Shown: positions 1-53,823 of the stretch, one piece after another
How positions within the stretch are numbered: position 1 is the stretch's first letter
Layout of the letters: the number at the start of each line of letters is the position of its first letter
IMG/VR virus record: IMGVR_UViG_3300024982_000001
Location: 1 to 53,823 of that record
Reading direction: 5' to 3' (one strand)
Length of the DNA stretch: 53,823 nt
Source of the DNA: a virus
Notes under the pieces: generated by a model
Databases searched by the model: none
Told to the model about the DNA's origin: nothing
What the model saw: only the letters and a program-made list of their open reading frames with translations
Translations under genes and position numbers: made by a program

Positions 1-509
1 AGGCTTCCGAGGTCTAAATAGCCACCCACAGTTGGGTTGAATCCTTCTGGAATTGATGTTAGGCTTCCGAGGTCTAAATAGCCACCCACAGTTGGGTTGA
101 ATCCTTCTGGAATTGATGTTAGGCTTCGCAGGTATAAATAGCCACCCACAGTTGGGTTGAATCCTTCTGGAATTGATGTTAGGCTTCGCAGGTATAAATC
201 GCCACCCACAGTTGGGTTGAATCCTTCTGGAATTGATGTTAGGCTTCGCAGGTATAAATCGCCACCCACAGTTGGGTTGAATCCTTCTGGAATTGATGTT
301 AGGCTTCCGAGGTCTAAATAGCCACCCACAGTTGGGTTGAATCCTTCTGGAATTGATGTTAGGCTTCCGAGGTATAAATAGCCACCCACAGTTGGGTTGA
401 ATCCTTCTGGAATTGATGTTAGGCTTCCGAGGTATAAATCGCCACCCACAGTTGGGTTGAATCCTTCTGGAATTGATGTTAGGCTTCCGAGGTCTAAATA
501 GCCACCCAC
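1..509 (-). repeat. 60-bp tandem repeats (left part of the tract)
   Basis: Eight full 60-bp units start at 1, 61, 121, 181, 241, 301, 361 and 421, and a partial one starts at 481. All units are identical except at four bases: an adjacent CG/GC swap at unit bases 8-9, C/A at base 14 and A/C at base 20. On the minus strand these fall in the codons for Gly/Arg, Asp/Tyr and Tyr/Asp next to the LRR leucines; the swap also changes the preceding Leu codon silently. The tract continues at 53691-53823. Confidence 0.97.
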
Positions 510-581
510 TTTTTCTACGCCAGTAAACTGTGCTTCGCTTAAGTTATATTTTTCGCAAAATTCTTTTTTTGATAGTTTCAT
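1..581 (-). CDS. Leucine-rich-repeat-like phage protein, N-terminal part (runs off the left edge)
   Basis: The gene starts at an ATG at 581, 19 bases after the stop of the upstream MBL gene, with an N-terminus reading MKLSKKEFCEKYNLSEAQF. From about residue 25 it is a run of 20-residue repeats of the form VGGxLxLxSLTSIPEGFNPT, which fits the LxLxxL...IP pattern of leucine-rich repeats. It has no stop before the window edge and is in frame with the segment at 53195-53823 once the 76-bp terminal overlap is merged, giving about 377 residues. Similar LRR-like repeats with a conserved C-terminal domain occur in phages of Bacteroidota; their function is not known to me. The repeat number may be wrong because repeats of this kind collapse in assembly. 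Confidence 0.85.
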   Translation of the reverse strand, partial: MKLSKKEFCEKYNLSEAQFTGVEKVGGYLDLGSLTSIPEGFNPTVGGDLYLGSLTSIPEGFNPTVGGYLYLGSLTSIPEGFNPTVGGYLDLGSLTSIPEGFNPTVGGDLYLRSLTSIPEGFNPTVGGDLYLRSLTSIPEGFNPTVGGYLYLRSLTSIPEGFNPTVGGYLDLGSLTSIPEGFNPTVGGYLDLGS

Positions 582-600
582 TTGGTTAATTATTAGTTTA

Positions 601-1338
601 TTAAAAAGGTGTTTTATTAAAATCTATTGTCATTCCGCTGACAGCTGCGCAAACATTTTTTCCTGTCAATTCTGATACTTCTTTTACAAATTGTACTTCG
701 TTTGAATTGGTATCTGATAAGTGAATCAGAACAATATTGTTGACTTTTGACAAGTCATTTGCAGACAGCATATCCTTGCAGTTTTCCAAAGAGAAATGCG
801 ATTGCAGGATCCTGTTTCTCAAAAATTCCTTTGCGCTGTCAGGACCATACTTTCTGTCGATGATTGCCTTTGAAAAGTTCGCTTCAATGATGATGTTTGT
901 TAATCCAGGAAAGGTGTATTTACAATAGTAGGTGTCAGTAACAAAAAGTGTTTTTCCACATTCCGGGTGATCAATCAGAAAGCCTAAGCATGGAACGTCA
1001 TGCTTTACATCAAAAGGCATCACTTTAAATCCACCGATATGATGAACTTTTGTTGGCTGTAATACAATTGCATTGTGATGTACAAAAGTCTCTGTTGCCA
1101 ATAATGTTTCCTTTGAAGCAAATGTTTGAATTCCGGCATTCATTACATCCTTAATGGACTTTGCGTGGTCACCATGCGAATGTGTAACAATACAGCCAGC
1201 TACCTTTTCAAGATTGAAATCCAACGCCTTTTTGATATCGTTGAAGTTTACTCCGGCTTCAATCAACAACGCCTCATTCTCTGTTTCAAGAATGTAAGCG
1301 TTGCCAATGCTGCCTGTGGAAATTACTTTGAGTTTCAT
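601..1338 (-). CDS. MBL-fold metallo-hydrolase of the phage recombination cluster
   Basis: A 245-residue metallo-beta-lactamase-fold protein. The start chosen is the ATG at 1338, one base after the recT stop; the longer reading frame would overlap recT by about 60 bases. Residues 52-58 read THSHGDH, the HxHxDH metal motif, and further His/Asp candidates occur in KHDVPC and FVTDTYY. The N-terminus (STGSIGNAYIL) resembles the YycJ/RNase Z-like branch. It follows RecT and a Rad50-like ATPase in one operon, so a DNA nuclease role in recombination or end processing is a reasonable inference. No activity can be assigned from sequence alone. Confidence 0.85.
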   Translation of the reverse strand: MKLKVISTGSIGNAYILETENEALLIEAGVNFNDIKKALDFNLEKVAGCIVTHSHGDHAKSIKDVMNAGIQTFASKETLLATETFVHHNAIVLQPTKVHHIGGFKVMPFDVKHDVPCLGFLIDHPECGKTLFVTDTYYCKYTFPGLTNIIIEANFSKAIIDRKYGPDSAKEFLRNRILQSHFSLENCKDMLSANDLSKVNNIVLIHLSDTNSNEVQFVKEVSELTGKNVCAAVSGMTIDFNKTPF

Positions 1339-1339
1339 T

Positions 1340-2368
1340 TTAGAAACCTGGTTGAGCTTGTGGAACTTCTTCTTCGATAGTAGCAGTCGTTGCTTCAACA
1401 TTTGTGGTATTTGGTGTCTCCTCTTCTACTTCTTCAAAGGCGGTGTCTTCGGCGTTATCATTAAAATCAAGAGGTTCTTTATTAGCTTCTGCAATCACTT
1501 CATTTTGAATGATAGCATCTTTCATTTCGGTTTCTTTTTGGATTATGGCCAAGTAGTTATCATCAATTTTTTTACTGTCGATTGTGATTGCATTAAAAGC
1601 ATTTCTAGAGATAGTTTTCAATGCCATTTCTTCAAACCAGCCTTCAATTTTTTCTTTCTCACCTGTTTTTTTACCGCCTTTCCAAACATCTTTTTCTCCA
1701 CCCCAGAATTCAGCAGAAGCATAAGCGGGTTTTCTTTTTTCGATATCTTTTAATGAGAAAACTTTAAGTTTGTTTTTCTCTGGATTTTCAAAGATGTGGT
1801 ACCAAAATCCACCAACGACATCTCCGCGATTAAATTCGTCAGTAACTTCAAAAGTGTAGCTTTCAACAGGATTGTTTATGTCTTTTTTGAACTGCTTGAA
1901 TTTGTCAGTTGAGTAAACTAATTCTACAACAATGTCCATAGGAACTTCCAATCCGTATTTTTTAGCTTTCAATTCCATACCTCTGTATCCAATAACAAAT
2001 CCCATATCGTATTTGTTATTAGCGGTATTTTTATAAGGAATCATATTGATGTGGTTCGGCTGTGTTGGGTCAAGTTCTACACTTGAATAAGCAATCACAT
2101 CAACCGCTAATTTGGACATATTTACATTCTCCCAAGTAAGTGCCAATCCATCACGATACTCTTCTGATTTTGCCATTCTTTTCTTCTCGGCATCTTTCAG
2201 GGTTTGGTCAATTTTTATGAAGTAATTTTGGCAAAGCTTCTTTTGAAAAGGCGTTAAAGTTATCTCGCCATTGTTTGAAGAAAACTCTTTGATTACTGCG
2301 TTTGTGAAACGCTCACTTTGAGATTGTTTTACTTCTCCTACTGCTGTATTATTTTTATCTGCACTCAT
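1340..2368 (-). CDS. recT: RecT-family single-strand annealing protein
   Basis: A 342-residue RecT homologue. The core (about residues 60-270) has the RecT-like segment FVIGYRGMELKAKKYG and the following GGFWYHIFEN strand region. The last 60 residues are acidic and low complexity, typical of the disordered RecT tail. RecT proteins anneal complementary single strands during phage recombination and replication. The usual exonuclease partner RecE is not seen; the flanking genes instead encode a Rad50-like ATPase upstream and an MBL-fold hydrolase downstream. The operon is tight, with one base to the MBL gene. Confidence 0.92.
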   Translation of the reverse strand: MSADKNNTAVGEVKQSQSERFTNAVIKEFSSNNGEITLTPFQKKLCQNYFIKIDQTLKDAEKKRMAKSEEYRDGLALTWENVNMSKLAVDVIAYSSVELDPTQPNHINMIPYKNTANNKYDMGFVIGYRGMELKAKKYGLEVPMDIVVELVYSTDKFKQFKKDINNPVESYTFEVTDEFNRGDVVGGFWYHIFENPEKNKLKVFSLKDIEKRKPAYASAEFWGGEKDVWKGGKKTGEKEKIEGWFEEMALKTISRNAFNAITIDSKKIDDNYLAIIQKETEMKDAIIQNEVIAEANKEPLDFNDNAEDTAFEEVEEETPNTTNVEATTATIEEEVPQAQPGF

Positions 2369-2460
2369 AATTTCTAATTATTATTTGTTTAAAAAATGCA
2401 CTGTAAACTGTTTCACAGAACTTCCTGCATCGTTAAGTTTTTTTCTCTCGGGTTGTTATT

Positions 2461-4488
2461 TTAAGCAGCCAATTCTTTAGATTTAACCTCTAATTGCTTG
2501 TGCATTTCAGATACTACCAATCGAACCAATTGACTATCGGTTTCAATAAGCGTGTGCACGCTCTCAGCGTTGTCGATAAATATTGGTGCTTTAACTTGGT
2601 AGAATTCACAAAGCGTGTTTATGATATCAATTCCGGCATTCATTTTTGATGCAGTATTCAAATCAGTGTAAGGAACTCCGTTAACCATAGCCACGCAAGT
2701 TTCACGAAGTCCACCGTTAATTTGTTCCTCGAACATCTTGAAGTTTACCATTTTGAATTTGTCATTAATGGTAGCTTCCAAACGGTCAATTTTCTCTTTG
2801 ATGAAGTTTTCAATTGTGAATTGGATTTTTTCAACGTCAACAATTTGTTGAGCCAATGTGCTTTCCTCTTTCTTCAATTCTGCGATACGATTATCACAGC
2901 TGTCGATTTGAGTTTTAAGATTTAACGAACCTTTGATATTGTCGATTTTATCAACTAATTCTTTTCTTTTGGTAACTAATTCGGTGTTGTCTACCGTTGG
3001 AACCTCAACCAATTGACCTTTCAAAGTTTCCAATTTCTCTTTTTTGGTTTTGTAAGTTGGATGCAAGGAAAGAACGCTTTCGTAAACCAATTCCTCTGAC
3101 GGCAAATCGGTAGCAGAAACATTGTTTAAACTTGCGATTTCGGATTTTATACGCTCAATCTCTTGGTTAGCCTCATTCATAGAGGTGTTACCATTGTTTA
3201 TTCTGGTAACAAGTCCGTCAACTTCATTTTGAAGATTTTCTTTTTCATCCGACCAGGCTTTGCCTTGCGTTGTGATGGCGGTAAGCGTTTTGTTTTTGTT
3301 AGCTTTGAAAGTTGCAATTGCTTCTTCTTTTTTAGCCTCTACATCACCTGCAGGTAAATCCTGTTTACAAGTTGGACATTGACAATCGCCATCGTTGAAA
3401 GTAAGTTCTTTGGCATTTTCAACTCCCCATTCATCACGTTTGGCTTGAATTTTTACATCAAGTGCTTTGATTTCAGCCTCAAGGGATGTTTTCTTTCCGG
3501 TTAACGTTTGAACAGCGTTTTGATATGACTTGTATTCATGGTCTTTTTCAGATAATGATTTTGTCAATGTATCTAAAGCCGAAGTATCTGGAGTTAATCT
3601 CGTTCTGGCTTCATTTCGAGCCTCAGTTTCGATGTTTTTGATTTCAATCTCAACATTATTGATGTTAATTCTTAAGCCTTTTTGAGCATCTAATTTTGAT
3701 TGAAATGCAGTGGAGGCATTTGCCAAATCACCATCAACTTTGTCAAGTTGTTTTTGGAATTCATCGCGTTCTTTCTCCAAAGCAGCGAAATCCTGTACCT
3801 CTGGTTTTTGGCGAGTTACTTCGTCGATACGTGTTGGAATTGCTTTTAAATCATCTTTGGCTTTTTTGATTGAAGCTGTGATTTGTGCTTTGTAATCCTC
3901 AAGGGTTTTGCCTTGGGTAAGATTAGCAAGTAAAGCTGTATAAGCAGGATTTCCGGCAGCGATTTCTTCATCGGATACTTCGCCTGCAATTGCAGTAAGG
4001 ATTGTTCTTTTCAACTTCCAATCTATCATATTGAAGTAGATAGGAGAGGTGATCATTTTGAAAAGCTGTTCATCCAAAATAGCATTTACCTTTTTGTTGA
4101 AATCGGTAACTAACATTGGAACATCATTCCAATAACATTCAGTAACATTCCCGGAGAATTCAGATTCAAGAGAACCTCTTTTCTTTACCCAATTCTCTTT
4201 AAGGATTCTTCGCATGGTAACAGTATCACCATCGATAGTATAGACAGCTGATACTTCGTGCTCAATCATCGGAATTACTTTTCCAGAAAAATCAAGAGTT
4301 TTGATTTCAAAATCTTTTCGGTCCAAACTATCTTTCCCGAACCATAGCCAATTTACTGCATCAGCAATTGTGGTTTTACCTGTTCCGTTGGCACCGTAGA
4401 TATCGGTTTCATTTTTAAAATCAATCTTTAGCGATTTGATGCCTTTGAAATTATTAAGAGATAAATTCTCAATTTCGATTTTTTTCAT
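2461..4488 (-). CDS. Rad50/SbcC-like coiled-coil ATPase
   Basis: A 675-residue SMC-like ATPase. The Walker A motif GANGTGKT lies at residues 32-39, long coiled-coil segments span about 200-360 and 380-580, and between them CPTC (371-374) is a zinc-hook motif. The C-terminal Walker B-like segment IFIDNAES (636-643) has Asn where Rad50 proteins usually have the catalytic Glu. Rad50/SbcC normally works with the Mre11/SbcD nuclease; no Mre11-like gene is visible, but recT and an MBL-fold hydrolase follow. I infer a DNA end-processing role together with those two proteins. Confidence 0.88.
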   Translation of the reverse strand: MKKIEIENLSLNNFKGIKSLKIDFKNETDIYGANGTGKTTIADAVNWLWFGKDSLDRKDFEIKTLDFSGKVIPMIEHEVSAVYTIDGDTVTMRRILKENWVKKRGSLESEFSGNVTECYWNDVPMLVTDFNKKVNAILDEQLFKMITSPIYFNMIDWKLKRTILTAIAGEVSDEEIAAGNPAYTALLANLTQGKTLEDYKAQITASIKKAKDDLKAIPTRIDEVTRQKPEVQDFAALEKERDEFQKQLDKVDGDLANASTAFQSKLDAQKGLRININNVEIEIKNIETEARNEARTRLTPDTSALDTLTKSLSEKDHEYKSYQNAVQTLTGKKTSLEAEIKALDVKIQAKRDEWGVENAKELTFNDGDCQCPTCKQDLPAGDVEAKKEEAIATFKANKNKTLTAITTQGKAWSDEKENLQNEVDGLVTRINNGNTSMNEANQEIERIKSEIASLNNVSATDLPSEELVYESVLSLHPTYKTKKEKLETLKGQLVEVPTVDNTELVTKRKELVDKIDNIKGSLNLKTQIDSCDNRIAELKKEESTLAQQIVDVEKIQFTIENFIKEKIDRLEATINDKFKMVNFKMFEEQINGGLRETCVAMVNGVPYTDLNTASKMNAGIDIINTLCEFYQVKAPIFIDNAESVHTLIETDSQLVRLVVSEMHKQLEVKSKELAA

Positions 4489-4527
4489 AATTTTGCATTG
4501 TTAATATTAAACTTCATTTTAAGTTTG

Positions 4528-4554
4528 CCCATCGTTGTAGCGGTGGGTTTTTTT
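4528..4554 (+). terminator. Terminator-like hairpin facing the plus strand, no plus gene upstream
   Basis: A 7-bp stem (4528-4534 with 4541-4547, one G-T pair) is followed by seven T on the plus strand. All neighbouring genes are on the minus strand, so this orientation is unexpected. It could end an antisense transcript or be chance. Confidence 0.3.
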
Positions 4555-4810
4555 ATTCGTGATAGAATATTCTATCGTCGTTAAATTCTTGATCTACTTT
4601 ATATTCTATTACTGAGTTCCACCAGAGATAAGCGAATGTTACAACAGATCCAAAAATCATTGCTATTCCAACTACTACCGATATCACCAACATGGCTTTT
4701 GGAAACAATTTGCAAAGCATTACGATGATTCCAATTATACACAACACTATTCCCAATGCTATTGGAAGCAGGTAGTTGTCCGATTTGATTAACTTGATTA
4801 GATTTTTCAT
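4553..4810 (-). CDS. Small two-helix membrane protein
   Basis: An 85-residue protein with two strongly hydrophobic segments (about 14-33 and 39-66) separated by LCKLFPKA, and a charged C-terminal tail. Its ATG overlaps the stop of the preceding 44-residue gene (ATGA), which suggests translational coupling. It belongs to the early leftward operon downstream of the Cro-like gene. I do not recognise a family; small early membrane proteins in phages may take part in superinfection exclusion, but this is only a possibility. Confidence 0.65.
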   Translation of the reverse strand: MKNLIKLIKSDNYLLPIALGIVLCIIGIIVMLCKLFPKAMLVISVVVGIAMIFGSVVTFAYLWWNSVIEYKVDQEFNDDRIFYHE

Positions 4811-4941
4811 TTGCTATATATTAATGTGTAATATCCTAGTGCTAAAAGAATTATTAATAAGATTGATATTGTGATAATCAGACCGTTTATAATTTCAATT
4901 GTTGGGTCTTGTTTTGGATTTTTTCTAAATAGCTTTTTCAT
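4807..4941 (-). CDS. 44-residue single-pass membrane peptide
   Basis: A short gene starting MKKLFRKNPKQDPTIEI, followed by one hydrophobic helix (about residues 18-40) and ending YSK. Its start overlaps the upstream stop as ATGA and its own stop overlaps the next start as ATGA, so it sits exactly between two genes with 4-base overlaps on both sides. That arrangement is the main reason to believe it is translated. Its function is unknown. Confidence 0.65.
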   Translation of the reverse strand: MKKLFRKNPKQDPTIEIINGLIITISILLIILLALGYYTLIYSK

Positions 4942-5201
4942 AGTCCTTGTACTAAAATTTCCAATCCTTTGCTTTCATAAGAAACATTTGTTTCAATCGC
5001 ATAAAGCGAATTCGCTATCATTGTATAAGCACTTCTTTTCACATCGTTTTTAGTGTTTTCCGCTTCGGTCATACAGCCGGCTACAAAATCTACGAACTGA
5101 TCATAGGTTTCAACTTTGCTATAAGCCGATTCAATCCAATTGAAAATCATTGGAAACATCGGAAACTTAATGTCTGGTTTGGTAAAGGTTTTGGTTGCCA
5201 T
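4938..5201 (-). CDS. Hypothetical early protein, 87 aa
   Basis: A small soluble protein of the early operon, mostly predicted helical, with no signal peptide or membrane helix. It contains the segment KVETYDQFVDFVAGCM. It is followed with an ATGA overlap by the 44-residue membrane peptide. I recognise no family. Confidence 0.65.
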   Translation of the reverse strand: MATKTFTKPDIKFPMFPMIFNWIESAYSKVETYDQFVDFVAGCMTEAENTKNDVKRSAYTMIANSLYAIETNVSYESKGLEILVQGL

Positions 5202-5224
5202 GGTTAGTTTATTTTGGTTAGTAA

Positions 5225-5458
5225 TTATGCTGATTCTGCTCCTTTGGTTAAATTTCCTATCAAATGAAGTTGTACTTCTTCTGGTAATTGATAACCCCGA
5301 GGGGTGCGCTCTGGCTTAGCTCCCAACTCTTCCAGAGCGCGTTTCGCTTCCACTTTCGATTGTGTAGCTAATTGTAAATTCTGGCGGGAAACAGCTTCTA
5401 AAATGGTAGCTGAATCCTCTATCTTCTTCCAGAATGATATTTGATCCTTTTTGGTCAT
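5225..5458 (-). CDS. Hypothetical early protein, 77 aa
   Basis: A small charged, probably helical protein located directly after the Cro-like gene with a 2-base gap. The N-terminal half (about residues 5-45) looks like one long amphipathic helix and the C-terminal half contains PRGYQLPEEVQ. Its position immediately after cro suggests early expression. Function unknown. Confidence 0.65.
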   Translation of the reverse strand: MTKKDQISFWKKIEDSATILEAVSRQNLQLATQSKVEAKRALEELGAKPERTPRGYQLPEEVQLHLIGNLTKGAESA

Positions 5459-5460
5459 GG

Positions 5461-5673
5461 CTATGCAGTTGCAGATTCCTGTTCAAAAATTTCTTTCTCT
5501 TTTAATCCAGTACTTTTATAATACTTAACCGCAGCTGCTTTTGTTAGGTTATCCGAATTACGCTCTGCAAGATTCTGTACATTTCTTTCTGTTACGTCTA
5601 AAGCCAAAGCTGTATTTAATCGGAAATTTTTGTCCGTTAACAGTTTTTCTATAATTAATTGAGATACTTTCAT
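5461..5673 (-). CDS. Cro-like small helix-turn-helix regulator
   Basis: A 70-residue protein whose middle (LALDVTERNVQNLAERNS, about residues 23-40) reads as a helix-turn-helix. It is the first gene of the leftward early operon and is transcribed divergently from the repressor at 5802 across the TTCGCGAA operator region. Position and size match a Cro-type regulator; the fold call is from pattern only. A -7 box TATATTTG lies at 5713-5706, about 33 bases upstream of the start. Confidence 0.7.
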   Translation of the reverse strand: MKVSQLIIEKLLTDKNFRLNTALALDVTERNVQNLAERNSDNLTKAAAVKYYKSTGLKEKEIFEQESATA

Positions 5674-5705
5674 TCTGTTTGTGTATTTTTGTTCGTATAT
5701 ATGTG

Positions 5706-5730
5706 CAAATATACTAACTGTTCGCGAACA
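5706..5730 (-). promoter_or_regulatory. Early leftward promoter with overlapping operator
   Basis: On the minus strand TATATTTG (5713-5706) matches the Bacteroidota -7 consensus TAnnTTTG, which puts transcription start near 5699. The perfect palindrome TGTTCGCGAACA (5719-5730) lies directly upstream, where a bound repressor would block RNA polymerase. A good -33 match at standard spacing is not obvious. Confidence 0.65.
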
Positions 5731-5771
5731 AAAAAATAATTCGCGAACTTTTTTACGAATAATTCGCGAAT
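5719..5771. promoter_or_regulatory. Operator array, three TTCGCGAA palindromes
   Basis: Palindromic cores TTCGCGAA occur at 5721-5728, 5740-5747 and 5763-5770, between the divergent cro-like and repressor genes. The flanks extend the first to a 12-bp palindrome and the third to ATTCGCGAAT. The layout is like the lambda right operator with three sites. A fourth core lies inside the repressor gene at 5952-5959. A weak -7 candidate for the repressor (TATTTTTA, 5771-5778) abuts the third site. Confidence 0.8.
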
Positions 5772-5801
5772 ATTTTTAATAGTGAACAATATCAGGGGTT
5801 T

Positions 5802-6482
5802 ATGTATAATAAAAAATTAATAGATAAGGTTTTGGCGATGGGATTTGATAATCCAGTCACTCAAATACACACTGATTTGGAATATGCAAAGAGTAGTGTG
5901 AGTAGTTTTTTGGGTGGAAAGATAAAAGCCAGCAAGAACTTTTTAGAATTGTTCGCGAAGCATTATAAGGTTAATATAGACGATATAACCGATGCCTTTG
6001 AAAACCAAACAAGTGAATCGTTAAACGGCGATCTTGTAAAATCTAAATCAGGAAAGTCTTTTGATAAGAATTCAGGACTTCTAGTTCCGTTCTTCGATAT
6101 TGATTTTTCAGCAGGTAATGACATTACTACAATGGATAGCAGCATAACTAAACCAGACTATTATATGGACGTTCCAGAATTTGCGGGTTGCACAGCATTT
6201 AGGGCATACTCTGATAGTATGGAGCGACTAATTAAAAGCGGCAGCATACTTTTTGGCACAAAAGTAGAGGAGTGGTTACTACACCTTGAATATGGCCAGA
6301 TATATGGAATCATTTGTAACGATGGTCGTAGATACCTGAAATATATAAGGCGCCATGTTGAAAATCATAAAGAAGTATTTTTGCTAAAGAGTGAAAATGA
6401 CAATTATGACGACTTCGATATACCAAAACAAGCTATACGATCAGTTTGGTTAATTCACGGATGGTTAAATAAACGAACTTAA
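5802..6482 (+). CDS. Phage repressor, HTH plus S24/LexA-like domain
   Basis: A 226-residue CI-type repressor. The N-terminal 65 residues form the DNA-binding part (with a KSSVSSFLGGKIK segment). The C-terminal half is S24-like: A104-G105 in DFSAGND is the likely self-cleavage site, S139 in SDSM the nucleophile and K180 in RRYLKYIRR the general base. This fits a repressor inactivated by RecA-stimulated self-cleavage after DNA damage. AGGGG precedes the ATG. It is divergent from the Cro-like gene and heads a plus-strand lysogeny operon with a lipoprotein and a second HTH gene. Confidence 0.9.
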   Translation: MYNKKLIDKVLAMGFDNPVTQIHTDLEYAKSSVSSFLGGKIKASKNFLELFAKHYKVNIDDITDAFENQTSESLNGDLVKSKSGKSFDKNSGLLVPFFDIDFSAGNDITTMDSSITKPDYYMDVPEFAGCTAFRAYSDSMERLIKSGSILFGTKVEEWLLHLEYGQIYGIICNDGRRYLKYIRRHVENHKEVFLLKSENDNYDDFDIPKQAIRSVWLIHGWLNKRT

Positions 6483-6504
6483 AAACAACTTAAATTTTAC
6501 AATT

Positions 6505-7209
6505 ATGAAAAACGCATTATTAATATTCGTTTCGGTGCTTTTAGCATCATGCTCAAGTTCAGATTCGGGCACTCCACAGAATACAGACTTAAAGATTGAT
6601 CACATTACAGAAGGAAGCGCAACTACAACTTTCAATTATTCAGGAGATGTATTAACATCTCAAGTAACGACAGAACCAGGACAAAATACTCAGCATAGAG
6701 ATTTTACTTATGCAGCAGGATTGTTAACCGACATTCATAGTTATAATACCAGCGGATCAAGTAGCGCGATGTTGGATGAATCCGCAATTCATTACTCTTA
6801 TGTTTCCGGAAGAGTAATAGCCAGTCTTGAGGATTATGGAGCAGATGGTTATTATCAATCTGAATATACTTATACAGGAAATACATTGACATCCCGAGTA
6901 GAACATAATCAAGATGGAGATTTAACCAGTTCCGATACTTTTGAATATTTTGATAATGGTAATCTTAAAAAAGAAAATTCAAGTGGTTTTATTACTAATT
7001 ACACTTCATACGACGATAATAAAAATTACCAGGCTTTGATGTATTCAGATGCTATGTTAAAAGCGAGAAGGATTTCTAAAAATAATTTACTTCAAGACGA
7101 TAGAGGCCGTACATACGAATATGAATATAATTCTGCTGGTTATCCAACAAAAATTATATTTAAAGATGGTGGAGTAGTAGTCTTGACACAGTTTATTTAT
7201 TATCAGTAA
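6505..7209 (+). CDS. Lipoprotein encoded in the lysogeny operon (candidate lysogenic conversion gene)
   Basis: A 234-residue lipoprotein: residues 1-16 form a lipoprotein signal ending LLASC with Cys16 as lipidation site, followed by a Ser-rich linker. The body has repeated FxYxxGxL / YEYNxxG elements that resemble YD/RHS-type beta repeats. It lies 22 bp after the repressor gene and overlaps the next start by one base (TAATG), so it is probably transcribed with the repressor in lysogens. A cell-surface role such as superinfection exclusion or receptor masking is inferred from position, not from a recognised family. Confidence 0.8.
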   Translation: MKNALLIFVSVLLASCSSSDSGTPQNTDLKIDHITEGSATTTFNYSGDVLTSQVTTEPGQNTQHRDFTYAAGLLTDIHSYNTSGSSSAMLDESAIHYSYVSGRVIASLEDYGADGYYQSEYTYTGNTLTSRVEHNQDGDLTSSDTFEYFDNGNLKKENSSGFITNYTSYDDNKNYQALMYSDAMLKARRISKNNLLQDDRGRTYEYEYNSAGYPTKIIFKDGGVVVLTQFIYYQ

Positions 7210-7493
7210 TGAACCAAACCGATATCATAATATTAGACTTATTCGAATACCTTCGATTTGACAAGCAAGTGAAGTCGGAAGGAGAATTCGCCAGGCGTAT
7301 TAATATGCTCCAATCAACTATAACCAAAATCAAGAATGGAACGGCTCATTTCACTGTCGAGCAAATAGGATCTATTTGTCGTGAGTTTAATGTAAATGCC
7401 AACTTCTTATTCTGCATAGAAAGTAAGGTGTTTAATACCAAAGATAGTATCGAAATTAAAACCTATTTATCCACCGAAGCAGTAGTAAAATAA
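7209..7493 (+). CDS. HTH-type regulator, XRE-like
   Basis: A 94-residue protein. Residues about 24-55 (EFARRINMLQSTITKIKNG...) fit an XRE/Cro-type helix-turn-helix, followed by a segment ending NVNANFLFCIES that is common after such domains. It is the last gene of the repressor operon and overlaps the lipoprotein stop by one base. It may tune integrase or repressor expression. A hairpin follows 15 bases later. Confidence 0.75.
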   Translation: MNQTDIIILDLFEYLRFDKQVKSEGEFARRINMLQSTITKIKNGTAHFTVEQIGSICREFNVNANFLFCIESKVFNTKDSIEIKTYLSTEAVVK

Positions 7494-7508
7494 GGCATTC
7501 ACAAATCA

Positions 7509-7530
7509 ACCTTGTCGGCAAGGTAAAAAA
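7509..7530 (+). terminator. Weak hairpin after the HTH gene
   Basis: ACCTTG (7509-7514) pairs with CAAGGT (7519-7524) around a TCGG loop, followed by six A and an AT-rich stretch. There is no proper T run on the plus strand, so it may be only a weak terminator. Confidence 0.35.
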
Positions 7531-7619
7531 TATATGAAAACAACAAAAACACTATAATTTGAATTAACAAACCCTTGTAAACACTGTAATTACATCGACA
7601 TATTTGTGGGAAGTTATTT

Positions 7620-7662
7620 TTCATAACCCTGAGGTCGGGAGTTCAAATCTCCCTCTCGCTAC
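7620..7662 (+). other. attP core: 3' half of a CAU-anticodon tRNA gene
   Basis: The sequence reads as a tRNA from the anticodon loop onward: loop TTCATAA (7620-7626), stem strand CCCTG, variable AGGTC, T stem GGGAG/CTCCC around TTCAAAT (7637-7653), acceptor strand TCTCGCT and discriminator A (7661). No 5' half precedes it. Phages that integrate into tRNA genes carry this 3' part to restore the host gene. The likely attB is therefore a host tRNA gene with a CAU anticodon (elongator Met or Ile2). The adjacent integrase supports this. Confidence 0.85.
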
Positions 7663-7675
7663 AATAAAAAAAGAG

Positions 7676-7704
7676 CCTTAGCCCTTTCCCAACAAGGGTT
7701 AAGG
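7676..7704. terminator. Inverted repeat downstream of attP
   Basis: An 11-bp stem (7676-7686 with 7694-7704, one G-T pair) with a 7-base loop lies between the att core and the integrase. It may end the repressor operon or, after integration, transcription of the host tRNA. It lacks a clear T run. Confidence 0.45.
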
Positions 7705-7774
7705 AGTTCTTAAAACCACTTTCGATTCGTGTAGTTACATTTAAAACGACAAGGTAAACGTCAATGTAATTACG

Positions 7775-9031
7775 ATGAAAAAAACATTCAACAGCTGCAC
7801 TCGAACAGAATTATGGGCTTCTCCGCCTGACTGGGAAACAACCACTTCAAAAGCATCTTTAAAGAAAATTTGGTCCGTCCAATGTGACTTCTATGACCCT
7901 AGTTTCAAAAAAAAGTATCCAAGGGGATTTCCCTATCGTAAAAAGTTCAACAAACAAACAACTGTCGAAGGAAGGAGAGCTGTCATTAAGTTGATGCTGT
8001 CCGAAATTCAGAAACTACTTGACGATAAAGGTTACAATCCAATTACAAAGAAATTCATGGCTCCGGAAGTTAAACCGTTGACGGGATCGTTACATCAGAA
8101 ACTCAATTTTATTGAGGCGCTGCGGATAAACTATTTGACCTTGACATGTTCTCCTGGTGTTAAAAGAGAAATGAAGCGCATTATCCGAAAAGTTGAAACC
8201 TCAGCTGTCGAATTAAAGATTGAATTTACAATCTTTGAAATGCATAGTGGCCATGTTCGTGATTTATTGGATAACCTCAACTTAACGCCAAACGAATACA
8301 ACAAGTATCTAACTCATTTATCAATTATCCTTTCCGATTTGGTAGAAAAGCGCATGTTGTTTCACAATCCTATTCGAGATATCAAGAAGAAAAAGACAAC
8401 CAAAAAACTGCGGGAAACTCTCGAAATCTCGGAACTTCAACAAATATTTGATTACTTGAAAGTCAATCATTATTCGTTTTATAGATACGGAATGATTTTC
8501 TTTCATTCAGGATCCAGGAGCTCCGAACTTTTCAGACTGCAGGAGAAAGATGTAAATCTTGGAAAGCAGGAATACAAATTGACAATAAGAAAAGGCAGCT
8601 ACTATAAAGAAGTATTGAAGCCGATTTTGTTGAATGTCATTCCTTATTGGACCGAGATACTTGCTTTAAGCAATAATCCAACAGATTATTTGTTTACTCG
8701 TGGATTGGCGCCATCGGAAACACCAACACAACCATATCAAATTACAAAACGATGGAAGCGATTAATAAAAGACAAAATGTGCTTCAAGGATGGTGAGTTG
8801 ATTGAGATTAAAAGCCTGGAGAAAGGCGATAAGAATTTCGAGAGAATCACCGCCGATTTTTACAGCTTGAAACATTTATTCCTTGATGAATTAGATAAGT
8901 TTTCAAGTCTTGCTGGTACCATTGCCGGACATACTACTGATGTGACTGAAAGAGTTTATTTAATTGGTAGGGAAGGACGTAAGAATGAAGCTTTGAAGAA
9001 TATTCAAATCAATGTTCTAACCTCAGCATAA
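7775..9031 (+). CDS. int: Tyrosine-recombinase integrase
   Basis: A 418-residue site-specific recombinase. A core-binding region spans about residues 105-205 and the catalytic domain about 210-400. Visible active-site positions are R248 (SGSRSSEL), a beta-hairpin Lys in TIRKGSYYKE, H386 (AGHTT) and the nucleophile Y395 (ERVY). The usual HxxR box reads YSLK (Y363, K366), so both the His and the second Arg are replaced; I have the impression that YSxKH variants are common in integrases of Bacteroidota. It lies next to attP, as expected. Confidence 0.93.
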   Translation: MKKTFNSCTRTELWASPPDWETTTSKASLKKIWSVQCDFYDPSFKKKYPRGFPYRKKFNKQTTVEGRRAVIKLMLSEIQKLLDDKGYNPITKKFMAPEVKPLTGSLHQKLNFIEALRINYLTLTCSPGVKREMKRIIRKVETSAVELKIEFTIFEMHSGHVRDLLDNLNLTPNEYNKYLTHLSIILSDLVEKRMLFHNPIRDIKKKKTTKKLRETLEISELQQIFDYLKVNHYSFYRYGMIFFHSGSRSSELFRLQEKDVNLGKQEYKLTIRKGSYYKEVLKPILLNVIPYWTEILALSNNPTDYLFTRGLAPSETPTQPYQITKRWKRLIKDKMCFKDGELIEIKSLEKGDKNFERITADFYSLKHLFLDELDKFSSLAGTIAGHTTDVTERVYLIGREGRKNEALKNIQINVLTSA

Positions 9032-9039
9032 ATAGAAAA

Positions 9040-9065
9040 CCCTGCGCTATACCACAAGCGCAGGG
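9040..9065. terminator. Bidirectional terminator between integrase and the lysis unit
   Basis: A perfect 9-bp GC-rich stem CCCTGCGCT (9040-9048) / AGCGCAGGG (9057-9065). On the minus strand it is followed by TTTTCTATTT. It separates the convergent integrase and late lysis transcripts. Confidence 0.8.
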
Positions 9066-9110
9066 AATTCACTAATTAACTAACCAAATTAATTATCGTT
9101 TAAACATTAA

Positions 9111-9524
9111 TTATCCTCCACATGAACCTCCCCATGAGGTGGTTACCCAATAAACACATTCGCAAGAATGGTCTACAATCATATACGCTCCTACTGTTCC
9201 AGGTTCTACAATATTCATGTGATAAGTACGAATTCCATTAGTATATACTCCGTCACCGCACTCCCAATAGTTTAGCGTTACTGGCCTTTTCATTTGAGCG
9301 TCCTCGAAATATGACGGTGCCGACCAGTTGATTTTGGTTTTGGAATCGCTGTTGAAATAAACATAAAAGACGATTTCCCTATCGTTATTGGTAACGGGTA
9401 CCGCGAGTTCTGTTTCTTCTCTAAAAACATTTTCGCTTTGTGTTTTTTCATTAGTACAACTTACATTTACAAAAGAAGTTGCAATTGCTAATCCAAAGAT
9501 TAGACTTAAAAATGTTTTTTTCAT
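9111..9524 (-). CDS. Lipoprotein at the end of the lysis unit
   Basis: A 137-residue protein with a lipoprotein signal (hydrophobic to residue 19, then NVSC with Cys23). The mature part is rich in aromatic residues and ends in a Cys/Gly-rich segment (HSCECVYWVTTSWGGSCGG) that could form disulphides. It is the last gene of the late unit before the terminator. It may act in lysis as an outer-membrane-anchored protein or alter the cell surface. No family is recognised. Confidence 0.7.
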   Translation of the reverse strand: MKKTFLSLIFGLAIATSFVNVSCTNEKTQSENVFREETELAVPVTNNDREIVFYVYFNSDSKTKINWSAPSYFEDAQMKRPVTLNYWECGDGVYTNGIRTYHMNIVEPGTVGAYMIVDHSCECVYWVTTSWGGSCGG

Positions 9525-9571
9525 TATTGTTGAATTTTAATTTTGCCTACTCTTTAGCTTTTCGGCATCCG

Positions 9572-10309
9572 CTATTTTTTAATACTAAATATCGACTTAC
9601 TAACTCCTAAATAAATCCTAGTATCGGTATCAAAAGAAGTCTTTATCATTGTACTTTCTCCAATCTGAAAATCTAAATTTGCCTTTGCATTGAATTTATC
9701 AAATGATTTTCTCATGCCGGCTTCAAGTCCTCCCCATAATGCAAATGCAGTCTTTTTCTCTTTAGGTAGTGTAAATTCGTAATCAAGTTTTAATCTCTCT
9801 GGAGCACCTCTTGATATTCCACTTACTGTAGCATTCAAACTGAAGCCCAAAGTATCTTTTTTGAATATGTGTGAGAATTCTACAGACTTGCAATCACTGT
9901 ATAGCTTCTGAAAGTATTTGTCGTTTGTGGCTTGCGCTAAACTATCAAGTACATTATTCGCAACAATAAGGCTGTCATTTTCTGATTTGGTTAGATTGTA
10001 AAGCTTCCGGAATTTAGTCACTCCAGAACTATCGATAATAGTTTTAAAGCTATCATGAATAATTTGTAGTTCTGGCAATGGCCTTACTTCTGATGGCTTA
10101 ACTACTACAGCAGGAAATGAGCCTTTAGTAACTATAGGTTTGCTTGGTTTACTCAATAACCACCACACAAAGGAAGTTAATAGTATAGCCAATATTACTG
10201 CTAGTATAAGCGTTCTGTTGGCATCGGTTCTGTTAATTTCTGTTGTCATAGGTTTATTTTTTTCTAACCAATCGTCAATAATGTTGTTTTTTGGAAATTC
10301 CAAACTCAT
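9572..10309 (-). CDS. Membrane-anchored periplasmic protein of the lysis cassette
   Basis: A 245-residue protein with one transmembrane helix near the N-terminus (about residues 31-49, ending FVWWLLS), then a Pro-rich linker and a long periplasmic part. The C-terminal 100 residues alternate in a beta-strand-like pattern (FALWGGLEAGMRKSF, then TRIYLGVSKS). It starts 4 bases after the endolysin stop. A spanin-like or envelope role is possible from position and topology. An internal start at residue 21 (MTTEIN) is an alternative. Confidence 0.65.
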   Translation of the reverse strand: MSLEFPKNNIIDDWLEKNKPMTTEINRTDANRTLILAVILAILLTSFVWWLLSKPSKPIVTKGSFPAVVVKPSEVRPLPELQIIHDSFKTIIDSSGVTKFRKLYNLTKSENDSLIVANNVLDSLAQATNDKYFQKLYSDCKSVEFSHIFKKDTLGFSLNATVSGISRGAPERLKLDYEFTLPKEKKTAFALWGGLEAGMRKSFDKFNAKANLDFQIGESTMIKTSFDTDTRIYLGVSKSIFSIKK

Positions 10310-10313
10310 TTTT

Positions 10314-10835
10314 TTAATCCTCTTTATCTGAAATTAAGCCATCTCCATTCACTTTTATAACCCTTACGTTACTTGGTTGGGCAACGCTCCATTTCGTTCT
10401 TCTTGCTCCTAATAAACGAACTCTCGGAACTCTTTTGATGGATACTTCATCGCCTTGATTTCCTCCTAAAACATGATAGCATTTATCATCTTCACCAACG
10501 TAAATTCCAACGTGTCCGGAATTTGCTCCACGACTGAAAATCAAAATATCACCAAGCATGGCTTTTTCTTCTTCTGTTCCAAAGTTCAGCCAATTCCTTG
10601 CCCAAAGAGGATTTTTCACAGGCTCTTTACCTGCCATAAAACAAGCGTAAGCCACAAATAAACCACACCATGGAATTTCATCTGCAGTGTATGTATTTTT
10701 CAATCCCAATTTTTGAGCCCAAGCCAAAAGAGTAGGATTGCTTTCTTTTCCTAAAGTTTCTTTGATGCCTATAAGCTTATAGGCTTCTACTAATAATTTA
10801 GGAGCCGTTTCTGTTTTTAAATAATTGTAGTTCAT
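10314..10835 (-). CDS. Endolysin, CHAP/NlpC-like (TIGR02594-type)
   Basis: A 173-residue cysteine peptidase or amidase. C57 in IPWCGLFVAY is the nucleophile, H108 in SGHVGIYVG the general base, and VLGGNQGDEVSI follows as in TIGR02594 proteins. Such enzymes cut peptidoglycan stem peptides or amide bonds at host lysis. It has no signal peptide, so release to the periplasm would depend on a holin. Its start overlaps the upstream small secreted protein's stop by one base (TAATG). Confidence 0.88.
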   Translation of the reverse strand: MNYNYLKTETAPKLLVEAYKLIGIKETLGKESNPTLLAWAQKLGLKNTYTADEIPWCGLFVAYACFMAGKEPVKNPLWARNWLNFGTEEEKAMLGDILIFSRGANSGHVGIYVGEDDKCYHVLGGNQGDEVSIKRVPRVRLLGARRTKWSVAQPSNVRVIKVNGDGLISDKED

Positions 10836-11020
10836 TATTCGTCTTTATTAGTCAAAAGAATATTCACTTTTTTATCAAACTCATTCAGGTTGTGATTGTC
10901 CCGAAGTCTGTATTTATCCAATCTGTCTGATACTGGAATATGTTTGACTTTATATGCAACCTCTGGAGTTTTAAATGACAAACTCATTGCTAAAAACAAA
11001 ATTAAAATTGCGGTTTTCAT
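10835..11020 (-). CDS. Small secreted protein, possible outer spanin-like partner
   Basis: A 61-residue protein with a Sec-type signal (MKTAILILFLAMSLSF) and a short charged mature part. It overlaps the preceding coiled-coil membrane protein gene by 4 bases and the endolysin by 1. The nesting between an inner-spanin-like protein and the endolysin suggests the outer spanin position, but there is no lipobox Cys, so it would not be a classical o-spanin. Confidence 0.55.
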   Translation of the reverse strand: MKTAILILFLAMSLSFKTPEVAYKVKHIPVSDRLDKYRLRDNHNLNEFDKKVNILLTNKDE

Positions 11021-11319
11021 TGCTTTTCATTATTAATTATACTGTCTAATTTTGATACTCGGTCTTTGTAAAATTCATTACGAAAATTGTACATTTTGAT
11101 AAGTTCATTTTCTAATCTTTCAATCTTTTTATCCTTCCGGATATCCTGCTCAATCAATCGTTTTACTTCATTTTCGTGCTGTATATTCAACTGACTAAAA
11201 AACTGGTAACAAACCCAACCTAGGGTAAGAATTATGATAACGGTACCGCCGATTAAACGTTTTCTGTCGTCAAGGTTTATAAATCCAAAAAATAGCTTTG
11301 ATGATTGTGATTGTTGCAT
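11017..11319 (-). CDS. Membrane protein with periplasmic coiled coil, inner-spanin-like
   Basis: A 100-residue protein: one transmembrane helix (about residues 23-43) followed by a predicted coiled coil (about 47-95, with RLIEQDIRKDKKIERLENEL). This N-in, single-pass, coiled-coil layout matches i-spanins that bridge the membranes during lysis. It precedes a small secreted protein and the endolysin with overlaps. Family membership is inferred from topology and position. Confidence 0.6.
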   Translation of the reverse strand: MQQSQSSKLFFGFINLDDRKRLIGGTVIIILTLGWVCYQFFSQLNIQHENEVKRLIEQDIRKDKKIERLENELIKMYNFRNEFYKDRVSKLDSIINNEKQ

Positions 11320-11348
11320 TTAGATTTGAGTTTTGGCATTTATAAAAA

Positions 11349-11387
11349 GGGCGTGTACTTTAAAAAAAGGCGCAGTAGGTTACGCCC
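11349..11387 (-). terminator. Terminator after the holin-like gene, with a competing hairpin
   Basis: On the minus strand GGGCGT (11387-11382) can pair with ACGCCC (11354-11349), followed by five T. An inner alternative pairs GGCG (11386-11383) with CGCC (11372-11369), followed by seven T. The two structures share the same upstream strand and exclude each other. Partial termination between holin-like and spanin-like genes is possible. Confidence 0.45.
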
Positions 11388-11395
11388 GATTTTAT

Positions 11396-11788
11396 TTACT
11401 TCTTAATTCTTCCGTAACGAGGATCTTCTGGATTTAGCGCATTGATTAATATCGGCAACGCTGTTGCAATTGTGGTATTGATAATGTCTGCCCAATTAAG
11501 ACTTAATAAGGTAGTACCTTCTCCTAACCTGGCAATTATCAATCCTATCGCAATGGTCAATGCGTTTTTGGCAAAGCTCCCTAATACAGTTTGTCCCCAA
11601 ACATTTGAGCCTTGAACCCATTTCCATGCTGCTGGCAAAAATGCCCCAACTCCTGCGCCAATAACATCCCAAAGACGTAAGTCAGTAAACGGATGTCCAT
11701 GTGAGTATTGCAACAATGCAAATACTAAAATACCAGATACAAAGGCTTTTGCCCACGAACCTAAAACTTGTAAAAAAGTGCCTTTCAT
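11396..11788 (-). CDS. Putative holin
   Basis: A 130-residue very hydrophobic protein with about three to four membrane segments (around 12-26, 40-55, 66-88 and 100-118) and a short basic C-terminus (RYGRIKK). It lies upstream of spanin-like and endolysin genes in the lysis cassette. Topology and position support a holin; another membrane protein of the cassette (12650-13006) is the competing candidate. Confidence 0.6.
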   Translation of the reverse strand: MKGTFLQVLGSWAKAFVSGILVFALLQYSHGHPFTDLRLWDVIGAGVGAFLPAAWKWVQGSNVWGQTVLGSFAKNALTIAIGLIIARLGEGTTLLSLNWADIINTTIATALPILINALNPEDPRYGRIKK

Positions 11789-11817
11789 TTTTTCTATTTA
11801 TTTAAAGGGTTAAAAAT

Positions 11818-12633
11818 TTAATTTTGTGAGTATTGGAATATTCGATTTGATGGTAATACCGTTGGAGGATATGGCGAACCTGCATCATTAGCACTCCAAC
11901 TCACAGTACTTGAACTTAATTTCCCATTACTATTGTTTGGGTAGTTTGGATTAGGCTCAATTATATTTGCATTACTAAATTTAGGCACTCCTCTAGTTGT
12001 CCAATCATTATAAACAAAGATGTTGTTTATAAGTTCTGCTTTTCCTTGAATACCGACTTCTGGAGAAACAATATTAGACTGTCCTACGTTATTACCTGCA
12101 TAAATAAACTGTATCGTTTTGCCATCTAATTTTAAAACAATCTGACAAGTAGCCCTAGACAATGTGAACCCTGAAACAGCTATATCCTGATACTGTATAA
12201 CAAAATCCCCTGACGAATTTAAGCCATAGCGTATTTCAGGAGTTCCGTAATTTGAAGCTACCACATTTGCGCCAAATACACTTACTGTATAATCCCTAGA
12301 CCATGCCTCAAAAGTATTTGCAGTTGGTATTTTTACAGCAGCACTCATTACTTTACTCACGCCAAATGCAGCACTGTATCCATAACCAAACGTTATAAAA
12401 CCATTTGAATAAACCCTACATTTGGTGTAAACATTTCCACAAATAGTGAACGAGAATGGCAATGTGACCTCAACTGAACTATCTACATTAAGTTGAGTGC
12501 CTGTTTGAAATACTGTCCCGCCCGATATAGACGTATAGGTCGTTGGCAATAAAGCAAAAGAAAAGTCTTTTACTTTTTGTTGTCCAAACGCAATTTGTGC
12601 TAATAGCACACATAATAAAATTAGTTTTTTCAT
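11818..12633 (-). CDS. Secreted surface-type protein in the fibre region
   Basis: A 271-residue protein with a clear Sec signal (MKKLILLCVLLAQIAFGQQ, cleavage after FG or GQ). The mature part has the pattern TLPFSFTICGNVY...VYSNGFITFG, seen at the start of beta-sandwich domains in secreted proteins of Bacteroidota. It sits in the late unit between fibre-like and holin-like genes. A virion adhesin would not normally carry a Sec signal, so it may be exported or surface displayed before lysis. Confidence 0.7.
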   Translation of the reverse strand: MKKLILLCVLLAQIAFGQQKVKDFSFALLPTTYTSISGGTVFQTGTQLNVDSSVEVTLPFSFTICGNVYTKCRVYSNGFITFGYGYSAAFGVSKVMSAAVKIPTANTFEAWSRDYTVSVFGANVVASNYGTPEIRYGLNSSGDFVIQYQDIAVSGFTLSRATCQIVLKLDGKTIQFIYAGNNVGQSNIVSPEVGIQGKAELINNIFVYNDWTTRGVPKFSNANIIEPNPNYPNNSNGKLSSSTVSWSANDAGSPYPPTVLPSNRIFQYSQN

Positions 12634-12649
12634 TGTATTTAAAGTTTAG

Positions 12650-13006
12650 TTAATAAAAATGTATATAAGTTAGGATTGCGAGAATGCATCCTATAATTCC
12701 CAATACTGTAGCCACCCAAATATCAGGACGGGCATATTTTTTCCAAAAAGGTTCGGTATTGTTACCTGGTTTTATTTGTTTCACTTCAATTACATAGGCA
12801 ACCAAGTAAGAGCCAAATCCGCAAATAAATAATTGGAAAAAATATTGGCTGAAAACAAATCCTGCAAAATTAAAGACAGCATCACGCAAGCCCATAAAAT
12901 TGTAAACATTGCCTACGAATGTGAATGCGTATGTAAATACGATTGAAAGCATGTGCCATTTGCTACCACGCCATAATTCTTTGATATTAGCTTTTAAGTT
13001 TTTCAT
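12650..13006 (-). CDS. Membrane protein, holin candidate
   Basis: A 118-residue membrane protein with about three hydrophobic helices (around residues 17-38, 43-75 and 97-118) and positively charged termini and loops. It lies between the fibre gene and the secreted 271-residue protein in the late unit. It may be a second holin or antiholin. No specific family is recognised. Confidence 0.55.
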   Translation of the reverse strand: MKNLKANIKELWRGSKWHMLSIVFTYAFTFVGNVYNFMGLRDAVFNFAGFVFSQYFFQLFICGFGSYLVAYVIEVKQIKPGNNTEPFWKKYARPDIWVATVLGIIGCILAILTYIHFY

Positions 13007-13022
13007 TTTTATCTTTGTATTG

Positions 13023-15458
13023 TTAAAACTTAATCACGGTTTTCATAAAATCAATTCCGAAAATAGTTGCATTAGCATTATTGTTGACAGCTCCTTTAAT
13101 TGTAAAAAGTTGGTCAAGTGCAGGGATGTCCGTTGAAATAGTTCTAGTATCACTATAAGCTGTTCCTTTTCTATAAACCGTAAGTGTGCAACTGCTACTT
13201 GAAATTGGAGTTATTTTAATTTTATATACTTCGCCACTATCTACGTTTACAGGGAAATTGGAACCCAAATCAACGGTTGTAGCGGTGCCACTTGCATCAT
13301 TATAAATAACTTGTAAATTATTTGAACCAGATAATCTACATACACCAATAAGATTAGTAAGTGTGTTATATTCTATATTGCTTGTTAATGAGGAAACATC
13401 TGTAAATATTCCTATTATAAATCGTTGTCCCGATGTAGATGACCCTTCGGCTGTACCAAAAGATTGTTCAAAAGAAACTATTGAGCTTGGAATAAAAAGA
13501 CCAGTTGAAATCCTATAATTGTTGACATTACCGGCAGAAGAAGTTGTAAGCATTCCATATCTAGGAGTAGCTGTGTAAGCGTTGGTATTTGTCAAAGTTC
13601 TTGCAGTTCCCGTGCCTACACTTACTGCGGATTGATGCCCGATAACACTTATTGTATTACCTCCAGCAGCCCAAATCATTTCGTGATGGAAAGTATCGAA
13701 AAAGTTATTGGAATCTATTTGTAATTGTACATTACTTGTAATTCCTTTTGTATATGCCAATTCAGTAAGACTTGGATAAGTTGCTATATCGGCACTTTTT
13801 ACGTTGTTCGAAGCATCAATTATAGCAACCCTAGAAGCTGTTTCACTTGAAACAATTATAGCTGGTGTTGTAACCGTTCCTGTAAACGTAGGTCCAGCTA
13901 AATTTGCTTTTAAATCCAATCCTGTATTAACCGCCGTTGCACTTGGAGCAATAGTTGTACTTGCACTTAAACTGTTTTGCACTTTGGCATCAGCATAAGC
14001 TGTAGTAGCTATTTTAGTAGTGTTATCGTTGGCGCTTTGTGTTGGTGCGTTTGGCGTTCCTGTGAATGTTGGAGAAGCCAAATTTGCTTTCAACAAATCT
14101 GCTGTGTCAACGTATGCTGTTGATGCTGCTTTTGTGCTGTTGTCACTAGCCGATTGAGTTCCTACTACTGGATTAGATAAGGTCGGTGATGTTCCGAATA
14201 CTAAAACACCTGTTCCTGTTTCATTGCTAATAGTCGATGCTAATTGAGCAGATGTTGTTGAAGCATTATTTTGGTCTATTCTATTGGCTACTTTTCCAAG
14301 TAATGCCTCAAATGTTGAACTTATATCAATAGCAGGTGTTGTTCCCCCAGTCGATGTAATTCGATTTGTAGTACCTAAAACATCTGTTACCGTCCCAAAT
14401 CCTGATAAGTCTGATAATAAGGCAACCGTTCCATCGTTATCGGGTAATTCCCATTTCCTATCTGCTGTTATATTTTTATAAGACAATCTCGCTTGAAAAA
14501 CATCTGGATAAACATATTTTGAAAAAACTGTTTGAAAATCATCATCTGCTATTGTACTATTTCCAAATAGATTTACATAACTATGAGTATTTAGATTTCC
14601 AGCAGCACTTCCAAAAGCATTAACATCACTTCCAGTATTTGTAAATGCCGATGTATTTCCAAAAGCATTAACATTAATTCCTGTGTTGTAACTACCAGCA
14701 TTAGAACCAAAAGCATTTAAACTTTCTCCGCTATTATTAGTTGCTGCTGACGAACCAAAAGCATTTACCTCATTTCCAGAATCAGATGTTCCTGCACCAG
14801 AACCTTGATGATTTCTGCCGTTTGATAAATTATTATTATTATCTAATACTTGTTGTAAGGTTGGAACTCCACTCAATGCTAATTCCCAAACAGCACTTCC
14901 TGTTGTTGCATCTGTACATTTGTAAACATCTCCAGTAACTAAATTTTTATATGTGGAGCCAACTGCCCATCCTGCAACATCATCATAAGAAGCATCGGGG
15001 ACAACATCATCCATTGTTTCTGCATAGACATTAGTTCCGCCAACAGGACGAAGATACCTTACTCCATTCTCCCATTGGTCTTCTTTATCGGCTACACAAA
15101 CTCTTGAAATACCACCGCCAAAACCATTGTTTACAGTGCCTTTTTTGAGTTTAGCTCCGTTGTCTAGAACTATAGCATCGCCATTTGAAATAATTATATT
15201 TTCACCGTCGGTTTCGTTACCATTCGCTAAAGTTTGTGTTAGTGTTTGAGAACTTCCCCCACCTACAGCATCAACAATAGCTGTAACAAAATCTGACCAA
15301 GCTATCTTACTGGTAATACCGGTAGTGGTATTTCTAACCATAACGTCAGGAGTTCCAGTTGCAGTTGGTACATTAACAATCTTTTGTGGTCCAGAAACCG
15401 TTTGCGCTTTTCCTATAAATGCTACTAATAAAACTAAAAGGCTAAATAATTTTTTCAT
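13023..15458 (-). CDS. Tail-fibre or adhesin protein with Sec signal and YadA-like repeats
   Basis: An 811-residue protein. Residues 1-18 are a typical Sec signal (MKKLFSLLVLLVAFIGKAQT). Around residues 225-310 several VNAFGSxA repeats of about 15-17 residues resemble the left-handed beta-roll of YadA heads. The middle has repeats typical of phage fibres (PTFTGTP, QSANDNTTKIATTAY). The C-terminal 200 residues look like a beta-rich receptor-binding domain. It follows the baseplate-like gene at 15469 in the second late unit. The Sec signal is odd for a virion fibre. Confidence 0.75.
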   Translation of the reverse strand: MKKLFSLLVLLVAFIGKAQTVSGPQKIVNVPTATGTPDVMVRNTTTGITSKIAWSDFVTAIVDAVGGGSSQTLTQTLANGNETDGENIIISNGDAIVLDNGAKLKKGTVNNGFGGGISRVCVADKEDQWENGVRYLRPVGGTNVYAETMDDVVPDASYDDVAGWAVGSTYKNLVTGDVYKCTDATTGSAVWELALSGVPTLQQVLDNNNNLSNGRNHQGSGAGTSDSGNEVNAFGSSAATNNSGESLNAFGSNAGSYNTGINVNAFGNTSAFTNTGSDVNAFGSAAGNLNTHSYVNLFGNSTIADDDFQTVFSKYVYPDVFQARLSYKNITADRKWELPDNDGTVALLSDLSGFGTVTDVLGTTNRITSTGGTTPAIDISSTFEALLGKVANRIDQNNASTTSAQLASTISNETGTGVLVFGTSPTLSNPVVGTQSASDNSTKAASTAYVDTADLLKANLASPTFTGTPNAPTQSANDNTTKIATTAYADAKVQNSLSASTTIAPSATAVNTGLDLKANLAGPTFTGTVTTPAIIVSSETASRVAIIDASNNVKSADIATYPSLTELAYTKGITSNVQLQIDSNNFFDTFHHEMIWAAGGNTISVIGHQSAVSVGTGTARTLTNTNAYTATPRYGMLTTSSAGNVNNYRISTGLFIPSSIVSFEQSFGTAEGSSTSGQRFIIGIFTDVSSLTSNIEYNTLTNLIGVCRLSGSNNLQVIYNDASGTATTVDLGSNFPVNVDSGEVYKIKITPISSSSCTLTVYRKGTAYSDTRTISTDIPALDQLFTIKGAVNNNANATIFGIDFMKTVIKF

Positions 15459-15468
15459 CTCTCTTTTT

Positions 15469-16197
15469 TTAAAATACTTCTCTTATTGTGTAATTGCTTA
15501 AATCTGTAATTGTTCCTCCATTGAACTTGGCTCTGACTAAATTCCCAACATTTACCGTCCAATCTGCATCCGAATAATCATCTCCTGACCATATTCCCTG
15601 TATTTCATCTCCGTCAATTAAAGCTTCTCCGAAACCATTGCCTTCTGCTTTAAATATTAGATAACTTCCAAAAGGAATTACATTCGATAATGGGAATACA
15701 GCAGGTCCAAAACTATCTTCTGTAACATTGATTTGAGTAACTAAAACGGTATGTAGTGGAATATTTGGTCTCACTGCTATTCCAGTTGTTTCAGTTCCTG
15801 TATATTTTACCAATGTTCCGCTTACAGTAGCTACAATGATGTCTATTCTTGTATTATCTGCTTCAGAAAAAGGAATATTTATAACTGTATCGTCAACTGT
15901 GAAGTAAGTAACTCCGCTAATTTGCCATTGACAACCAGCTGGAATTGTAATGTCATTGCCGTCAATTGTGATTTCACCGATGGATAGTAATTGATCTATG
16001 GAAACTTGTAAGATGCTATTTATTATAGTTTGTATAGCTAGCTTTTCAGAAATTCCATCATTACTAACGTGTAAAAAAGAAGTGGGAACTAATACTGTTT
16101 GTTCATCAAAACCATCGATTGTTTTACCATTAGCAATGATTTCATTGTATTTAGAATTTACTTCTACAACTAACTGTATTAATTGCTCAAAAGTCAT
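15469..16197 (-). CDS. Baseplate or fibre-base protein
   Basis: A 242-residue protein taken from the ATG at 16197 (an upstream TTG would add seven residues and lie on the promoter). The N-terminal helix (TFEQLIQLVVEVNSKYNEII) is followed by beta-rich sequence that includes GFDEQTVL and a carbohydrate-binding-like middle. It is the first gene of the second late unit, 19 bases from the late -7 box, directly before the fibre gene. It probably connects fibre to tail; this is inferred from position. Confidence 0.65.
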   Translation of the reverse strand: MTFEQLIQLVVEVNSKYNEIIANGKTIDGFDEQTVLVPTSFLHVSNDGISEKLAIQTIINSILQVSIDQLLSIGEITIDGNDITIPAGCQWQISGVTYFTVDDTVINIPFSEADNTRIDIIVATVSGTLVKYTGTETTGIAVRPNIPLHTVLVTQINVTEDSFGPAVFPLSNVIPFGSYLIFKAEGNGFGEALIDGDEIQGIWSGDDYSDADWTVNVGNLVRAKFNGGTITDLSNYTIREVF

Positions 16198-16215
16198 AAT
16201 TGAATGATTTATTGA

Positions 16216-16260
16216 CAAATGTAATAAATATTATTCTTATTTAGTCTAAATAAAAATAAG
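16216..16260 (-). promoter_or_regulatory. Late promoter B with 17-bp dyad
   Basis: The -7 box TACATTTG lies at 16223-16216 on the minus strand. Thirteen bases upstream is the dyad TTATTTAGTCTAAATAA (16237-16253, two 8-bp arms around one base). The block 16216-16260 matches 31680-31724 at 42 of 45 positions, including 35 identical bases in a row. The shared spacing suggests one regulator acting on both late promoters. Confidence 0.8.
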
Positions 16261-16314
16261 AAGAAAAAGGCTTTTATTTTTAAACTATTAAAATATGATT
16301 GCCTAAATTTGCGT

Positions 16315-16515
16315 ATGTGGTTTATAATAGGATTTTTTGTGGTATGTGTAGGAGGTTGTTATTTGATTTTCAAATCAATTGGCGAAGCTATTTTTGGGAA
16401 ATCTGAAAATAAGCCAATATACATTGATCAATCAGTAAACCATCATTACCACGATAATAGAACCATTCATGTCGATGGAGAAACTTTCAAAGGAATGAAG
16501 AAAGAAATAAAATGA
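16315..16515 (+). CDS. Isolated plus-strand membrane mini-protein
   Basis: A 66-residue protein from the ATG at 16315 (a TTG two codons earlier is less likely). One hydrophobic helix (about residues 2-20, with VVCVGGCYLIF) is followed by a polar part containing VNHHYHDNRTIHVDGETFKG. It is the only plus-strand gene within the minus-strand late region. A -7 box TAAATTTG at 16304-16311 is so close that the transcript would start at or just after the ATG. A strong terminator follows. It may be a lysogeny-expressed gene; function unknown. Confidence 0.65.
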   Translation: MWFIIGFFVVCVGGCYLIFKSIGEAIFGKSENKPIYIDQSVNHHYHDNRTIHVDGETFKGMKKEIK

Positions 16516-16542
16516 AAACCCGCTAATTAAAGCGGGTTTTTT
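16515..16542. terminator. Bidirectional intrinsic terminator
   Basis: A 10-bp stem AAAACCCGCT (16515-16524) / AGCGGGTTTT (16531-16540) with an AATTAA loop, followed by T on the plus strand and four T from the A side on the minus strand. It ends the plus-strand mini-gene and probably the main tail transcript. Confidence 0.88.
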
Positions 16543-16569
16543 AATTAAGGCGAATCGCCACAATTAGAT

Positions 16570-19143
16570 TTAGTATTTAATAAACCCATTATCCCCTTGC
16601 AATAATCCAGGAACCTCAACAGAGTTTGATCCATTTAATCCAAATACAGTACCATCAGCATTATATGGATTTCCAGCTTTTAGCATGGTTGCTTTCAAAA
16701 CATATAGGTTAGAATCTACCAAAGGACCTTCCGTTTCAAAATCGCCACTTTTTACATATTTGACACCATCCATATAAACTGTATTATGCGAAAGAGCCAT
16801 AGCTGTTTTTTCCCATATAGCTTCTGTAACAGGCTCGAATATAAATTTTTTCCCTTTGTACATCTCTGAAGCCAATAAAATAACATTTGAATCTGTTTTA
16901 TGAATATTGCTTTCTTCATCCAATAAACCTTCTGCATTAGTGATTGGCATTCTTATTTTATGACGAATGCCTGTTTGATAGAAAACGTCATTATTTGTGC
17001 TATTCCAATAATTGACTTCAATAGTATCTTCATGTCTTAGTTGCACATCAATATCTTCGCTCAAAAATTGAAGTGATGGAAAACCAGTGCTGCTATTTTC
17101 TATTTTCACTTTTATAATCTCGTCGACGTAATCTCCCATATCAATTGAAAATTCATATACTTCATAAGGAAAAATATTATAAACGCTTCCAACAATAACC
17201 GATACTTCAGCGCCTGTATAAATTTCGTTTATAACCAATACATCAGCATTCTTGTTTTCATCATAAACTACAGCTTCAATTAAAAACCAAGTACCTGATA
17301 AGTTGATGTAATTTCCAAACAATCCCCATTCAGGTAGTGTTTTATTCAGCGAGTGAGTTCCGGTAATAGATCCAGTATCATAATCATAAATGTTTCCTGT
17401 AACAAAATAAATTCCAGTTTGGCCATTTCCTAAATTGTATTTCAAAGCATCCCGCTTATCTTTTATTCCAATATTATTGGTTTTTTGTAATACAGGAACA
17501 GAAGTAGAACCATCTGAAGCAGGAGTGCTTTCTGGTGAATTTGTTGTTTGAAGGTATGATGTTAAATCGCCTTCCTGCAATTGGAACTTGTCGAAAAACA
17601 TTCCAGAAAAGCCGTCGCCTGTATGGTCAGGACTTCCAGATAAGCCTCTAATCTGCATCCCGATATTTATAGTCGTGGCCGTGTTCAATCCCATCTTAAG
17701 AGCAACTCTTAAATAACCGTTGCTTTCCTCGGTATAAGATGATGAAATATAAGTGAATCCGTTTAACCCATAATTATAAAAGAATGTTTTTGCTAAAGAA
17801 TCAAAACCTACACTTACCAAGCCCGCTCCCCCAACTTCATCAATAAAAATATCAATAATCTTTAATTCATCTGGTTTCACATAGAAAGAAAAAGTATAAT
17901 CGCCAGCTAAAGCACCTTTGTCAACTTCTTGGTTGAAACTGTGATAATTATAAGTTGCATCAGGTATCACTTTATCTGCGCTTAGTATCAAATGATTTTT
18001 AACCCAAGCCGAATTACTTAAATCGCCACTATAAAGCATGATGTTGGAAGTCGCTTGTGTAGGAATCATTAAGTCAGGCGCTCTCAAAATTTTAACTTCA
18101 TTTACATCATAATTTGATTTGAATTGAGTTGTAATAATATCAGCCGTTTGGAATAATTGAGTTTCTTTATATGGACACTTCACGTCAACTTCAGAAGATA
18201 ATGTGTTTTCGTCATTTTTATAATTAGACGAGTTTCCCCAACTGACTCTTTGTGCCCATCTAATTGAATTGGATTTTGAAATATAAAAGAAAGGAGAGTT
18301 AATTCCATTTTCATCTATTGTGAAATCTATTTGAAATGAACATCCGTATTGGTCCCTAACATAAAGCGTATAATTGTCTGGAACTAATCCAGAAAACACA
18401 TTTGAAGATTGCCATACATCATTATCCAAAGAATATTCCAAGTTTAATCCCTGAGTGTTTACATTGGTAACAACCATAGTTCCACCATTAGGACTTGAAT
18501 CAGCTGCTAATGTGAAATTTGATGCTGATAATACAGATGGTAGTAATATGTTTTGAGATAATTCATTCCCATCAGCATCTTTCACTTTTAATAAGATTGT
18601 TTGACCTCTAATCCATTCGAATGACAAAGGATTGTCTGTATTTGGATTTACTACTACCGGTGATATTATTTCGGTGCTTAATACTGAAGTTTCCACATTT
18701 ACCTTTACATTTAAACAAGGACTTGAATCTGCTTGAGAAATTGAAACATCAACAAAATCAAAAGCAATTCCGCTGAAGTTACTAATATCAAAATCAACAT
18801 CCGCTTCTGTACCTTCTTCAGTTAAAAAAGCTTCGCCTCCTAAAAATGTTAATCTATGATCTAATGATTTTATAGTTACTTCATTTGTTATTCTACTAAT
18901 TAAAAATTGAGACGTTCCATTATAATCCAATCCAAAAGAAGTCATAAAATTAATTGCTGCTCTTTCTCCAACAACATCAGAAACTACTCCTGTTGTCACT
19001 TGATTCGGTAAAGACCTTAAATTAACCCATCTTTCTTCATAAGAGTTTAAAGATAGTGGAGGTGTTATTGTTGCTTCGATTGTTAAAAAACTTCCAATTA
19101 CTAAATCTTCATTGAACGTTACTTTTATTTGAGAATATGTCAT
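16570..19143 (-). CDS. Large tail-tip protein with SprB-like and carbohydrate-binding-like domains
   Basis: An 857-residue structural protein. Residues about 215-277 read as an SprB-repeat-like Ig fold (LNLEYSLDNDVWQSSNVF, then YTLYVRDQYGCSF). Residues about 375-545 resemble the beta-sandwich binding domains of phage tail proteins (SNIMLYSGDLSNSAWVKNH...). It follows the distal tail gene and is the last gene of the tail transcript. A role at the tail tip in host contact is likely. SprB repeats are known from the gliding adhesin of Flavobacterium. Confidence 0.7.
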   Translation of the reverse strand: MTYSQIKVTFNEDLVIGSFLTIEATITPPLSLNSYEERWVNLRSLPNQVTTGVVSDVVGERAAINFMTSFGLDYNGTSQFLISRITNEVTIKSLDHRLTFLGGEAFLTEEGTEADVDFDISNFSGIAFDFVDVSISQADSSPCLNVKVNVETSVLSTEIISPVVVNPNTDNPLSFEWIRGQTILLKVKDADGNELSQNILLPSVLSASNFTLAADSSPNGGTMVVTNVNTQGLNLEYSLDNDVWQSSNVFSGLVPDNYTLYVRDQYGCSFQIDFTIDENGINSPFFYISKSNSIRWAQRVSWGNSSNYKNDENTLSSEVDVKCPYKETQLFQTADIITTQFKSNYDVNEVKILRAPDLMIPTQATSNIMLYSGDLSNSAWVKNHLILSADKVIPDATYNYHSFNQEVDKGALAGDYTFSFYVKPDELKIIDIFIDEVGGAGLVSVGFDSLAKTFFYNYGLNGFTYISSSYTEESNGYLRVALKMGLNTATTINIGMQIRGLSGSPDHTGDGFSGMFFDKFQLQEGDLTSYLQTTNSPESTPASDGSTSVPVLQKTNNIGIKDKRDALKYNLGNGQTGIYFVTGNIYDYDTGSITGTHSLNKTLPEWGLFGNYINLSGTWFLIEAVVYDENKNADVLVINEIYTGAEVSVIVGSVYNIFPYEVYEFSIDMGDYVDEIIKVKIENSSTGFPSLQFLSEDIDVQLRHEDTIEVNYWNSTNNDVFYQTGIRHKIRMPITNAEGLLDEESNIHKTDSNVILLASEMYKGKKFIFEPVTEAIWEKTAMALSHNTVYMDGVKYVKSGDFETEGPLVDSNLYVLKATMLKAGNPYNADGTVFGLNGSNSVEVPGLLQGDNGFIKY

Positions 19144-19148
19144 GATGT

Positions 19149-21377
19149 TTATCTATTACTTTTTAATACTTTCCAGGATCCTTTACCATTTGGTTTTAAA
19201 TTGAAAAGAAATCCTTTTTCAATCTCGTTTTTATCATTTATAAATTCTACTGTTCCATAGAAATTTGGAATTTCCTTTCCTAAAATAGTTGTTGTTTCCT
19301 GAACTTGCTGCATGATTTGAAATGTGCATTCATGCTCAAATTCTATCCATTCCGGAACAAATCTTGCTCGTTCTAAAGTTGAGTTTAAAATATTTCCACT
19401 TTCCTTATATCTGTTTGCTGCAATAATCTTTGTTTCTAATTGACTATTTCCTGTGGATGATCCATATCGTATTTTATCTAATGGATATTTTACCAATCCA
19501 GAAGCAATTACCCACCCATGTCGCAAAAGGTTATTTATCGGAGATAGCCTCAAATTATTAGCAGTTTCCGGAGAGAATATTCCAGTAGGTGCTTCTTCGA
19601 AATCATCTTGCCATTTCCTTTCAAGAAAAACATTAGTAACTCCCTTTTTCAAATCTAATAACCAAATATCTTCATCATATTGCGTGTCTAATGTGTCATA
19701 AATCGAAAATGGTTTCCTTCTGGCAAATTCTTTTCCATAACCGTCTGCTCTGAAGTTTGAAATTTTAGAAAATGTTTGCTTTAACCTGGTTATTACGGTT
19801 GTAAAATTTGATTTTCCGTTAGGCTCATCCAATCCTTGCGCTTCTTGATAATCACCACCTTTATCGTATCCTATTTCCAATGATGAAGCAAAGTAAGTAG
19901 GAGCTACTGATCTCTTTAAATTCTTCACTTGATTGCCCAGCTTTATAGTAACATTATTATTATAGAAGTAACTTAAAGGCTCTATTCTAATTCTTTCCTT
20001 ATTACTTATTTCCTCAATTCCCATTCCTACATTGAATACAGCATTTACTGAAGCAATTGTATCTCTTAGTGATGTAGTAAACGATTTAAATAAATTTGGA
20101 TAATCTTCTGTTGACAATGGTAGTTTATCGAATCCTCTGATCCAAAATCCGTGAGAAGAACCAACAAAAGCGCCTGGACCATTTACTAAATATCCTAAAT
20201 CTATTCTTCCAAAATATTCTGAATAAAATAATTTGGATTCATTAGCGCAAATAGAAGTAAGCCTGTCTATTAAATCATGAACAAATATGAATTTAGATTT
20301 TGAAGGTTCGAAAAAACTATCTTCTTCAGCAAAAACATCACCTTCTAATTCTGTCAAATTCACTCTAAATTGAGTTGTTATTCCTAAGTTACATCTAAGA
20401 AGAAAATTAAATGCGATGCTATCTCCTTCATTCACATCAAAGGTTTCGTCAAAATTCAAATTATATAAATTATCTTGAATTGACAGAATATTTGGAAAAG
20501 TAGGAGAGGAATGTCCGGCGTAAAATAATTCCCTTCTTTCTTTAAAATCATAGTTAGTGCCACCCGAGTAAACAGTCAAACAAACCTTAAAATATGCCCA
20601 ATCAAATAAACCATATACAAAATGAGGTTTAAATTTAAAACTATTGGAATGAATTCTTATTTGCCTGTCTCTATCAAAATTAGCCATCATCATCATTCCT
20701 GTTGTTCCGCCTCCTTCTCCTGCAGCGCCTGAATTGAAAAGAACAGATTGAGCCTGTTCGTGTGATTGATTTATTAAATTCATAGGAACACCCTCAACGG
20801 TACTTCTGTCATTACCGTCATCAGAATGCACTTCTAAACTTGCAACCTCACCAGGACTAACGTTTACTTCCCATTTGGATTTTAGAAATATTCTTCTTCC
20901 CTCGAGCAATACTTCATTTGTTGGCAATGCTGGTAGTATTTTACCATCCATTGTTTCCAGACGATCTACCTCAACGCTTTCGTTTTCTCTGGACTTTATA
21001 ATTTGCTCTAATCCTCCGGAATTAAATTTTATTCCTACTTGATTATTTTCAAATTCCCAGGTCGATAAATCTAAAAACCCCCAATAAATCCTAATCCATT
21101 TATCAGTTTGAGGATGTCTCTCATATTTTGATAATTTCAAGTTAGCATTGATTCCGTATATTTTAAAGGTGTTATTTATGTAGTCAGCTCCTGTTCCAAT
21201 GAATTTTAAGGAATTTGAAAACTTTGTGAATATTCCGTGATAATCTTCATTTCTGGCAAATTCTTTTTCATCAGATTTCCATCCTATAGGTTCTTCTATA
21301 GGTTCTTCTGTGTCGCTTTCTCTGCAACTAAGCACATATTTTACTCTATCAAAAAAGGCTGGATTAATATTTCCCAT
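19149..21377 (-). CDS. Distal tail or baseplate hub protein
   Basis: A 742-residue protein directly after the tape measure gene (its ATG overlaps the tape measure stop). The N-terminus (FFDRVKYVLSCRES) and the segment WRIYWGFLDL-like IRIYWGFLDLSTW are the kind found in distal tail proteins of phages of Bacteroidota. It has an Asp/Glu-rich PIEEPIGWKSDEKEF segment near residue 30. Position in siphophage gene order is the main argument; the exact role in the baseplate is not certain. Confidence 0.65.
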   Translation of the reverse strand: MGNINPAFFDRVKYVLSCRESDTEEPIEEPIGWKSDEKEFARNEDYHGIFTKFSNSLKFIGTGADYINNTFKIYGINANLKLSKYERHPQTDKWIRIYWGFLDLSTWEFENNQVGIKFNSGGLEQIIKSRENESVEVDRLETMDGKILPALPTNEVLLEGRRIFLKSKWEVNVSPGEVASLEVHSDDGNDRSTVEGVPMNLINQSHEQAQSVLFNSGAAGEGGGTTGMMMMANFDRDRQIRIHSNSFKFKPHFVYGLFDWAYFKVCLTVYSGGTNYDFKERRELFYAGHSSPTFPNILSIQDNLYNLNFDETFDVNEGDSIAFNFLLRCNLGITTQFRVNLTELEGDVFAEEDSFFEPSKSKFIFVHDLIDRLTSICANESKLFYSEYFGRIDLGYLVNGPGAFVGSSHGFWIRGFDKLPLSTEDYPNLFKSFTTSLRDTIASVNAVFNVGMGIEEISNKERIRIEPLSYFYNNNVTIKLGNQVKNLKRSVAPTYFASSLEIGYDKGGDYQEAQGLDEPNGKSNFTTVITRLKQTFSKISNFRADGYGKEFARRKPFSIYDTLDTQYDEDIWLLDLKKGVTNVFLERKWQDDFEEAPTGIFSPETANNLRLSPINNLLRHGWVIASGLVKYPLDKIRYGSSTGNSQLETKIIAANRYKESGNILNSTLERARFVPEWIEFEHECTFQIMQQVQETTTILGKEIPNFYGTVEFINDKNEIEKGFLFNLKPNGKGSWKVLKSNR

Positions 21378-24300
21378 TATTTCTTATTCCAATTAATATT
21401 GTTGTGTCTCCAAAACTCGTAACCAAAATCTATCTTATTATTCAAAGTGATATTGGCTTTGTTTTTCTCTATGGCTTTGGTTGTTCTCTTTAATTCATCA
21501 AGAACTTCTTTTGAGTAATAATCACCATTTGTATTTTGATATTGAAAAGCAGAATTTGCATTTTTATCAAAGCTGTTGTAATATGAAGCTTTGATATATT
21601 TTTGGTATTCATCAACTGATTTATGCACAATATCGCCTTCTCTCAAATAAGTAAATGTTGGAACATTTGGAGTAACAGTTGGATTGTTGCCAAACCTATC
21701 AGTAACAACTTCGCTAACACCACCATCTCCGGTTATTGCAAATTCCTCTTTTCCTCCTTTACGACCAGTTTTATATTTTGGGAGAGGAGTGGCCAATAAA
21801 GTAGCTAATTGAATAGCTCCAATACCGGCATAAATAGCAGCTATTGCAGAAGCAGATATACCAAAATCAAATTTTGGAACCTGAGCTAATGTGGAAATGA
21901 CAGCTAATGCAGTTGCCCCAATAATTTGAGCGGCTTGTGTAGCTTTATTGAAAACTGCGGCATCATATTCAGCTTTTCTCTTCTTTTTTTCTAGAGCAAC
22001 ACGTTTCTTTTCGCGTTCTTTTTCAAGCAAGTCTTTTTGTCTGGCATCATTTCCAGCTAATTCAATTTCATGATTGAAAAAATCATCATTCGCTTGAATC
22101 TCTGCATCTATATTGGCAATTTTAGCTTCAAAAAGGGAGTTTACCAATCCAACCAATGCTTCCTTCAACTGCATTGCCATGTCTTTGACCTGCTCATTGA
22201 AAGCGGCTTCTGCAACTGTTCTTTCGTCTAAATTTTTCTTAAAATCCTCAGTACCTAAAGCATTGAGTTCTGTTTGATATTTTTGAAGTTTGTTTTCAAG
22301 GTCTTTTCTTTTTTCTGCTGAAATTTGTGCGCTAGCTTCTTTTGTTTTATCATCATCAAGTAACTTTTGAATTTCATCAATCTGCAATTGAAGTCCCTTT
22401 TTACTGAATTCTTTCTTTATTTCATATAATCTCCTTTGGTGTTCTTCTTCGGCATTTTGAATTAATTTATGATTTCCATCCGCTGCTTCTAAAGCATTTT
22501 GGTAAAGGGTGTTTTCAGAATCAAGAACTTTTTGAAGCTTTGTGTCTTCTGCCAATAATTCAGCATCTATTTGTTTTTGAAGAATAGCGACTTCATTATC
22601 GACAATGGTTTGTTTGTCCTTAGCGCTTTTTTCTTCTAAATTTTTCTTTTCAGCATAGTATTTTTCTAATATTAACTTTTCCTCGTTGGTTAGCTTTTCA
22701 GTGGCAACCTTACCGTCTATTATTGATGCAATTCTAGCCTCAGCATCTTTTTTATATAGTTGGAACTTTTGTTTTGAAAATTTATCCAAGCCATCCAATT
22801 CAAGTGCGTTTTTTAATAAATCATTTTGAAGAGTATCAGCATTTTTAGATTCTTGAATTTGGTTTATTTCAAGCAATGCGTTTATCCTTTGTTCATTGGT
22901 GCTTTTTTCTGAATCAATGATTTTTTGATTGTTATTGATTTCATTTTGGTACCGGAACTGAGTTAATTGATAGATGGCATCATTTACTTTTCTAGCATTT
23001 TTTAAGCCATTATCAAGCTTGTCTTTTTCAGCTTTAGCGGTAGAGTAAATCAATTCCTTTTCTGCATTTAAAGAGGCTATCTTATTTTTAATTACGCGTC
23101 CTTCTTTCCCTGATTTATCGGAAAGTCCTTTTATTAAAGCTTCTTGCGCTTCGATTTCTGCATCTATAATCTCAATGGTTCTAGCAGAATTTACAACTTG
23201 TGTTTTTGTTTTTTCATCGGATGCCTTGGCTGCTTCTTTTTCGGCTTCTGTTAAACCTTTCAAAGATTTCAATCTTCCTTGAGATAAAATTAAATCTACT
23301 TTTAAAACAGATAACTCTCTTTCTTTTGCTACAATAAATTCAGTAGTTATCGAACCTTCGCCTTCTACTTTTTTAAAATTTTTAAGGTTTTCTGTTCTAT
23401 CTTTTATGCCTTTAGCTAAATCTTTCTGAAGTGAAATCTCATCATTAATCGCTTTGTTTTTATCGATTTCAAGTATTTTAGCATTTTCAACATTATACTT
23501 TTTAAGTAAATCAGTATTTAGCTTTAAAGCTTCTCCATACTTATTTACGGCACTGACTGCTCCAGGAACTACTAAAGATAATTCTTTTGTAATTCTTTGC
23601 ATTTCACTTTGCTCCGCTGCAGTTAATTTGGTTTCACCCCCTAACTTTTTTGCCTTATTCTGTAGTTCCTCATATCGGCTGCTAAGTGTTTTGGTGGCAA
23701 CCGCATTTTTTGTTAATTCATCCCTGTTTTTTAAAAACTCTTCATTTGTTTTTTTAGTTTCTTCGTTTATATCGGATAGCGATTTATTGAATTTATTCAA
23801 GGCGTATATGGCAGCTACTAAAACAGAAACTATTAATAATAAAGCATTTGCCTTTAAAGCTGTATTAAATCTTTGCCAAGCCGTAGTGGCTACTGTGGTA
23901 GCTGCTGCATTTGCGGTTTGAGCAGTTGTTCCAAATCCTGTAACAACAACGTTTGCTTGTTGTGCTACTGTTGCTTCTGTAGTCGTTAATGCAAATAATC
24001 CTTGTTGAACTCTAGCAAGAGCTACAGCTGCTTTATAGCCCAGCCAAGCCGTTACGCTGTATCCTAATACGCTTAATATTACTTTAAGATTTGTGGATAA
24101 AAATTTAATTCCAGAAGTAAGAGATATTGTAGATCCTGTTGTATTGTTAGTTTCTAAAATATAATCAGTCCAAGCGCTACTCAATATTTTAAGTTGAGAA
24201 TCAAGAGAATTTAATTGTTTATCAGTTAATTCTTTTAAGGCACCACCCGAATTTTGATAAGCTACAGTGCTATCATTTATTTTTTGAACGTTGTTAGCTA

Positions 24301-25645
24301 AAATCACACCTAGTCCAGCAGTTTGGTCTCCGAATAAATCTCCGGCTACTTTTAATAATTCTAATCCAGTAGCTCCTTTTTCTTGAGCTTCATTGATTTT
24401 TCTAAGGGCATCGTCTAAACTCAGTCCTGAAGAAGCAAGTTTAACAAAAGAAGTTTGCATTAAACGTCCCGCTCTTTCTGCTTGAACTCCATTATCCGCG
24501 AGTGTACCAATTATAGCTGCTGTTTTCTCAATACTGATACCAACTTGTTTTGCAGAAGGAGCAATATATCCAAGGGAGTTTTTTAAGCCTTCGAAATCCA
24601 ATGCTGAACGGTTGGCGGCTTCGGCAAATACATCTGTAAAATGCGTGGCTTCATCAGCTCCGGCACCAAATGCATTTAATGTAGCTTTTACTAATGTGGC
24701 ACTATCCTCAGCGCTAGCTTGTAAAGCAATGGATAAATTGTTGATTGGTTCAAGTAGTTTCTCAGCTTCTTCAGTTGTAGAACCTAATTTAATAAGTTCA
24801 GTAGCTAATTTTGCTACATCAGTAGCGCCATTAACACTCGTTCTTGCAATCTCTCTGATTTTAGATTCCAGAGGAGCAATTTCAGTTCTACTTTTACCTG
24901 CAATAGCTGCTAGGTTTACGATTTCCTTTTCAAATTCTCTTACCGAATTAAAAGCGTCTTTCATTACGCTGGCAAACAATGCAATACCAGTTACAACACC
25001 AAATGCACTAATGAGGTTTTTAAGTCCTTCAGCAGCTTGTTTTGGATAGTTACCAACGTTTCTGTTGAATGTTCCAACAGCGGCATCAGCTGCTCTTACT
25101 TTTGAGTTTAGTTTATCAAATTCTGTTTGCGCTTGTTTTAATCTGGAATTATATTGTGCTTGACTTTCAGATGCTAATTTTCCTGTTGCAATTATGTTTT
25201 TCAACCTGTCTCCAGTAATAGCTACTTGTGCTGATAGTTTTTTGTAGGCGCTTTCAAGAGCACCGTTGGCAATAGCCTGCCTTTTTATTTCAAGATTAGT
25301 TTCATTAAGAATCGTTCTTTGTTTTATATATGCTTTATTGGTTCCCTCGGTTGCTAATTCATTTTTTTTGATTGTAGAAATAAGTGCGTTTTCAAGCATT
25401 ATTTGTTCCTTCCAAATAACAATAGCCTGTTCTCCAATTGAATTTGCTTTAGCTTGACTTTCAGATAATTCTTTTATAGAAGATGATGTTCTTGATTTTT
25501 TATTAGCATCATTTAAAGCCAAAATACTATCGACAAACTCTTTGTTTTTATCAATAGCGGGTTGAATCATTTTTACATATTGTTCACCCCATTTCAAAGC
25601 TTCATCCTCTATAATTTCTTTACGTGTAATCGCGTTTGTAGCCAT
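21377..25645 (-). CDS. Tail tape measure protein
   Basis: A 1422-residue protein and the longest in the genome. Residues about 200-480 match the TP901-type tape measure core (FAEAANRSALDFEGLKNSLG, AGRLMQTSFVKLASSG). Hydrophobic segments follow at about 505-640 and near 1250-1300, with long coiled coils between about 640 and 1200 (KKNLEEKSAKDKQTIV). Tape measure length sets tail length; at about 1.5 angstrom per residue this suggests a tail near 200 nm, so a siphovirus-type virion. Confidence 0.93.
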   Translation of the reverse strand: MATNAITRKEIIEDEALKWGEQYVKMIQPAIDKNKEFVDSILALNDANKKSRTSSSIKELSESQAKANSIGEQAIVIWKEQIMLENALISTIKKNELATEGTNKAYIKQRTILNETNLEIKRQAIANGALESAYKKLSAQVAITGDRLKNIIATGKLASESQAQYNSRLKQAQTEFDKLNSKVRAADAAVGTFNRNVGNYPKQAAEGLKNLISAFGVVTGIALFASVMKDAFNSVREFEKEIVNLAAIAGKSRTEIAPLESKIREIARTSVNGATDVAKLATELIKLGSTTEEAEKLLEPINNLSIALQASAEDSATLVKATLNAFGAGADEATHFTDVFAEAANRSALDFEGLKNSLGYIAPSAKQVGISIEKTAAIIGTLADNGVQAERAGRLMQTSFVKLASSGLSLDDALRKINEAQEKGATGLELLKVAGDLFGDQTAGLGVILANNVQKINDSTVAYQNSGGALKELTDKQLNSLDSQLKILSSAWTDYILETNNTTGSTISLTSGIKFLSTNLKVILSVLGYSVTAWLGYKAAVALARVQQGLFALTTTEATVAQQANVVVTGFGTTAQTANAAATTVATTAWQRFNTALKANALLLIVSVLVAAIYALNKFNKSLSDINEETKKTNEEFLKNRDELTKNAVATKTLSSRYEELQNKAKKLGGETKLTAAEQSEMQRITKELSLVVPGAVSAVNKYGEALKLNTDLLKKYNVENAKILEIDKNKAINDEISLQKDLAKGIKDRTENLKNFKKVEGEGSITTEFIVAKERELSVLKVDLILSQGRLKSLKGLTEAEKEAAKASDEKTKTQVVNSARTIEIIDAEIEAQEALIKGLSDKSGKEGRVIKNKIASLNAEKELIYSTAKAEKDKLDNGLKNARKVNDAIYQLTQFRYQNEINNNQKIIDSEKSTNEQRINALLEINQIQESKNADTLQNDLLKNALELDGLDKFSKQKFQLYKKDAEARIASIIDGKVATEKLTNEEKLILEKYYAEKKNLEEKSAKDKQTIVDNEVAILQKQIDAELLAEDTKLQKVLDSENTLYQNALEAADGNHKLIQNAEEEHQRRLYEIKKEFSKKGLQLQIDEIQKLLDDDKTKEASAQISAEKRKDLENKLQKYQTELNALGTEDFKKNLDERTVAEAAFNEQVKDMAMQLKEALVGLVNSLFEAKIANIDAEIQANDDFFNHEIELAGNDARQKDLLEKEREKKRVALEKKKRKAEYDAAVFNKATQAAQIIGATALAVISTLAQVPKFDFGISASAIAAIYAGIGAIQLATLLATPLPKYKTGRKGGKEEFAITGDGGVSEVVTDRFGNNPTVTPNVPTFTYLREGDIVHKSVDEYQKYIKASYYNSFDKNANSAFQYQNTNGDYYSKEVLDELKRTTKAIEKNKANITLNNKIDFGYEFWRHNNINWNKK

Positions 25646-25648
25646 GAC

Positions 25649-26233
25649 TTATTTCTTTTTTGATTGAGATTCTAAATGTTTTATTTTGGTTTTGACTTGA
25701 TATTCATAAGCATGAAATGCCTCTACGGAACACGAGTTAAAATCAAAGGCAACATTCAACACTGCAGAATAACTTGCCATAACATCAATTATTGAATTTT
25801 CGGATTTAACGCTTTCTTCCTCTATTTTTGGAAGCTTAGCCTTTAATCGATTTATATTTATAGTAATTCCTTTTGCTTCTCTATGGATATTATCAATTTG
25901 CGATTTGTAATTAGGACTGTTTTCGTCAAATTTGTATCCTTCTGATTTTAGTAAAGAAATTATTTTTTCGTCTTTAGAAAATAATAATTGCTCACAGCAC
26001 AATTCAATTATTAAAAATCGTTTCTCCTGGTAATTGATTTCTTTTTCTAAATTAAAAACCTTGTCAACTCCTTTCTTGTTATATTTTTGATTGAATTTAT
26101 CATCTAATTCAACCCAAATTATAGCGAGTTCCTCAAGTGGTTTTTCTTCATCTGAAAGCAATGATAAATCTCCTGTTTCGTAGATTTCCATTTGAATGAC
26201 CTTTGGTAACGTTCTTAATTTATCGTATATCAT
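25649..26233 (-). CDS. Tail assembly chaperone position, second protein
   Basis: A 194-residue protein just upstream of the tape measure gene. It is rich in charged residues and probably helical, with no membrane segment. It overlaps the previous gene as ATGA. In siphophages two tail assembly chaperones usually sit here, often made by frameshift; here the two frames are coupled by a 4-base overlap instead. Function is assigned by position only. Confidence 0.55.
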   Translation of the reverse strand: MIYDKLRTLPKVIQMEIYETGDLSLLSDEEKPLEELAIIWVELDDKFNQKYNKKGVDKVFNLEKEINYQEKRFLIIELCCEQLLFSKDEKIISLLKSEGYKFDENSPNYKSQIDNIHREAKGITININRLKAKLPKIEEESVKSENSIIDVMASYSAVLNVAFDFNSCSVEAFHAYEYQVKTKIKHLESQSKKK

Positions 26234-26679
26234 AATCCGAGTTCTTTTCTGTAATAATTAATTATGAATGGTTTGAATTTGTCTTCGATAACTTTATTTA
26301 AATCGGCATCGGTAAGTCCGAATAAATCATGTGAAAGCCAATTTTCAGAATCTAATATCGTTGCTGTCTTTGAATCGGTTGATCCGAACACAACCATTCC
26401 GTTTTCAACTTTTGCATATAATTTTTCTAAGAAGCTTCCAGTGTCTTTTGCATCGAATGGTTCGCCTTTCTTTTTTGCTCCTTTAGAGATAACCTCAGTA
26501 GCATAAGAATAAAAACCAATTGCATCACCATAAACATCTTTGCTCTTTTCATTTAATTGAATCCTATTCAATTCTGTTAGTTCTTTTTCAATGGACCGTA
26601 TGAAATCAAAAAAAGCTTTAGACACTATGTTTTCGTCTAATTTTTTAACCAACGCTAAATGCTCGGTGAATACGTCCAT
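26230..26679 (-). CDS. Tail assembly chaperone position, first protein
   Basis: A 149-residue, probably helical protein with segments RIQLNEKSKDVYGDAIGF and FLEKLYAKVENGMVVFG. It follows a strong hairpin terminator (26697-26729) and is coupled by ATGA to the next gene. Gene order (tube, then two small genes, then tape measure) suggests the tail assembly chaperone. No direct family match is seen. Confidence 0.5.
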   Translation of the reverse strand: MDVFTEHLALVKKLDENIVSKAFFDFIRSIEKELTELNRIQLNEKSKDVYGDAIGFYSYATEVISKGAKKKGEPFDAKDTGSFLEKLYAKVENGMVVFGSTDSKTATILDSENWLSHDLFGLTDADLNKVIEDKFKPFIINYYRKELGL

Positions 26680-26696
26680 TTGATTTTTATAAAAAA

Positions 26697-26729
26697 AGGA
26701 CGTTATAGAATTTTACTTCTACACGTCCT
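26697..26729 (-). terminator. Terminator inside the tail operon
   Basis: On the minus strand an outer 7-bp stem (26729-26723 with 26703-26697) and an inner TAGAA/TTCTA stem form one long hairpin followed by seven T. It lies between 26752-26961 and the chaperone-position genes. Partial readthrough here would lower tape measure expression relative to tail tube. Confidence 0.7.
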
Positions 26730-26751
26730 CTTATACAATAAATTTAAATTA

Positions 26752-26961
26752 CTATTGTTTTGCTTCTTCTTTTGCTTCTTCTTTGGCTTCTGCCTTATTC
26801 AATGCAATTATGTCATTGAATACAGCTTTCATTTCAGCTGCTCTTTCTTTCGGAGTAATGCCTTTGAAAACGTGCGTGTTTTCAAATTGCTCTCTGAATT
26901 GATCAAAGGTTCCATTCCATCCTTCAGCGAAGGTTATCCCTTTATATTCGTGTCTGGCCAT
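26752..26961 (-). CDS. Hypothetical small tail-region protein, 69 aa
   Basis: A 69-residue protein. The N-terminal half (HEYKGITFAEGWNGTFDQFREQF) looks globular and the C-terminus is an EAKEEAKEEAKQ repeat helix. It lies directly after the tail tube candidate and before an intrinsic terminator, so it should be expressed at tube level. Unknown function. Confidence 0.6.
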   Translation of the reverse strand: MARHEYKGITFAEGWNGTFDQFREQFENTHVFKGITPKERAAEMKAVFNDIIALNKAEAKEEAKEEAKQ

Positions 26962-26972
26962 AACTAAAAAAA

Positions 26973-27845
26973 TTAAGATATACCAGTTACAGAAAGAGAT
27001 CCTATTGACTCATAAGAGTCTTCGGTTTTAGCAACAACACCATTAAGGTCAACAACCAATGTATTCACAAAACCAGTTCCGGTTAGCTCATAAATTCCAT
27101 TAGCATCTGCAGCTACAAATGAGTGGGTTACAGCTACTCCTAAAGCAGTTTTTAAAGTGATGTTTGCAGTTACTAATGAAGTAACAACGTCGCCAGCACA
27201 ACCAGCATCAACAGTGAATTTGATTGATGTTGCAGAAGCGGAAACAAGTTTCAATTCTACATCCATAATACCATTCAAGTCAATATGAGACCAATCTGGT
27301 TTCAATACAACAGGATGATTTTCAAATTCATTGTAATCCTCATAAGTAAGAGTTACTGGAGAATATTGGTAGTTGTCTTTTACAGCATCAACCAATTTAC
27401 CAATCTCAATAGTTACAAGTTGTCCACGAACTTTAGTTCCATCAACAGTAGTTGCTTTGATTTCTTGTGCTTCTGTGAATTCATAAACACGCATTTTTTT
27501 ACCATGAAATGATTTCAAGGCTCTATGCGAACATGGTCCAAGAACACAATTAAAGGTTCTTATTTTTTTACCTACAGAAGTACGATACTTCTTGTTTCCT
27601 TCTTTGAAAGTATCGGCAGTATCAGCAATAGCCAATTCTTCAATTTCAAATAATGGAAAGATTTTCTTTAAATCCCTGTCTGTTTTCCAATCAGCCAATG
27701 TTTTGGCAGAAGTAGCAGTTGCAAATTCTTGTTCAGAAGTCGCTAACGCATGTCGGATTACAGGAGATTGTGTACATTGCTCTTTAGCTCCAGTGTTTAA
27801 AAGGGAGTTGTCTTCTTGAGCGCATTCTACAATATGATTAGACAT
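26973..27845 (-). CDS. Probable major tail (tube) protein with C-terminal Ig-like domain
   Basis: A 290-residue protein located between the head completion genes and the chaperone-position genes. The N-terminal 190 residues include LKKIFPLFEIEELAIADTA and GKLVDAVKDNYQYSP; the last 90 residues (VDAGCAGDVVTSLVTANITL ... LVVDLNGVV) have the repeating strand pattern of an Ig-like domain. Position and size support the tail tube protein; the assignment is inferred. Confidence 0.6.
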   Translation of the reverse strand: MSNHIVECAQEDNSLLNTGAKEQCTQSPVIRHALATSEQEFATATSAKTLADWKTDRDLKKIFPLFEIEELAIADTADTFKEGNKKYRTSVGKKIRTFNCVLGPCSHRALKSFHGKKMRVYEFTEAQEIKATTVDGTKVRGQLVTIEIGKLVDAVKDNYQYSPVTLTYEDYNEFENHPVVLKPDWSHIDLNGIMDVELKLVSASATSIKFTVDAGCAGDVVTSLVTANITLKTALGVAVTHSFVAADANGIYELTGTGFVNTLVVDLNGVVAKTEDSYESIGSLSVTGIS

Positions 27846-27857
27846 AATATATAGTTT

Positions 27858-28412
27858 TTAATGATTACAATTAAATGTGTATTTTAGAATTCCGTTTATT
27901 GAGAAAATATGATATGGCTGCATTCCGTTTAATTTGATATTTGAAATATCAAAACCCTTCAATACATCTTCAATGCCTTTCTCAATTCCGGTAATTTCTA
28001 TTGTTCCTAATTTTTTTAATAGCTTGTAACAAGTATCCTGAATTTCTGTATCCGGCCAATATGTTTTACCTTCAAATAAGCTTACTCCATTAACGAAAAG
28101 CTTTTCAAGGTTTAACATAAAAACAACTTTTATATTTGCTTCAAACTTTTCTTTTTTGATTTGATGGTTATCGCTATCAATGAAGAAAACATTTCCTCCT
28201 GGTGCTTTTGCCGAATCATAATAAACCTCTTTTCGTTTTGGCCATACAGCGTAAAACTCCGGAGTAAATGATTTTCCATCTTTTGAAAGAACTTTTTGAG
28301 CCCTGCCATAAAAATCGACATTTGTGAATCCTAATTTCGAACTCAAAACATTTTGAGTAATCTGTATTTTATTGTCGATTCCTTTTGCAGGATATGCGTT
28401 ATAGTTACTCAT
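27858..28412 (-). CDS. Head-tail joining or tail terminator candidate
   Basis: A 184-residue protein upstream of the tube candidate. Segments include YYDSAKAPGGNVFFIDSDNH and a C-terminal beta-rich part (YHIFSINGILKYTF). In siphophage order this slot holds the tail terminator or a neck protein. I see no diagnostic motif. Confidence 0.5.
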   Translation of the reverse strand: MSNYNAYPAKGIDNKIQITQNVLSSKLGFTNVDFYGRAQKVLSKDGKSFTPEFYAVWPKRKEVYYDSAKAPGGNVFFIDSDNHQIKKEKFEANIKVVFMLNLEKLFVNGVSLFEGKTYWPDTEIQDTCYKLLKKLGTIEITGIEKGIEDVLKGFDISNIKLNGMQPYHIFSINGILKYTFNCNH

Positions 28413-28415
28413 GGC

Positions 28416-29000
28416 CTACCAGATTGAACCGCTATTTACAGTTGCTTTGATTGGAAATATTTTGTTGGTTGCTTTTCTAATGGCTTTGTCCAATTTCTGA
28501 ACTAAACCGCTTGCTACCAATATCCCGGTATCATTTCTGAAACCTTCTAATTCCAGCTTCAAATTTGAAACTGCTAGTTTGGCGTTTCTTTCTACAATGT
28601 TGCTTTCTTTGGTGGTCATTAATAGTTCAAGGACCATCATTGCAACTTTGTAACCAATAGCATCATCAAAAAGAATCGCATTATCAATGATTATATCATC
28701 ATAAGCTGCTGTATTATCATACTGTAGGTTCTTATCCATTATCAATGGAATAATTTCCCTGGTTGCCTGATATTTAAGAGCAGTTAAAATATTGTTGAAT
28801 TTTTCTTCTGCATCATCCCCTGAAACAGGACAAGCTGCAAATATATTTTCAACAGTAACCAATGAATGAAACGATTTGAAAAAACGTCCGGTTGAACCAA
28901 CAGAGTTGGCTTCATCCACCTCAATGGAGAAGCCTTCCTCTAATGGTATTCCGAATCCTATTCTTTCGGATAATTCTACTATGGTATCTTCAGAATACAT
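28416..29000 (-). CDS. Head-tail connector candidate
   Basis: A 194-residue, largely helical protein directly after the major capsid gene. The C-terminal part (VASGLVQKLDKAIRKATNKIFPI) and the overall helix content resemble gp6-type head-tail adaptors. It lies before the tail completion candidate. Assignment is by position. Confidence 0.5.
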   Translation of the reverse strand: MYSEDTIVELSERIGFGIPLEEGFSIEVDEANSVGSTGRFFKSFHSLVTVENIFAACPVSGDDAEEKFNNILTALKYQATREIIPLIMDKNLQYDNTAAYDDIIIDNAILFDDAIGYKVAMMVLELLMTTKESNIVERNAKLAVSNLKLELEGFRNDTGILVASGLVQKLDKAIRKATNKIFPIKATVNSGSIW

Positions 29001-29009
29001 ACTTTGCTA

Positions 29010-30554
29010 TTAAGCTACAGTTGCTGTGATTGTAACAGTGTCAGAAGCTACAATTCCTTCGCTATCCGTAACAGTTAACTTGAATACATAAGTACCAGTT
29101 ACCAATCCGTTTGCTGTCGCGTCAACCACAGTTGCATCAACAAATCCCGGAGTACCTGGTCCAGAAACAACCGTCCATAGATATGATGCAATTGTTTTAT
29201 CTCCTGCTGCAGTTACCGTTGCGTTCAATGCTTTATTAGCAGCGTTGGCAGTAGTATTGGTTCCGGCATCAACTACAGGAATTTCAAGAACAGCTTTCAA
29301 CGTAGTTTCTTTAGCTTTAGATAGTTTGTTAACCAATTTGATTAACTCAACATCAGTATTGCCAGTTGTAGCAGTTACGCCAACAGCAGCCAATGCAACG
29401 ATCAAGTTAGCAACAGTTACAGTGCTATCTTCGTAGATAGTGATAGTTGCGTTACTTTCTGTTTGTCCTAAAGTAGTTTGCGCTTCTGCAGCATCTAATT
29501 GATAGATACTTGAAACATTGCTTACTACAGGAACTGCTAAAGCCTGAGAAGATGTAAACTCAGCAAAAGGCTCATTTTCATGCCATTTTTTAAGCAAGAT
29601 AAACGTGTCTGATTTCGCATAAGTAACGGCTTTGTTCTGACGAGTTTCTTCTGCAAGCATACCGTAGAATAATTTACCAACATTCACTGCCGGAGTAAAT
29701 ATTACTTTGTTTGCTGCCCAAGGAGTCAATACAGTTCTTAAACCGTTTTTCTCGTTGATGATAACTCTATCCACAATAATAATGGTAGGTAGCTTATTTT
29801 TCTTAAGCATTCCATTTACTGCTTCTAAATCCGGAATAGGAATATTAGTGTTTTCACCAGAGAAGTTTTGACTGAAACCATAGAACTGTCTTACTTGCTC
29901 GTTAGCTGCGAAGTTGTCAAACGTAGTATCATCCATTCTCATAATGGTTGGAATATCTCCGTTAGCTTTAGCAGCTTTCATAACACGCTTGATGTCATCA
30001 ATTGGTTTTGCATTAGCATCTGTCCAAATAACTTCGGCACCGAACTTGTTTTCATCTTTATAGTTCAAGTCAATTCTGATACCTAAACCAGTATTGTTTT
30101 CTTGCTCTAAAACGGAAACGCCTTCAGATAGTAACTGCAATCCGATGTATTCCAATTTCTCGTGAACTCCCATGATACACTTTGGAGTGTCTTCAAAGAT
30201 TTTAGCAACCAAAACAGATGTTTCAACATTTCGGCTTTTAAGAATGTCAATATCTGACATCAATTTCTCTGACATTTTCATTTTCATACCGATTTTAGGA
30301 ATATCTCCTGTAGCGGAACCAAATGAACCTCTTCTTTTTAACGGTAAAGCAGAGTCTAACGACACAACGTCAGCAGATACTTGACCACCGTCAACATTAA
30401 GAGATTGCCATTTAAGATCAGTGGAAAGCTCTGGCGAGTACATTTCCTTGTAAGAGTAAGTAGCAACGGTTTTCTTACCGTTAACTCTTTCCTCAATTGC
30501 TTTAGCTAACTTCTTGAAATCAGCAGCCCATTGGATAAATAATGATTCTAACAT
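29010..30554 (-). CDS. Major capsid protein (gpE-like) with C-terminal Ig/PKD-like domain
   Basis: A 514-residue protein. The N-terminal 340 residues fit a lambda gpE-type HK97-fold capsid protein (QVSADVVSLDSALPLKRRG, KIGMKMKMSEKLMSD; later LTPWAANKVIFTP). An Ala/Thr-rich linker follows, and the last 85 residues look like a PKD/Ig-like domain (IASYLWTVVSGPG, GTYVFKLTVTDSEG). Ig-like domains on capsids can bind glycans or mucus. It follows scaffold and decoration genes, as in lambda-like head operons. Confidence 0.85.
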   Translation of the reverse strand: MLESLFIQWAADFKKLAKAIEERVNGKKTVATYSYKEMYSPELSTDLKWQSLNVDGGQVSADVVSLDSALPLKRRGSFGSATGDIPKIGMKMKMSEKLMSDIDILKSRNVETSVLVAKIFEDTPKCIMGVHEKLEYIGLQLLSEGVSVLEQENNTGLGIRIDLNYKDENKFGAEVIWTDANAKPIDDIKRVMKAAKANGDIPTIMRMDDTTFDNFAANEQVRQFYGFSQNFSGENTNIPIPDLEAVNGMLKKNKLPTIIIVDRVIINEKNGLRTVLTPWAANKVIFTPAVNVGKLFYGMLAEETRQNKAVTYAKSDTFILLKKWHENEPFAEFTSSQALAVPVVSNVSSIYQLDAAEAQTTLGQTESNATITIYEDSTVTVANLIVALAAVGVTATTGNTDVELIKLVNKLSKAKETTLKAVLEIPVVDAGTNTTANAANKALNATVTAAGDKTIASYLWTVVSGPGTPGFVDATVVDATANGLVTGTYVFKLTVTDSEGIVASDTVTITATVA

Positions 30555-30557
30555 GGC

Positions 30558-30962
30558 TTAGTCTTGTGTAAATCTGATTAATACTAAATCTGTTTTTGCT
30601 CCGGCTGGTGTGGTAAATCCTCCACCATTTACAAATGCTACTTCATTTACAGTTCCACGAACCATAATAGATGCAAAAGGTTTAGCTTTCAAGATGCTTG
30701 AAACTAAAATACCTTTGTAGGTGTGACCACCTGGCAAAGCAACATAAGCTCCTGAAGTTACATTCAAAGGCTTTAATACCTTTGTTGCAGTTTCTTCAAT
30801 GATAATGTGCCCTGCATTGATTTGACCTGTTGGAGTGTATCCTGATACATCCAAGGTCTTTCCTCCTGGAATAGTTTCTAGGTTCTGAACGATAACAATG
30901 CTATCGAATTCAGTAGAAACATTTTCCGGAGTACCGTTTAAATTTGCAGTCGTTCCTGACAT
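30558..30962 (-). CDS. Head decoration protein candidate
   Basis: A 134-residue beta-rich protein between the scaffold and major capsid genes, the usual place of a gpD-like decoration protein. It contains TPTGQINAGHIIIEETAT, YVALPGGHTYKGILVSSI and a C-terminal VLIRFTQD. Together with the capsid protein it probably stabilises the expanded head. Confidence 0.65.
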   Translation of the reverse strand: MSGTTANLNGTPENVSTEFDSIVIVQNLETIPGGKTLDVSGYTPTGQINAGHIIIEETATKVLKPLNVTSGAYVALPGGHTYKGILVSSILKAKPFASIMVRGTVNEVAFVNGGGFTTPAGAKTDLVLIRFTQD

Positions 30963-30989
30963 GATTTTTACTTTTTTAAAGATTAAAGT

Positions 30990-31652
30990 TTAGATATTGA
31001 ACTGATCAACAACATTATCTATCACTTTTTGCTCAGAACCTTTTACAGTATCACCTGCTGGAGGTGGTCCTGAATAGCCTAAATTATTAGCGATGTTTTG
31101 GGTAAGTCCGCTATACTCCGTTTCCAAATTCGTAACCTGCGCTGCGATTTCATCTTCCGTCGTTTCGGGTGTAACAACCAATCTTTTCAACCAGTTTTCT
31201 TTTACTTCAGGAGTTAAGCCTTTAAGAACTTCAGAATTTTCAAAGGCTGCTTTTGCCGATATACTCTTTGTTTCTACAACTTTACCTGATTTAAGTGCTT
31301 CAACTTCTCCTGTCAATTTTCCAATTGCATCAAGCAATTTTTGATTAGGATCGTCTGCTGGTTTAGGTGGTGCTGGTGGATCAGCTGGCGGATTCGGTGG
31401 TGTAGGTGGATCAGTTGGTTTTTTCTGGTTTGCTTCCAAAGTCCGAACTCTGTCGTCCTCTTTCGCAATGTCTTCAAATGACATAATGCCGTTGAAGTCT
31501 TCCAATACCAAATCGATTGCTGCATCATCTGCATCATCTGCCGGTTTTGTTGCAAGTTTATCCGCAATCGCGTCTAACCTCTTAGTCGATAAGTTAGCCT
31601 TAGGATATTTAATCTTAAGTCTCTCCTTAATCTTTACTGCTGTTACTGCCAT
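30990..31652 (-). CDS. Scaffold protein candidate
   Basis: A 220-residue protein from the ATG at 31652 (a longer frame begins at TTG codons inside the promoter and is rejected). It is charged and helical, with a central proline-rich linker (DPPTPPNPPADPP) and a coiled coil around residues 105-135. This composition, and its position before the decoration and capsid genes, fits a capsid scaffold. It is the first gene after late promoter A, with a leader of about 20 bases. Confidence 0.68.
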   Translation of the reverse strand: MAVTAVKIKERLKIKYPKANLSTKRLDAIADKLATKPADDADDAAIDLVLEDFNGIMSFEDIAKEDDRVRTLEANQKKPTDPPTPPNPPADPPAPPKPADDPNQKLLDAIGKLTGEVEALKSGKVVETKSISAKAAFENSEVLKGLTPEVKENWLKRLVVTPETTEDEIAAQVTNLETEYSGLTQNIANNLGYSGPPPAGDTVKGSEQKVIDNVVDQFNI

Positions 31653-31679
31653 GATAAATGTTTTTTGATTTATATGCAA

Positions 31680-31724
31680 CAAATATATAAAATATTATTC
31701 TTATTTAGTCTAAATAAAAATAAG
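31680..31724 (-). promoter_or_regulatory. Late promoter A with 17-bp dyad
   Basis: The -7 box TATATTTG is at 31687-31680 (minus). The dyad TTATTTAGTCTAAATAA lies at 31701-31717, 13 bases upstream, as at late promoter B. The two blocks agree at 42 of 45 positions. It drives the head and tail operon starting at 31652 and lies just downstream of the Fur-like gene. Confidence 0.82.
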
Positions 31725-31740
31725 GTATTTTTTTAAAGAA

Positions 31741-31765
31741 AAAACCACCCCGAATAGAAGTGGTT
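31741..31765 (-). terminator. Terminator after the terminase-portal-regulator operon
   Basis: On the minus strand AAACCAC (31765-31759) pairs with GTGGTTT (31747-31741), followed by a run of T. It separates the packaging operon from late promoter A. Confidence 0.75.
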
Positions 31766-31856
31766 TAATAGCAATGTTTTTGATTAAGATAGCTAATCCT
31801 TTTTCAAGTTTTCGCCTAACCTCGGAAGACTTAATCATAACATTCGAGCCGCCCTG

Positions 31857-32234
31857 TTAATATGATTTTTCAAGTCTGTTTTTAGCTAAATCCTGAAAAT
31901 ATTTTAAAGGTTCACGTTCCAAAGCATTATCAATTTCATCCTGATTGGTATTGAATGTGAAATCAGTTGGAGGTTTTAGAATTTTAGCATCAATCATCAA
32001 GTTTTTAAAATGATAGACAGTTGCAAGTGCTATTCGATGCTTCTTGGCCATTTCATCCACCCACGTTGATTTGAATTGCTTTAGCTTACAAAACTCTTCA
32101 GTCAAAATGTTTCTTTCAAAAGTCAATCGCATGTTGTTGTGCTTGAAATAATTGACAATATTATTTTTCATGATTTCGTTTAGTGCTTCATTTTCCATAA
32201 TCAATTTAGTATTGTATGTACTTACTGTACTCAT
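31857..32234 (-). CDS. Fur-like winged-helix DNA-binding protein without metal-binding domain
   Basis: A 125-residue protein from the ATG at 32234 (one base after the portal stop; a longer frame overlaps portal). Residues about 24-88 align by eye with the N-terminal winged helix of Fur: MRLTFERNILTEEF matches the VTxxRxxIL region and IALATVYHFKNLMIDAKIL matches IGLATVYRVLNQFDDAGIV in E. coli Fur. The Fur C-terminal metal and dimer domain (HHHDH, Cys pairs) is absent; the last 35 residues are a charged helix. It lies next to late promoter A, whose A/T-rich dyad has Fur-family symmetry. A late regulator is my inference. Confidence 0.7.
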   Translation of the reverse strand: MSTVSTYNTKLIMENEALNEIMKNNIVNYFKHNNMRLTFERNILTEEFCKLKQFKSTWVDEMAKKHRIALATVYHFKNLMIDAKILKPPTDFTFNTNQDEIDNALEREPLKYFQDLAKNRLEKSY

Positions 32235-32235
32235 T

Positions 32236-33666
32236 TTACGCCGGAGTTGGTTTAATCTCTTTTGCCTTATTATCCTCTGCAATTCTATTAATCTCAGCTT
32301 GCGGATCATCACTCATATCTAGAATTTTGATTCCGGTTTCCTTACTCATTACTCCAGCTGATACAGCAGAAGAAACAATATCGACAGCTTCTTTCACATC
32401 ATCCGGTAGAATTGAATTGAATTGGATATCATAAAAAAGTTTTTGAGATTCTGCTTTCAATCCGGTGTTGGTAGTTGTAACCATTCCAGAAATAAGTACG
32501 TTGATGATGCGTTCAATCATTGTTCTGTTTTCTCCTTCGTTTGCTGATGCTTTAATAACACTATCCAAGAATAACAACCTCAAAGCAACACCTGATATCT
32601 GGCCAATTCCCTTCACGTTATTGAAAGAAAGATTAGGTGTTGATGTGATGGCATAGATTAGATTTTCAAGAGTGTTCAATTCAAGTTTATTTGATTCAGG
32701 CGCTGTGTCCGCTGTAAGGAATTGAACATCGCTTCTTATTTCGTTCCCTTCATTATCAATTTTAATTTCACAAAGCCAGGCTTTACCATCTTCATCTTTA
32801 TCTGGAGCGTTTTTGACTTCTCCATAAATCTTAAGCATTGGATGTCCGGAATAATCATTGCTGGCTCCCAATTTAGAAATTGCCACCTCAAATCTATCAA
32901 TCATTGCCTGAGCATCGAACCACTCTGGTTGTTCCTGGTCAACATAAACAACAGGAATTCTATCGAAACCGTGAGGTTCAATAATCGGTGGATTTTGTCC
33001 AACTATCTTATGAACGGTTTTCTCTGAATAAATCCAGGTATTTATCAACTCCTTACCTTCAGCATCCTTATTCTTAAATATCCAAGTAAAGAATAGCATA
33101 TTTCCAAACGCATCGAAATAAGGATACATTGAACCGCTCGTGTTTTGAAGAATAGAAAGCTTGATTTCTTTCCTTTGTCCTGATATTCCAAAAAATGCCA
33201 ATGCCTTTTGAATTAAAGAACCTTCTTTGATGTCAGTAATACTGAATACAATTGCAGCTTGAGTCTCTGATTTTTTTAGGGAAACAACTTTATTGATAGC
33301 GGCATCAATCCGATTGATTTTCCACAGTCTTTTTAATAATTCGTCAAGTTTAGAGTCAGTACCTTTTTCAAAAGAAGGAATCAATGTTACTGGCTTACCT
33401 ACTTCAAAAGCAGTTGCGGTACCAACTATTTTTTTGATGAATGGTACCGGAATACGAACACCTAAAACCGTTTTAGATTTTTCTGTACCTGCATTAACAG
33501 GTTTGTCTTTTTGGATTTCTCCAATCTGAGTTTCTCTAATTTTACGGTCCGTCGCTTTGTATTCCTTGATTATTTTTTCAATCGCTCCGGCATCTTTCCC
33601 CTGAGATTTTAATAATGTAATAGCTTTAGTTTGATCTGTAGTCAATAATGCAATGATTTCTTCCAT
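32236..33666 (-). CDS. Portal protein
   Basis: A 476-residue protein following the large terminase gene by 6 bases. It has the SPP1 gp6-type (Phage_prot_Gp6) layout: an N-terminal wing (VPFIKKIVGTATAFEVGKPV), a central part with HGFDRIPVVYVDQEQPE, and a C-terminal helical region (TTNTGLKAESQKLFYDIQF...SKETGIKIL). The portal forms the dodecameric channel for DNA packaging and ejection. Confidence 0.9.
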   Translation of the reverse strand: MEEIIALLTTDQTKAITLLKSQGKDAGAIEKIIKEYKATDRKIRETQIGEIQKDKPVNAGTEKSKTVLGVRIPVPFIKKIVGTATAFEVGKPVTLIPSFEKGTDSKLDELLKRLWKINRIDAAINKVVSLKKSETQAAIVFSITDIKEGSLIQKALAFFGISGQRKEIKLSILQNTSGSMYPYFDAFGNMLFFTWIFKNKDAEGKELINTWIYSEKTVHKIVGQNPPIIEPHGFDRIPVVYVDQEQPEWFDAQAMIDRFEVAISKLGASNDYSGHPMLKIYGEVKNAPDKDEDGKAWLCEIKIDNEGNEIRSDVQFLTADTAPESNKLELNTLENLIYAITSTPNLSFNNVKGIGQISGVALRLLFLDSVIKASANEGENRTMIERIINVLISGMVTTTNTGLKAESQKLFYDIQFNSILPDDVKEAVDIVSSAVSAGVMSKETGIKILDMSDDPQAEINRIAEDNKAKEIKPTPA

Positions 33667-33672
33667 GGTAAT

Positions 33673-35133
33673 TTATATATTAAGTTTTTTGATTTCTTCT
33701 TTTGATGTTACATATACTGTACTTCCTGTATTATGCGCAATATGACCGTACCTTCCCATGTCCCATATATGATTGAATTTATCAATCGGTTGATTTATTG
33801 AAATTCCATTAATCTCTTTCATTCTATAATTCTGTTGCTCTTTCAGCGCCTGTTGGTAAAGATGATTTTTAACAATGTGAATCTTTTTACCTTTCATAGA
33901 GTTGAGCCAATACATAACAGACTTTGTTTTGCTAATTTTATATGCATTTTCAAAGCCTTCATGCTTTAATCCTTTAACCATTTCAACCGTTCCCTTATTC
34001 TCACCGGTATATTTATCTGCTGAATCACATGGAATAATTGCCTGTTCATCAATATCTAAACTTCTCAAAAGAGCAGCTAGTTCCGGAGGTGTCTCTATTG
34101 GCTCGTAGCACAATGGCTCAATCCAAATATTATGTTCATCCTCGGCATATCTTCCAAGCACATTAGGATCAGTTGTGAATCCAAAGTCATTAGGATATAT
34201 TACCGCTTTATCTTGTGGCCATTGTTCAGGCTCAATCCATTCAACATAAGGGAAAATAACTCCTTTCATTGCTCCACGTAAACCAAGTCCATAAACCTTC
34301 CAATTGAATTCATCAGCTGTACCATTGGTTATGTTTGTTGGATGCGGTGGGGGTTGATTTGTTTTTGAAACAGGCTCAACCTTTTTTAATACCTTGTTGT
34401 AGCACATTATGATGCTATTTTCAACAAAATAGGAATCAGGAAGCCATGGTTCCCAGCTTAATATTTTATTCTTTTCTCCAACAGATATATGCTTGTTATT
34501 AAGATAAGTAGTTCTTAAAAATGCAACATCGGGACGGGAAAGAACATTGTCAAAGAACCAATGGTCAGTAACCGAAGGATTATAATCTGCCCACCAAAAC
34601 TTTCTGCATCTAAGCTCCACCTGGTCGAATACTTCCTTACGGATAAACATCATTTCATTGAAAAAAGCATAATCACAACCTCCACCGTGTTTTCCATCTC
34701 CAAGAAAAAAAATAGTGCTTTTACCAATCCTGAAACTCTTTACTTCTTTTGCTCGATGGAAAGGATTAGGAAGTCCATAATCATCAAGCCTACGTTTGAA
34801 ATCATCATATAGCGTAGTCTTGAATTCGTTGTATGTTTCCCGGTAGATATTGATTGTGCATCCATCAGGCTCTTGGTAAAGAGAAAGCCAAATTATTATA
34901 TCTACTCCTGACCATGTTTTACCGGAACGCGAACTTCCTTCCAATGCACAACCTCTGTATCCTCCAATCAACTCATCAATTTCATTATACATCTGCTGTT
35001 TTATGGCATTGTAAAGAAGTGCATAATTGGGATTAGTATCTTCATCAATTATTGTCAACCTTTTTCTTGAAATATCAACATCCCTTTCTTTCAAAAGGGT
35101 TTCTAATTCCAACATTTCGGCATCACTCAACAT
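33673..35133 (-). CDS. terL: Terminase large subunit
   Basis: A 486-residue packaging motor. Walker A is GSSRSGKT (66-73), Walker B-like is CDYAFFNEM, and the coupling region has WWADYNPS as in SPP1/T4-type terminases. The C-terminal RNase H-like nuclease domain starts near YPNDFGFTTDPN with further acidic residues in IIPCDSADKY. It is followed by portal. The small subunit lies apart, at 37083-37562. Confidence 0.94.
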   Translation of the reverse strand: MLSDAEMLELETLLKERDVDISRKRLTIIDEDTNPNYALLYNAIKQQMYNEIDELIGGYRGCALEGSSRSGKTWSGVDIIIWLSLYQEPDGCTINIYRETYNEFKTTLYDDFKRRLDDYGLPNPFHRAKEVKSFRIGKSTIFFLGDGKHGGGCDYAFFNEMMFIRKEVFDQVELRCRKFWWADYNPSVTDHWFFDNVLSRPDVAFLRTTYLNNKHISVGEKNKILSWEPWLPDSYFVENSIIMCYNKVLKKVEPVSKTNQPPPHPTNITNGTADEFNWKVYGLGLRGAMKGVIFPYVEWIEPEQWPQDKAVIYPNDFGFTTDPNVLGRYAEDEHNIWIEPLCYEPIETPPELAALLRSLDIDEQAIIPCDSADKYTGENKGTVEMVKGLKHEGFENAYKISKTKSVMYWLNSMKGKKIHIVKNHLYQQALKEQQNYRMKEINGISINQPIDKFNHIWDMGRYGHIAHNTGSTVYVTSKEEIKKLNI

Positions 35134-35134
35134 A

Positions 35135-35359
35135 TTATTTCAACATTGTTATCTTTAATTTTCCGGAAGCAATAAGTACAGCAACATTTGATTCAACTAT
35201 ATCTCTTTCTTTTTTTGAAAGCAATGATTTCTTTTCCTGAATGAGATTATATTCTATAACATGCCTTTTCATTACTTCATCTTCAAGAGCATCTTTAGCT
35301 AATTTCTCAGCTACTTTACGTTTGAAGTTTTTGATTTTATTTTTAAAGAATTTTATCAT
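35135..35359 (-). CDS. Hypothetical basic helical protein, 74 aa
   Basis: A 74-residue protein from the ATG at 35359, which overlaps the upstream stop by one base (TAATG). It begins MIKFFKNKIKNFKRKVAEKL, a strongly basic amphipathic helix, and the rest is helical. It ends one base before the terminase start. Function unknown; it may assist packaging, judged only by position. Confidence 0.62.
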   Translation of the reverse strand: MIKFFKNKIKNFKRKVAEKLAKDALEDEVMKRHVIEYNLIQEKKSLLSKKERDIVESNVAVLIASGKLKITMLK

Positions 35360-35562
35360 TAGTAAATTGTTTTTTCTGTTTGTAATTCCCATCCATAATG
35401 ATTAGAGACTTCCATTCCCGAAATCACTTCATACATAATTCCATGTTCCTGGATTATTATTGCTGTAATCATTCTTGGCTTTTGGTCTATATCGTGTTTC
35501 AGGAAAACAGTGTCGCGAATACTGAAATCATTTTCAATGGTTAGTTTTTTATTTTCTGACAT
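35359..35562 (-). CDS. Hypothetical protein, 67 aa
   Basis: A 67-residue protein with alternating strand-like segments (FSIRDTVFLKHDIDQKPRMI, MYEVISGMEV), looking like a small SH3- or OB-type beta barrel. It is coupled to the next gene by a TAATG overlap and follows a terminator. Confidence 0.62.
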   Translation of the reverse strand: MSENKKLTIENDFSIRDTVFLKHDIDQKPRMITAIIIQEHGIMYEVISGMEVSNHYGWELQTEKTIY

Positions 35563-35578
35563 CTGGTTAGTATTAGTA

Positions 35579-35608
35579 AAACCGCCTCACTGATAAGCAA
35601 GGCGGTTT
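35579..35608 (-). terminator. Intrinsic terminator
   Basis: A 9-bp stem AAACCGCCT (35579-35587) / AGGCGGTTT (35600-35608) followed on the minus strand by TTTTAC. It separates the 75-residue gene from the terminase block. Confidence 0.72.
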
Positions 35609-35616
35609 CTGATTTG

Positions 35617-35844
35617 TTAATCTTCTAGTTCATCCCACTTAGAACGACCTTCCGGTGCCAAATCCGAGTGTTGAACCTTGAAAACATATACTGTTTCTCC
35701 AACCCCAAGAACTGTCAAGTCAACGCTGTTATCGTTAACCTCTGTAACATCTGCCACATAATCTTTTCTTGGTTGCGCAAATTCCTTGTTTCTTCTGACA
35801 CTTGGTGTAAACAACACTCTCTGTCCTCTTTTTGCTTTTGCCAT
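35617..35844 (-). CDS. Hypothetical beta-rich protein, 75 aa
   Basis: A 75-residue protein, N-terminus basic (MAKAKRGQRVLFTPSVRRNK), centre with strand-like DYVADVTEVNDNSVDLTV, acidic C-terminus WDELED. It may be a small nucleic-acid-binding or SH3-like domain. No family is recognised. Confidence 0.6.
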   Translation of the reverse strand: MAKAKRGQRVLFTPSVRRNKEFAQPRKDYVADVTEVNDNSVDLTVLGVGETVYVFKVQHSDLAPEGRSKWDELED

Positions 35845-35877
35845 AATAATCTTAGCACTTATCCTTGCAATCGGATT

Positions 35878-36069
35878 CTATAATTGGTTATTAATTGATT
35901 CACTTTGGCTTAAATCATTTATGAAAACATCTCCATCTCTCAACACAATTTCCAGATTATCATCCTCCGTTGTTTCAGCATAATCGAGTAGGGCATAGCC
36001 TATAAATTCAGCATCAGTTGTATGTTGTCCATTGATAAAAATCTGTCCGTTATTGATGCTTACTATCAT
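35878..36069 (-). CDS. Hypothetical protein, 63 aa
   Basis: A 63-residue acidic protein beginning MIVSINNGQIFINGQHTTDA, with strand-like ends. It overlaps the AP2-like gene by 4 bases (ATGA), which suggests coupling. Unknown function. Confidence 0.58.
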   Translation of the reverse strand: MIVSINNGQIFINGQHTTDAEFIGYALLDYAETTEDDNLEIVLRDGDVFINDLSQSESINNQL

Positions 36070-36287
36070 GCTTTTTTAAGTATTTGAAGTGGTTTATTTA
36101 GTCCTAATGCTAAAATCTTTCTGTCTCTTGATTTGGCTGCGACTCTTTCTTCTTCATGATATCCACATTCATATCTCACTTTCTTATCGGTTACATAGGC
36201 AACCCACTTCTGAATGTCTCTTCTCCATGTTACACCAACATACTTCGATGTTCTTTTCTTTTGTTGCTCTTGCGCTTTTGTTAGCAT
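36066..36287 (-). CDS. Small AP2/ERF-like DNA-binding protein
   Basis: A 73-residue protein. Residues about 13-65 fit the AP2 domain pattern: SKYVGVTWRRDIQKWVAYV, then CGYHEEERVAAKSRDRKIL, which is three strands and a helix as in AP2 domains of phage HNH endonucleases. No HNH motif is attached, so it is a stand-alone AP2 domain, either a remnant of a homing endonuclease or a DNA-binding regulator. An N-terminal QEQQKKRT tail precedes it. Confidence 0.7.
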   Translation of the reverse strand: MLTKAQEQQKKRTSKYVGVTWRRDIQKWVAYVTDKKVRYECGYHEEERVAAKSRDRKILALGLNKPLQILKKA

Positions 36288-36414
36288 ACTTTGATTTTAA
36301 AAATTGTGCTGTCTTTCCATTAAGGCTTTCGCCATGCTGCCAGTCTTTCGGTAATTTGCTCTTATAAAATTCAACTACGAGTGTCGGCTGTTCCAAGAGC
36401 TTTGAGTCAACCAT
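36184..36414 (-). CDS. Possible protein overlapping the AP2-like gene
   Basis: A 76-residue frame whose first 45 residues (MVDSKLLEQPTLVVEFYKSK ...) look protein-like, while the end overlaps the AP2-like gene by 104 bases in another frame and is Cys-rich and atypical. Either it is a short gene with a long overlap or its true end was lost by frameshift near 36290. I keep it with low confidence. Confidence 0.4.
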   Translation of the reverse strand: MVDSKLLEQPTLVVEFYKSKLPKDWQHGESLNGKTAQFLKSKYANKSARATKEKNIEVCWCNMEKRHSEVGCLCNR

Positions 36415-36472
36415 TAACCGATGCCTACATCTCAGACAAGAGAGGAGTTTATGAAGGAACAGCTTACTTTAG

Positions 36473-36545
36473 TTGCGAGGGAGGGATTCGAACCCTCGAC
36501 CTGTAGGTTATGAGCCTACCGAGCTGCCAACTGCTCTACCTCACG
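36473..36545 (-). tRNA. tRNA-fMet-like (anticodon CAU), initiator type
   Basis: A 73-base tRNA reading from 36545 to 36473 folds fully: acceptor CGTGAGG/CCTCGCA, D stem GAGC/GCTC, anticodon stem GTAGG/CCTAC with loop CTCATAA, T stem GAGGG/CCCTC. Initiator marks are the C1-A72 mismatch, A11-U24 in the D stem, and G30-C40 and G31-C39 in the anticodon stem; 29-41 is A-U instead of G-C. G2-C71 and G4-C69, used by formylase in E. coli, are present. CCA is not encoded. It differs from the elongator-like fragment in attP. Confidence 0.92.
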
Positions 36546-36563
36546 ATTTTTGTTTTGATTTGT

Positions 36564-36595
36564 AAAAACCTCTCTAGGCATGTAGAGAGGTTTTT
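36564..36595. terminator. Strong bidirectional terminator
   Basis: A perfect 13-bp stem AAAAACCTCTCTA (36564-36576) / TAGAGAGGTTTTT (36583-36595) with a GGCATG loop. It ends the 36616-37002 gene. The tRNA lies just beyond it, so the tRNA needs readthrough or its own promoter. Confidence 0.9.
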
Positions 36596-36615
36596 GTATT
36601 CGGATGATATTTATT

Positions 36616-37002
36616 TTAACAGCTGTTTCGGGATAAAGCCAAACCTAGCTTTTGTAAATTCTTTTCCTGATCTATTAAGTAATTAGAATTTAACTTTTCA
36701 GTAAATCGAATCTGTTCAAACCTAGCATCTAAGCTTTGCCACCCTACGTCCAAAATGGTTGCAAAGGATTTAACAGGTTCAAAATTTCTAACTACATAAT
36801 TTTGGGTTGAGTGACCCGAAAAGATTGTCACTACATCGTAGTCGACAAAAGAAAAAGAAAGTACATCACCAACGATTGTAGAGACATGGAAGTCTTTAAC
36901 AATTGCTGTTGTTTGTTTTGTCTCCGGCAATGGAGTACTTGACATCGCCGTTAAACTAATCATCCCGATTAGTAAAATAAAGAGTGGATTAAAATTTTTC
37001 AT
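36616..37002 (-). CDS. Secreted protein with its own promoter and terminator
   Basis: A 128-residue protein with a Sec signal (MKNFNPLFILLIGMISLTAM, cleavage near SS/TP). The mature part has a beta-rich first half (DVLSFSFVDYDVVTIF) and a helical second half ending SRNSC. It is a single-gene unit: promoter with tandem boxes at 37026-37066 and terminator at 36564-36595. Such isolated secreted genes are often prophage cargo. Function unknown. Confidence 0.7.
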   Translation of the reverse strand: MKNFNPLFILLIGMISLTAMSSTPLPETKQTTAIVKDFHVSTIVGDVLSFSFVDYDVVTIFSGHSTQNYVVRNFEPVKSFATILDVGWQSLDARFEQIRFTEKLNSNYLIDQEKNLQKLGLALSRNSC

Positions 37003-37025
37003 TTGAAATGATTTTTATTTCATTT

Positions 37026-37066
37026 CAAATGTAGCATATTTTGATAATAAATAGCAAAATATGATA
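37026..37066 (-). promoter_or_regulatory. Promoter with tandem TATCAWAWTWTGC boxes (copy 1)
   Basis: The -7 box TACATTTG lies at 37033-37026 (minus), with transcription start expected near 37019. Directly upstream are two direct repeats, 37046-37034 and 37066-37054, spaced 20 bases. The layout equals that at 39363-39403 (32 of 41 bases identical). The boxes occupy the -15 to -50 region, so a repressor or activator could act here. Confidence 0.72.
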
Positions 37067-37082
37067 AATTAATTTAGAAGAA

Positions 37083-37562
37083 TTATTTTTTAAGTGATTC
37101 TAAACCTTTAGCAATAAGGGCTTCAAGGCGTGCTTGTTTTTCAGGTCCAAAACCATCTGGTAACATAACCGGATTGTCTCTATCTCCCTGAAGCATTAAT
37201 TTTGGAGTTGGATATAATGCTTCCAGCTTGGAAATTTCCTTTTTGATATTGTTTACAACTGCCATTCCTTTCGGTGTGCCTTTGTATTCATCTTTCATGC
37301 TGCGGATATCTTGCTTTAGTTCAGCGATACGAAGAGATCGCTTTTGCTCAATCGTTGCTTCCTCCTCTTCATGCCAAACCTTATATGCTTTTTGGAGCAG
37401 GTTCTTTGCTTGGCGCAATCCAATAGGTTTGCCATCGGATTTTAAAAACTGTTGTTGGCATTGCTTTAAAATCAAATAATCTTGCACACCGTTAATTATC
37501 CACCCTTGGATGGTGAACACACGGTTTGCTGTTTCTAAATTACTTGCTTTAGCACCTGGCAT
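37083..37562 (-). CDS. terS: Terminase small subunit candidate
   Basis: A 159-residue protein with an N-terminal helical region that could be an HTH (NRVFTIQGWIINGVQDYLIL), a central coiled coil (IEQKRSLRIAELKQDIRSMK) and a C-terminal part with LMLQGDRDNPVMLPDG. This layout matches small terminases, which recognise phage DNA and load the large subunit. It lies upstream of the large subunit but separated by small genes and the tRNA. Confidence 0.65.
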   Translation of the reverse strand: MPGAKASNLETANRVFTIQGWIINGVQDYLILKQCQQQFLKSDGKPIGLRQAKNLLQKAYKVWHEEEEATIEQKRSLRIAELKQDIRSMKDEYKGTPKGMAVVNNIKKEISKLEALYPTPKLMLQGDRDNPVMLPDGFGPEKQARLEALIAKGLESLKK

Positions 37563-37567
37563 GATGT

Positions 37568-37804
37568 TTATGTATTTGGATACATTGCCTTAATCACGGA
37601 AATATGACGGCTTAACTCATAGATTCTATCACGAAGTTTGATAGCTTCACGCTCACGCATAACACGAATTTCTTCGCTACTTTCTGTTATTGCTCCAGGC
37701 TCGTAGGCTTTTAATGCTGCTTCGCAAATCTTCTTCTCTTCCTCAAGATAGGTAACGATTTTGTCCCTCATTTCTATAAGTATTTGATAGTTAATATTTG
37801 CCAT
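37568..37804 (-). CDS. Hypothetical helical protein, 78 aa
   Basis: A 78-residue helical, charged protein (RDKIVTYLEEEKKICEAALK, then RIYELSRHISVIKAMYPNT), probably a coiled-coil hairpin. It lies 5 bases before the small terminase gene and may be co-expressed with it. A -7 match TATTTTTG occurs at 37841-37834. Confidence 0.6.
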   Translation of the reverse strand: MANINYQILIEMRDKIVTYLEEEKKICEAALKAYEPGAITESSEEIRVMREREAIKLRDRIYELSRHISVIKAMYPNT

Positions 37805-37855
37805 TTATGATAGTAGTTTTGGTTTTAACGGCACAAAAATACACCAAAACTTTTA

Positions 37856-39325
37856 TTATAATGAAGCCAAAGCTTCCAAGTCTTCACCTAAATTTAACTC
37901 AGGATAATTCTCTTTGATTTTCTTCGGGTCGCCTTTGTAAAACACCAATACGTTCTGGTGCATCTTACCAACTTTACGACCACCATTGAATTGACGACGT
38001 ACACGAATAGCCAAACTGCCTACAACGTTAACCAATATGATTTCGTTGTATAATTCCATTCCGGCTTCTTTAAAGGCTTGGATAGTATCGCTAACGAAGT
38101 TGTAATAGAAGCCTTTTTTATCGCGCACATCACCTACAACGAAACAAGCAAAACGATCATCGTTCAGCTGGGCAACTGATTTCTTGATGATGCTGAAGTA
38201 TATTTCCTTGAACTTTTCATAAGGCATGTTCGAAAGGTCGTTCGGATCATCGCTGTATTTCTCCAAATCGGCATAAGGAGGGCAGCTCATAAGGAAGTCT
38301 GAAGGTAACGGCATCATGTCTAAAACCTCGTTACTGTCACCAGTAGTCCATTCTACATCTTTCAGCCCTAAAATAGATGCTTGCTTCCTGTTTGCCTCTA
38401 CCTGGTCCTCTCTTAAATCAATTCCTTTGTATGGATATCCAAGCACTCCGGCAACTACACCACGAACAGAACCACCAGCGAAAGGGTCTAGTACAGAACC
38501 TCCGTTAGTACAGAACCATCTGTACAGAAGCTCACAAAGAACTGGGTCAAAGATGCTGGCTCCTTCATAGACATGCATTCCTTTTTGCTTGGCATAGTCA
38601 ATGATTTCATCCCATGACGGCTCACGCTTCAATGTTTCACGCATTTTGTTTCGTAGTTCGTATATGGCGGTTGATTGGCCACTCTTAGCGATTAGCTCAA
38701 CATCTTCTCGGGTTTCCTGTGAGTTGAAACCTAACGCTAACCATTTGCGCTTGCGCTCCTGCCATACGCCGGAACGTGTATCAAGTATCGAGAAAGGAGG
38801 GAAGATAAAACTATCTTTTAATGATGAAGGCACAATCGTTTCTCCTTCTTCTCCAAACTCATTTTGCTTAAGCATTCCTTCGAAAGCTATGTTATCAAAA
38901 TCAGGTATGTTCAACATTCCCTGTAATTCCGGAAAGTCCAAATCAAAGTTTTGTACAAACTCAAGCAATCCCTGTTGCGTTATCCTGGCATAAGCAGATG
39001 AATAAATCAAAACTAATTCTGCAGCCTCTTTCATATTGCCACAATCAATGAATGTCGCCGGGAGCATGTCCGGCACAGTTGCGCCAGATTCCGATACCTT
39101 TTTCAAATCCAAAAACCTATGACGGCCATCTAAGCAATACAAAATGCCTTCATGCTCCCAAACCTTGAAAGGGTCAACAAACTGATACTTCAGTATAGAT
39201 TCCAACAGCTTTACATCGCCATTGTTTATCCATTCCTTGAAGTTTTCCTGTTGTATAAATTGAAGATTTCTCCAGTTGATTAGTTCGGTTTTGATTACTC
39301 TGGATTCGATTGATTGTGGGATCAT
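37856..39325 (-). CDS. ParB-like domain fused to DNA methyltransferase
   Basis: A 489-residue protein from the ATG at 39325; the longer frame would start inside the promoter. The N-terminal ParB/Srx-type domain (about 1-120) has LDGRHRFLDLKK. The C-terminal methyltransferase has motif I LDPFAGGSVRGV near residue 280 and the catalytic CPPY at 348-351 (DPPY class, N6-adenine or N4-cytosine). ParB-methylase fusions are common in phages and may protect DNA from restriction. It has its own tandem-box promoter and a terminator upstream. Confidence 0.88.
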   Translation of the reverse strand: MIPQSIESRVIKTELINWRNLQFIQQENFKEWINNGDVKLLESILKYQFVDPFKVWEHEGILYCLDGRHRFLDLKKVSESGATVPDMLPATFIDCGNMKEAAELVLIYSSAYARITQQGLLEFVQNFDLDFPELQGMLNIPDFDNIAFEGMLKQNEFGEEGETIVPSSLKDSFIFPPFSILDTRSGVWQERKRKWLALGFNSQETREDVELIAKSGQSTAIYELRNKMRETLKREPSWDEIIDYAKQKGMHVYEGASIFDPVLCELLYRWFCTNGGSVLDPFAGGSVRGVVAGVLGYPYKGIDLREDQVEANRKQASILGLKDVEWTTGDSNEVLDMMPLPSDFLMSCPPYADLEKYSDDPNDLSNMPYEKFKEIYFSIIKKSVAQLNDDRFACFVVGDVRDKKGFYYNFVSDTIQAFKEAGMELYNEIILVNVVGSLAIRVRRQFNGGRKVGKMHQNVLVFYKGDPKKIKENYPELNLGEDLEALASL

Positions 39326-39362
39326 AAAGTTTGAAAATTTTTGCTTTGGAAATATTATGAAA

Positions 39363-39403
39363 CAAATGTAGCAAAATATGATAATCTTTTGCATATTATG
39401 ATA
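39363..39403 (-). promoter_or_regulatory. Promoter with tandem TATCAWAWTWTGC boxes (copy 2)
   Basis: The -7 box TACATTTG is at 39370-39363 (minus), 38 bases before the methyltransferase ATG. Two direct repeats follow upstream (39383-39371 and 39403-39391), 20 bases apart. One box is identical to a box of copy 1 over 15 bases (TAGCAAAATATGATA on the plus strand). Confidence 0.74.
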
Positions 39404-39412
39404 CAAATAAAA

Positions 39413-39431
39413 ACCGCCTAGTTAGGGCGGT
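39413..39431 (-). terminator. Intrinsic terminator upstream of the methyltransferase promoter
   Basis: Stem ACCGCC (39413-39418) / GGCGGT (39426-39431); on the minus strand it is followed by TTTTTATTTG. It ends the early operon after the 24-residue zinc-ribbon gene and isolates the methyltransferase promoter. Confidence 0.75.
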
Positions 39432-39456
39432 CATTTGTTAAATTATTGATAATCAG

Positions 39457-39531
39457 TTAATGTTTACACATTGTGCACTTTCCATCTTTGAATATCTGCA
39501 TGGAGAAACAGCGCTTACAGTATTTGAACAT
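39457..39531 (-). CDS. 24-residue zinc-ribbon microprotein
   Basis: A very short frame starting at 39531: MFKYCKRCFSMQIFKDGKC then TMCKH. It has two Cys-x2-Cys pairs spaced as in a zinc ribbon (C5, C8, C19, C22). The ATG follows the stop of the previous gene by five bases and a terminator follows. Cys spacing in such a short frame is unlikely by chance, but translation is not proven. Confidence 0.5.
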   Translation of the reverse strand: MFKYCKRCFSMQIFKDGKCTMCKH

Positions 39532-39536
39532 AGTGT

Positions 39537-39746
39537 TTAGTTTTGTAATTCAAAGCGTCCGTTTATGTCGAAAGCGAGTGAATTAGTTATTATTTCTTCT
39601 AATTCATCTACCAAATCGGGTTCTTCTTCGAACTCATACGCTCCGGTCCGGATATTCCATTCTGCATGGAAACATGAATTATCTAATCTGAATTGAAAAA
39701 CATTTGCATCGATTGTTGATGAAGGTGTGAATAGGAGAGTGGCCAT
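39537..39746 (-). CDS. Hypothetical acidic protein, 69 aa
   Basis: A 69-residue protein. The first half is strand-like (VFQFRLDNSCFHAEWNI) and the second half is acidic and helical (EFEEEPDLVDELEEIITNSL). A 9-bp perfect hairpin abuts its start codon. Unknown function. Confidence 0.6.
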   Translation of the reverse strand: MATLLFTPSSTIDANVFQFRLDNSCFHAEWNIRTGAYEFEEEPDLVDELEEIITNSLAFDINGRFELQN

Positions 39747-39782
39747 AATATTGCTTTTAGATTGTTATCGTTGAGCAATATT
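39747..39782 (-). promoter_or_regulatory. Hairpin abutting a start codon
   Basis: AATATTGCT (39747-39755) and AGCAATATT (39774-39782) form a perfect 9-bp stem with an 18-base loop. The stem ends directly at the ATG (39746) of the downstream gene, where it could hide the ribosome site. Part of the distal arm belongs to a 16-base sequence repeated at 48321-48336. Confidence 0.5.
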
Positions 39783-39802
39783 GGGTTGACTCTTTTGAAG
39801 TA

Positions 39803-40159
39803 TCAAGGAATCACTAAAAAATATTTGATTACATCACTTGTGCCGTATTCTATAAATCCTTTCTTTTCAATCAGATGTTTTTTAAGTCCTTCATTCGTGA
39901 ACTCTCGGATGATGAGTGCTCTATTATCTCTCTTACATGAATTCTCAAACCATTGAAGCACATCTGTAAAATGTCCGTTGCCAGGATTACTGTTTATGAC
40001 TGATAAAATCTCATAAGCTTTTTCTTTACAACACCATAGGCCTTCAACAGTTCCAATTCTAAAAGCATTCCATATTGTCGTTGGGTCAAACTGCCGATGA
40101 TACGTTGCTGTTTCAAAGTCAAGTTTATGTTCGGATTCAAATTGTGTAGATGTACTCAT
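39803..40159 (-). CDS. Hypothetical protein, 118 aa
   Basis: A 118-residue protein. The C-terminal half (NRALIIREFTNEGLKKHLIE, then KGFIEYGTSDVIKYFLVIP) has the look of a GNAT acetyltransferase end, but no acetyl-CoA loop is visible. It overlaps the upstream gene by 4 bases (ATGA). Function uncertain. Confidence 0.58.
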   Translation of the reverse strand: MSTSTQFESEHKLDFETATYHRQFDPTTIWNAFRIGTVEGLWCCKEKAYEILSVINSNPGNGHFTDVLQWFENSCKRDNRALIIREFTNEGLKKHLIEKKGFIEYGTSDVIKYFLVIP

Positions 40160-40530
40160 TTTTTTCTTTTCATTATTGGTACTAACGTTTTCTTTCTTGA
40201 AGGTGTTGCAGCTTTCTTTTCTTCTTGCGTCATGATCAACTGCTTTTCAAAATCAAATAGTTTTCTGGACACAATAACTTTATCAAAGTTTTTTGTTAGT
40301 CTCTGCCAAAATTTCCAATGCTTCCCACATAGAATAAACCTTTCGTTTATGGAGAAAAAGCTATATCTTCTGTCCCAATATTCCGGACCGATTCCATAAT
40401 CTCGCACCTTCGTTCCTCTGCAGCATCCTTTGGCTTCACAAATCCACCAAACCAATTTGAATTCTACCACGTCGAGTTCTTCCTTCGACATTGCTTTTAA
40501 TTCCGCTATGGCTTCTTGCTCATTCTCCAT
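40156..40530 (-). CDS. Hypothetical protein with C-terminal basic tail, 124 aa
   Basis: A 124-residue protein with Cys and aromatic residues in the first half (KLVWWICEAKGCCRGTKVRD) and a very basic C-terminal tail (RKKTLVPIMKRKK), suggesting nucleic acid contact. It overlaps the ASCH gene by 11 bases. Unknown function. Confidence 0.58.
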   Translation of the reverse strand: MENEQEAIAELKAMSKEELDVVEFKLVWWICEAKGCCRGTKVRDYGIGPEYWDRRYSFFSINERFILCGKHWKFWQRLTKNFDKVIVSRKLFDFEKQLIMTQEEKKAATPSRKKTLVPIMKRKK

Positions 40531-41137
40531 CAGGTTCTATTTCGCCTCGTTCAACCATATCTTTATACTCTTGCTCCCAAATTGGAGAAAGTTCATCATA
40601 ACATGGTTGACAAAACCAACATCCCTCGCTATCGGTTGTCATTGTATCAATGTCAAAAGGTTGAGTACACGATTCACATTTTTGCAGACAAATATCTGGC
40701 TCCCAAAATGACAGCTTACCTTTCACGTTTAAAATTGGCTTATCGTATAACACTGGATTGGCTAGCACCCAATTGTAGATTGGTTTGCCGATTGGCTTTT
40801 CTCCTTCGGTTTCATCTGCTTCATACATGAATGTTTTCTCCGCCCAAATACTCGGATGATTGATTACGCAATCCACGATGTCAACTTCTCCAATGATAGC
40901 TGATGTTGGTCTATTTGGATAATAGCTTTTATTTCCTGCCTTAACCATTGTCGTTTTGCTTTGAACTTCTATGAGTTGTTCTGGACTTAGATTGGCAAAA
41001 AAACTTCCCATATCTTTAGCTGAAGCATGGATATAAATCCTGCCTCGAAAGTGAGTTTTCCAAGTTCTGTTCTCGATGTCTTTTATGCCGGAAGCAATTA
41101 ATGATGCCCATGGCTGTTTTATTGATAGTGCTTTCAT
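40520..41137 (-). CDS. ASCH-domain protein with C-terminal zinc finger
   Basis: A 205-residue protein. The N-terminal 125 residues are an ASCH/PUA-like domain (SIKQPWASLIASGIKDIENR at the start is diagnostic). The C-terminal part has CESC and CQPC pairs (KCESCTQPFDIDTM ... CWFCQPCYDEL) that form a zinc-ribbon-like finger. ASCH proteins bind RNA or modified nucleosides. The fusion of the two is unusual among the ASCH proteins I know, but I cannot check this. Confidence 0.8.
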   Translation of the reverse strand: MKALSIKQPWASLIASGIKDIENRTWKTHFRGRIYIHASAKDMGSFFANLSPEQLIEVQSKTTMVKAGNKSYYPNRPTSAIIGEVDIVDCVINHPSIWAEKTFMYEADETEGEKPIGKPIYNWVLANPVLYDKPILNVKGKLSFWEPDICLQKCESCTQPFDIDTMTTDSEGCWFCQPCYDELSPIWEQEYKDMVERGEIEPDGE

Positions 41138-41138
41138 G

Positions 41139-41543
41139 TTAATTAGTTTTTAAAGTTCGTTCCCAATCAATTCTTAAATCTGCACCGTTTCTTCTTGATA
41201 ATTCATGTTTGCCTCTTTCTAAATCTATACAGGATTTTTTACAACCTCGTTTACTCCAAAAATCATATAAATCACCTGCAAATATTAAATTGCTTGGTGC
41301 TTTCTTTTCATTTTTAAAGTCTAACAAAGAATAAACTGGACTATCTTTCAAATCTTTTAATGCGGATTCACAATCGAAATAAGAACCCATTTCTACTCGA
41401 TGTGATAATAGTTCAAAATCGGCATCTATGTCTAAACTTCTGACTACACATCCATAATTTTCTGTTCTTGCAATAAGTTCCATTGGTAATAATTCACCAA
41501 CAAAATATATTTTTTGCGCTTCTTTTAGGTCTTTGTAATTCAT
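41139..41543 (-). CDS. Hypothetical protein, 134 aa
   Basis: A 134-residue protein of the early operon with segments KIYFVGELLPMELIARTENY and DFWSKRGCKKSCIDLERGKH. It overlaps the upstream gene by 4 bases. No domain is recognised. Confidence 0.55.
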   Translation of the reverse strand: MNYKDLKEAQKIYFVGELLPMELIARTENYGCVVRSLDIDADFELLSHRVEMGSYFDCESALKDLKDSPVYSLLDFKNEKKAPSNLIFAGDLYDFWSKRGCKKSCIDLERGKHELSRRNGADLRIDWERTLKTN

Positions 41544-41902
41544 AATTTCTGTCCTTTACAGTTTTCACATTGAACATCACATCCTCTTTCGTTGTGACAA
41601 TCAAAAGTAGGAGGCTTTATCTTTTCTTCTCGCTTTTTAAGTCCTTTCAAGATAAGGATTTCATCGTTAACCTTTTCGTTGTTTAATCCGTGCTCGAGTA
41701 GAAAGTCTTGGATGGCTTCGAACTTCATTATCTCGATGAAGGCAATTTTTTCAGTTTTTATAAGATTAAATATTTCAGAGATTAGTTTTTTAAAATTGTC
41801 GGCTTCATCTCTAGTTGGAAGTTTGTCTTCATAAAACTTACCCATTAAAAAATGAATCAGGATATCATCTTTTGTAATTGTATTTTCAGTTGGCTTTGAC
41901 AT
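41540..41902 (-). CDS. Hypothetical protein with C-terminal Cys cluster, 120 aa
   Basis: A 120-residue helical protein (DEADNFKKLISEIFNLIKTE) ending in a Cys-rich tail, DCHNERGCDVQCENCKGQKL, which may bind metal. It overlaps the next gene start as ATGA. Unknown function. Confidence 0.55.
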   Translation of the reverse strand: MSKPTENTITKDDILIHFLMGKFYEDKLPTRDEADNFKKLISEIFNLIKTEKIAFIEIMKFEAIQDFLLEHGLNNEKVNDEILILKGLKKREEKIKPPTFDCHNERGCDVQCENCKGQKL

Positions 41903-41913
41903 AATTAATTTGG

Positions 41914-42339
41914 CTATTTGGTTAATAGTAAATTCAATCGTTTTCCTTGAATTTCCTCATAAAGAGTTGATCCGTTTTGCGTGATAGCGTAAGGAAGAAA
42001 CACTTCGGACACATCCGCTAATTCAGATTCTACCAATGCCATTTGTGCTTCAACCCAATCTTTAATAATTCGCCATGAAGTTCGAACTGCCTGCTCTTTA
42101 TTCTGATAGGTTTTCGGTACCTTCTGTTTTTCCATGGCTTTCATAACTCCTTTATATCGTGCAGGTAGTTTGAAACCAATAAGTTTTCCATTCATTTCAA
42201 TAGTGAAATTCAACGATACAGGAGTGCCCTCTTCATAGTCAGTCATTATTGATTTTGCGCCATGCATTGACAAACACTTGGATATTTCACCAAGTGTTTT
42301 GTGATAGTCAATTTTTGTGCTGTAGTTTAGAATTGGCAT
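41914..42339 (-). CDS. Conserved-type phage protein, 141 aa
   Basis: A 141-residue protein with the pattern SLNFTIEMNGKLIGFKLPAR and EQAVRTSWRIIKDWVEAQMA. I have the impression that proteins of this type (a small beta sheet followed by a helix with RxxWRxxKDWxxAQ) are frequent in phages of Bacteroidota near replication genes, but I know no function. Confidence 0.65.
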   Translation of the reverse strand: MPILNYSTKIDYHKTLGEISKCLSMHGAKSIMTDYEEGTPVSLNFTIEMNGKLIGFKLPARYKGVMKAMEKQKVPKTYQNKEQAVRTSWRIIKDWVEAQMALVESELADVSEVFLPYAITQNGSTLYEEIQGKRLNLLLTK

Positions 42340-42341
42340 GG

Positions 42342-42638
42342 CTATTCTTTTTTATCGATGAAGTGGACAATATCTACTGCTTGAATAAAGAATAAGCAAA
42401 CGCCCATCATCATAAAAAGCCAATGTCTCCATCCCCAATGCCATGTTGGTTCGTGCGCATCACATGCAGCAAAATTGCAAAACTGATACTGATTCCAATT
42501 TATCTTTAATCCGCTGCCCTTACACTTCCAATCTCCTAAAATTCCGTGCAGGCAATCTCCAATAAGGCTGACTGTAATTGCAGCTACAAAGACCATTATT
42601 ACTCTTAATGATACCAATGCTAATTTTTTTGTTTTCAT
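42342..42638 (-). CDS. Two-helix membrane protein with Cys-rich loop
   Basis: A 98-residue protein with two membrane helices (about residues 7-27 and 71-90) and a loop rich in Cys, Trp and His (DWKCKGSGLKI ... CNFAACDAHEPTWHWGWRHW). It lies right after dnaN. Function unknown; the loop might be periplasmic and disulphide linked. Confidence 0.62.
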   Translation of the reverse strand: MKTKKLALVSLRVIMVFVAAITVSLIGDCLHGILGDWKCKGSGLKINWNQYQFCNFAACDAHEPTWHWGWRHWLFMMMGVCLFFIQAVDIVHFIDKKE

Positions 42639-42641
42639 ATT

Positions 42642-43769
42642 TTAAGAGTTTAACATTACCGGCATAACCAGCATTATCAATTCCTCCCCTTCTTCATAGT
42701 TATTCTCGGGTCTTACGATACCGGCTCTGTTTGGCATTGAAGTTTCAAGAACAATTCTTGAATCGTCAACATTGTTCAATGCCTCTGCTAAAAATCGTGC
42801 GTTAAAACCGATTTCGATATCTCCGCTGGATGGCATTGGCTCACACACTAAAGATTCTTTTCCATTAGTGCTATAATCGATATCCTCCGCTACTAAATTC
42901 AATACTGTTCCCTTTTGTTTGATTGCTACCTGGTGTGTAGTTTTATTTGAGAATAGCGAAACCCTTTTCAAGCTGCTTGACAATTCTGCAGTATCAACAG
43001 CAAATTGATTCTGATTTTCTTTTGGAATTACAGCCTCGTAGTTTGGATATTTAGCATCCACCAACCTTGTTTTCAATTCATAATCACCAAAGCTGAATGA
43101 TGTATTATGAGCATTGTATTGGATATCTACATTCTCTGAATCGATGCTTGCTAAAACTCCTTTCAGGATATTCAATGGTTTTTTAGGTACCACAAAATCA
43201 ATATCGTCGTTTGCAAAATGGTCCGTTCTGCTGAACTTAACCAATCGATGTGCATCGGTAGCTACAAATGTCATTCCTGTAGTTCTCATTTGGAATAATA
43301 CGCCATTCATAACTGGTCTTAGTTCATCATTGCCACATGCAAAAACGGTCTTTTTAATGGCGCGTTCCAATACATCTGCTGGCAATGTAATTGTTGAAGG
43401 ATTTTCTACCTCTGTTGCTTTTGGATATTCATCGCCATTGTGATAAGCAATAGAATAGTTTCCGGAAGAAGAAATAATTTCTATTTGATTATTGTCCAGG
43501 ATTTGGAGTTCAATCGGTTGTGATGGAAGCGCTTTCAATATGTCGATTAGCAATTTCGCCGGAATACAAATGCTTTTCAATCCTTGGCTTTCAATTTCCA
43601 TTTTGGCGATCATTGTCGTTTCCAAATCAGATGCGGTTATCTTCAATGCTTTGCCATCCAACTCGAAAAGGAAGTTTTCTAAAATTGGCAATGTGCTGTT
43701 GCTTGGTGCCACTCCTGATAAATACTGAATTCTCTCTAATAATACTTTACTGTTTAATTTGATGTTCAT
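42642..43769 (-). CDS. dnaN: DNA polymerase III beta subunit (sliding clamp)
   Basis: A full-length 375-residue beta clamp. Typical segments are visible: SNSTLPILENFLFE near the start, LRPVMNGVLFQM in the second domain, VATDAHRL and VDAKYPNYEAVIP, and the C-terminal EELIMLVMPVML that forms the protein-binding pocket edge. It holds polymerases on DNA. Phages rarely encode a full bacterial-type clamp. Three other proteins of this phage carry clamp-binding-like motifs at a terminus. Confidence 0.95.
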   Translation of the reverse strand: MNIKLNSKVLLERIQYLSGVAPSNSTLPILENFLFELDGKALKITASDLETTMIAKMEIESQGLKSICIPAKLLIDILKALPSQPIELQILDNNQIEIISSSGNYSIAYHNGDEYPKATEVENPSTITLPADVLERAIKKTVFACGNDELRPVMNGVLFQMRTTGMTFVATDAHRLVKFSRTDHFANDDIDFVVPKKPLNILKGVLASIDSENVDIQYNAHNTSFSFGDYELKTRLVDAKYPNYEAVIPKENQNQFAVDTAELSSSLKRVSLFSNKTTHQVAIKQKGTVLNLVAEDIDYSTNGKESLVCEPMPSSGDIEIGFNARFLAEALNNVDDSRIVLETSMPNRAGIVRPENNYEEGEELIMLVMPVMLNS

Positions 43770-43792
43770 GGTTTCTATTTTAATTTGTTAGT

Positions 43793-45172
43793 TTATGCAG
43801 CTTCTTCGTTCTGCGTTAGTAATTTTGAATCTTCTTCTTTTAATTTTTTGAATTCCTCCACCAGTTTCGATATCTTTTTGATATTTCTTTTGATGATATC
43901 AATAATCTCGTCATGGTATTGGGTTGGTTTGTTGTCAATGCCTCTTGCTTGAATAATTTTGAAGCTGGAAAGCGATAATTCTATTGTTTCGAGTCGTTTT
44001 CCACCCAGTCTTGCCGACATTAACAGTATTCCGGCTTTTTTATGATATCCGTTTGTGTGCACACAATGCTTCAATATCTTGCCTTCCTGTTTCACATCTT
44101 CCTCCTCGATTAGAGTTACAATTTTCATTTTGCCTTTCTCAAGTGCGAAATCCTTAAAGACTTCAAGTTTCATATCAATCAGGATTTTGTCTTTGGCTGC
44201 CTGTTCTCGTTCCCTTTCTTGGCGAACCAATTCCCTTTGGGCAATTTCTTTATCCGTCTTCTTCTGTTTTTTAGCTACATAAAAATTGTGAGCACGCTTC
44301 AGATTTTTAGGAAGAATGAACTTTGGACTTCTGATGTCTTTGCCAAACTCCACAAGCAGCTTGAGGTAGTCATACCAAATTCCGGCATCTGAAACTTTAT
44401 ATTTATTCCTGAGCATGATTCTAATTTGTGGCCAGTAACTATTGTAATGGGAATCTTTATGCACTGCATGAAGCAGCAATTCGTATTGGCGAGCTTTTAA
44501 CAAAGTTTCTATCCTTGGTTGCAACTCGATTTTGCGAATCAAATATCTCCAATCGCAATCGTGACCGCTGTGCTTATTAAAAGCATATTTGTCGAATCGA
44601 GGTAAAAATTCTGCTCCAGGGCAATTGTAATCTGATGCGAAACGATCATATTCAGTCATACCTCCATACTGCGATTTATTTCTTCTAACTTCATAATCGC
44701 TAGAAGTAAATCCATCACCGGTCCAAGTTGTATTTCTCCCCACAACAACTTTTTTGTTTTTTTCGTAGTCGGTCCACTCTTCAAATACACTACGGAAATG
44801 GTGCACAGGCTTTTTGTTTTTGTACATCCACTTCCAGCAAGTAAAATATCTTACAACCTGAAATCTTTCTACTACTTGCACAACGGAATAACTTATGATT
44901 TTAAGAAAATCTCCATTATTTATGGTAATCTTCTTTAGTTTCTGATTACATGATGGACACGTAACTTGGTGAAGCCTATTAGTTGAATTCTTTTTCCAAA
45001 AGACTTCTCCTGGCTTCCATGTATGATTGCACTCCAAACACACTAAATTTTTGTAGTGAGTAGTGTAGTACAATTGATGTTTTGAAATTACAAAAGGCTC
45101 ATGTTCCTTTGGATTAGGAAGAGTTTTGTGCAACTTCCAAACTTCAATCTGTAGTTTAGTCGATGGTATCAT
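43793..45172 (-). CDS. PcfJ-like protein
   Basis: A 459-residue protein. The N-terminal part has two zinc-binding CxxC pairs (VCLECNHTW and TCPSCNQKL). The C-terminal third shows the PcfJ signature: GKILKHCVHTNGYHKKAGIL, then LETIELSLSSFKIIQARGID. PcfJ is known from conjugative plasmids and transposons of Gram-positives and Bacteroidota, and the preceding gene encodes PcfK, as usual. Function is unclear; a role with DNA in transfer or replication is assumed. Confidence 0.85.
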   Translation of the reverse strand: MIPSTKLQIEVWKLHKTLPNPKEHEPFVISKHQLYYTTHYKNLVCLECNHTWKPGEVFWKKNSTNRLHQVTCPSCNQKLKKITINNGDFLKIISYSVVQVVERFQVVRYFTCWKWMYKNKKPVHHFRSVFEEWTDYEKNKKVVVGRNTTWTGDGFTSSDYEVRRNKSQYGGMTEYDRFASDYNCPGAEFLPRFDKYAFNKHSGHDCDWRYLIRKIELQPRIETLLKARQYELLLHAVHKDSHYNSYWPQIRIMLRNKYKVSDAGIWYDYLKLLVEFGKDIRSPKFILPKNLKRAHNFYVAKKQKKTDKEIAQRELVRQEREREQAAKDKILIDMKLEVFKDFALEKGKMKIVTLIEEEDVKQEGKILKHCVHTNGYHKKAGILLMSARLGGKRLETIELSLSSFKIIQARGIDNKPTQYHDEIIDIIKRNIKKISKLVEEFKKLKEEDSKLLTQNEEAA

Positions 45173-45177
45173 AGTAA

Positions 45178-45750
45178 TTAAAATAAAGATCCTTGGCCTA
45201 CTGTTTCTTCTTCGTTTTTAGCTTCCGGAACTTCTCCATCTGTTGTTGCCGGAACTGGAGTAGCCTTTGCTTTCGCTTTTTTCTTGTCAAGCATTTTTTT
45301 CCTTGCATCTTCAACAGCTAATTCGATTGCTTTTTCTCGTGCTTCAGCTTTATCTTCTTCGCTCAATTCTACTTTGTAATCGAGTTTAACCTTTTTCTTT
45401 TCGTCTTCGATAAATCTCTCGATAGCTGTTGCTCTTGCTTCGGCCATTTCTGTTTCACTAAGTTTGATTTCCTTATTAACAACAACTTTTCCCGGAGTAG
45501 TAGGTATGTTTTTAATATTATCTTCATCGTAGTAATGAACTGCCCAACCGAAAACTTCTTCATCAGCATAACCTTCTCTTTTGCCTTCTTTAGCACATTT
45601 CATTACATAATTACAGCACTCTTTCAGGGTTTTGTTTGCTTTAGCATAGGTTACTGCAAACAATTCATCCTCTGCAGCACGTTTGTCAAGATAGTCTTTG
45701 ATGCTTTGCTCAAATGGATTCAACTTTGTTTCTTTTTTTTCTGTTGACAT
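45178..45750 (-). CDS. PcfK-like protein with C-terminal clamp-binding-like motif
   Basis: A 190-residue PcfK-family protein: LNPFEQSIKDYLDKRAAED at the start, CCNYVMKCAKEGKREGYADE and AVHYYDEDNI in the middle. The acidic tail ends in QGSLF (186-190), which fits the bacterial beta-clamp binding consensus QxxLF. dnaN is two genes away. The pairing with PcfJ is the usual one. Binding of PcfK to the clamp is my inference. Confidence 0.85.
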   Translation of the reverse strand: MSTEKKETKLNPFEQSIKDYLDKRAAEDELFAVTYAKANKTLKECCNYVMKCAKEGKREGYADEEVFGWAVHYYDEDNIKNIPTTPGKVVVNKEIKLSETEMAEARATAIERFIEDEKKKVKLDYKVELSEEDKAEAREKAIELAVEDARKKMLDKKKAKAKATPVPATTDGEVPEAKNEEETVGQGSLF

Positions 45751-45780
45751 AATTTCTCGTGTATTAAATTTGATTGTTTA

Positions 45781-48306
45781 TTAAAATTGTAAATCTTCTA
45801 TTTCATTGAAAAACTCATTGATATCTTCGATATGTGATAAATCGATTCTATGAAACTCCTTGTAATTTCCCATGTGATAACCGTCTTGTATTCTGACTAT
45901 TCGACACCATACTTTTGTCCCGGCTCTCTCAAAAACACAACTCGGTAGCATTATTTCTCCTGTCAGCTGATACCGTTTATTTTTTGGATCATTAAGGAAC
46001 TGGTCAAGTCTCTTTTCCATCGATGGTCCATTAGGAATAATGGCCAGTAATTCTCCGCCATGCCAATGAAGCATCTTGCAGGCTTTTTCCACGTGCTCCA
46101 TTGCTGTTTTACCGGAAGCTCCGAACGGTGGATTCATGGCTATTTTGTGAAACTTATTCCCGATGTAGTAGTTTTCAAATGATGTGTTGTGAACGCTTCC
46201 GGATACATTAACTGCAAGTTGAGAAGCTAAATCATGGCTAGGTTCTACAAAATGATTTGTTGTGGTACCAGGAAAGAATCTGCCAATTGCTCCATGGCCA
46301 GCTGACGGTTCCAACATATCTTCGTTTGGCTGCGGATTTAACCATTCAACCACTTTCATTCCGAGTGGTTCTGGAGTAGCAAAGTAATCTACACCTTCTC
46401 TTGATTTGTTCGAAGATGTTTTCTTTCCTCGAGCGAAATAGTAAGTTTTGGCTTTGTCAAATTCTGAAATAGTAAACAGGTATTTATCTGCTTCCTTGCC
46501 TCCGGTTCCTTGGTGTATATTTGGAGCATCCGTATGTGGATTATTATATCCTTCCTTGAAAGCTGTTTCCAAATCACGTGCAAGATTTCCCATTGCAAGG
46601 TTCTCTGCTGTTTTGGACCGCTCTGCAATTTTTGTGGCAAAGGCATATCTTTCAGTTGTTGTTTGAAGTGTAGCATATTCGTAAATGGCATTACTCATCA
46701 ATCCTTCGCGATAAATTCTTCCTTCAGTTTGAATTGCTTGCGTTGGCGCTGTAGGCAGTCCAAGATTAATTAAAACCCTTTGGTGCTCTCCAGTTCTGTC
46801 ATGAAGAGAAATTCCTTCCTGTCCGGCTTTAATTTGAACCACAATCAGATTTGTATCTGAACCATCGCGATTGAAATCATTTATGTTTTGACTGCGGAGT
46901 CTTTTATTTACGGTACCGTTGAATTCTTTTGCATGAGGGAAAAACAATCTCAAAGTTTCACGCACGTTGATCAAGTAATTCAATTCAAGGTTCCAGAAAT
47001 AAGAATACTGCTCTTTGAAATTATGGATTTCGTTTTCCAAATCATAATTACTGTATTCGTCTTTTTCTAAAAATTCTGCAATGTCAAATTGAAAAGGGTG
47101 GGATGGAAGAGAGTTATTGTAATTGTGAAATACAACTACCTTTCTGCCTAAATCTAAATGCTGTTTGATGCGTTTACATATTTCCCTGGCTTTGATACAC
47201 TCCAACAATTGAGTAATGTACAAGTGATTATGTTTCTTGTGGATCCTGTCGCTGAGTATTGGATATTTATCGCAGAAAGCATCATCATAGAATAAATCAA
47301 AACCTTCTTCAATCTTTTGACCTATGACAGAATCAAGCGTTATAAACTCTCTGGAGTAATCAAACTCAAGGTTTATTTGTCGCGTGGACATAACGCCTTT
47401 TTCTTTCCAATTTTCAAAGAAATTACGCTCCATTAAATTCACATCAACACCGCTTTCGGGAATTGTACATCGATTATATCTCATTCGATATCCAAAATTC
47501 TCTACCATGAATTTACTCCAACCGGTAGGTGTGTTGTACGAGTCGTTATACTCTGGTTCTTCAATGGTTTCGTATATGTCAAAAAGGCAACCATCAGCGT
47601 ATTTAATGGATTTATGATAAGCGAATGGTGTGGCCGATAGGAAAACAACTTTTGTTTTTTCTACCATTTCAGTAACAATTTCACGATATCGATTTTCATC
47701 AAATACTTCTCTATCGTATTTATCTCTTGAGTATAGAAATGGATACTTCTTCACTCTAGGTTTTACCACTGACGGCACCTTAACCACTTCTTGATGCTGC
47801 AGGTAATATGAAGTGCAATTTCCTTGCTCATTTTGGTTTAAATAATGGCTTTCATCATAGATTACTAAATCAAAATCTCTGTTTAAAATAGCCTCGTTCT
47901 GATAGAAATTAGCGTACGTTGTAACTGTTGTTTCAAAACCCTGGTCATGGATGCCATTCAGCTGATAAATATTCAAATTGAATTTCACTGCTTCTTCAAC
48001 CCAGTCAGTACATTTCTTTTGTGTTGGAACTACAATCAATATTTCTCTTTTGTTTTGACGATGAAACCTGTTGGCAATACCCAATCCAACAAATGTTTTT
48101 CCGGTCCCGGTTCCATTTGTAAAAAGATATCCCTTGCCTTCTTCGAAACGTCTTTCGGCAAAGCTTATATCTTCAACTTGGGTGTCAAACAGAAATGGCA
48201 TCATTGTTTTTATATCTGAAAATGGGGTTAATATTGGCTCGGCTTCGATTGTCTCAATCGTATCTTCGAAAACAAGAAATAATTGATTTTGGCTTTTAAT
48301 TTTCAT
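45781..48306 (-). CDS. SF2 helicase fused to DNA methyltransferase
   Basis: An 841-residue protein from the ATG at 48306 (a TTG-started extension is rejected). Residues about 40-560 form an SNF2/SF2-type helicase: Walker A GTGTGKT (65-71), DESH near residue 145, LSATP, and a C-terminal QTEGRIYREG. Residues about 640-800 are an N6-adenine methyltransferase with motif I LEPSAGHGAIG and the catalytic NPPF at 725-728. Such fusions resemble restriction-like or protection enzymes carried by phages. It follows the nuclease-like gene at 48341. Confidence 0.88.
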   Translation of the reverse strand: MKIKSQNQLFLVFEDTIETIEAEPILTPFSDIKTMMPFLFDTQVEDISFAERRFEEGKGYLFTNGTGTGKTFVGLGIANRFHRQNKREILIVVPTQKKCTDWVEEAVKFNLNIYQLNGIHDQGFETTVTTYANFYQNEAILNRDFDLVIYDESHYLNQNEQGNCTSYYLQHQEVVKVPSVVKPRVKKYPFLYSRDKYDREVFDENRYREIVTEMVEKTKVVFLSATPFAYHKSIKYADGCLFDIYETIEEPEYNDSYNTPTGWSKFMVENFGYRMRYNRCTIPESGVDVNLMERNFFENWKEKGVMSTRQINLEFDYSREFITLDSVIGQKIEEGFDLFYDDAFCDKYPILSDRIHKKHNHLYITQLLECIKAREICKRIKQHLDLGRKVVVFHNYNNSLPSHPFQFDIAEFLEKDEYSNYDLENEIHNFKEQYSYFWNLELNYLINVRETLRLFFPHAKEFNGTVNKRLRSQNINDFNRDGSDTNLIVVQIKAGQEGISLHDRTGEHQRVLINLGLPTAPTQAIQTEGRIYREGLMSNAIYEYATLQTTTERYAFATKIAERSKTAENLAMGNLARDLETAFKEGYNNPHTDAPNIHQGTGGKEADKYLFTISEFDKAKTYYFARGKKTSSNKSREGVDYFATPEPLGMKVVEWLNPQPNEDMLEPSAGHGAIGRFFPGTTTNHFVEPSHDLASQLAVNVSGSVHNTSFENYYIGNKFHKIAMNPPFGASGKTAMEHVEKACKMLHWHGGELLAIIPNGPSMEKRLDQFLNDPKNKRYQLTGEIMLPSCVFERAGTKVWCRIVRIQDGYHMGNYKEFHRIDLSHIEDINEFFNEIEDLQF

Positions 48307-48340
48307 TATTAAATTTTCTTCAATATTGGGTTGACTTAAT

Positions 48341-48775
48341 CTAATTATCAAGCAAAAGCTTGTTTAAGTCGGTTTCTAAATTTGTGTAATTAAGAGAAGT
48401 GTATCTTAGTACTCTCCATCCCAGGCTAACTGCTAAATTGTATTTCTCAACATCCCTTGAATATCCGCTTACTGTTGTGTGCCTGCTTTTCTTTGAATAA
48501 ATTCCTTCGTACTCAATTGCTATGTTCAGTTCTGGTATTGCCCAGTCAAATCGAAATCTTCTTACTTGATCAAATCTGTATTCGGTTTCATATCCTTGAA
48601 TTTTACACTGCTGCAGGAACATTTTTAAAAAAAGTTCGATTGTGTTTTTTTCAATCGATATCTTGACGATTTTTACTCCTTTTGGAACTGGCTTAACTTC
48701 AACATGCTTCTTGTTATCTTCTATTTTGAGGCCTTTGTTTCTTAAATTCTGTAAATCCTTTTCGCTCCAGGCCAT
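48341..48775 (-). CDS. PD-(D/E)XK-type nuclease
   Basis: A 144-residue protein. The core RFRFDWAIPELNIAIEYEG carries the Asp and ExE of a PD-(D/E)XK active site, followed by TVSGYSRDVEKYNLAVSLGW and VLRYT, as in VRR-NUC/DUF559-like or resolvase-like phage nucleases. It may resolve recombination or replication junctions. It lies between small early genes and the helicase-methylase. Confidence 0.78.
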   Translation of the reverse strand: MAWSEKDLQNLRNKGLKIEDNKKHVEVKPVPKGVKIVKISIEKNTIELFLKMFLQQCKIQGYETEYRFDQVRRFRFDWAIPELNIAIEYEGIYSKKSRHTTVSGYSRDVEKYNLAVSLGWRVLRYTSLNYTNLETDLNKLLLDN

Positions 48776-48776
48776 G

Positions 48777-49001
48777 TTAGATTGTTTTTAAATTTGATTT
48801 TGATTGCTTGGTCTCGAAGAAAAAAGGAACTTCTTTCATCAACTGATCAACATCCATTTCCTTGATGTGATTTATTCTGTTTAGTATCAAATGCGTTTGA
48901 TTTAATAACTTTGGAAGCGCATAGTTTGGACAAATAGGAATGAAATCCTTCAACTTCTGCAGTTGAATTTCAAATTCTTCTGCCTGCTCTATGTGGTTCA
49001 T
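48777..49001 (-). CDS. Hypothetical protein, 74 aa
   Basis: A 74-residue helical protein (AEEFEIQLQKLKDFIPICPN, then HIKEMDVDQLMKEVPFFFET). It overlaps the previous gene by 4 bases (ATGA). Unknown function. Confidence 0.58.
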   Translation of the reverse strand: MNHIEQAEEFEIQLQKLKDFIPICPNYALPKLLNQTHLILNRINHIKEMDVDQLMKEVPFFFETKQSKSNLKTI

Positions 49002-49822
49002 TTTAAAGCAGCTTTGAATTCGTTAAAATCATTTGTGAAACGACACAGATATTCAGAAACTGCAATACTTCTGCATCTGTTTTTGACGATACTCAAACGT
49101 TTTCCTTGCCTGATAGTTTCTCTTGCGGTATTTAAATCGGCCTTTGCAATAGTTGAGTTTGGTCTTTTAGCATAATCTTCTTCAAGTGATTTCAAATACC
49201 TTAATTCTTCAGTTTTGTATTGAATTTCTTTATCCTCGTTTGAAATTTTTATAATTTTTAAAGATTCCATTTCATCAAAAAGAAGCCATGCTTCAGGGAA
49301 AAAATTATACTCTTTCAGTTCGTCAAAAACAGTTTTTAAAAATTCTTCTCTGATTTTTGCCTTATCTTCTTCCGTTGCTTCCTTTGGAGCATTGAGCAAA
49401 AGGTTTTTTTTCTGTGAATAAACTTTAAGGCTTTCATTTCGGAATGATTTATAAGCGTCGAGCACTTCACCAACCGATACACAATCAAGAATTCTAAAAA
49501 CTTTTATTTGTGGAAATTCTCTGGCTACATACATTTTGAAAGCTTCTTGAATCTCTGGAATAGTGAAATTTCCAAATTTTGATTTTATAAAATCCATGAT
49601 AACAAGCATCTGAATCTGTAAATCCTTTTTTTCATTTTCATTGGACATTTTGATATTCATGATTGTAATCAGGTAATTAATCAAGCTATCCGTTTGAGAA
49701 GTGTCAACAATGGTTCTGATTTTATGATGGTCCTCTTGAAGTGTTGCTAGAAATGGTCTCGACAGCTTCTGAAGTGCTAAATCTGAATTGTTGTTTTGGA
49801 TTGTTGGAGTTTGTTTGCTCAT
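48998..49822 (-). CDS. Hypothetical replication-region protein, 274 aa
   Basis: A 274-residue soluble, mostly helical protein directly after the DUF4373 protein, where many phages have a helicase loader or primosome protein. No Walker motif is visible. Segments include FGNFTIPEIQEAFKMYVARE and YNFFPEAWLLFDEMESLK. The first 34 residues overlap the end of the DUF4373 gene by 101 bases; a later start (MNIKMSNENE, residue 56) would remove the overlap. Confidence 0.6.
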   Translation of the reverse strand: MSKQTPTIQNNNSDLALQKLSRPFLATLQEDHHKIRTIVDTSQTDSLINYLITIMNIKMSNENEKKDLQIQMLVIMDFIKSKFGNFTIPEIQEAFKMYVAREFPQIKVFRILDCVSVGEVLDAYKSFRNESLKVYSQKKNLLLNAPKEATEEDKAKIREEFLKTVFDELKEYNFFPEAWLLFDEMESLKIIKISNEDKEIQYKTEELRYLKSLEEDYAKRPNSTIAKADLNTARETIRQGKRLSIVKNRCRSIAVSEYLCRFTNDFNEFKAALK

Positions 49823-50534
49823 TGTTGATTGTATTTTTTGATATAAAATTTTTGTCGTTTTTCGCCCAGGTCTGAAGTCGCCTTTCGAGTGACCATGTTT
49901 TTTCTAATTCCTGCCGGAATTTTGAATTTGATTTATTTGGCTCGGTCCAATACAGATAAAAATCATTTAAAAAATCCTTGCCATATTTTTCTAAAAAAGG
50001 TTTGAGTGTGGAAGAAAATTTTAATTTTCTGACATCAATATTCTCTTCTTTACTTTCCTTTACTATCCTATCCTTTTCTTTAAGGATAACTTCCGCCTTT
50101 TTGCCCTGTGCAAGCGTCAAACTTCCGCCGGATTGACCGTTTTTTGATAGTATTGTTTCCAAAAGGGCGGAATATTGGATAATTCCGTTTTTTCTTTTTC
50201 GGTATGCATCTTCGATACTATTAACGAATTTTTGACTGTAGATTACCTTGTGATTTTCATATAAAAATTTATCAATTGCTCCTAATTTTGCCAAATCATT
50301 TAATATTGAAATCAGCTTTTCTTCTTCCACATTACATACCGAAACCAAGAACATTAAATCACTTTCATCTGAAATATCTATGTAATGATTATTGGCTTTT
50401 CCAAGGCGCTCAAGAATCTTAAACCAAGTTGCATAACCATCATTCTTATACTTGCTTTCTATGATGTGCATCTTACGCCCATGTGTACAATCATGTGGAA
50501 AATAGTCTACGTCTGTTCTTTGTTCTCTTGCCAT
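49722..50534 (-). CDS. DUF4373 / Lin1244-type replication protein
   Basis: A 270-residue protein. The N-terminus DVDYFPHDCTHGRKMHIIE and YKNDGYATWFKILERLG is the DUF4373 (Lin1244/Lin1753) signature, a winged-helix domain of phage replication initiators. The C-terminal half (KSNSKFRQELEKTWSLERRL) resembles the DnaD-like tails of such proteins. It probably starts phage DNA replication with the helicase at 50539. Confidence 0.83.
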   Translation of the reverse strand: MAREQRTDVDYFPHDCTHGRKMHIIESKYKNDGYATWFKILERLGKANNHYIDISDESDLMFLVSVCNVEEEKLISILNDLAKLGAIDKFLYENHKVIYSQKFVNSIEDAYRKRKNGIIQYSALLETILSKNGQSGGSLTLAQGKKAEVILKEKDRIVKESKEENIDVRKLKFSSTLKPFLEKYGKDFLNDFYLYWTEPNKSNSKFRQELEKTWSLERRLQTWAKNDKNFISKNTINNEQTNSNNPKQQFRFSTSEAVETISSNTSRGPS

Positions 50535-50538
50535 TTTG

Positions 50539-51687
50539 TTACTTTTGAAATGGAACGTTTGTTAATTGTCGGCCATTATTCCAGATGGCAAATCTTCCTT
50601 CGTTATCTTGTTGGATTTTCATTGTTTCAATTTTTCCAAAAAGTTTAATATTACCTCCCATGTCTACAATCCAGGCATTTAGTTTTGTTGGCCATATTCT
50701 CATTGCTCTACCTAGTATTTGATAATAAAGAGATAGAGACATTGTGGACCTAGCCATAAGCACTGCTTCCAATTGTGGATAATCAAAACCGGTTGTTAAA
50801 ACACCTACGTTAATCAGGCATTTAATCGTTCCTTTTTTAAATCTTGATAAGATCCTTTCCCTTTCTTCTTTTTTAGTTTCTCCGGTAAGTACAACCGAAC
50901 CTGGTATCATTTTAGCAACTTGATTTGCTTCTTCAATCAGAGAACAGAAAATCAATAAATTTGGTTTCTGTGATAGAATATGACGAGCCGTTTTTGCAAT
51001 TCTTGAAGGCATGTCGATTGACTTATAATACCTTTTCAAAGACTGCGGAGTATAGTCAGTTCCGTTGCTGTTTAGCTCTAATTTAGAACGGTCAATAACA
51101 TCAAATGAATAATACTCAAGCTTTGCTAAATAACCTGAATTGAATAGCGTATCATTTTGAACATAGTAAAGCACTTTATCAAATATTCTTGGTGTGCTTC
51201 TGGTTAAGAATGTCAATTGATATCCTTCGGCAGCCATTGAAAGTCTGTAAGGTGTAGCCGTTAATCCTAACACATTTGCATTTGGGAAATACTTAATGAA
51301 TTCCTTATACATTCCATCATCAGAATTTACGAGGTGGCATTCGTCTATGAGAATATTTTTAACTCCTTTGAATAAATGCTTTTTGTTGACTATACTACCA
51401 ATGGTGCAAAATGTTACCCGGTCAATTCTTTTCTCTCCGGCAGATGCGCTATAAATAGAAGCTTTGCCATAGTTACTATACTTTTCAAAATTCTGTTCCA
51501 AAATCTCTTTTGAAGGCTGGAGTATAACGGTCATTCCGTCAACTCCAGCTACAATACCTGCGGTTACAATAGATTTTCCAGAGCCTGTAGGGAGGATTAT
51601 TATTCCATTATCATTAGTTACACTATTGAAGAAATTAATTCCAATCTCAATCGATTCGCTTTGGTAAAATCTATATTGAAAACTCAT
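50539..51687 (-). CDS. DEAD/DEAH-type SF2 helicase
   Basis: A 382-residue helicase. Walker A LPTGSGKS lies near residue 38, Walker B is LIDECHLV, motif III-like LGLTATPYR follows, and motif VI reads QILGRAMRIWP. It is short and lacks extra domains, like the RadD/SSL2-type helicases of phages. It lies between the DUF4373 gene and a gene with a clamp-binding-like motif, so a replication or recombination role is likely. Confidence 0.9.
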   Translation of the reverse strand: MSFQYRFYQSESIEIGINFFNSVTNDNGIIILPTGSGKSIVTAGIVAGVDGMTVILQPSKEILEQNFEKYSNYGKASIYSASAGEKRIDRVTFCTIGSIVNKKHLFKGVKNILIDECHLVNSDDGMYKEFIKYFPNANVLGLTATPYRLSMAAEGYQLTFLTRSTPRIFDKVLYYVQNDTLFNSGYLAKLEYYSFDVIDRSKLELNSNGTDYTPQSLKRYYKSIDMPSRIAKTARHILSQKPNLLIFCSLIEEANQVAKMIPGSVVLTGETKKEERERILSRFKKGTIKCLINVGVLTTGFDYPQLEAVLMARSTMSLSLYYQILGRAMRIWPTKLNAWIVDMGGNIKLFGKIETMKIQQDNEGRFAIWNNGRQLTNVPFQK

Positions 51688-51691
51688 ACTA

Positions 51692-52237
51692 TTATTCTAC
51701 TTTGGCAGCTTCAAAATTTTTATCCTCTGAAGGAAGAAAATCCATAGTCGTTTGTTCCATCTGAGGTGCTGATTTTCCATTCATATAAGCTTCAACTTCT
51801 GAAATAGCATTATCAAGAGCATCCGTAAGTTGAGTCAGATATAAATAACTTCCATTTAGTTTTACTTTTGGCGCATCAAACTTGATTGCTCCATTAGTTA
51901 CATATTTGGTACCTGAAATTACAAGCGCTCTATTTTCTTCAGAACCTGAAATTTTAAATGAAGAAACATTGTAAGATTGTGTTTCTGTTTCTTCTTCAAG
52001 AAATGATAATTCAGTTGAGTTGTCATTTCCGGTAAATGCATCGTCTAAATGCGCTAAGAAAACATTGAATTTTGAAAAGGCTTTTTCTAAATCATCATGG
52101 ATGATATGTTTTCCTTTGTGGTCAAGTTCATCACCAGAAGTTGGTCCGCTTAATAACTCATAAGAGTATTTACATAATGCATCGCTGAGGGATGCGCTCT
52201 TAATTTGTACTTCCTTTTGTTCTAGGTTGTCAGTCAT
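51692..52237 (-). CDS. Hypothetical early protein with C-terminal clamp-binding-like motif
   Basis: A 181-residue acidic protein. The body has a beta-rich region (YNVSSFKISGSEENRALVIS, then SYLYLTQLTDALDNAISEVE). In the disordered tail, residues 162-167 read QTTMDF, which fits the hexameric beta-clamp motif Qxx(L/M)xF. The next gene carries the close copy QTTIDF. No family is recognised. Confidence 0.6.
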   Translation of the reverse strand: MTDNLEQKEVQIKSASLSDALCKYSYELLSGPTSGDELDHKGKHIIHDDLEKAFSKFNVFLAHLDDAFTGNDNSTELSFLEEETETQSYNVSSFKISGSEENRALVISGTKYVTNGAIKFDAPKVKLNGSYLYLTQLTDALDNAISEVEAYMNGKSAPQMEQTTMDFLPSEDKNFEAAKVE

Positions 52238-52244
52238 AATTTTG

Positions 52245-52562
52245 TTAATTTGGATTAGTGTTTATAAAATATTCTTTGTAATTCCCTTTTATTGTTTCTT
52301 TGTCTACATGAACACCATAGATATCTATCAAATCTTTCACACGTCGTCGTAAATCGCCAATTCCGTATTGGAGTAAGGCTTTCGTAGTTGTGAGCCTTTC
52401 GCCCCGCATAAACGCCCTATAAACGATTTTGCATTGTTCTGTGAAATGCTCAATATTCCCATCAAAAATTGCCTGGCTTTCTGCATTGTTTTCGTGATGA
52501 ATAAGTGGCTGTTTAAAATCAACCGGCATATTGAAATCGATAGTTGTTTGTGAAGTGTTCAT
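52245..52562 (-). CDS. Early protein with N-terminal clamp-binding-like motif and possible winged helix
   Basis: A 105-residue protein. Residues 5-10 are QTTIDF, a clamp-binding-like motif in a flexible N-terminus. The C-terminal part (GERLTTTKALLQYGIGDLRR, then RVKDLIDIYGVHVDKETIKG) reads like a winged-helix DNA-binding domain. It overlaps the NinB-like gene by 4 bases. Confidence 0.6.
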   Translation of the reverse strand: MNTSQTTIDFNMPVDFKQPLIHHENNAESQAIFDGNIEHFTEQCKIVYRAFMRGERLTTTKALLQYGIGDLRRRVKDLIDIYGVHVDKETIKGNYKEYFINTNPN

Positions 52563-53008
52563 ACAAATTCTTGATTTTGATGTTTACTTATTTCGTTTTC
52601 TAATTGCTGTATCAATACTAAATCTGTTGGTTCTGGAAGGTATATTCCGCATTCCTGACTTGAAAAGTTCCTGAACCTACTTATGGCCAATGTCATTTCT
52701 GCTTTATCCAATGAAGCAGAACTTCTCCATCTTTCTATCCTTACCCCCGGTATCTTATTTTCAACTTCTCCATCATAAAAAAGAGTTGGATTAACGTGCT
52801 TTTTGAATATGTCAAGCTTCACTTCTGGCATTGTTAATCCAACTTCTAATCCGAACCACGTTAATATCAAGTGCATGTAGCTATTTTGAGCTATTGAGCG
52901 TCTAGGATGTTTGACCTTTAATTCAACTCTTTTCCCGTTTTTGATATAGTATTTAACCTTTTCAATGAATTGGTTTCTTTCTAATGGATTGTCGGTGCTG
53001 AAAATCAT
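52559..53008 (-). CDS. NinB-like recombination protein
   Basis: A 149-residue protein. RSIAQNSYMHLILTWFGLEV and MTLAISRFRNFSSQECGIYL follow the pattern of NinB/YbcN-type proteins, which bind single-stranded DNA in lambda-like phages. It starts the right end of the early gene set together with small genes. The assignment is by visible motifs only. Confidence 0.72.
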   Translation of the reverse strand: MIFSTDNPLERNQFIEKVKYYIKNGKRVELKVKHPRRSIAQNSYMHLILTWFGLEVGLTMPEVKLDIFKKHVNPTLFYDGEVENKIPGVRIERWRSSASLDKAEMTLAISRFRNFSSQECGIYLPEPTDLVLIQQLENEISKHQNQEFV

Positions 53009-53009
53009 T

Positions 53010-53192
53010 CTAAAAAAGTGTATCTGGAAACTTCTGTTTTAGCAACCACAAAGGCGCTTTCAATTCTTCTTTAGTTGGATTAAATTCAACCAAGCTTTTA
53101 GGGAAATGAGCTTTATCGCCTTCGCAATCCAAAAACAAACTCTTTTCAGTTTCACTTATTAAGGTGGCTTCGATGGTGTATATTTCATCCAT
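53010..53192 (-). CDS. Hypothetical protein, 60 aa
   Basis: A 60-residue acidic protein beginning MDEIYTIEATLISETEKSLF and ending KQKFPDTLF. The first part is strand-like, so it may be a small beta-barrel. It follows the repeat-protein stop by two bases and is one base before the NinB-like gene. Unknown function. Confidence 0.58.
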   Translation of the reverse strand: MDEIYTIEATLISETEKSLFLDCEGDKAHFPKSLVEFNPTKEELKAPLWLLKQKFPDTLF

Positions 53193-53194
53193 GG

Positions 53195-53823
53195 CTAGAA
53201 CTTTACTAGCTTTTTAAACCTATCAATACCATAAGCATTAGATTTCACAAGAATTGGAAGCAGTTCTTTAGCTTTAATTCCTTTTTCTATAATAATTGCT
53301 CTTTCCTTCTCATTGAATTGGCTTTGCATCCAAGAATTTACTCCTAATTCACAAGCGCCAGTCAACAATCTATAATGCTTGATTGTAATAATTGTGTCTT
53401 CTAAAATTGGTTCGCTTTTCAGTTTTTCAGCAATAAGTTTAAATCTGAAATCCTCTTTTGCTTTTTGAAGAGTTTCTCCGTGAGCGTGAGTTTTGCCGTC
53501 AGTAACTAAGTAGAATTCCTTGGTAGAATGCACTTTTCTAACCTTGTAAACATTGCCTTTTTTACTCAAGACTTCTGTAAACATTCTGTCGGCACTTACA
53601 TATTTTCCGTCTTGCCAAAACAAAAGTTTGTTTTTAGGAGTGTTTAAAAACGCATCGGCTTTTGGCTTCGTTGTTTTTGCAGTAAGTCCGCTTCGCAGGT
53701 CTAAATAGCCACCCACAGTTGGGTTGAATCCTTCTGGAATTGATGTTAGGCTTCCGAGGTCTAAATAGCCACCCACAGTTGGGTTGAATCCTTCTGGAAT
53801 TGATGTTAGGCTTCCGAGGTCTA
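53195..53823 (-). CDS. Leucine-rich-repeat-like phage protein, C-terminal part (runs off the right edge)
   Basis: This is the continuation of the gene starting at 581. After two repeat units, of which one duplicates unit 1, the last unit reads GGYLDLRSGLTAK and the chain leaves the repeat. The C-terminal 150 residues form a separate domain (KLLFWQDGKYVSADRMFTEV, GNVYKVRKVHSTKEFYLVTD, then TGACELGVNSWMQSQ) that accompanies such repeats in phages of Bacteroidota. It ends at 53195. Function unknown. Confidence 0.85.
   Translation of the reverse strand, partial: DLGSLTSIPEGFNPTVGGYLDLGSLTSIPEGFNPTVGGYLDLRSGLTAKTTKPKADAFLNTPKNKLLFWQDGKYVSADRMFTEVLSKKGNVYKVRKVHSTKEFYLVTDGKTHAHGETLQKAKEDFRFKLIAEKLKSEPILEDTIITIKHYRLLTGACELGVNSWMQSQFNEKERAIIIEKGIKAKELLPILVKSNAYGIDRFKKLVKF
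53691..53823 (-). repeat. 60-bp tandem repeats (right part of the tract)
   Basis: One unit with the CGCA variant begins at 53691, a full unit lies at 53748-53807 and 16 bases of a further one follow to the edge. Bases 53748-53823 equal bases 1-76, so this is the overlap of a circular or terminally repeated sequence. Confidence 0.95.

Follow-up and report, generated by a model that had tools for sequence, protein, structure and literature searches.

Near-identical beta-solenoid repeat arrays with variation concentrated at exposed codons in a phage gene family

Background

TAL effector arrays are built of near-identical helical repeats that read DNA, with specificity held in a variable residue pair, and recombination shuffles the arrays. 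The WD40 sensors of the fungal NLRs het-d and het-e (Podospora anserina) consist of near-identical repeats that evolve in concert and carry hypervariable sites under diversifying selection; repeat number differs between alleles, and short-read reconstruction fails (PMC12222747, PMC4986451).

Here we analyse a phage gene carried by a 53,823-bp virus record (the window, meaning the whole stretch of DNA that was analysed). The gene resembles het-d/het-e WD40 in its concerted evolution, its few hypervariable sites, its changes of repeat number and its failure in short-read assembly. It differs from fungal NLRs in using leucine-rich repeats (LRRs) and, across the family, other beta-solenoids in place of WD40, in lacking the NLR ATPase, and in that a single C-terminal domain is common to many scaffold types. 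A NACHT/NB-ARC ATPase was not found in P0001, P0002 or the C-terminal domains of relatives. By analogy, the phage family is one that would work like the het-d/het-e WD40 sensors, and is not a member of them.

With TAL effectors the gene shares near-identical repeats with few variable residues, whereas its units form beta-solenoid strands and a one-unit-one-letter code is not apparent. The 20-residue LRR domains of the SspH1/IpaH/YopM type are alike in repeat length and in the xLxLxx...LxxIP pattern, with a match to SspH1 at E about 5e-6, but the phage gene is unlike them in its near-identical unit DNA, its place in a phage early module, its other C-terminal domain and its lack of an E3-ligase domain: the E3 ubiquitin-ligase domain of SspH/IpaH effectors was not found, and the C-terminal domain had no Pfam or PDB match. 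Phage diversity-generating retroelements likewise place diversity on exposed ligand-face codons; unlike them, the window genome has no reverse transcriptase, the changes show no adenine bias and the units are tandem. PADLOC models for known anti-phage defence proteins gave no match, and nothing relevant on phage LRR arrays was found in the literature searched, a scope short of most subscription papers and preprints.

Results

The repeat gene is a single minus-strand ORF that spans the ends at which the circular contig was linearised (581..1 + 53823..53195), and it appears in two pieces because those ends sit within its 60-bp array. The first 76 bases of the window equal its last 76 bases, and the joined product is intact at about 373 aa, comprising an N-cap, ten x1-L-x2-L-x3 triplets and a 162-aa C-terminal domain. 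The gene and its neighbours are laid out as follows.

1..581, minus strand: 5' portion of the repeat gene with the N-cap and triplets one to nine; starts with ATG at 581, runs over the contig end; AF2 mean pLDDT 94.5
53195..53823, minus strand: 3' portion of the repeat gene with the final triplets and the C-terminal domain; ends in a stop codon at 53195; joined via the 76-bp end overlap
507..581, minus strand: N-cap MKLSKKEFCEKYNLSEAQFTGVEKV, modelled as two short helices, kept in relatives
1..509, minus strand: 60-bp repeat array, 8.5 copies, 97% matches; variable codons x1, x2 and x3 of x1-L-x2-L-x3
53690..53823, minus strand: remaining array at the opposite contig end, 2.2 copies
1..76, no strand: end overlap, matches 53748-53823 exactly
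53748..53823, no strand: end overlap, matches 1-76 exactly
53195..53683, minus strand: C-terminal domain, 162 aa, near-invariant D, H, K, YR..TGAC..G; AF2 mean pLDDT 91.5
601..1401, minus strand: metallo-beta-lactamase-fold hydrolase (phrog_392), neighbour
1340..2368, minus strand: RecT-family annealing protein, neighbour
2461..4488, minus strand: SbcC-like ATPase, neighbour
52559..53008, minus strand: NinB/Orf recombination mediator, neighbour

The window array has 97% matches and zero indels (Tandem Repeats Finder). Read on the minus strand, only four of the 60 bases of its unit vary, and they alter three residues alone, as the first-pass annotation had described; the triplets also follow the order that it gave (YDG, DYG, YYG, YDG, DYR, DYR, YYR, YDG, YDG, YDR). 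Its count of ten 60-bp units stands for the triplets (n = 10) and needs correcting for the units themselves: only nine 20-residue LRR SLTSIPEGFNPTVGG linkers are complete, the first and last triplets lie on partial units, and ten is a lower bound. The same annotation was mistaken in holding that the Gly/Arg change needs two base changes, since GGA to CGA is one base; the base next to it changes silently (CTC to CTG in the preceding Leu codon) and is coupled to GGA/CGA. A weaker 48-bp repeat (2.2 copies, 78%) lies elsewhere in the window, at 14611-14717, within an 811-aa ORF (13023-15458).

Structure prediction, which had been proposed as a check, modelled an LRR solenoid for the 5' part (AF2 mean pLDDT 94.5, and 91.5 for the C-terminal domain), with short strands recurring at 20-residue intervals, including one at L-x2. 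A solenoid with an xLxL-bearing strand, the mark of the leucine-rich repeat superfamily, was recovered by AF2, by Foldseek (8z5u chain 0, E 7.6e-4; SspH1 weakly) and by phmmer (SspH1, E 4.9e-6). Pfam LRR families gave no match at E <= 1 for the 5' part (P0001), which is a limit of the models and not of the fold. Because x1, x2 and x3 alternate with the inward-facing leucines, they would share one outer face, a placement inferred from the sequence pattern.

To collect relatives, we used a repeat-peptide search, which gave 61 loci, and a C-terminal-domain search independent of the repeat, which yielded 80 loci from viruses and 35 from bacteria or MAGs. The codon analysis covered 18 distinct arrays of the window's repeat type with units at least 92% identical. 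Across these arrays, 49 of 54 x1–x3 codon columns were replacement-variable and 0 of 54 synonymous, as against 17 replacement and 26 synonymous among 306 other columns. With arrays treated as independent, Fisher p = 6e-40 for replacement-variable columns versus not, x1–x3 against the rest, and, on the same treatment, p = 7e-12 for replacement versus synonymous columns. Variation is concentrated at the exposed codons far beyond chance. Pairs of units differed by a replacement at x1 in 51%, at x2 in 51% and at x3 in 52% of comparisons, and never by a synonymous difference. The residue alphabet at these positions is narrow and polar or aromatic (mainly Tyr, Asp, Ser, Asn, Gly and Arg). Rather than being spread evenly over the unit in homologues, the pattern against which the first-pass annotation had set its proposal, variation clusters at these codons.

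The consensus codons for the shared peptide LTSIPEGFNPTVGG differ from phage to phage. Since the repeat peptide is common to phages whose codons are unlike, the DNA is homogenised array by array, by concerted evolution, instead of being one shared sequence that stayed frozen. Near-identical DNA repeats, replacement-rich hypervariable sites and differences of number and order between alleles, the properties of repeats with high internal conservation, were all found. Six of the 18 arrays showed four-gamete violations between exposed codons 6-12 bases apart, which indicates within-unit recombination or recurrent change.

How much weight unit number and order can bear depends on assembly. The 76-bp overlap exceeds the 60-bp period by only 16 bases, so the unit count is not fixed by it, and the window's unit number and order are provisional. 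L058, a second assembly of the window's phage (100% identical over 3132 bp, with a 3.9-kb terminase stretch also identical), likewise stops in the array and is therefore uninformative on unit order. Contigs break in these arrays generally: among the 80 viral loci anchored on the C-terminal domain, a contig end lay within 1 kb on the array side in 44 and on the other side in 5, and seven viral contigs including the window have both ends inside the array (the others, as locus pairs, are L020/L030, L034/L041, L039/L057, L047/L048, L050/L053 and L062/L063). Such breaks are what would be expected if strain mixing in short reads had made the array and its combinations. The same pattern is nevertheless present in complete E. 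coli chromosomes, in the isolate phage Edno5 and in the pure-culture genome Arachidicoccus L085, though the L085 contig also ends in the array. An assembly artefact is extremely improbable, and the array pattern itself is not in doubt because complete chromosomes carry it.

Arrays have turned over beside unchanged flanks. In the E. coli prophages ET791 and ET846, the 431 bp downstream, C-terminal part included, are 100% identical and the 979 bp upstream are 95.7% identical, and the arrays differ in number and order. ET846 holds an exact six-unit block twice, and its x3 codon changes between CGC and GAA, a three-base difference between units whose flanking bases all match. L147 and L148 come from different metagenomes and have 3 mismatches in 4723 bp, all of them in x1 (GAC/AGC) and x3 (TCC/TAC) of one unit, the variant unit of L148 lying at the contig end, the least reliable region of an assembly. 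L116 and L117 are 97.6% identical over 1957 bp and have unlike arrays; Edno5 has seven units and Edwardsiella phage GF-2 one, with an N-terminal peptide common to both. Phages therefore do not share one fixed array, the outcome that would have told against the first-pass proposal, and the array differences together with the uneven variation lend good support to its idea of recent repeat shuffling with selection on one exposed face. Arrays are identical between the independent sequences L197/L198 (LHM10-1 and CP52E) and L010/L023, so turnover is neither constant nor universal.

In several phage contigs the gene is present two or three times (L024/L032, L017/L146, L025, L075, L010/L038); the arrays differ between the copies, which often lie near one another. 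In the E. coli prophages L197, L199 and L200, the backbone DNA of the units is almost base-identical and the flanks are only about 91-96% identical, hinting that units may have been exchanged between phages.

A dedicated targeted-mutation system, a diversity-generating retroelement or something similar, could in principle write the exposed codons. The variation is indeed codon-targeted, and two reports describe such elements in Bacteroides and crAss-like phages (PMC6199706, PMC7290462). The window genome, however, has no reverse transcriptase (RVT_1 searched), the changes are not adenine-specific (T/G, C/A, GAC/AGC, TCC/TAC), and the targets are many tandem units instead of a single variable region. 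This origin is highly improbable, and we rejected a retroelement on the missing reverse transcriptase and the lack of adenine bias.

At least eight repeat classes precede the same C-terminal domain. The LRR scaffolds are LTSIPEGFNPTVGGxLxLx, GTxITSLPDNLTVGGxLxL and 21-22-residue LRRs; the other scaffolds are BspA-like IGDxAF, SVGGxL, the 9-residue IGSSGxxAQ, the 8-residue CTIxAGxx and CTFxTGxx, and Gly-X. For nearly every class, replacement differences within arrays fall mainly in a few columns. Scaffolds have been exchanged on this domain: a tree of 121 C-terminal domains, built on few columns, needs 28 class changes when classes are assigned by simple text matching, and L135 and L143 are 88% identical in C-terminal DNA and belong to different repeat classes. 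Lambdoid relatives (Edno5, E. coli) carry the same kind of LRR on a different C-terminal domain, so one common C-terminal function is putative.

The C-terminal domain matched no Pfam, PHROG or PDB sequence family, and a structure search gave no PDB match to its fold (best E 0.26); its matches in BFVD were uncharacterised or repeat-named phage proteins only. It was found in 5 of 393 genomes of one order. Scanning was seeded from a closer alignment, one of 24 sequences being too diverse as a seed.

Two deposited annotations bear on genes of this kind. Edwardsiella phage GF-2 ORF-55 (L201:2861-3907), annotated 'collagen-like', consists of 9-residue IGSSGxxA[RQ] repeats with two variable positions; it lies directly upstream of the LRR gene and is a relative of E. 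coli YdhT (E 4.5e-81 in NCBIfam, short of the cut-off there), and no blastn match to it was found in E. coli. For Tetrasphaera phage TJE1 (L192:4790-5597), the LRR part is absent from the deposited annotation, in which orf50 is on the opposite strand and orf51 covers the C-terminal part only.

The arrays could also be neutral minisatellites, homogenised by slippage and unequal crossing-over, with a scaffold maintained by purifying selection and exposed codons that vary for want of constraint. They do expand and contract, and scaffold positions are plainly constrained. Relaxed codons should nonetheless gain synonymous changes too, which appear in 26 of the 306 other columns and in 0 of 54 at x1–x3. 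Codon swaps of two or three bases within otherwise identical units, the narrow alphabet at x1–x3 (mainly Y, D, S, N, G and R) and the recurrence of the same variation rule on unrelated scaffolds likewise weigh against neutrality, which we consider unlikely.

In the window phage and in the isolate phages and prophages examined, the gene sits in a recombination and replication module. The window phage is temperate (integrase at 7775-9031). Its repeat gene has NinB/Orf as one neighbour and, in the opposite direction, the metallo-hydrolase and RecT; the terminase and tape-measure genes lie elsewhere. ERF, RecT or exonuclease genes are likewise found close to the gene in TJE1, Riemerella phage CRP6, Edno5, Dulem virus 31, EPV1 and the E. 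coli prophages. The matching stretch of the lambdoid early-left operon is known for genes of host takeover, among them gam, ral and kil. Among phage proteins, tail adhesins are the classic case of hypervariability, and an LRR fold could bind surface ligands, so a virion or surface adhesin varied to follow host receptors might be envisaged. Yet the repeat gene lies among RecT, SbcC-like and NinB/Orf genes, apart from the terminase and tape-measure genes; recombination or exonuclease genes adjoin it in the isolate phages and prophages read; and the N-terminus starts MKLSKKEFCEKYNL, with no hydrophobic signal visible. A receptor-binding role is very unlikely, and the tail adhesin was rejected on gene position.

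Recognisable RecT occurs in 15 of 49 viral contigs and ERF in 4 (19 of 49 in all), and in 15 of these 19 one or the other is, by coordinates, no more than about 5 kb away from the repeat gene. The phage's own RecT, which the first-pass annotation had suggested might help, is a possible driver of array shuffling, with many carriers having no recognisable RecT or ERF. An exact-DNA search of IMG/VR with the window's 60-bp unit gave no match, nor did a 19-kb part of the window when compared with phages by megablast. The Dulem virus 31 record (L196, PP511318.1) is 35.8 kb long and carries exonuclease and replisome-organiser genes; its placement in Microviridae looks like an error of taxonomy.

Discussion

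On balance, we lean towards a phage binding protein that acts early and in the cytoplasm and owes its diversity to repeat shuffling and selection, with ligand binding putative. Between its N-cap and C-terminal domain, the near-identical LRR solenoid would display three exposed residues per unit, stacked as a ladder. New combinations would arise within the array through unequal recombination and short-tract gene conversion, and selection for altered binding would keep the exposed codons diverse and the scaffold constant. The array may bind proteins of the host or of rival elements that it meets early in infection, for instance factors of defence or DNA repair, and the C-terminal domain may contribute a shared role, for example as an anchor, in oligomerisation or by inhibiting the bound protein. 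The first-pass idea of a modular binder fits this anatomy as a putative role, and from its genomic position the gene is a candidate for a phage inhibitor that acts on a host protein of defence or repair.

More tentatively, the wider set may be a repertoire-type recognition family, in which an undescribed C-terminal domain is joined to interchangeable beta-solenoids (LRRs of several types, BspA-like repeats, repeats of 8-9 residues and Gly-X repeats) that recombination keeps uniform and whose surface codons are diversified, yielding quickly re-targetable intracellular binders against host or rival-element proteins.

The array gene accounts for the breaking of many phage contigs at a single gene. 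The arrays would also constitute natural, putative libraries of modular binders, and they open a direct question: what they bind, and whether swapping units changes the target. Internally conserved hypervariable repeats are known from fungal self/non-self receptors, and the same signature is now found in phages of many bacterial phyla. Its occurrence on many scaffolds joined to one undescribed domain points to a common, overlooked arms race within infected cells.

Follow-up and report, generated by a model that had tools for sequence, protein, structure and literature searches.

The 53,823-nucleotide viral sequence analysed here (hereafter the window) encodes a complete initiator-type tRNA in which one of the three G-C pairs of the anticodon stem (29-41, 30-40 and 31-39, hereafter the triplet) is replaced by A-U. 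Initiator genes recur upstream of the terminase gene in related phages, and the core that contacts the ribosomal P site is conserved across phage initiators. From sequence comparisons, we consider it probable that the gene specifies a working initiator which supplements or replaces the fMet tRNA of the host during infection, and that the outer pairs of its triplet are relaxed.

Identity of the tRNA gene

ARAGORN detected one complete tRNA in the whole window, a tRNA-Met(CAT) on the minus strand at about 36472-36545, and the Rfam tRNA model aligned from 36545 to 36473 (62.8 bits, E 2.5e-11). The gene (36473-36545, minus strand, anticodon CAU) reads, 5' to 3', CGUGAGG UA GAGC AGUUGGCA GCUC G GUAGG CUCAUAA CCUAC AGGUC GAGGG UUCGAAU CCCUC CCUCGCA A, with the pairs C1xA72, G2-C71, U3-G70, A11-U24, A29-U41, G30-C40 and G31-C39. 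Three features of initiators are present, namely the lack of a Watson-Crick pair at 1-72, a purine at 11 with a pyrimidine at 24, and a CAU anticodon inside a complete cloverleaf. The fourth, three G-C pairs at 29-41, 30-40 and 31-39, is lacking at 29-41. The full triplet is not necessary for initiators; chromosomal initiators of the sampled Alphaproteobacteria deviate from it likewise. Pair 3-70 is a U-G wobble where hosts have C-G, while G2-C71 is kept. CCA is not encoded, A73 being followed by CUA.

Scored with a covariance model of 18 chromosomal initiators, the window tRNA reached 87.2 bits, compared with 67.5 bits for a model of 14 CAU elongators, all of them phage-encoded. Initiator identity is thus supported by both the covariance scores and the identity elements. 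The sequence-only reading had assigned C1-A72, A11-U24, A-U at 29-41 and two G-C pairs, all of which match the sequence, and its call of an initiator-type tRNA agrees with the model scores, which could have favoured elongator Met and favoured the initiator instead.

The phage, its host and the tRNA slot

The window is an IMG/VR virus record in which an integrase, a CI-like repressor, a RecT-like protein, terminase, portal and a major head protein were found; it represents a temperate phage with relatives among the prophages of Flavobacterium and other Flavobacteriaceae. The terminase large subunit (33673-35133, minus strand, PHROGs) was used to find relatives, which numbered 79 in viral contigs and 12 in bacterial genomes. 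As the latter were mostly Flavobacterium or other Flavobacteriaceae, it can be inferred that the host is a bacterium of this family.

The tRNA occupies a slot approximately 1.3 kb upstream of the terminase. Several relatives carry an initiator there, and in others the slot is occupied by a different tRNA (Met, Tyr, Trp, Leu, Phe, Ala or Pro) or by odd tRNA-like genes, or lacks a tRNA altogether. A small HNH-endonuclease-like ORF (36066-36287, minus strand) lies downstream of the tRNA towards the terminase; its 73-aa product matched phage HNH endonuclease families (PHROGs, 2.6e-10) and, weakly, the AP2 domain. The tRNA-like genes of the slot (L007 4587-4693, L018 1023-1126, L014 4151-4220, L034 5039-5152, L055 3790-3909, L080 3884-3991) are 70-120 nt long and have a GGGGAAG...CTTCTCC acceptor and normal D and T arms; in place of the anticodon arm there is a long hairpin or none, and no anticodon can be clearly recognised. 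Recurring across relatives, they look like a distinct tRNA-like RNA. Chimeric CAU tRNAs were also observed (L014 4327-4398; L297, the record of L008; L103 c7532-7620), combining an initiator-like 1-72 mismatch and CUCAUAA loop with an elongator-like D stem; the one in L103 has a long variable arm. In phages unrelated to the window (L264, L269, L270, L276 and L283, i.e. crAss-like cr60_1, several Bradleyvirinae and PaMx74), an initiator tRNA adjoins the terminase large subunit gene as well.

Two further observations concern the window as a whole. An identical 60-bp tandem repeat is found at 1-509 and 53690-53823, within ORFs running off the contig ends, which suggests a circularly permuted genome cut at the repeat that may be near complete. 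An Rfam DUF805b RNA match above the gathering score (9544-9575, minus strand, 45.6 bits) sits between ORFs of unknown function.

Anticodon stem in the phage family and in its hosts

In all seven initiator lineages of the terminase family (7/7), exactly one pair of the triplet is broken, at differing pairs: A29-U41 in the window, U29-A41 in L049, A31-U39 in L005, L007 and L013, G30-U40 in L016/L018/L020, and U31xU39 in L032/L033. An intact copy is present in seven Flavobacteriales genomes and, among the matches listed, in 149 Bacteroidia genomes, four of which also hold G31-U39 copies. Taken at face value, an intact triplet in 0/7 phage lineages versus 149/149 genomes corresponds to p = 3e-12, although the seven lineages share the slot and are not fully independent. 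The sequence-only reading was therefore right that the stem is variant, in that A-U at 29-41 departs from the G-C of the likely hosts; the variation is, however, not peculiar to the window and belongs to a broad phage pattern (see below). The nearest sampled chromosomal initiator to the window tRNA has an alignment score of 59 of 74. Initiators with a four-pair anticodon stem (U31xU39) were seen in L032 (5366-5440), L033 (543-617) and L094; such stems make up only 0.2% of bacterial tRNA-fMet in a 2026 survey of bacterial tRNAs (PMC13092985).

Anticodon stem in phages at large

Initiators in phages had been implied to be rare. This did not hold, as 254 phage records contain a similar tRNA, many of them with an annotation of tRNA-Met or tRNA-fMet. 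We scanned IMG/VR with a pattern in which the D stem, loop and variable loop were fixed and all ten stem bases were free. The matches listed, together with the family members, comprised 122 distinct initiators, nearly all from IMG/VR. Among these at least 122 sequences, the triplet was intact in 29, changed at one pair in 76 and changed at two pairs in 17. Position 29-41 in the matches listed was A-U in 51, G-C in 44, U-A in 26 and C-A in one, and never C-G; 30-40 was G-C in 115 of the 122, and 31-39 was G-C in 97, C-G in 12 and mixed in the rest. The absence of C-G at 29-41 is not an effect of composition, since the freely varying neighbour 28-42 was C-G in 62/122 of the same listed matches.

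When the same pattern was applied to hosts, 29-41 was almost always G-C in Gammaproteobacteria (three copies had A-U) and always A-U in the sampled Alphaproteobacteria. U29-A41, found in 26/122 viral initiators, did not occur among the listed host matches (p about 1e-15, taken against a nominal 300). Alphaproteobacteria-type tRNA-fMet genes were located within approximately 100 nt of IMG/VR contig ends in L132, L144, L157, L187 and L203, possibly representing prophage attachment sites or host flanks; those of L132, L187 and L203 carry the alphaproteobacterial stem TCAGG/CCTGA. Host genes at contig ends, most of them alphaproteobacterial, account for some of the IMG/VR entries and inflate the A-U count, and we discarded the raw IMG/VR tally as an overstated measure of phage-host contrast. 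The U-A count and the named phages are unaffected. The contrast with hosts therefore rests on U29-A41 and on the comparison of the phage family with its Flavobacteriaceae hosts.

Among named phages with known hosts, A-U or U-A occupies 29-41 in Cellulophaga phi4:1, cr60_1, Erwinia pEa_SNUABM_47 and its relative Serratia BF, Vibrio phi-Grn1 and nt-1, Alishewanella Slicko01, Pseudomonas Milchi, Gordonia Phendrix, Streptomyces Wakanda, Xanthomonas DoCa5 and Caulobacter J4. All three G-C pairs are kept in Prevotella Lak-B1, Stenotrophomonas QDWS359, Pseudomonas pf16, Mycobacterium Burrough and others.

Distribution of constraint along the molecule

We compared, site by site, 23 phage initiators (the terminase family plus named phages), for which A11-U24 and CAU had served as selection criteria. 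Positions 2, 8, 10, 14, 30, 33-37, 44, 48, 53-56, 58, 60, 61, 70 and 71 never deviated from the host consensus, and the strongest departures were at 27-43, 29-41 and 31-39; sites that do not vary in hosts were for the most part unvaried here as well, those of the T loop included. A conserved core with changed flanking pairs is what would be expected of a tRNA that still sits in the P site. In published structures, A1339 of 16S rRNA makes the main contact on G30-C40, and G1338 reaches pair 29-41 via the 2'-OH of nucleotide 41 (PMC11497404). With C29-G41, the amino group of the G would lie on that side of the groove, which may explain why C-G is absent. An A29-U41 stem is workable, since all sampled Alphaproteobacteria use it in their own initiators.

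Expression of the tRNA

A near-perfect, symmetric hairpin with a T run, resembling an intrinsic terminator (36564-36595, minus strand; fold -16.6 kcal/mol), lies 18 nt upstream of the tRNA on the same strand and bears out the strong terminator previously noticed beside the gene. A simple terminator scan did not report it. Directly upstream of the hairpin is an ORF of 128 aa (36616-37002, minus strand), whose product starts with a signal-peptide-like sequence and had no match in the PHROG or Pfam search.

The promoter consensus of Bacteroidota is TTG ... TAnnTTTG. A regular-expression scan revealed a promoter-like TTG-N21-TACATTTG just upstream of the 128-aa ORF (37026-37057, minus strand), the only strict TTG-N17-23-TAnnTTTG match on the minus strand of the window. 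Chance matches must be common, since the other strand holds 18 strict ones. This predicted promoter probably drives the 128-aa ORF. As the Bacteroidota-type site is situated upstream of the terminator hairpin, the tRNA is likely to be expressed from it by readthrough. Promoter-like sites of the same kind were found approximately 12 nt upstream of the tRNA in L016 (TACTTTTG) and also upstream of the tRNA in L049. In L049, an ORF that begins shortly before the tRNA extends into the tRNA gene itself and was excluded as evidence. A scan of the window for E. coli-type promoters was uninformative (12 found versus 9.9 expected).

A model of the phage initiator

We propose that, in the lytic phase, the tRNA would be transcribed together with the genes that lead into the packaging operon, from the promoter at 37057-37026 with readthrough of the hairpin. 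The transcript would be processed, supplied with CCA, charged and formylated by host enzymes, and the phage initiator would add to or replace the host pool of fMet-tRNA while phage proteins are made. The G-C triplet is required in E. coli for initiation and for 30S maturation. According to the model, G30-C40, the main ribosome contact, would be kept, while the flanking pairs 29-41 and 31-39 would be less constrained than those of the chromosomal gene, since an additional tRNA that is present only transiently would be exempt from the full demands of fidelity and ribosome maturation. One pair of the triplet would therefore usually be replaced, at 29-41 only by pairs without G41.

Several lines of sequence evidence argue for a working initiator: i) the covariance scores, ii) the conserved P-site core, with 29-41 devoid of C-G and 30-40 nearly fixed, iii) the use of A29-U41 in Alphaproteobacteria, iv) the broken triplet in 7/7 family lineages as opposed to the intact one in the listed Bacteroidia genomes, and v) the promoter-like sites. 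Three points count against it or could do so. U3-G70 replaces C3-G70; G2-C71 and C3-G70 are formylation determinants, and the latter pair helps formylation (PMC7949028). Expression could be reduced by the hairpin that separates promoter and tRNA. Finally, an E. coli initiator with all three pairs changed is inactive (PMC10486304), which by analogy would speak against function. It is difficult to distinguish relaxed constraint from selection for change, and the fact that every lineage of the family breaks the triplet suggests more regularity than drift alone would produce.

Other explanations of the broken triplet

Selection for change could have come from host defence. The stem of the phage initiator might no longer fit a host RNase or toxin recognising the G-C triplet, so that initiation would continue after the host fMet tRNA is cut. 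Breaks at differing pairs in 7/7 lineages are what would be expected if any break suffices, and U29-A41 is confined to the viral side (26/122, none among the listed host matches). Enteric VapC toxins do cut tRNA-fMet, between A38 and C39 (PMC4105405), and other types of phage tRNA carry loop changes proposed to evade nucleases (PMC10264068). However, the tRNA(fMet)-specific VapC (NF010285), the best-known toxin cutting fMet, was found in 0/60 Flavobacteriaceae genomes, and any PIN-domain protein (PF01850) in only 7/60, which leaves evasion of VapC unsupported; the window tRNA has an unaltered anticodon loop, which is where VapC cleaves, and part of the phage sample, named phages included, keeps the full triplet. 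We regard this explanation as unlikely. We are just as hesitant about a related idea, that phage initiators are selected to break the otherwise near-universal triplet and keep G30-C40 because host initiators, recognised by their intact triplet, would be targeted by a phage-triggered host RNase or by some other control.

It is quite improbable that the gene is a passive or decaying passenger, acquired from a host or from a different phage and retained in the slot by chance. The content of the slot upstream of the terminase is indeed fluid among relatives, yet neither the cloverleaf nor the initiator elements are damaged, a change on one side of the stem is in most cases matched on the other (A-U, U-A), no C-G occurs at 29-41 among the initiators listed, and the same slot is used in several relatives. 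Lower still do we rate the chance that a weaker grip of G1338 alters initiation, by changing start-codon choice or favouring phage mRNAs. Changing the adjacent pair to C30-G40 does shift start-codon discrimination in vitro (PMC11497404); nevertheless, the critical pair 30-40 is unchanged here and A29-U41 is ordinary in Alphaproteobacteria. Sizeable ORFs of the window begin mostly with ATG and in only a few cases with TTG or GTG, and retuning of start codons was rejected for want of a visible excess of unusual starts. Both possibilities are less likely than a working initiator or evasion of a nuclease.

Many temperate phages use tRNA genes as attachment sites. A truncated 3' half of a tRNA-Met (7621-7663, plus strand) adjoins the integrase (7775-9031, plus strand; PHROGs integrase 1.8e-17) and is the likely attP core. 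At first it gave the impression of an initiator 3' half; comparison with complete host genes, found in three Flavobacteriaceae genomes, identified it as elongator tRNA-Met. Similar fragments recur in the relatives L311, L312 and L314, and the 3' half of host elongator tRNA-Met is the likely attP of this phage group (window; L310-L312, L314). In L295 (200-480), a complete tRNA-Met is joined to phage sequence resembling that following the attP element of the window. The initiator gene is not the attachment site, because the likely attP core is this elongator fragment beside the integrase; the notion that the initiator serves as an attP carrying host tRNA, which has next to no probability, was rejected on account of that element and by the integrated form in L295, the initiator moreover lying 28 kb from the integrase and diverging from host fMet along its 3' half.

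Implications

A review calls the triplet highly conserved across all domains of life (PMC7949028). Phage initiators amount to a large set of natural variants in which the triplet is broken according to a pattern, 29-41 being free among A-U, U-A and G-C and never C-G in the initiators listed, and 30-40 being nearly fixed. With their help one could examine which features the ribosome truly demands of an initiator, and whether phages take advantage of a host check on initiation or escape it. If an intact triplet did mark the host initiator, the stem would be a site of an arms race in translation initiation.

Comparison with known systems

Phage-encoded initiators are already known and common, and A29-U41 initiators already exist in Alphaproteobacteria. 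Phage initiators that, as a group, break the triplet while keeping G30-C40 are a pattern absent from the literature searched, which mostly excluded subscription papers. The window tRNA shares with chromosomal tRNA-fMet of Bacteroidia the CAU anticodon, the CUCAUAA loop, the 1-72 mismatch, A11-U24, G2-C71, the AGGUC variable loop, G30-C40, G31-C39 and the lack of an encoded CCA; it differs in having A29-U41 for G29-C41 and U3-G70 for C3-G70. The chromosomal tRNA-fMet of Alphaproteobacteria has the same triplet as the window (A29-U41/G30-C40/G31-C39), but belongs to another host phylum, encodes CCA, has a different D loop and T arm, and is the cell's own initiator rather than a phage copy.

Nuclease-evading phage tRNAs (PMC10264068) resemble the window tRNA in that their anticodon arm differs from that of the host tRNA. 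Their changes lie in the loop, whereas that of the window initiator is in the stem, with no known nuclease in the host family. The initiators of Cellulophaga phi4:1 and crAss-like cr60_1 are, like that of the window, phage-encoded, carry A29-U41/G30-C40/G31-C39 and come from phages of Bacteroidota hosts (presumed for cr60_1). The one in cr60_1 is located just upstream of the terminase gene, as in the window, while that of phi4:1 lies within a tRNA cluster. Both phages are unrelated to the window, and their 1-72 positions are AxC or U-A instead of CxA.
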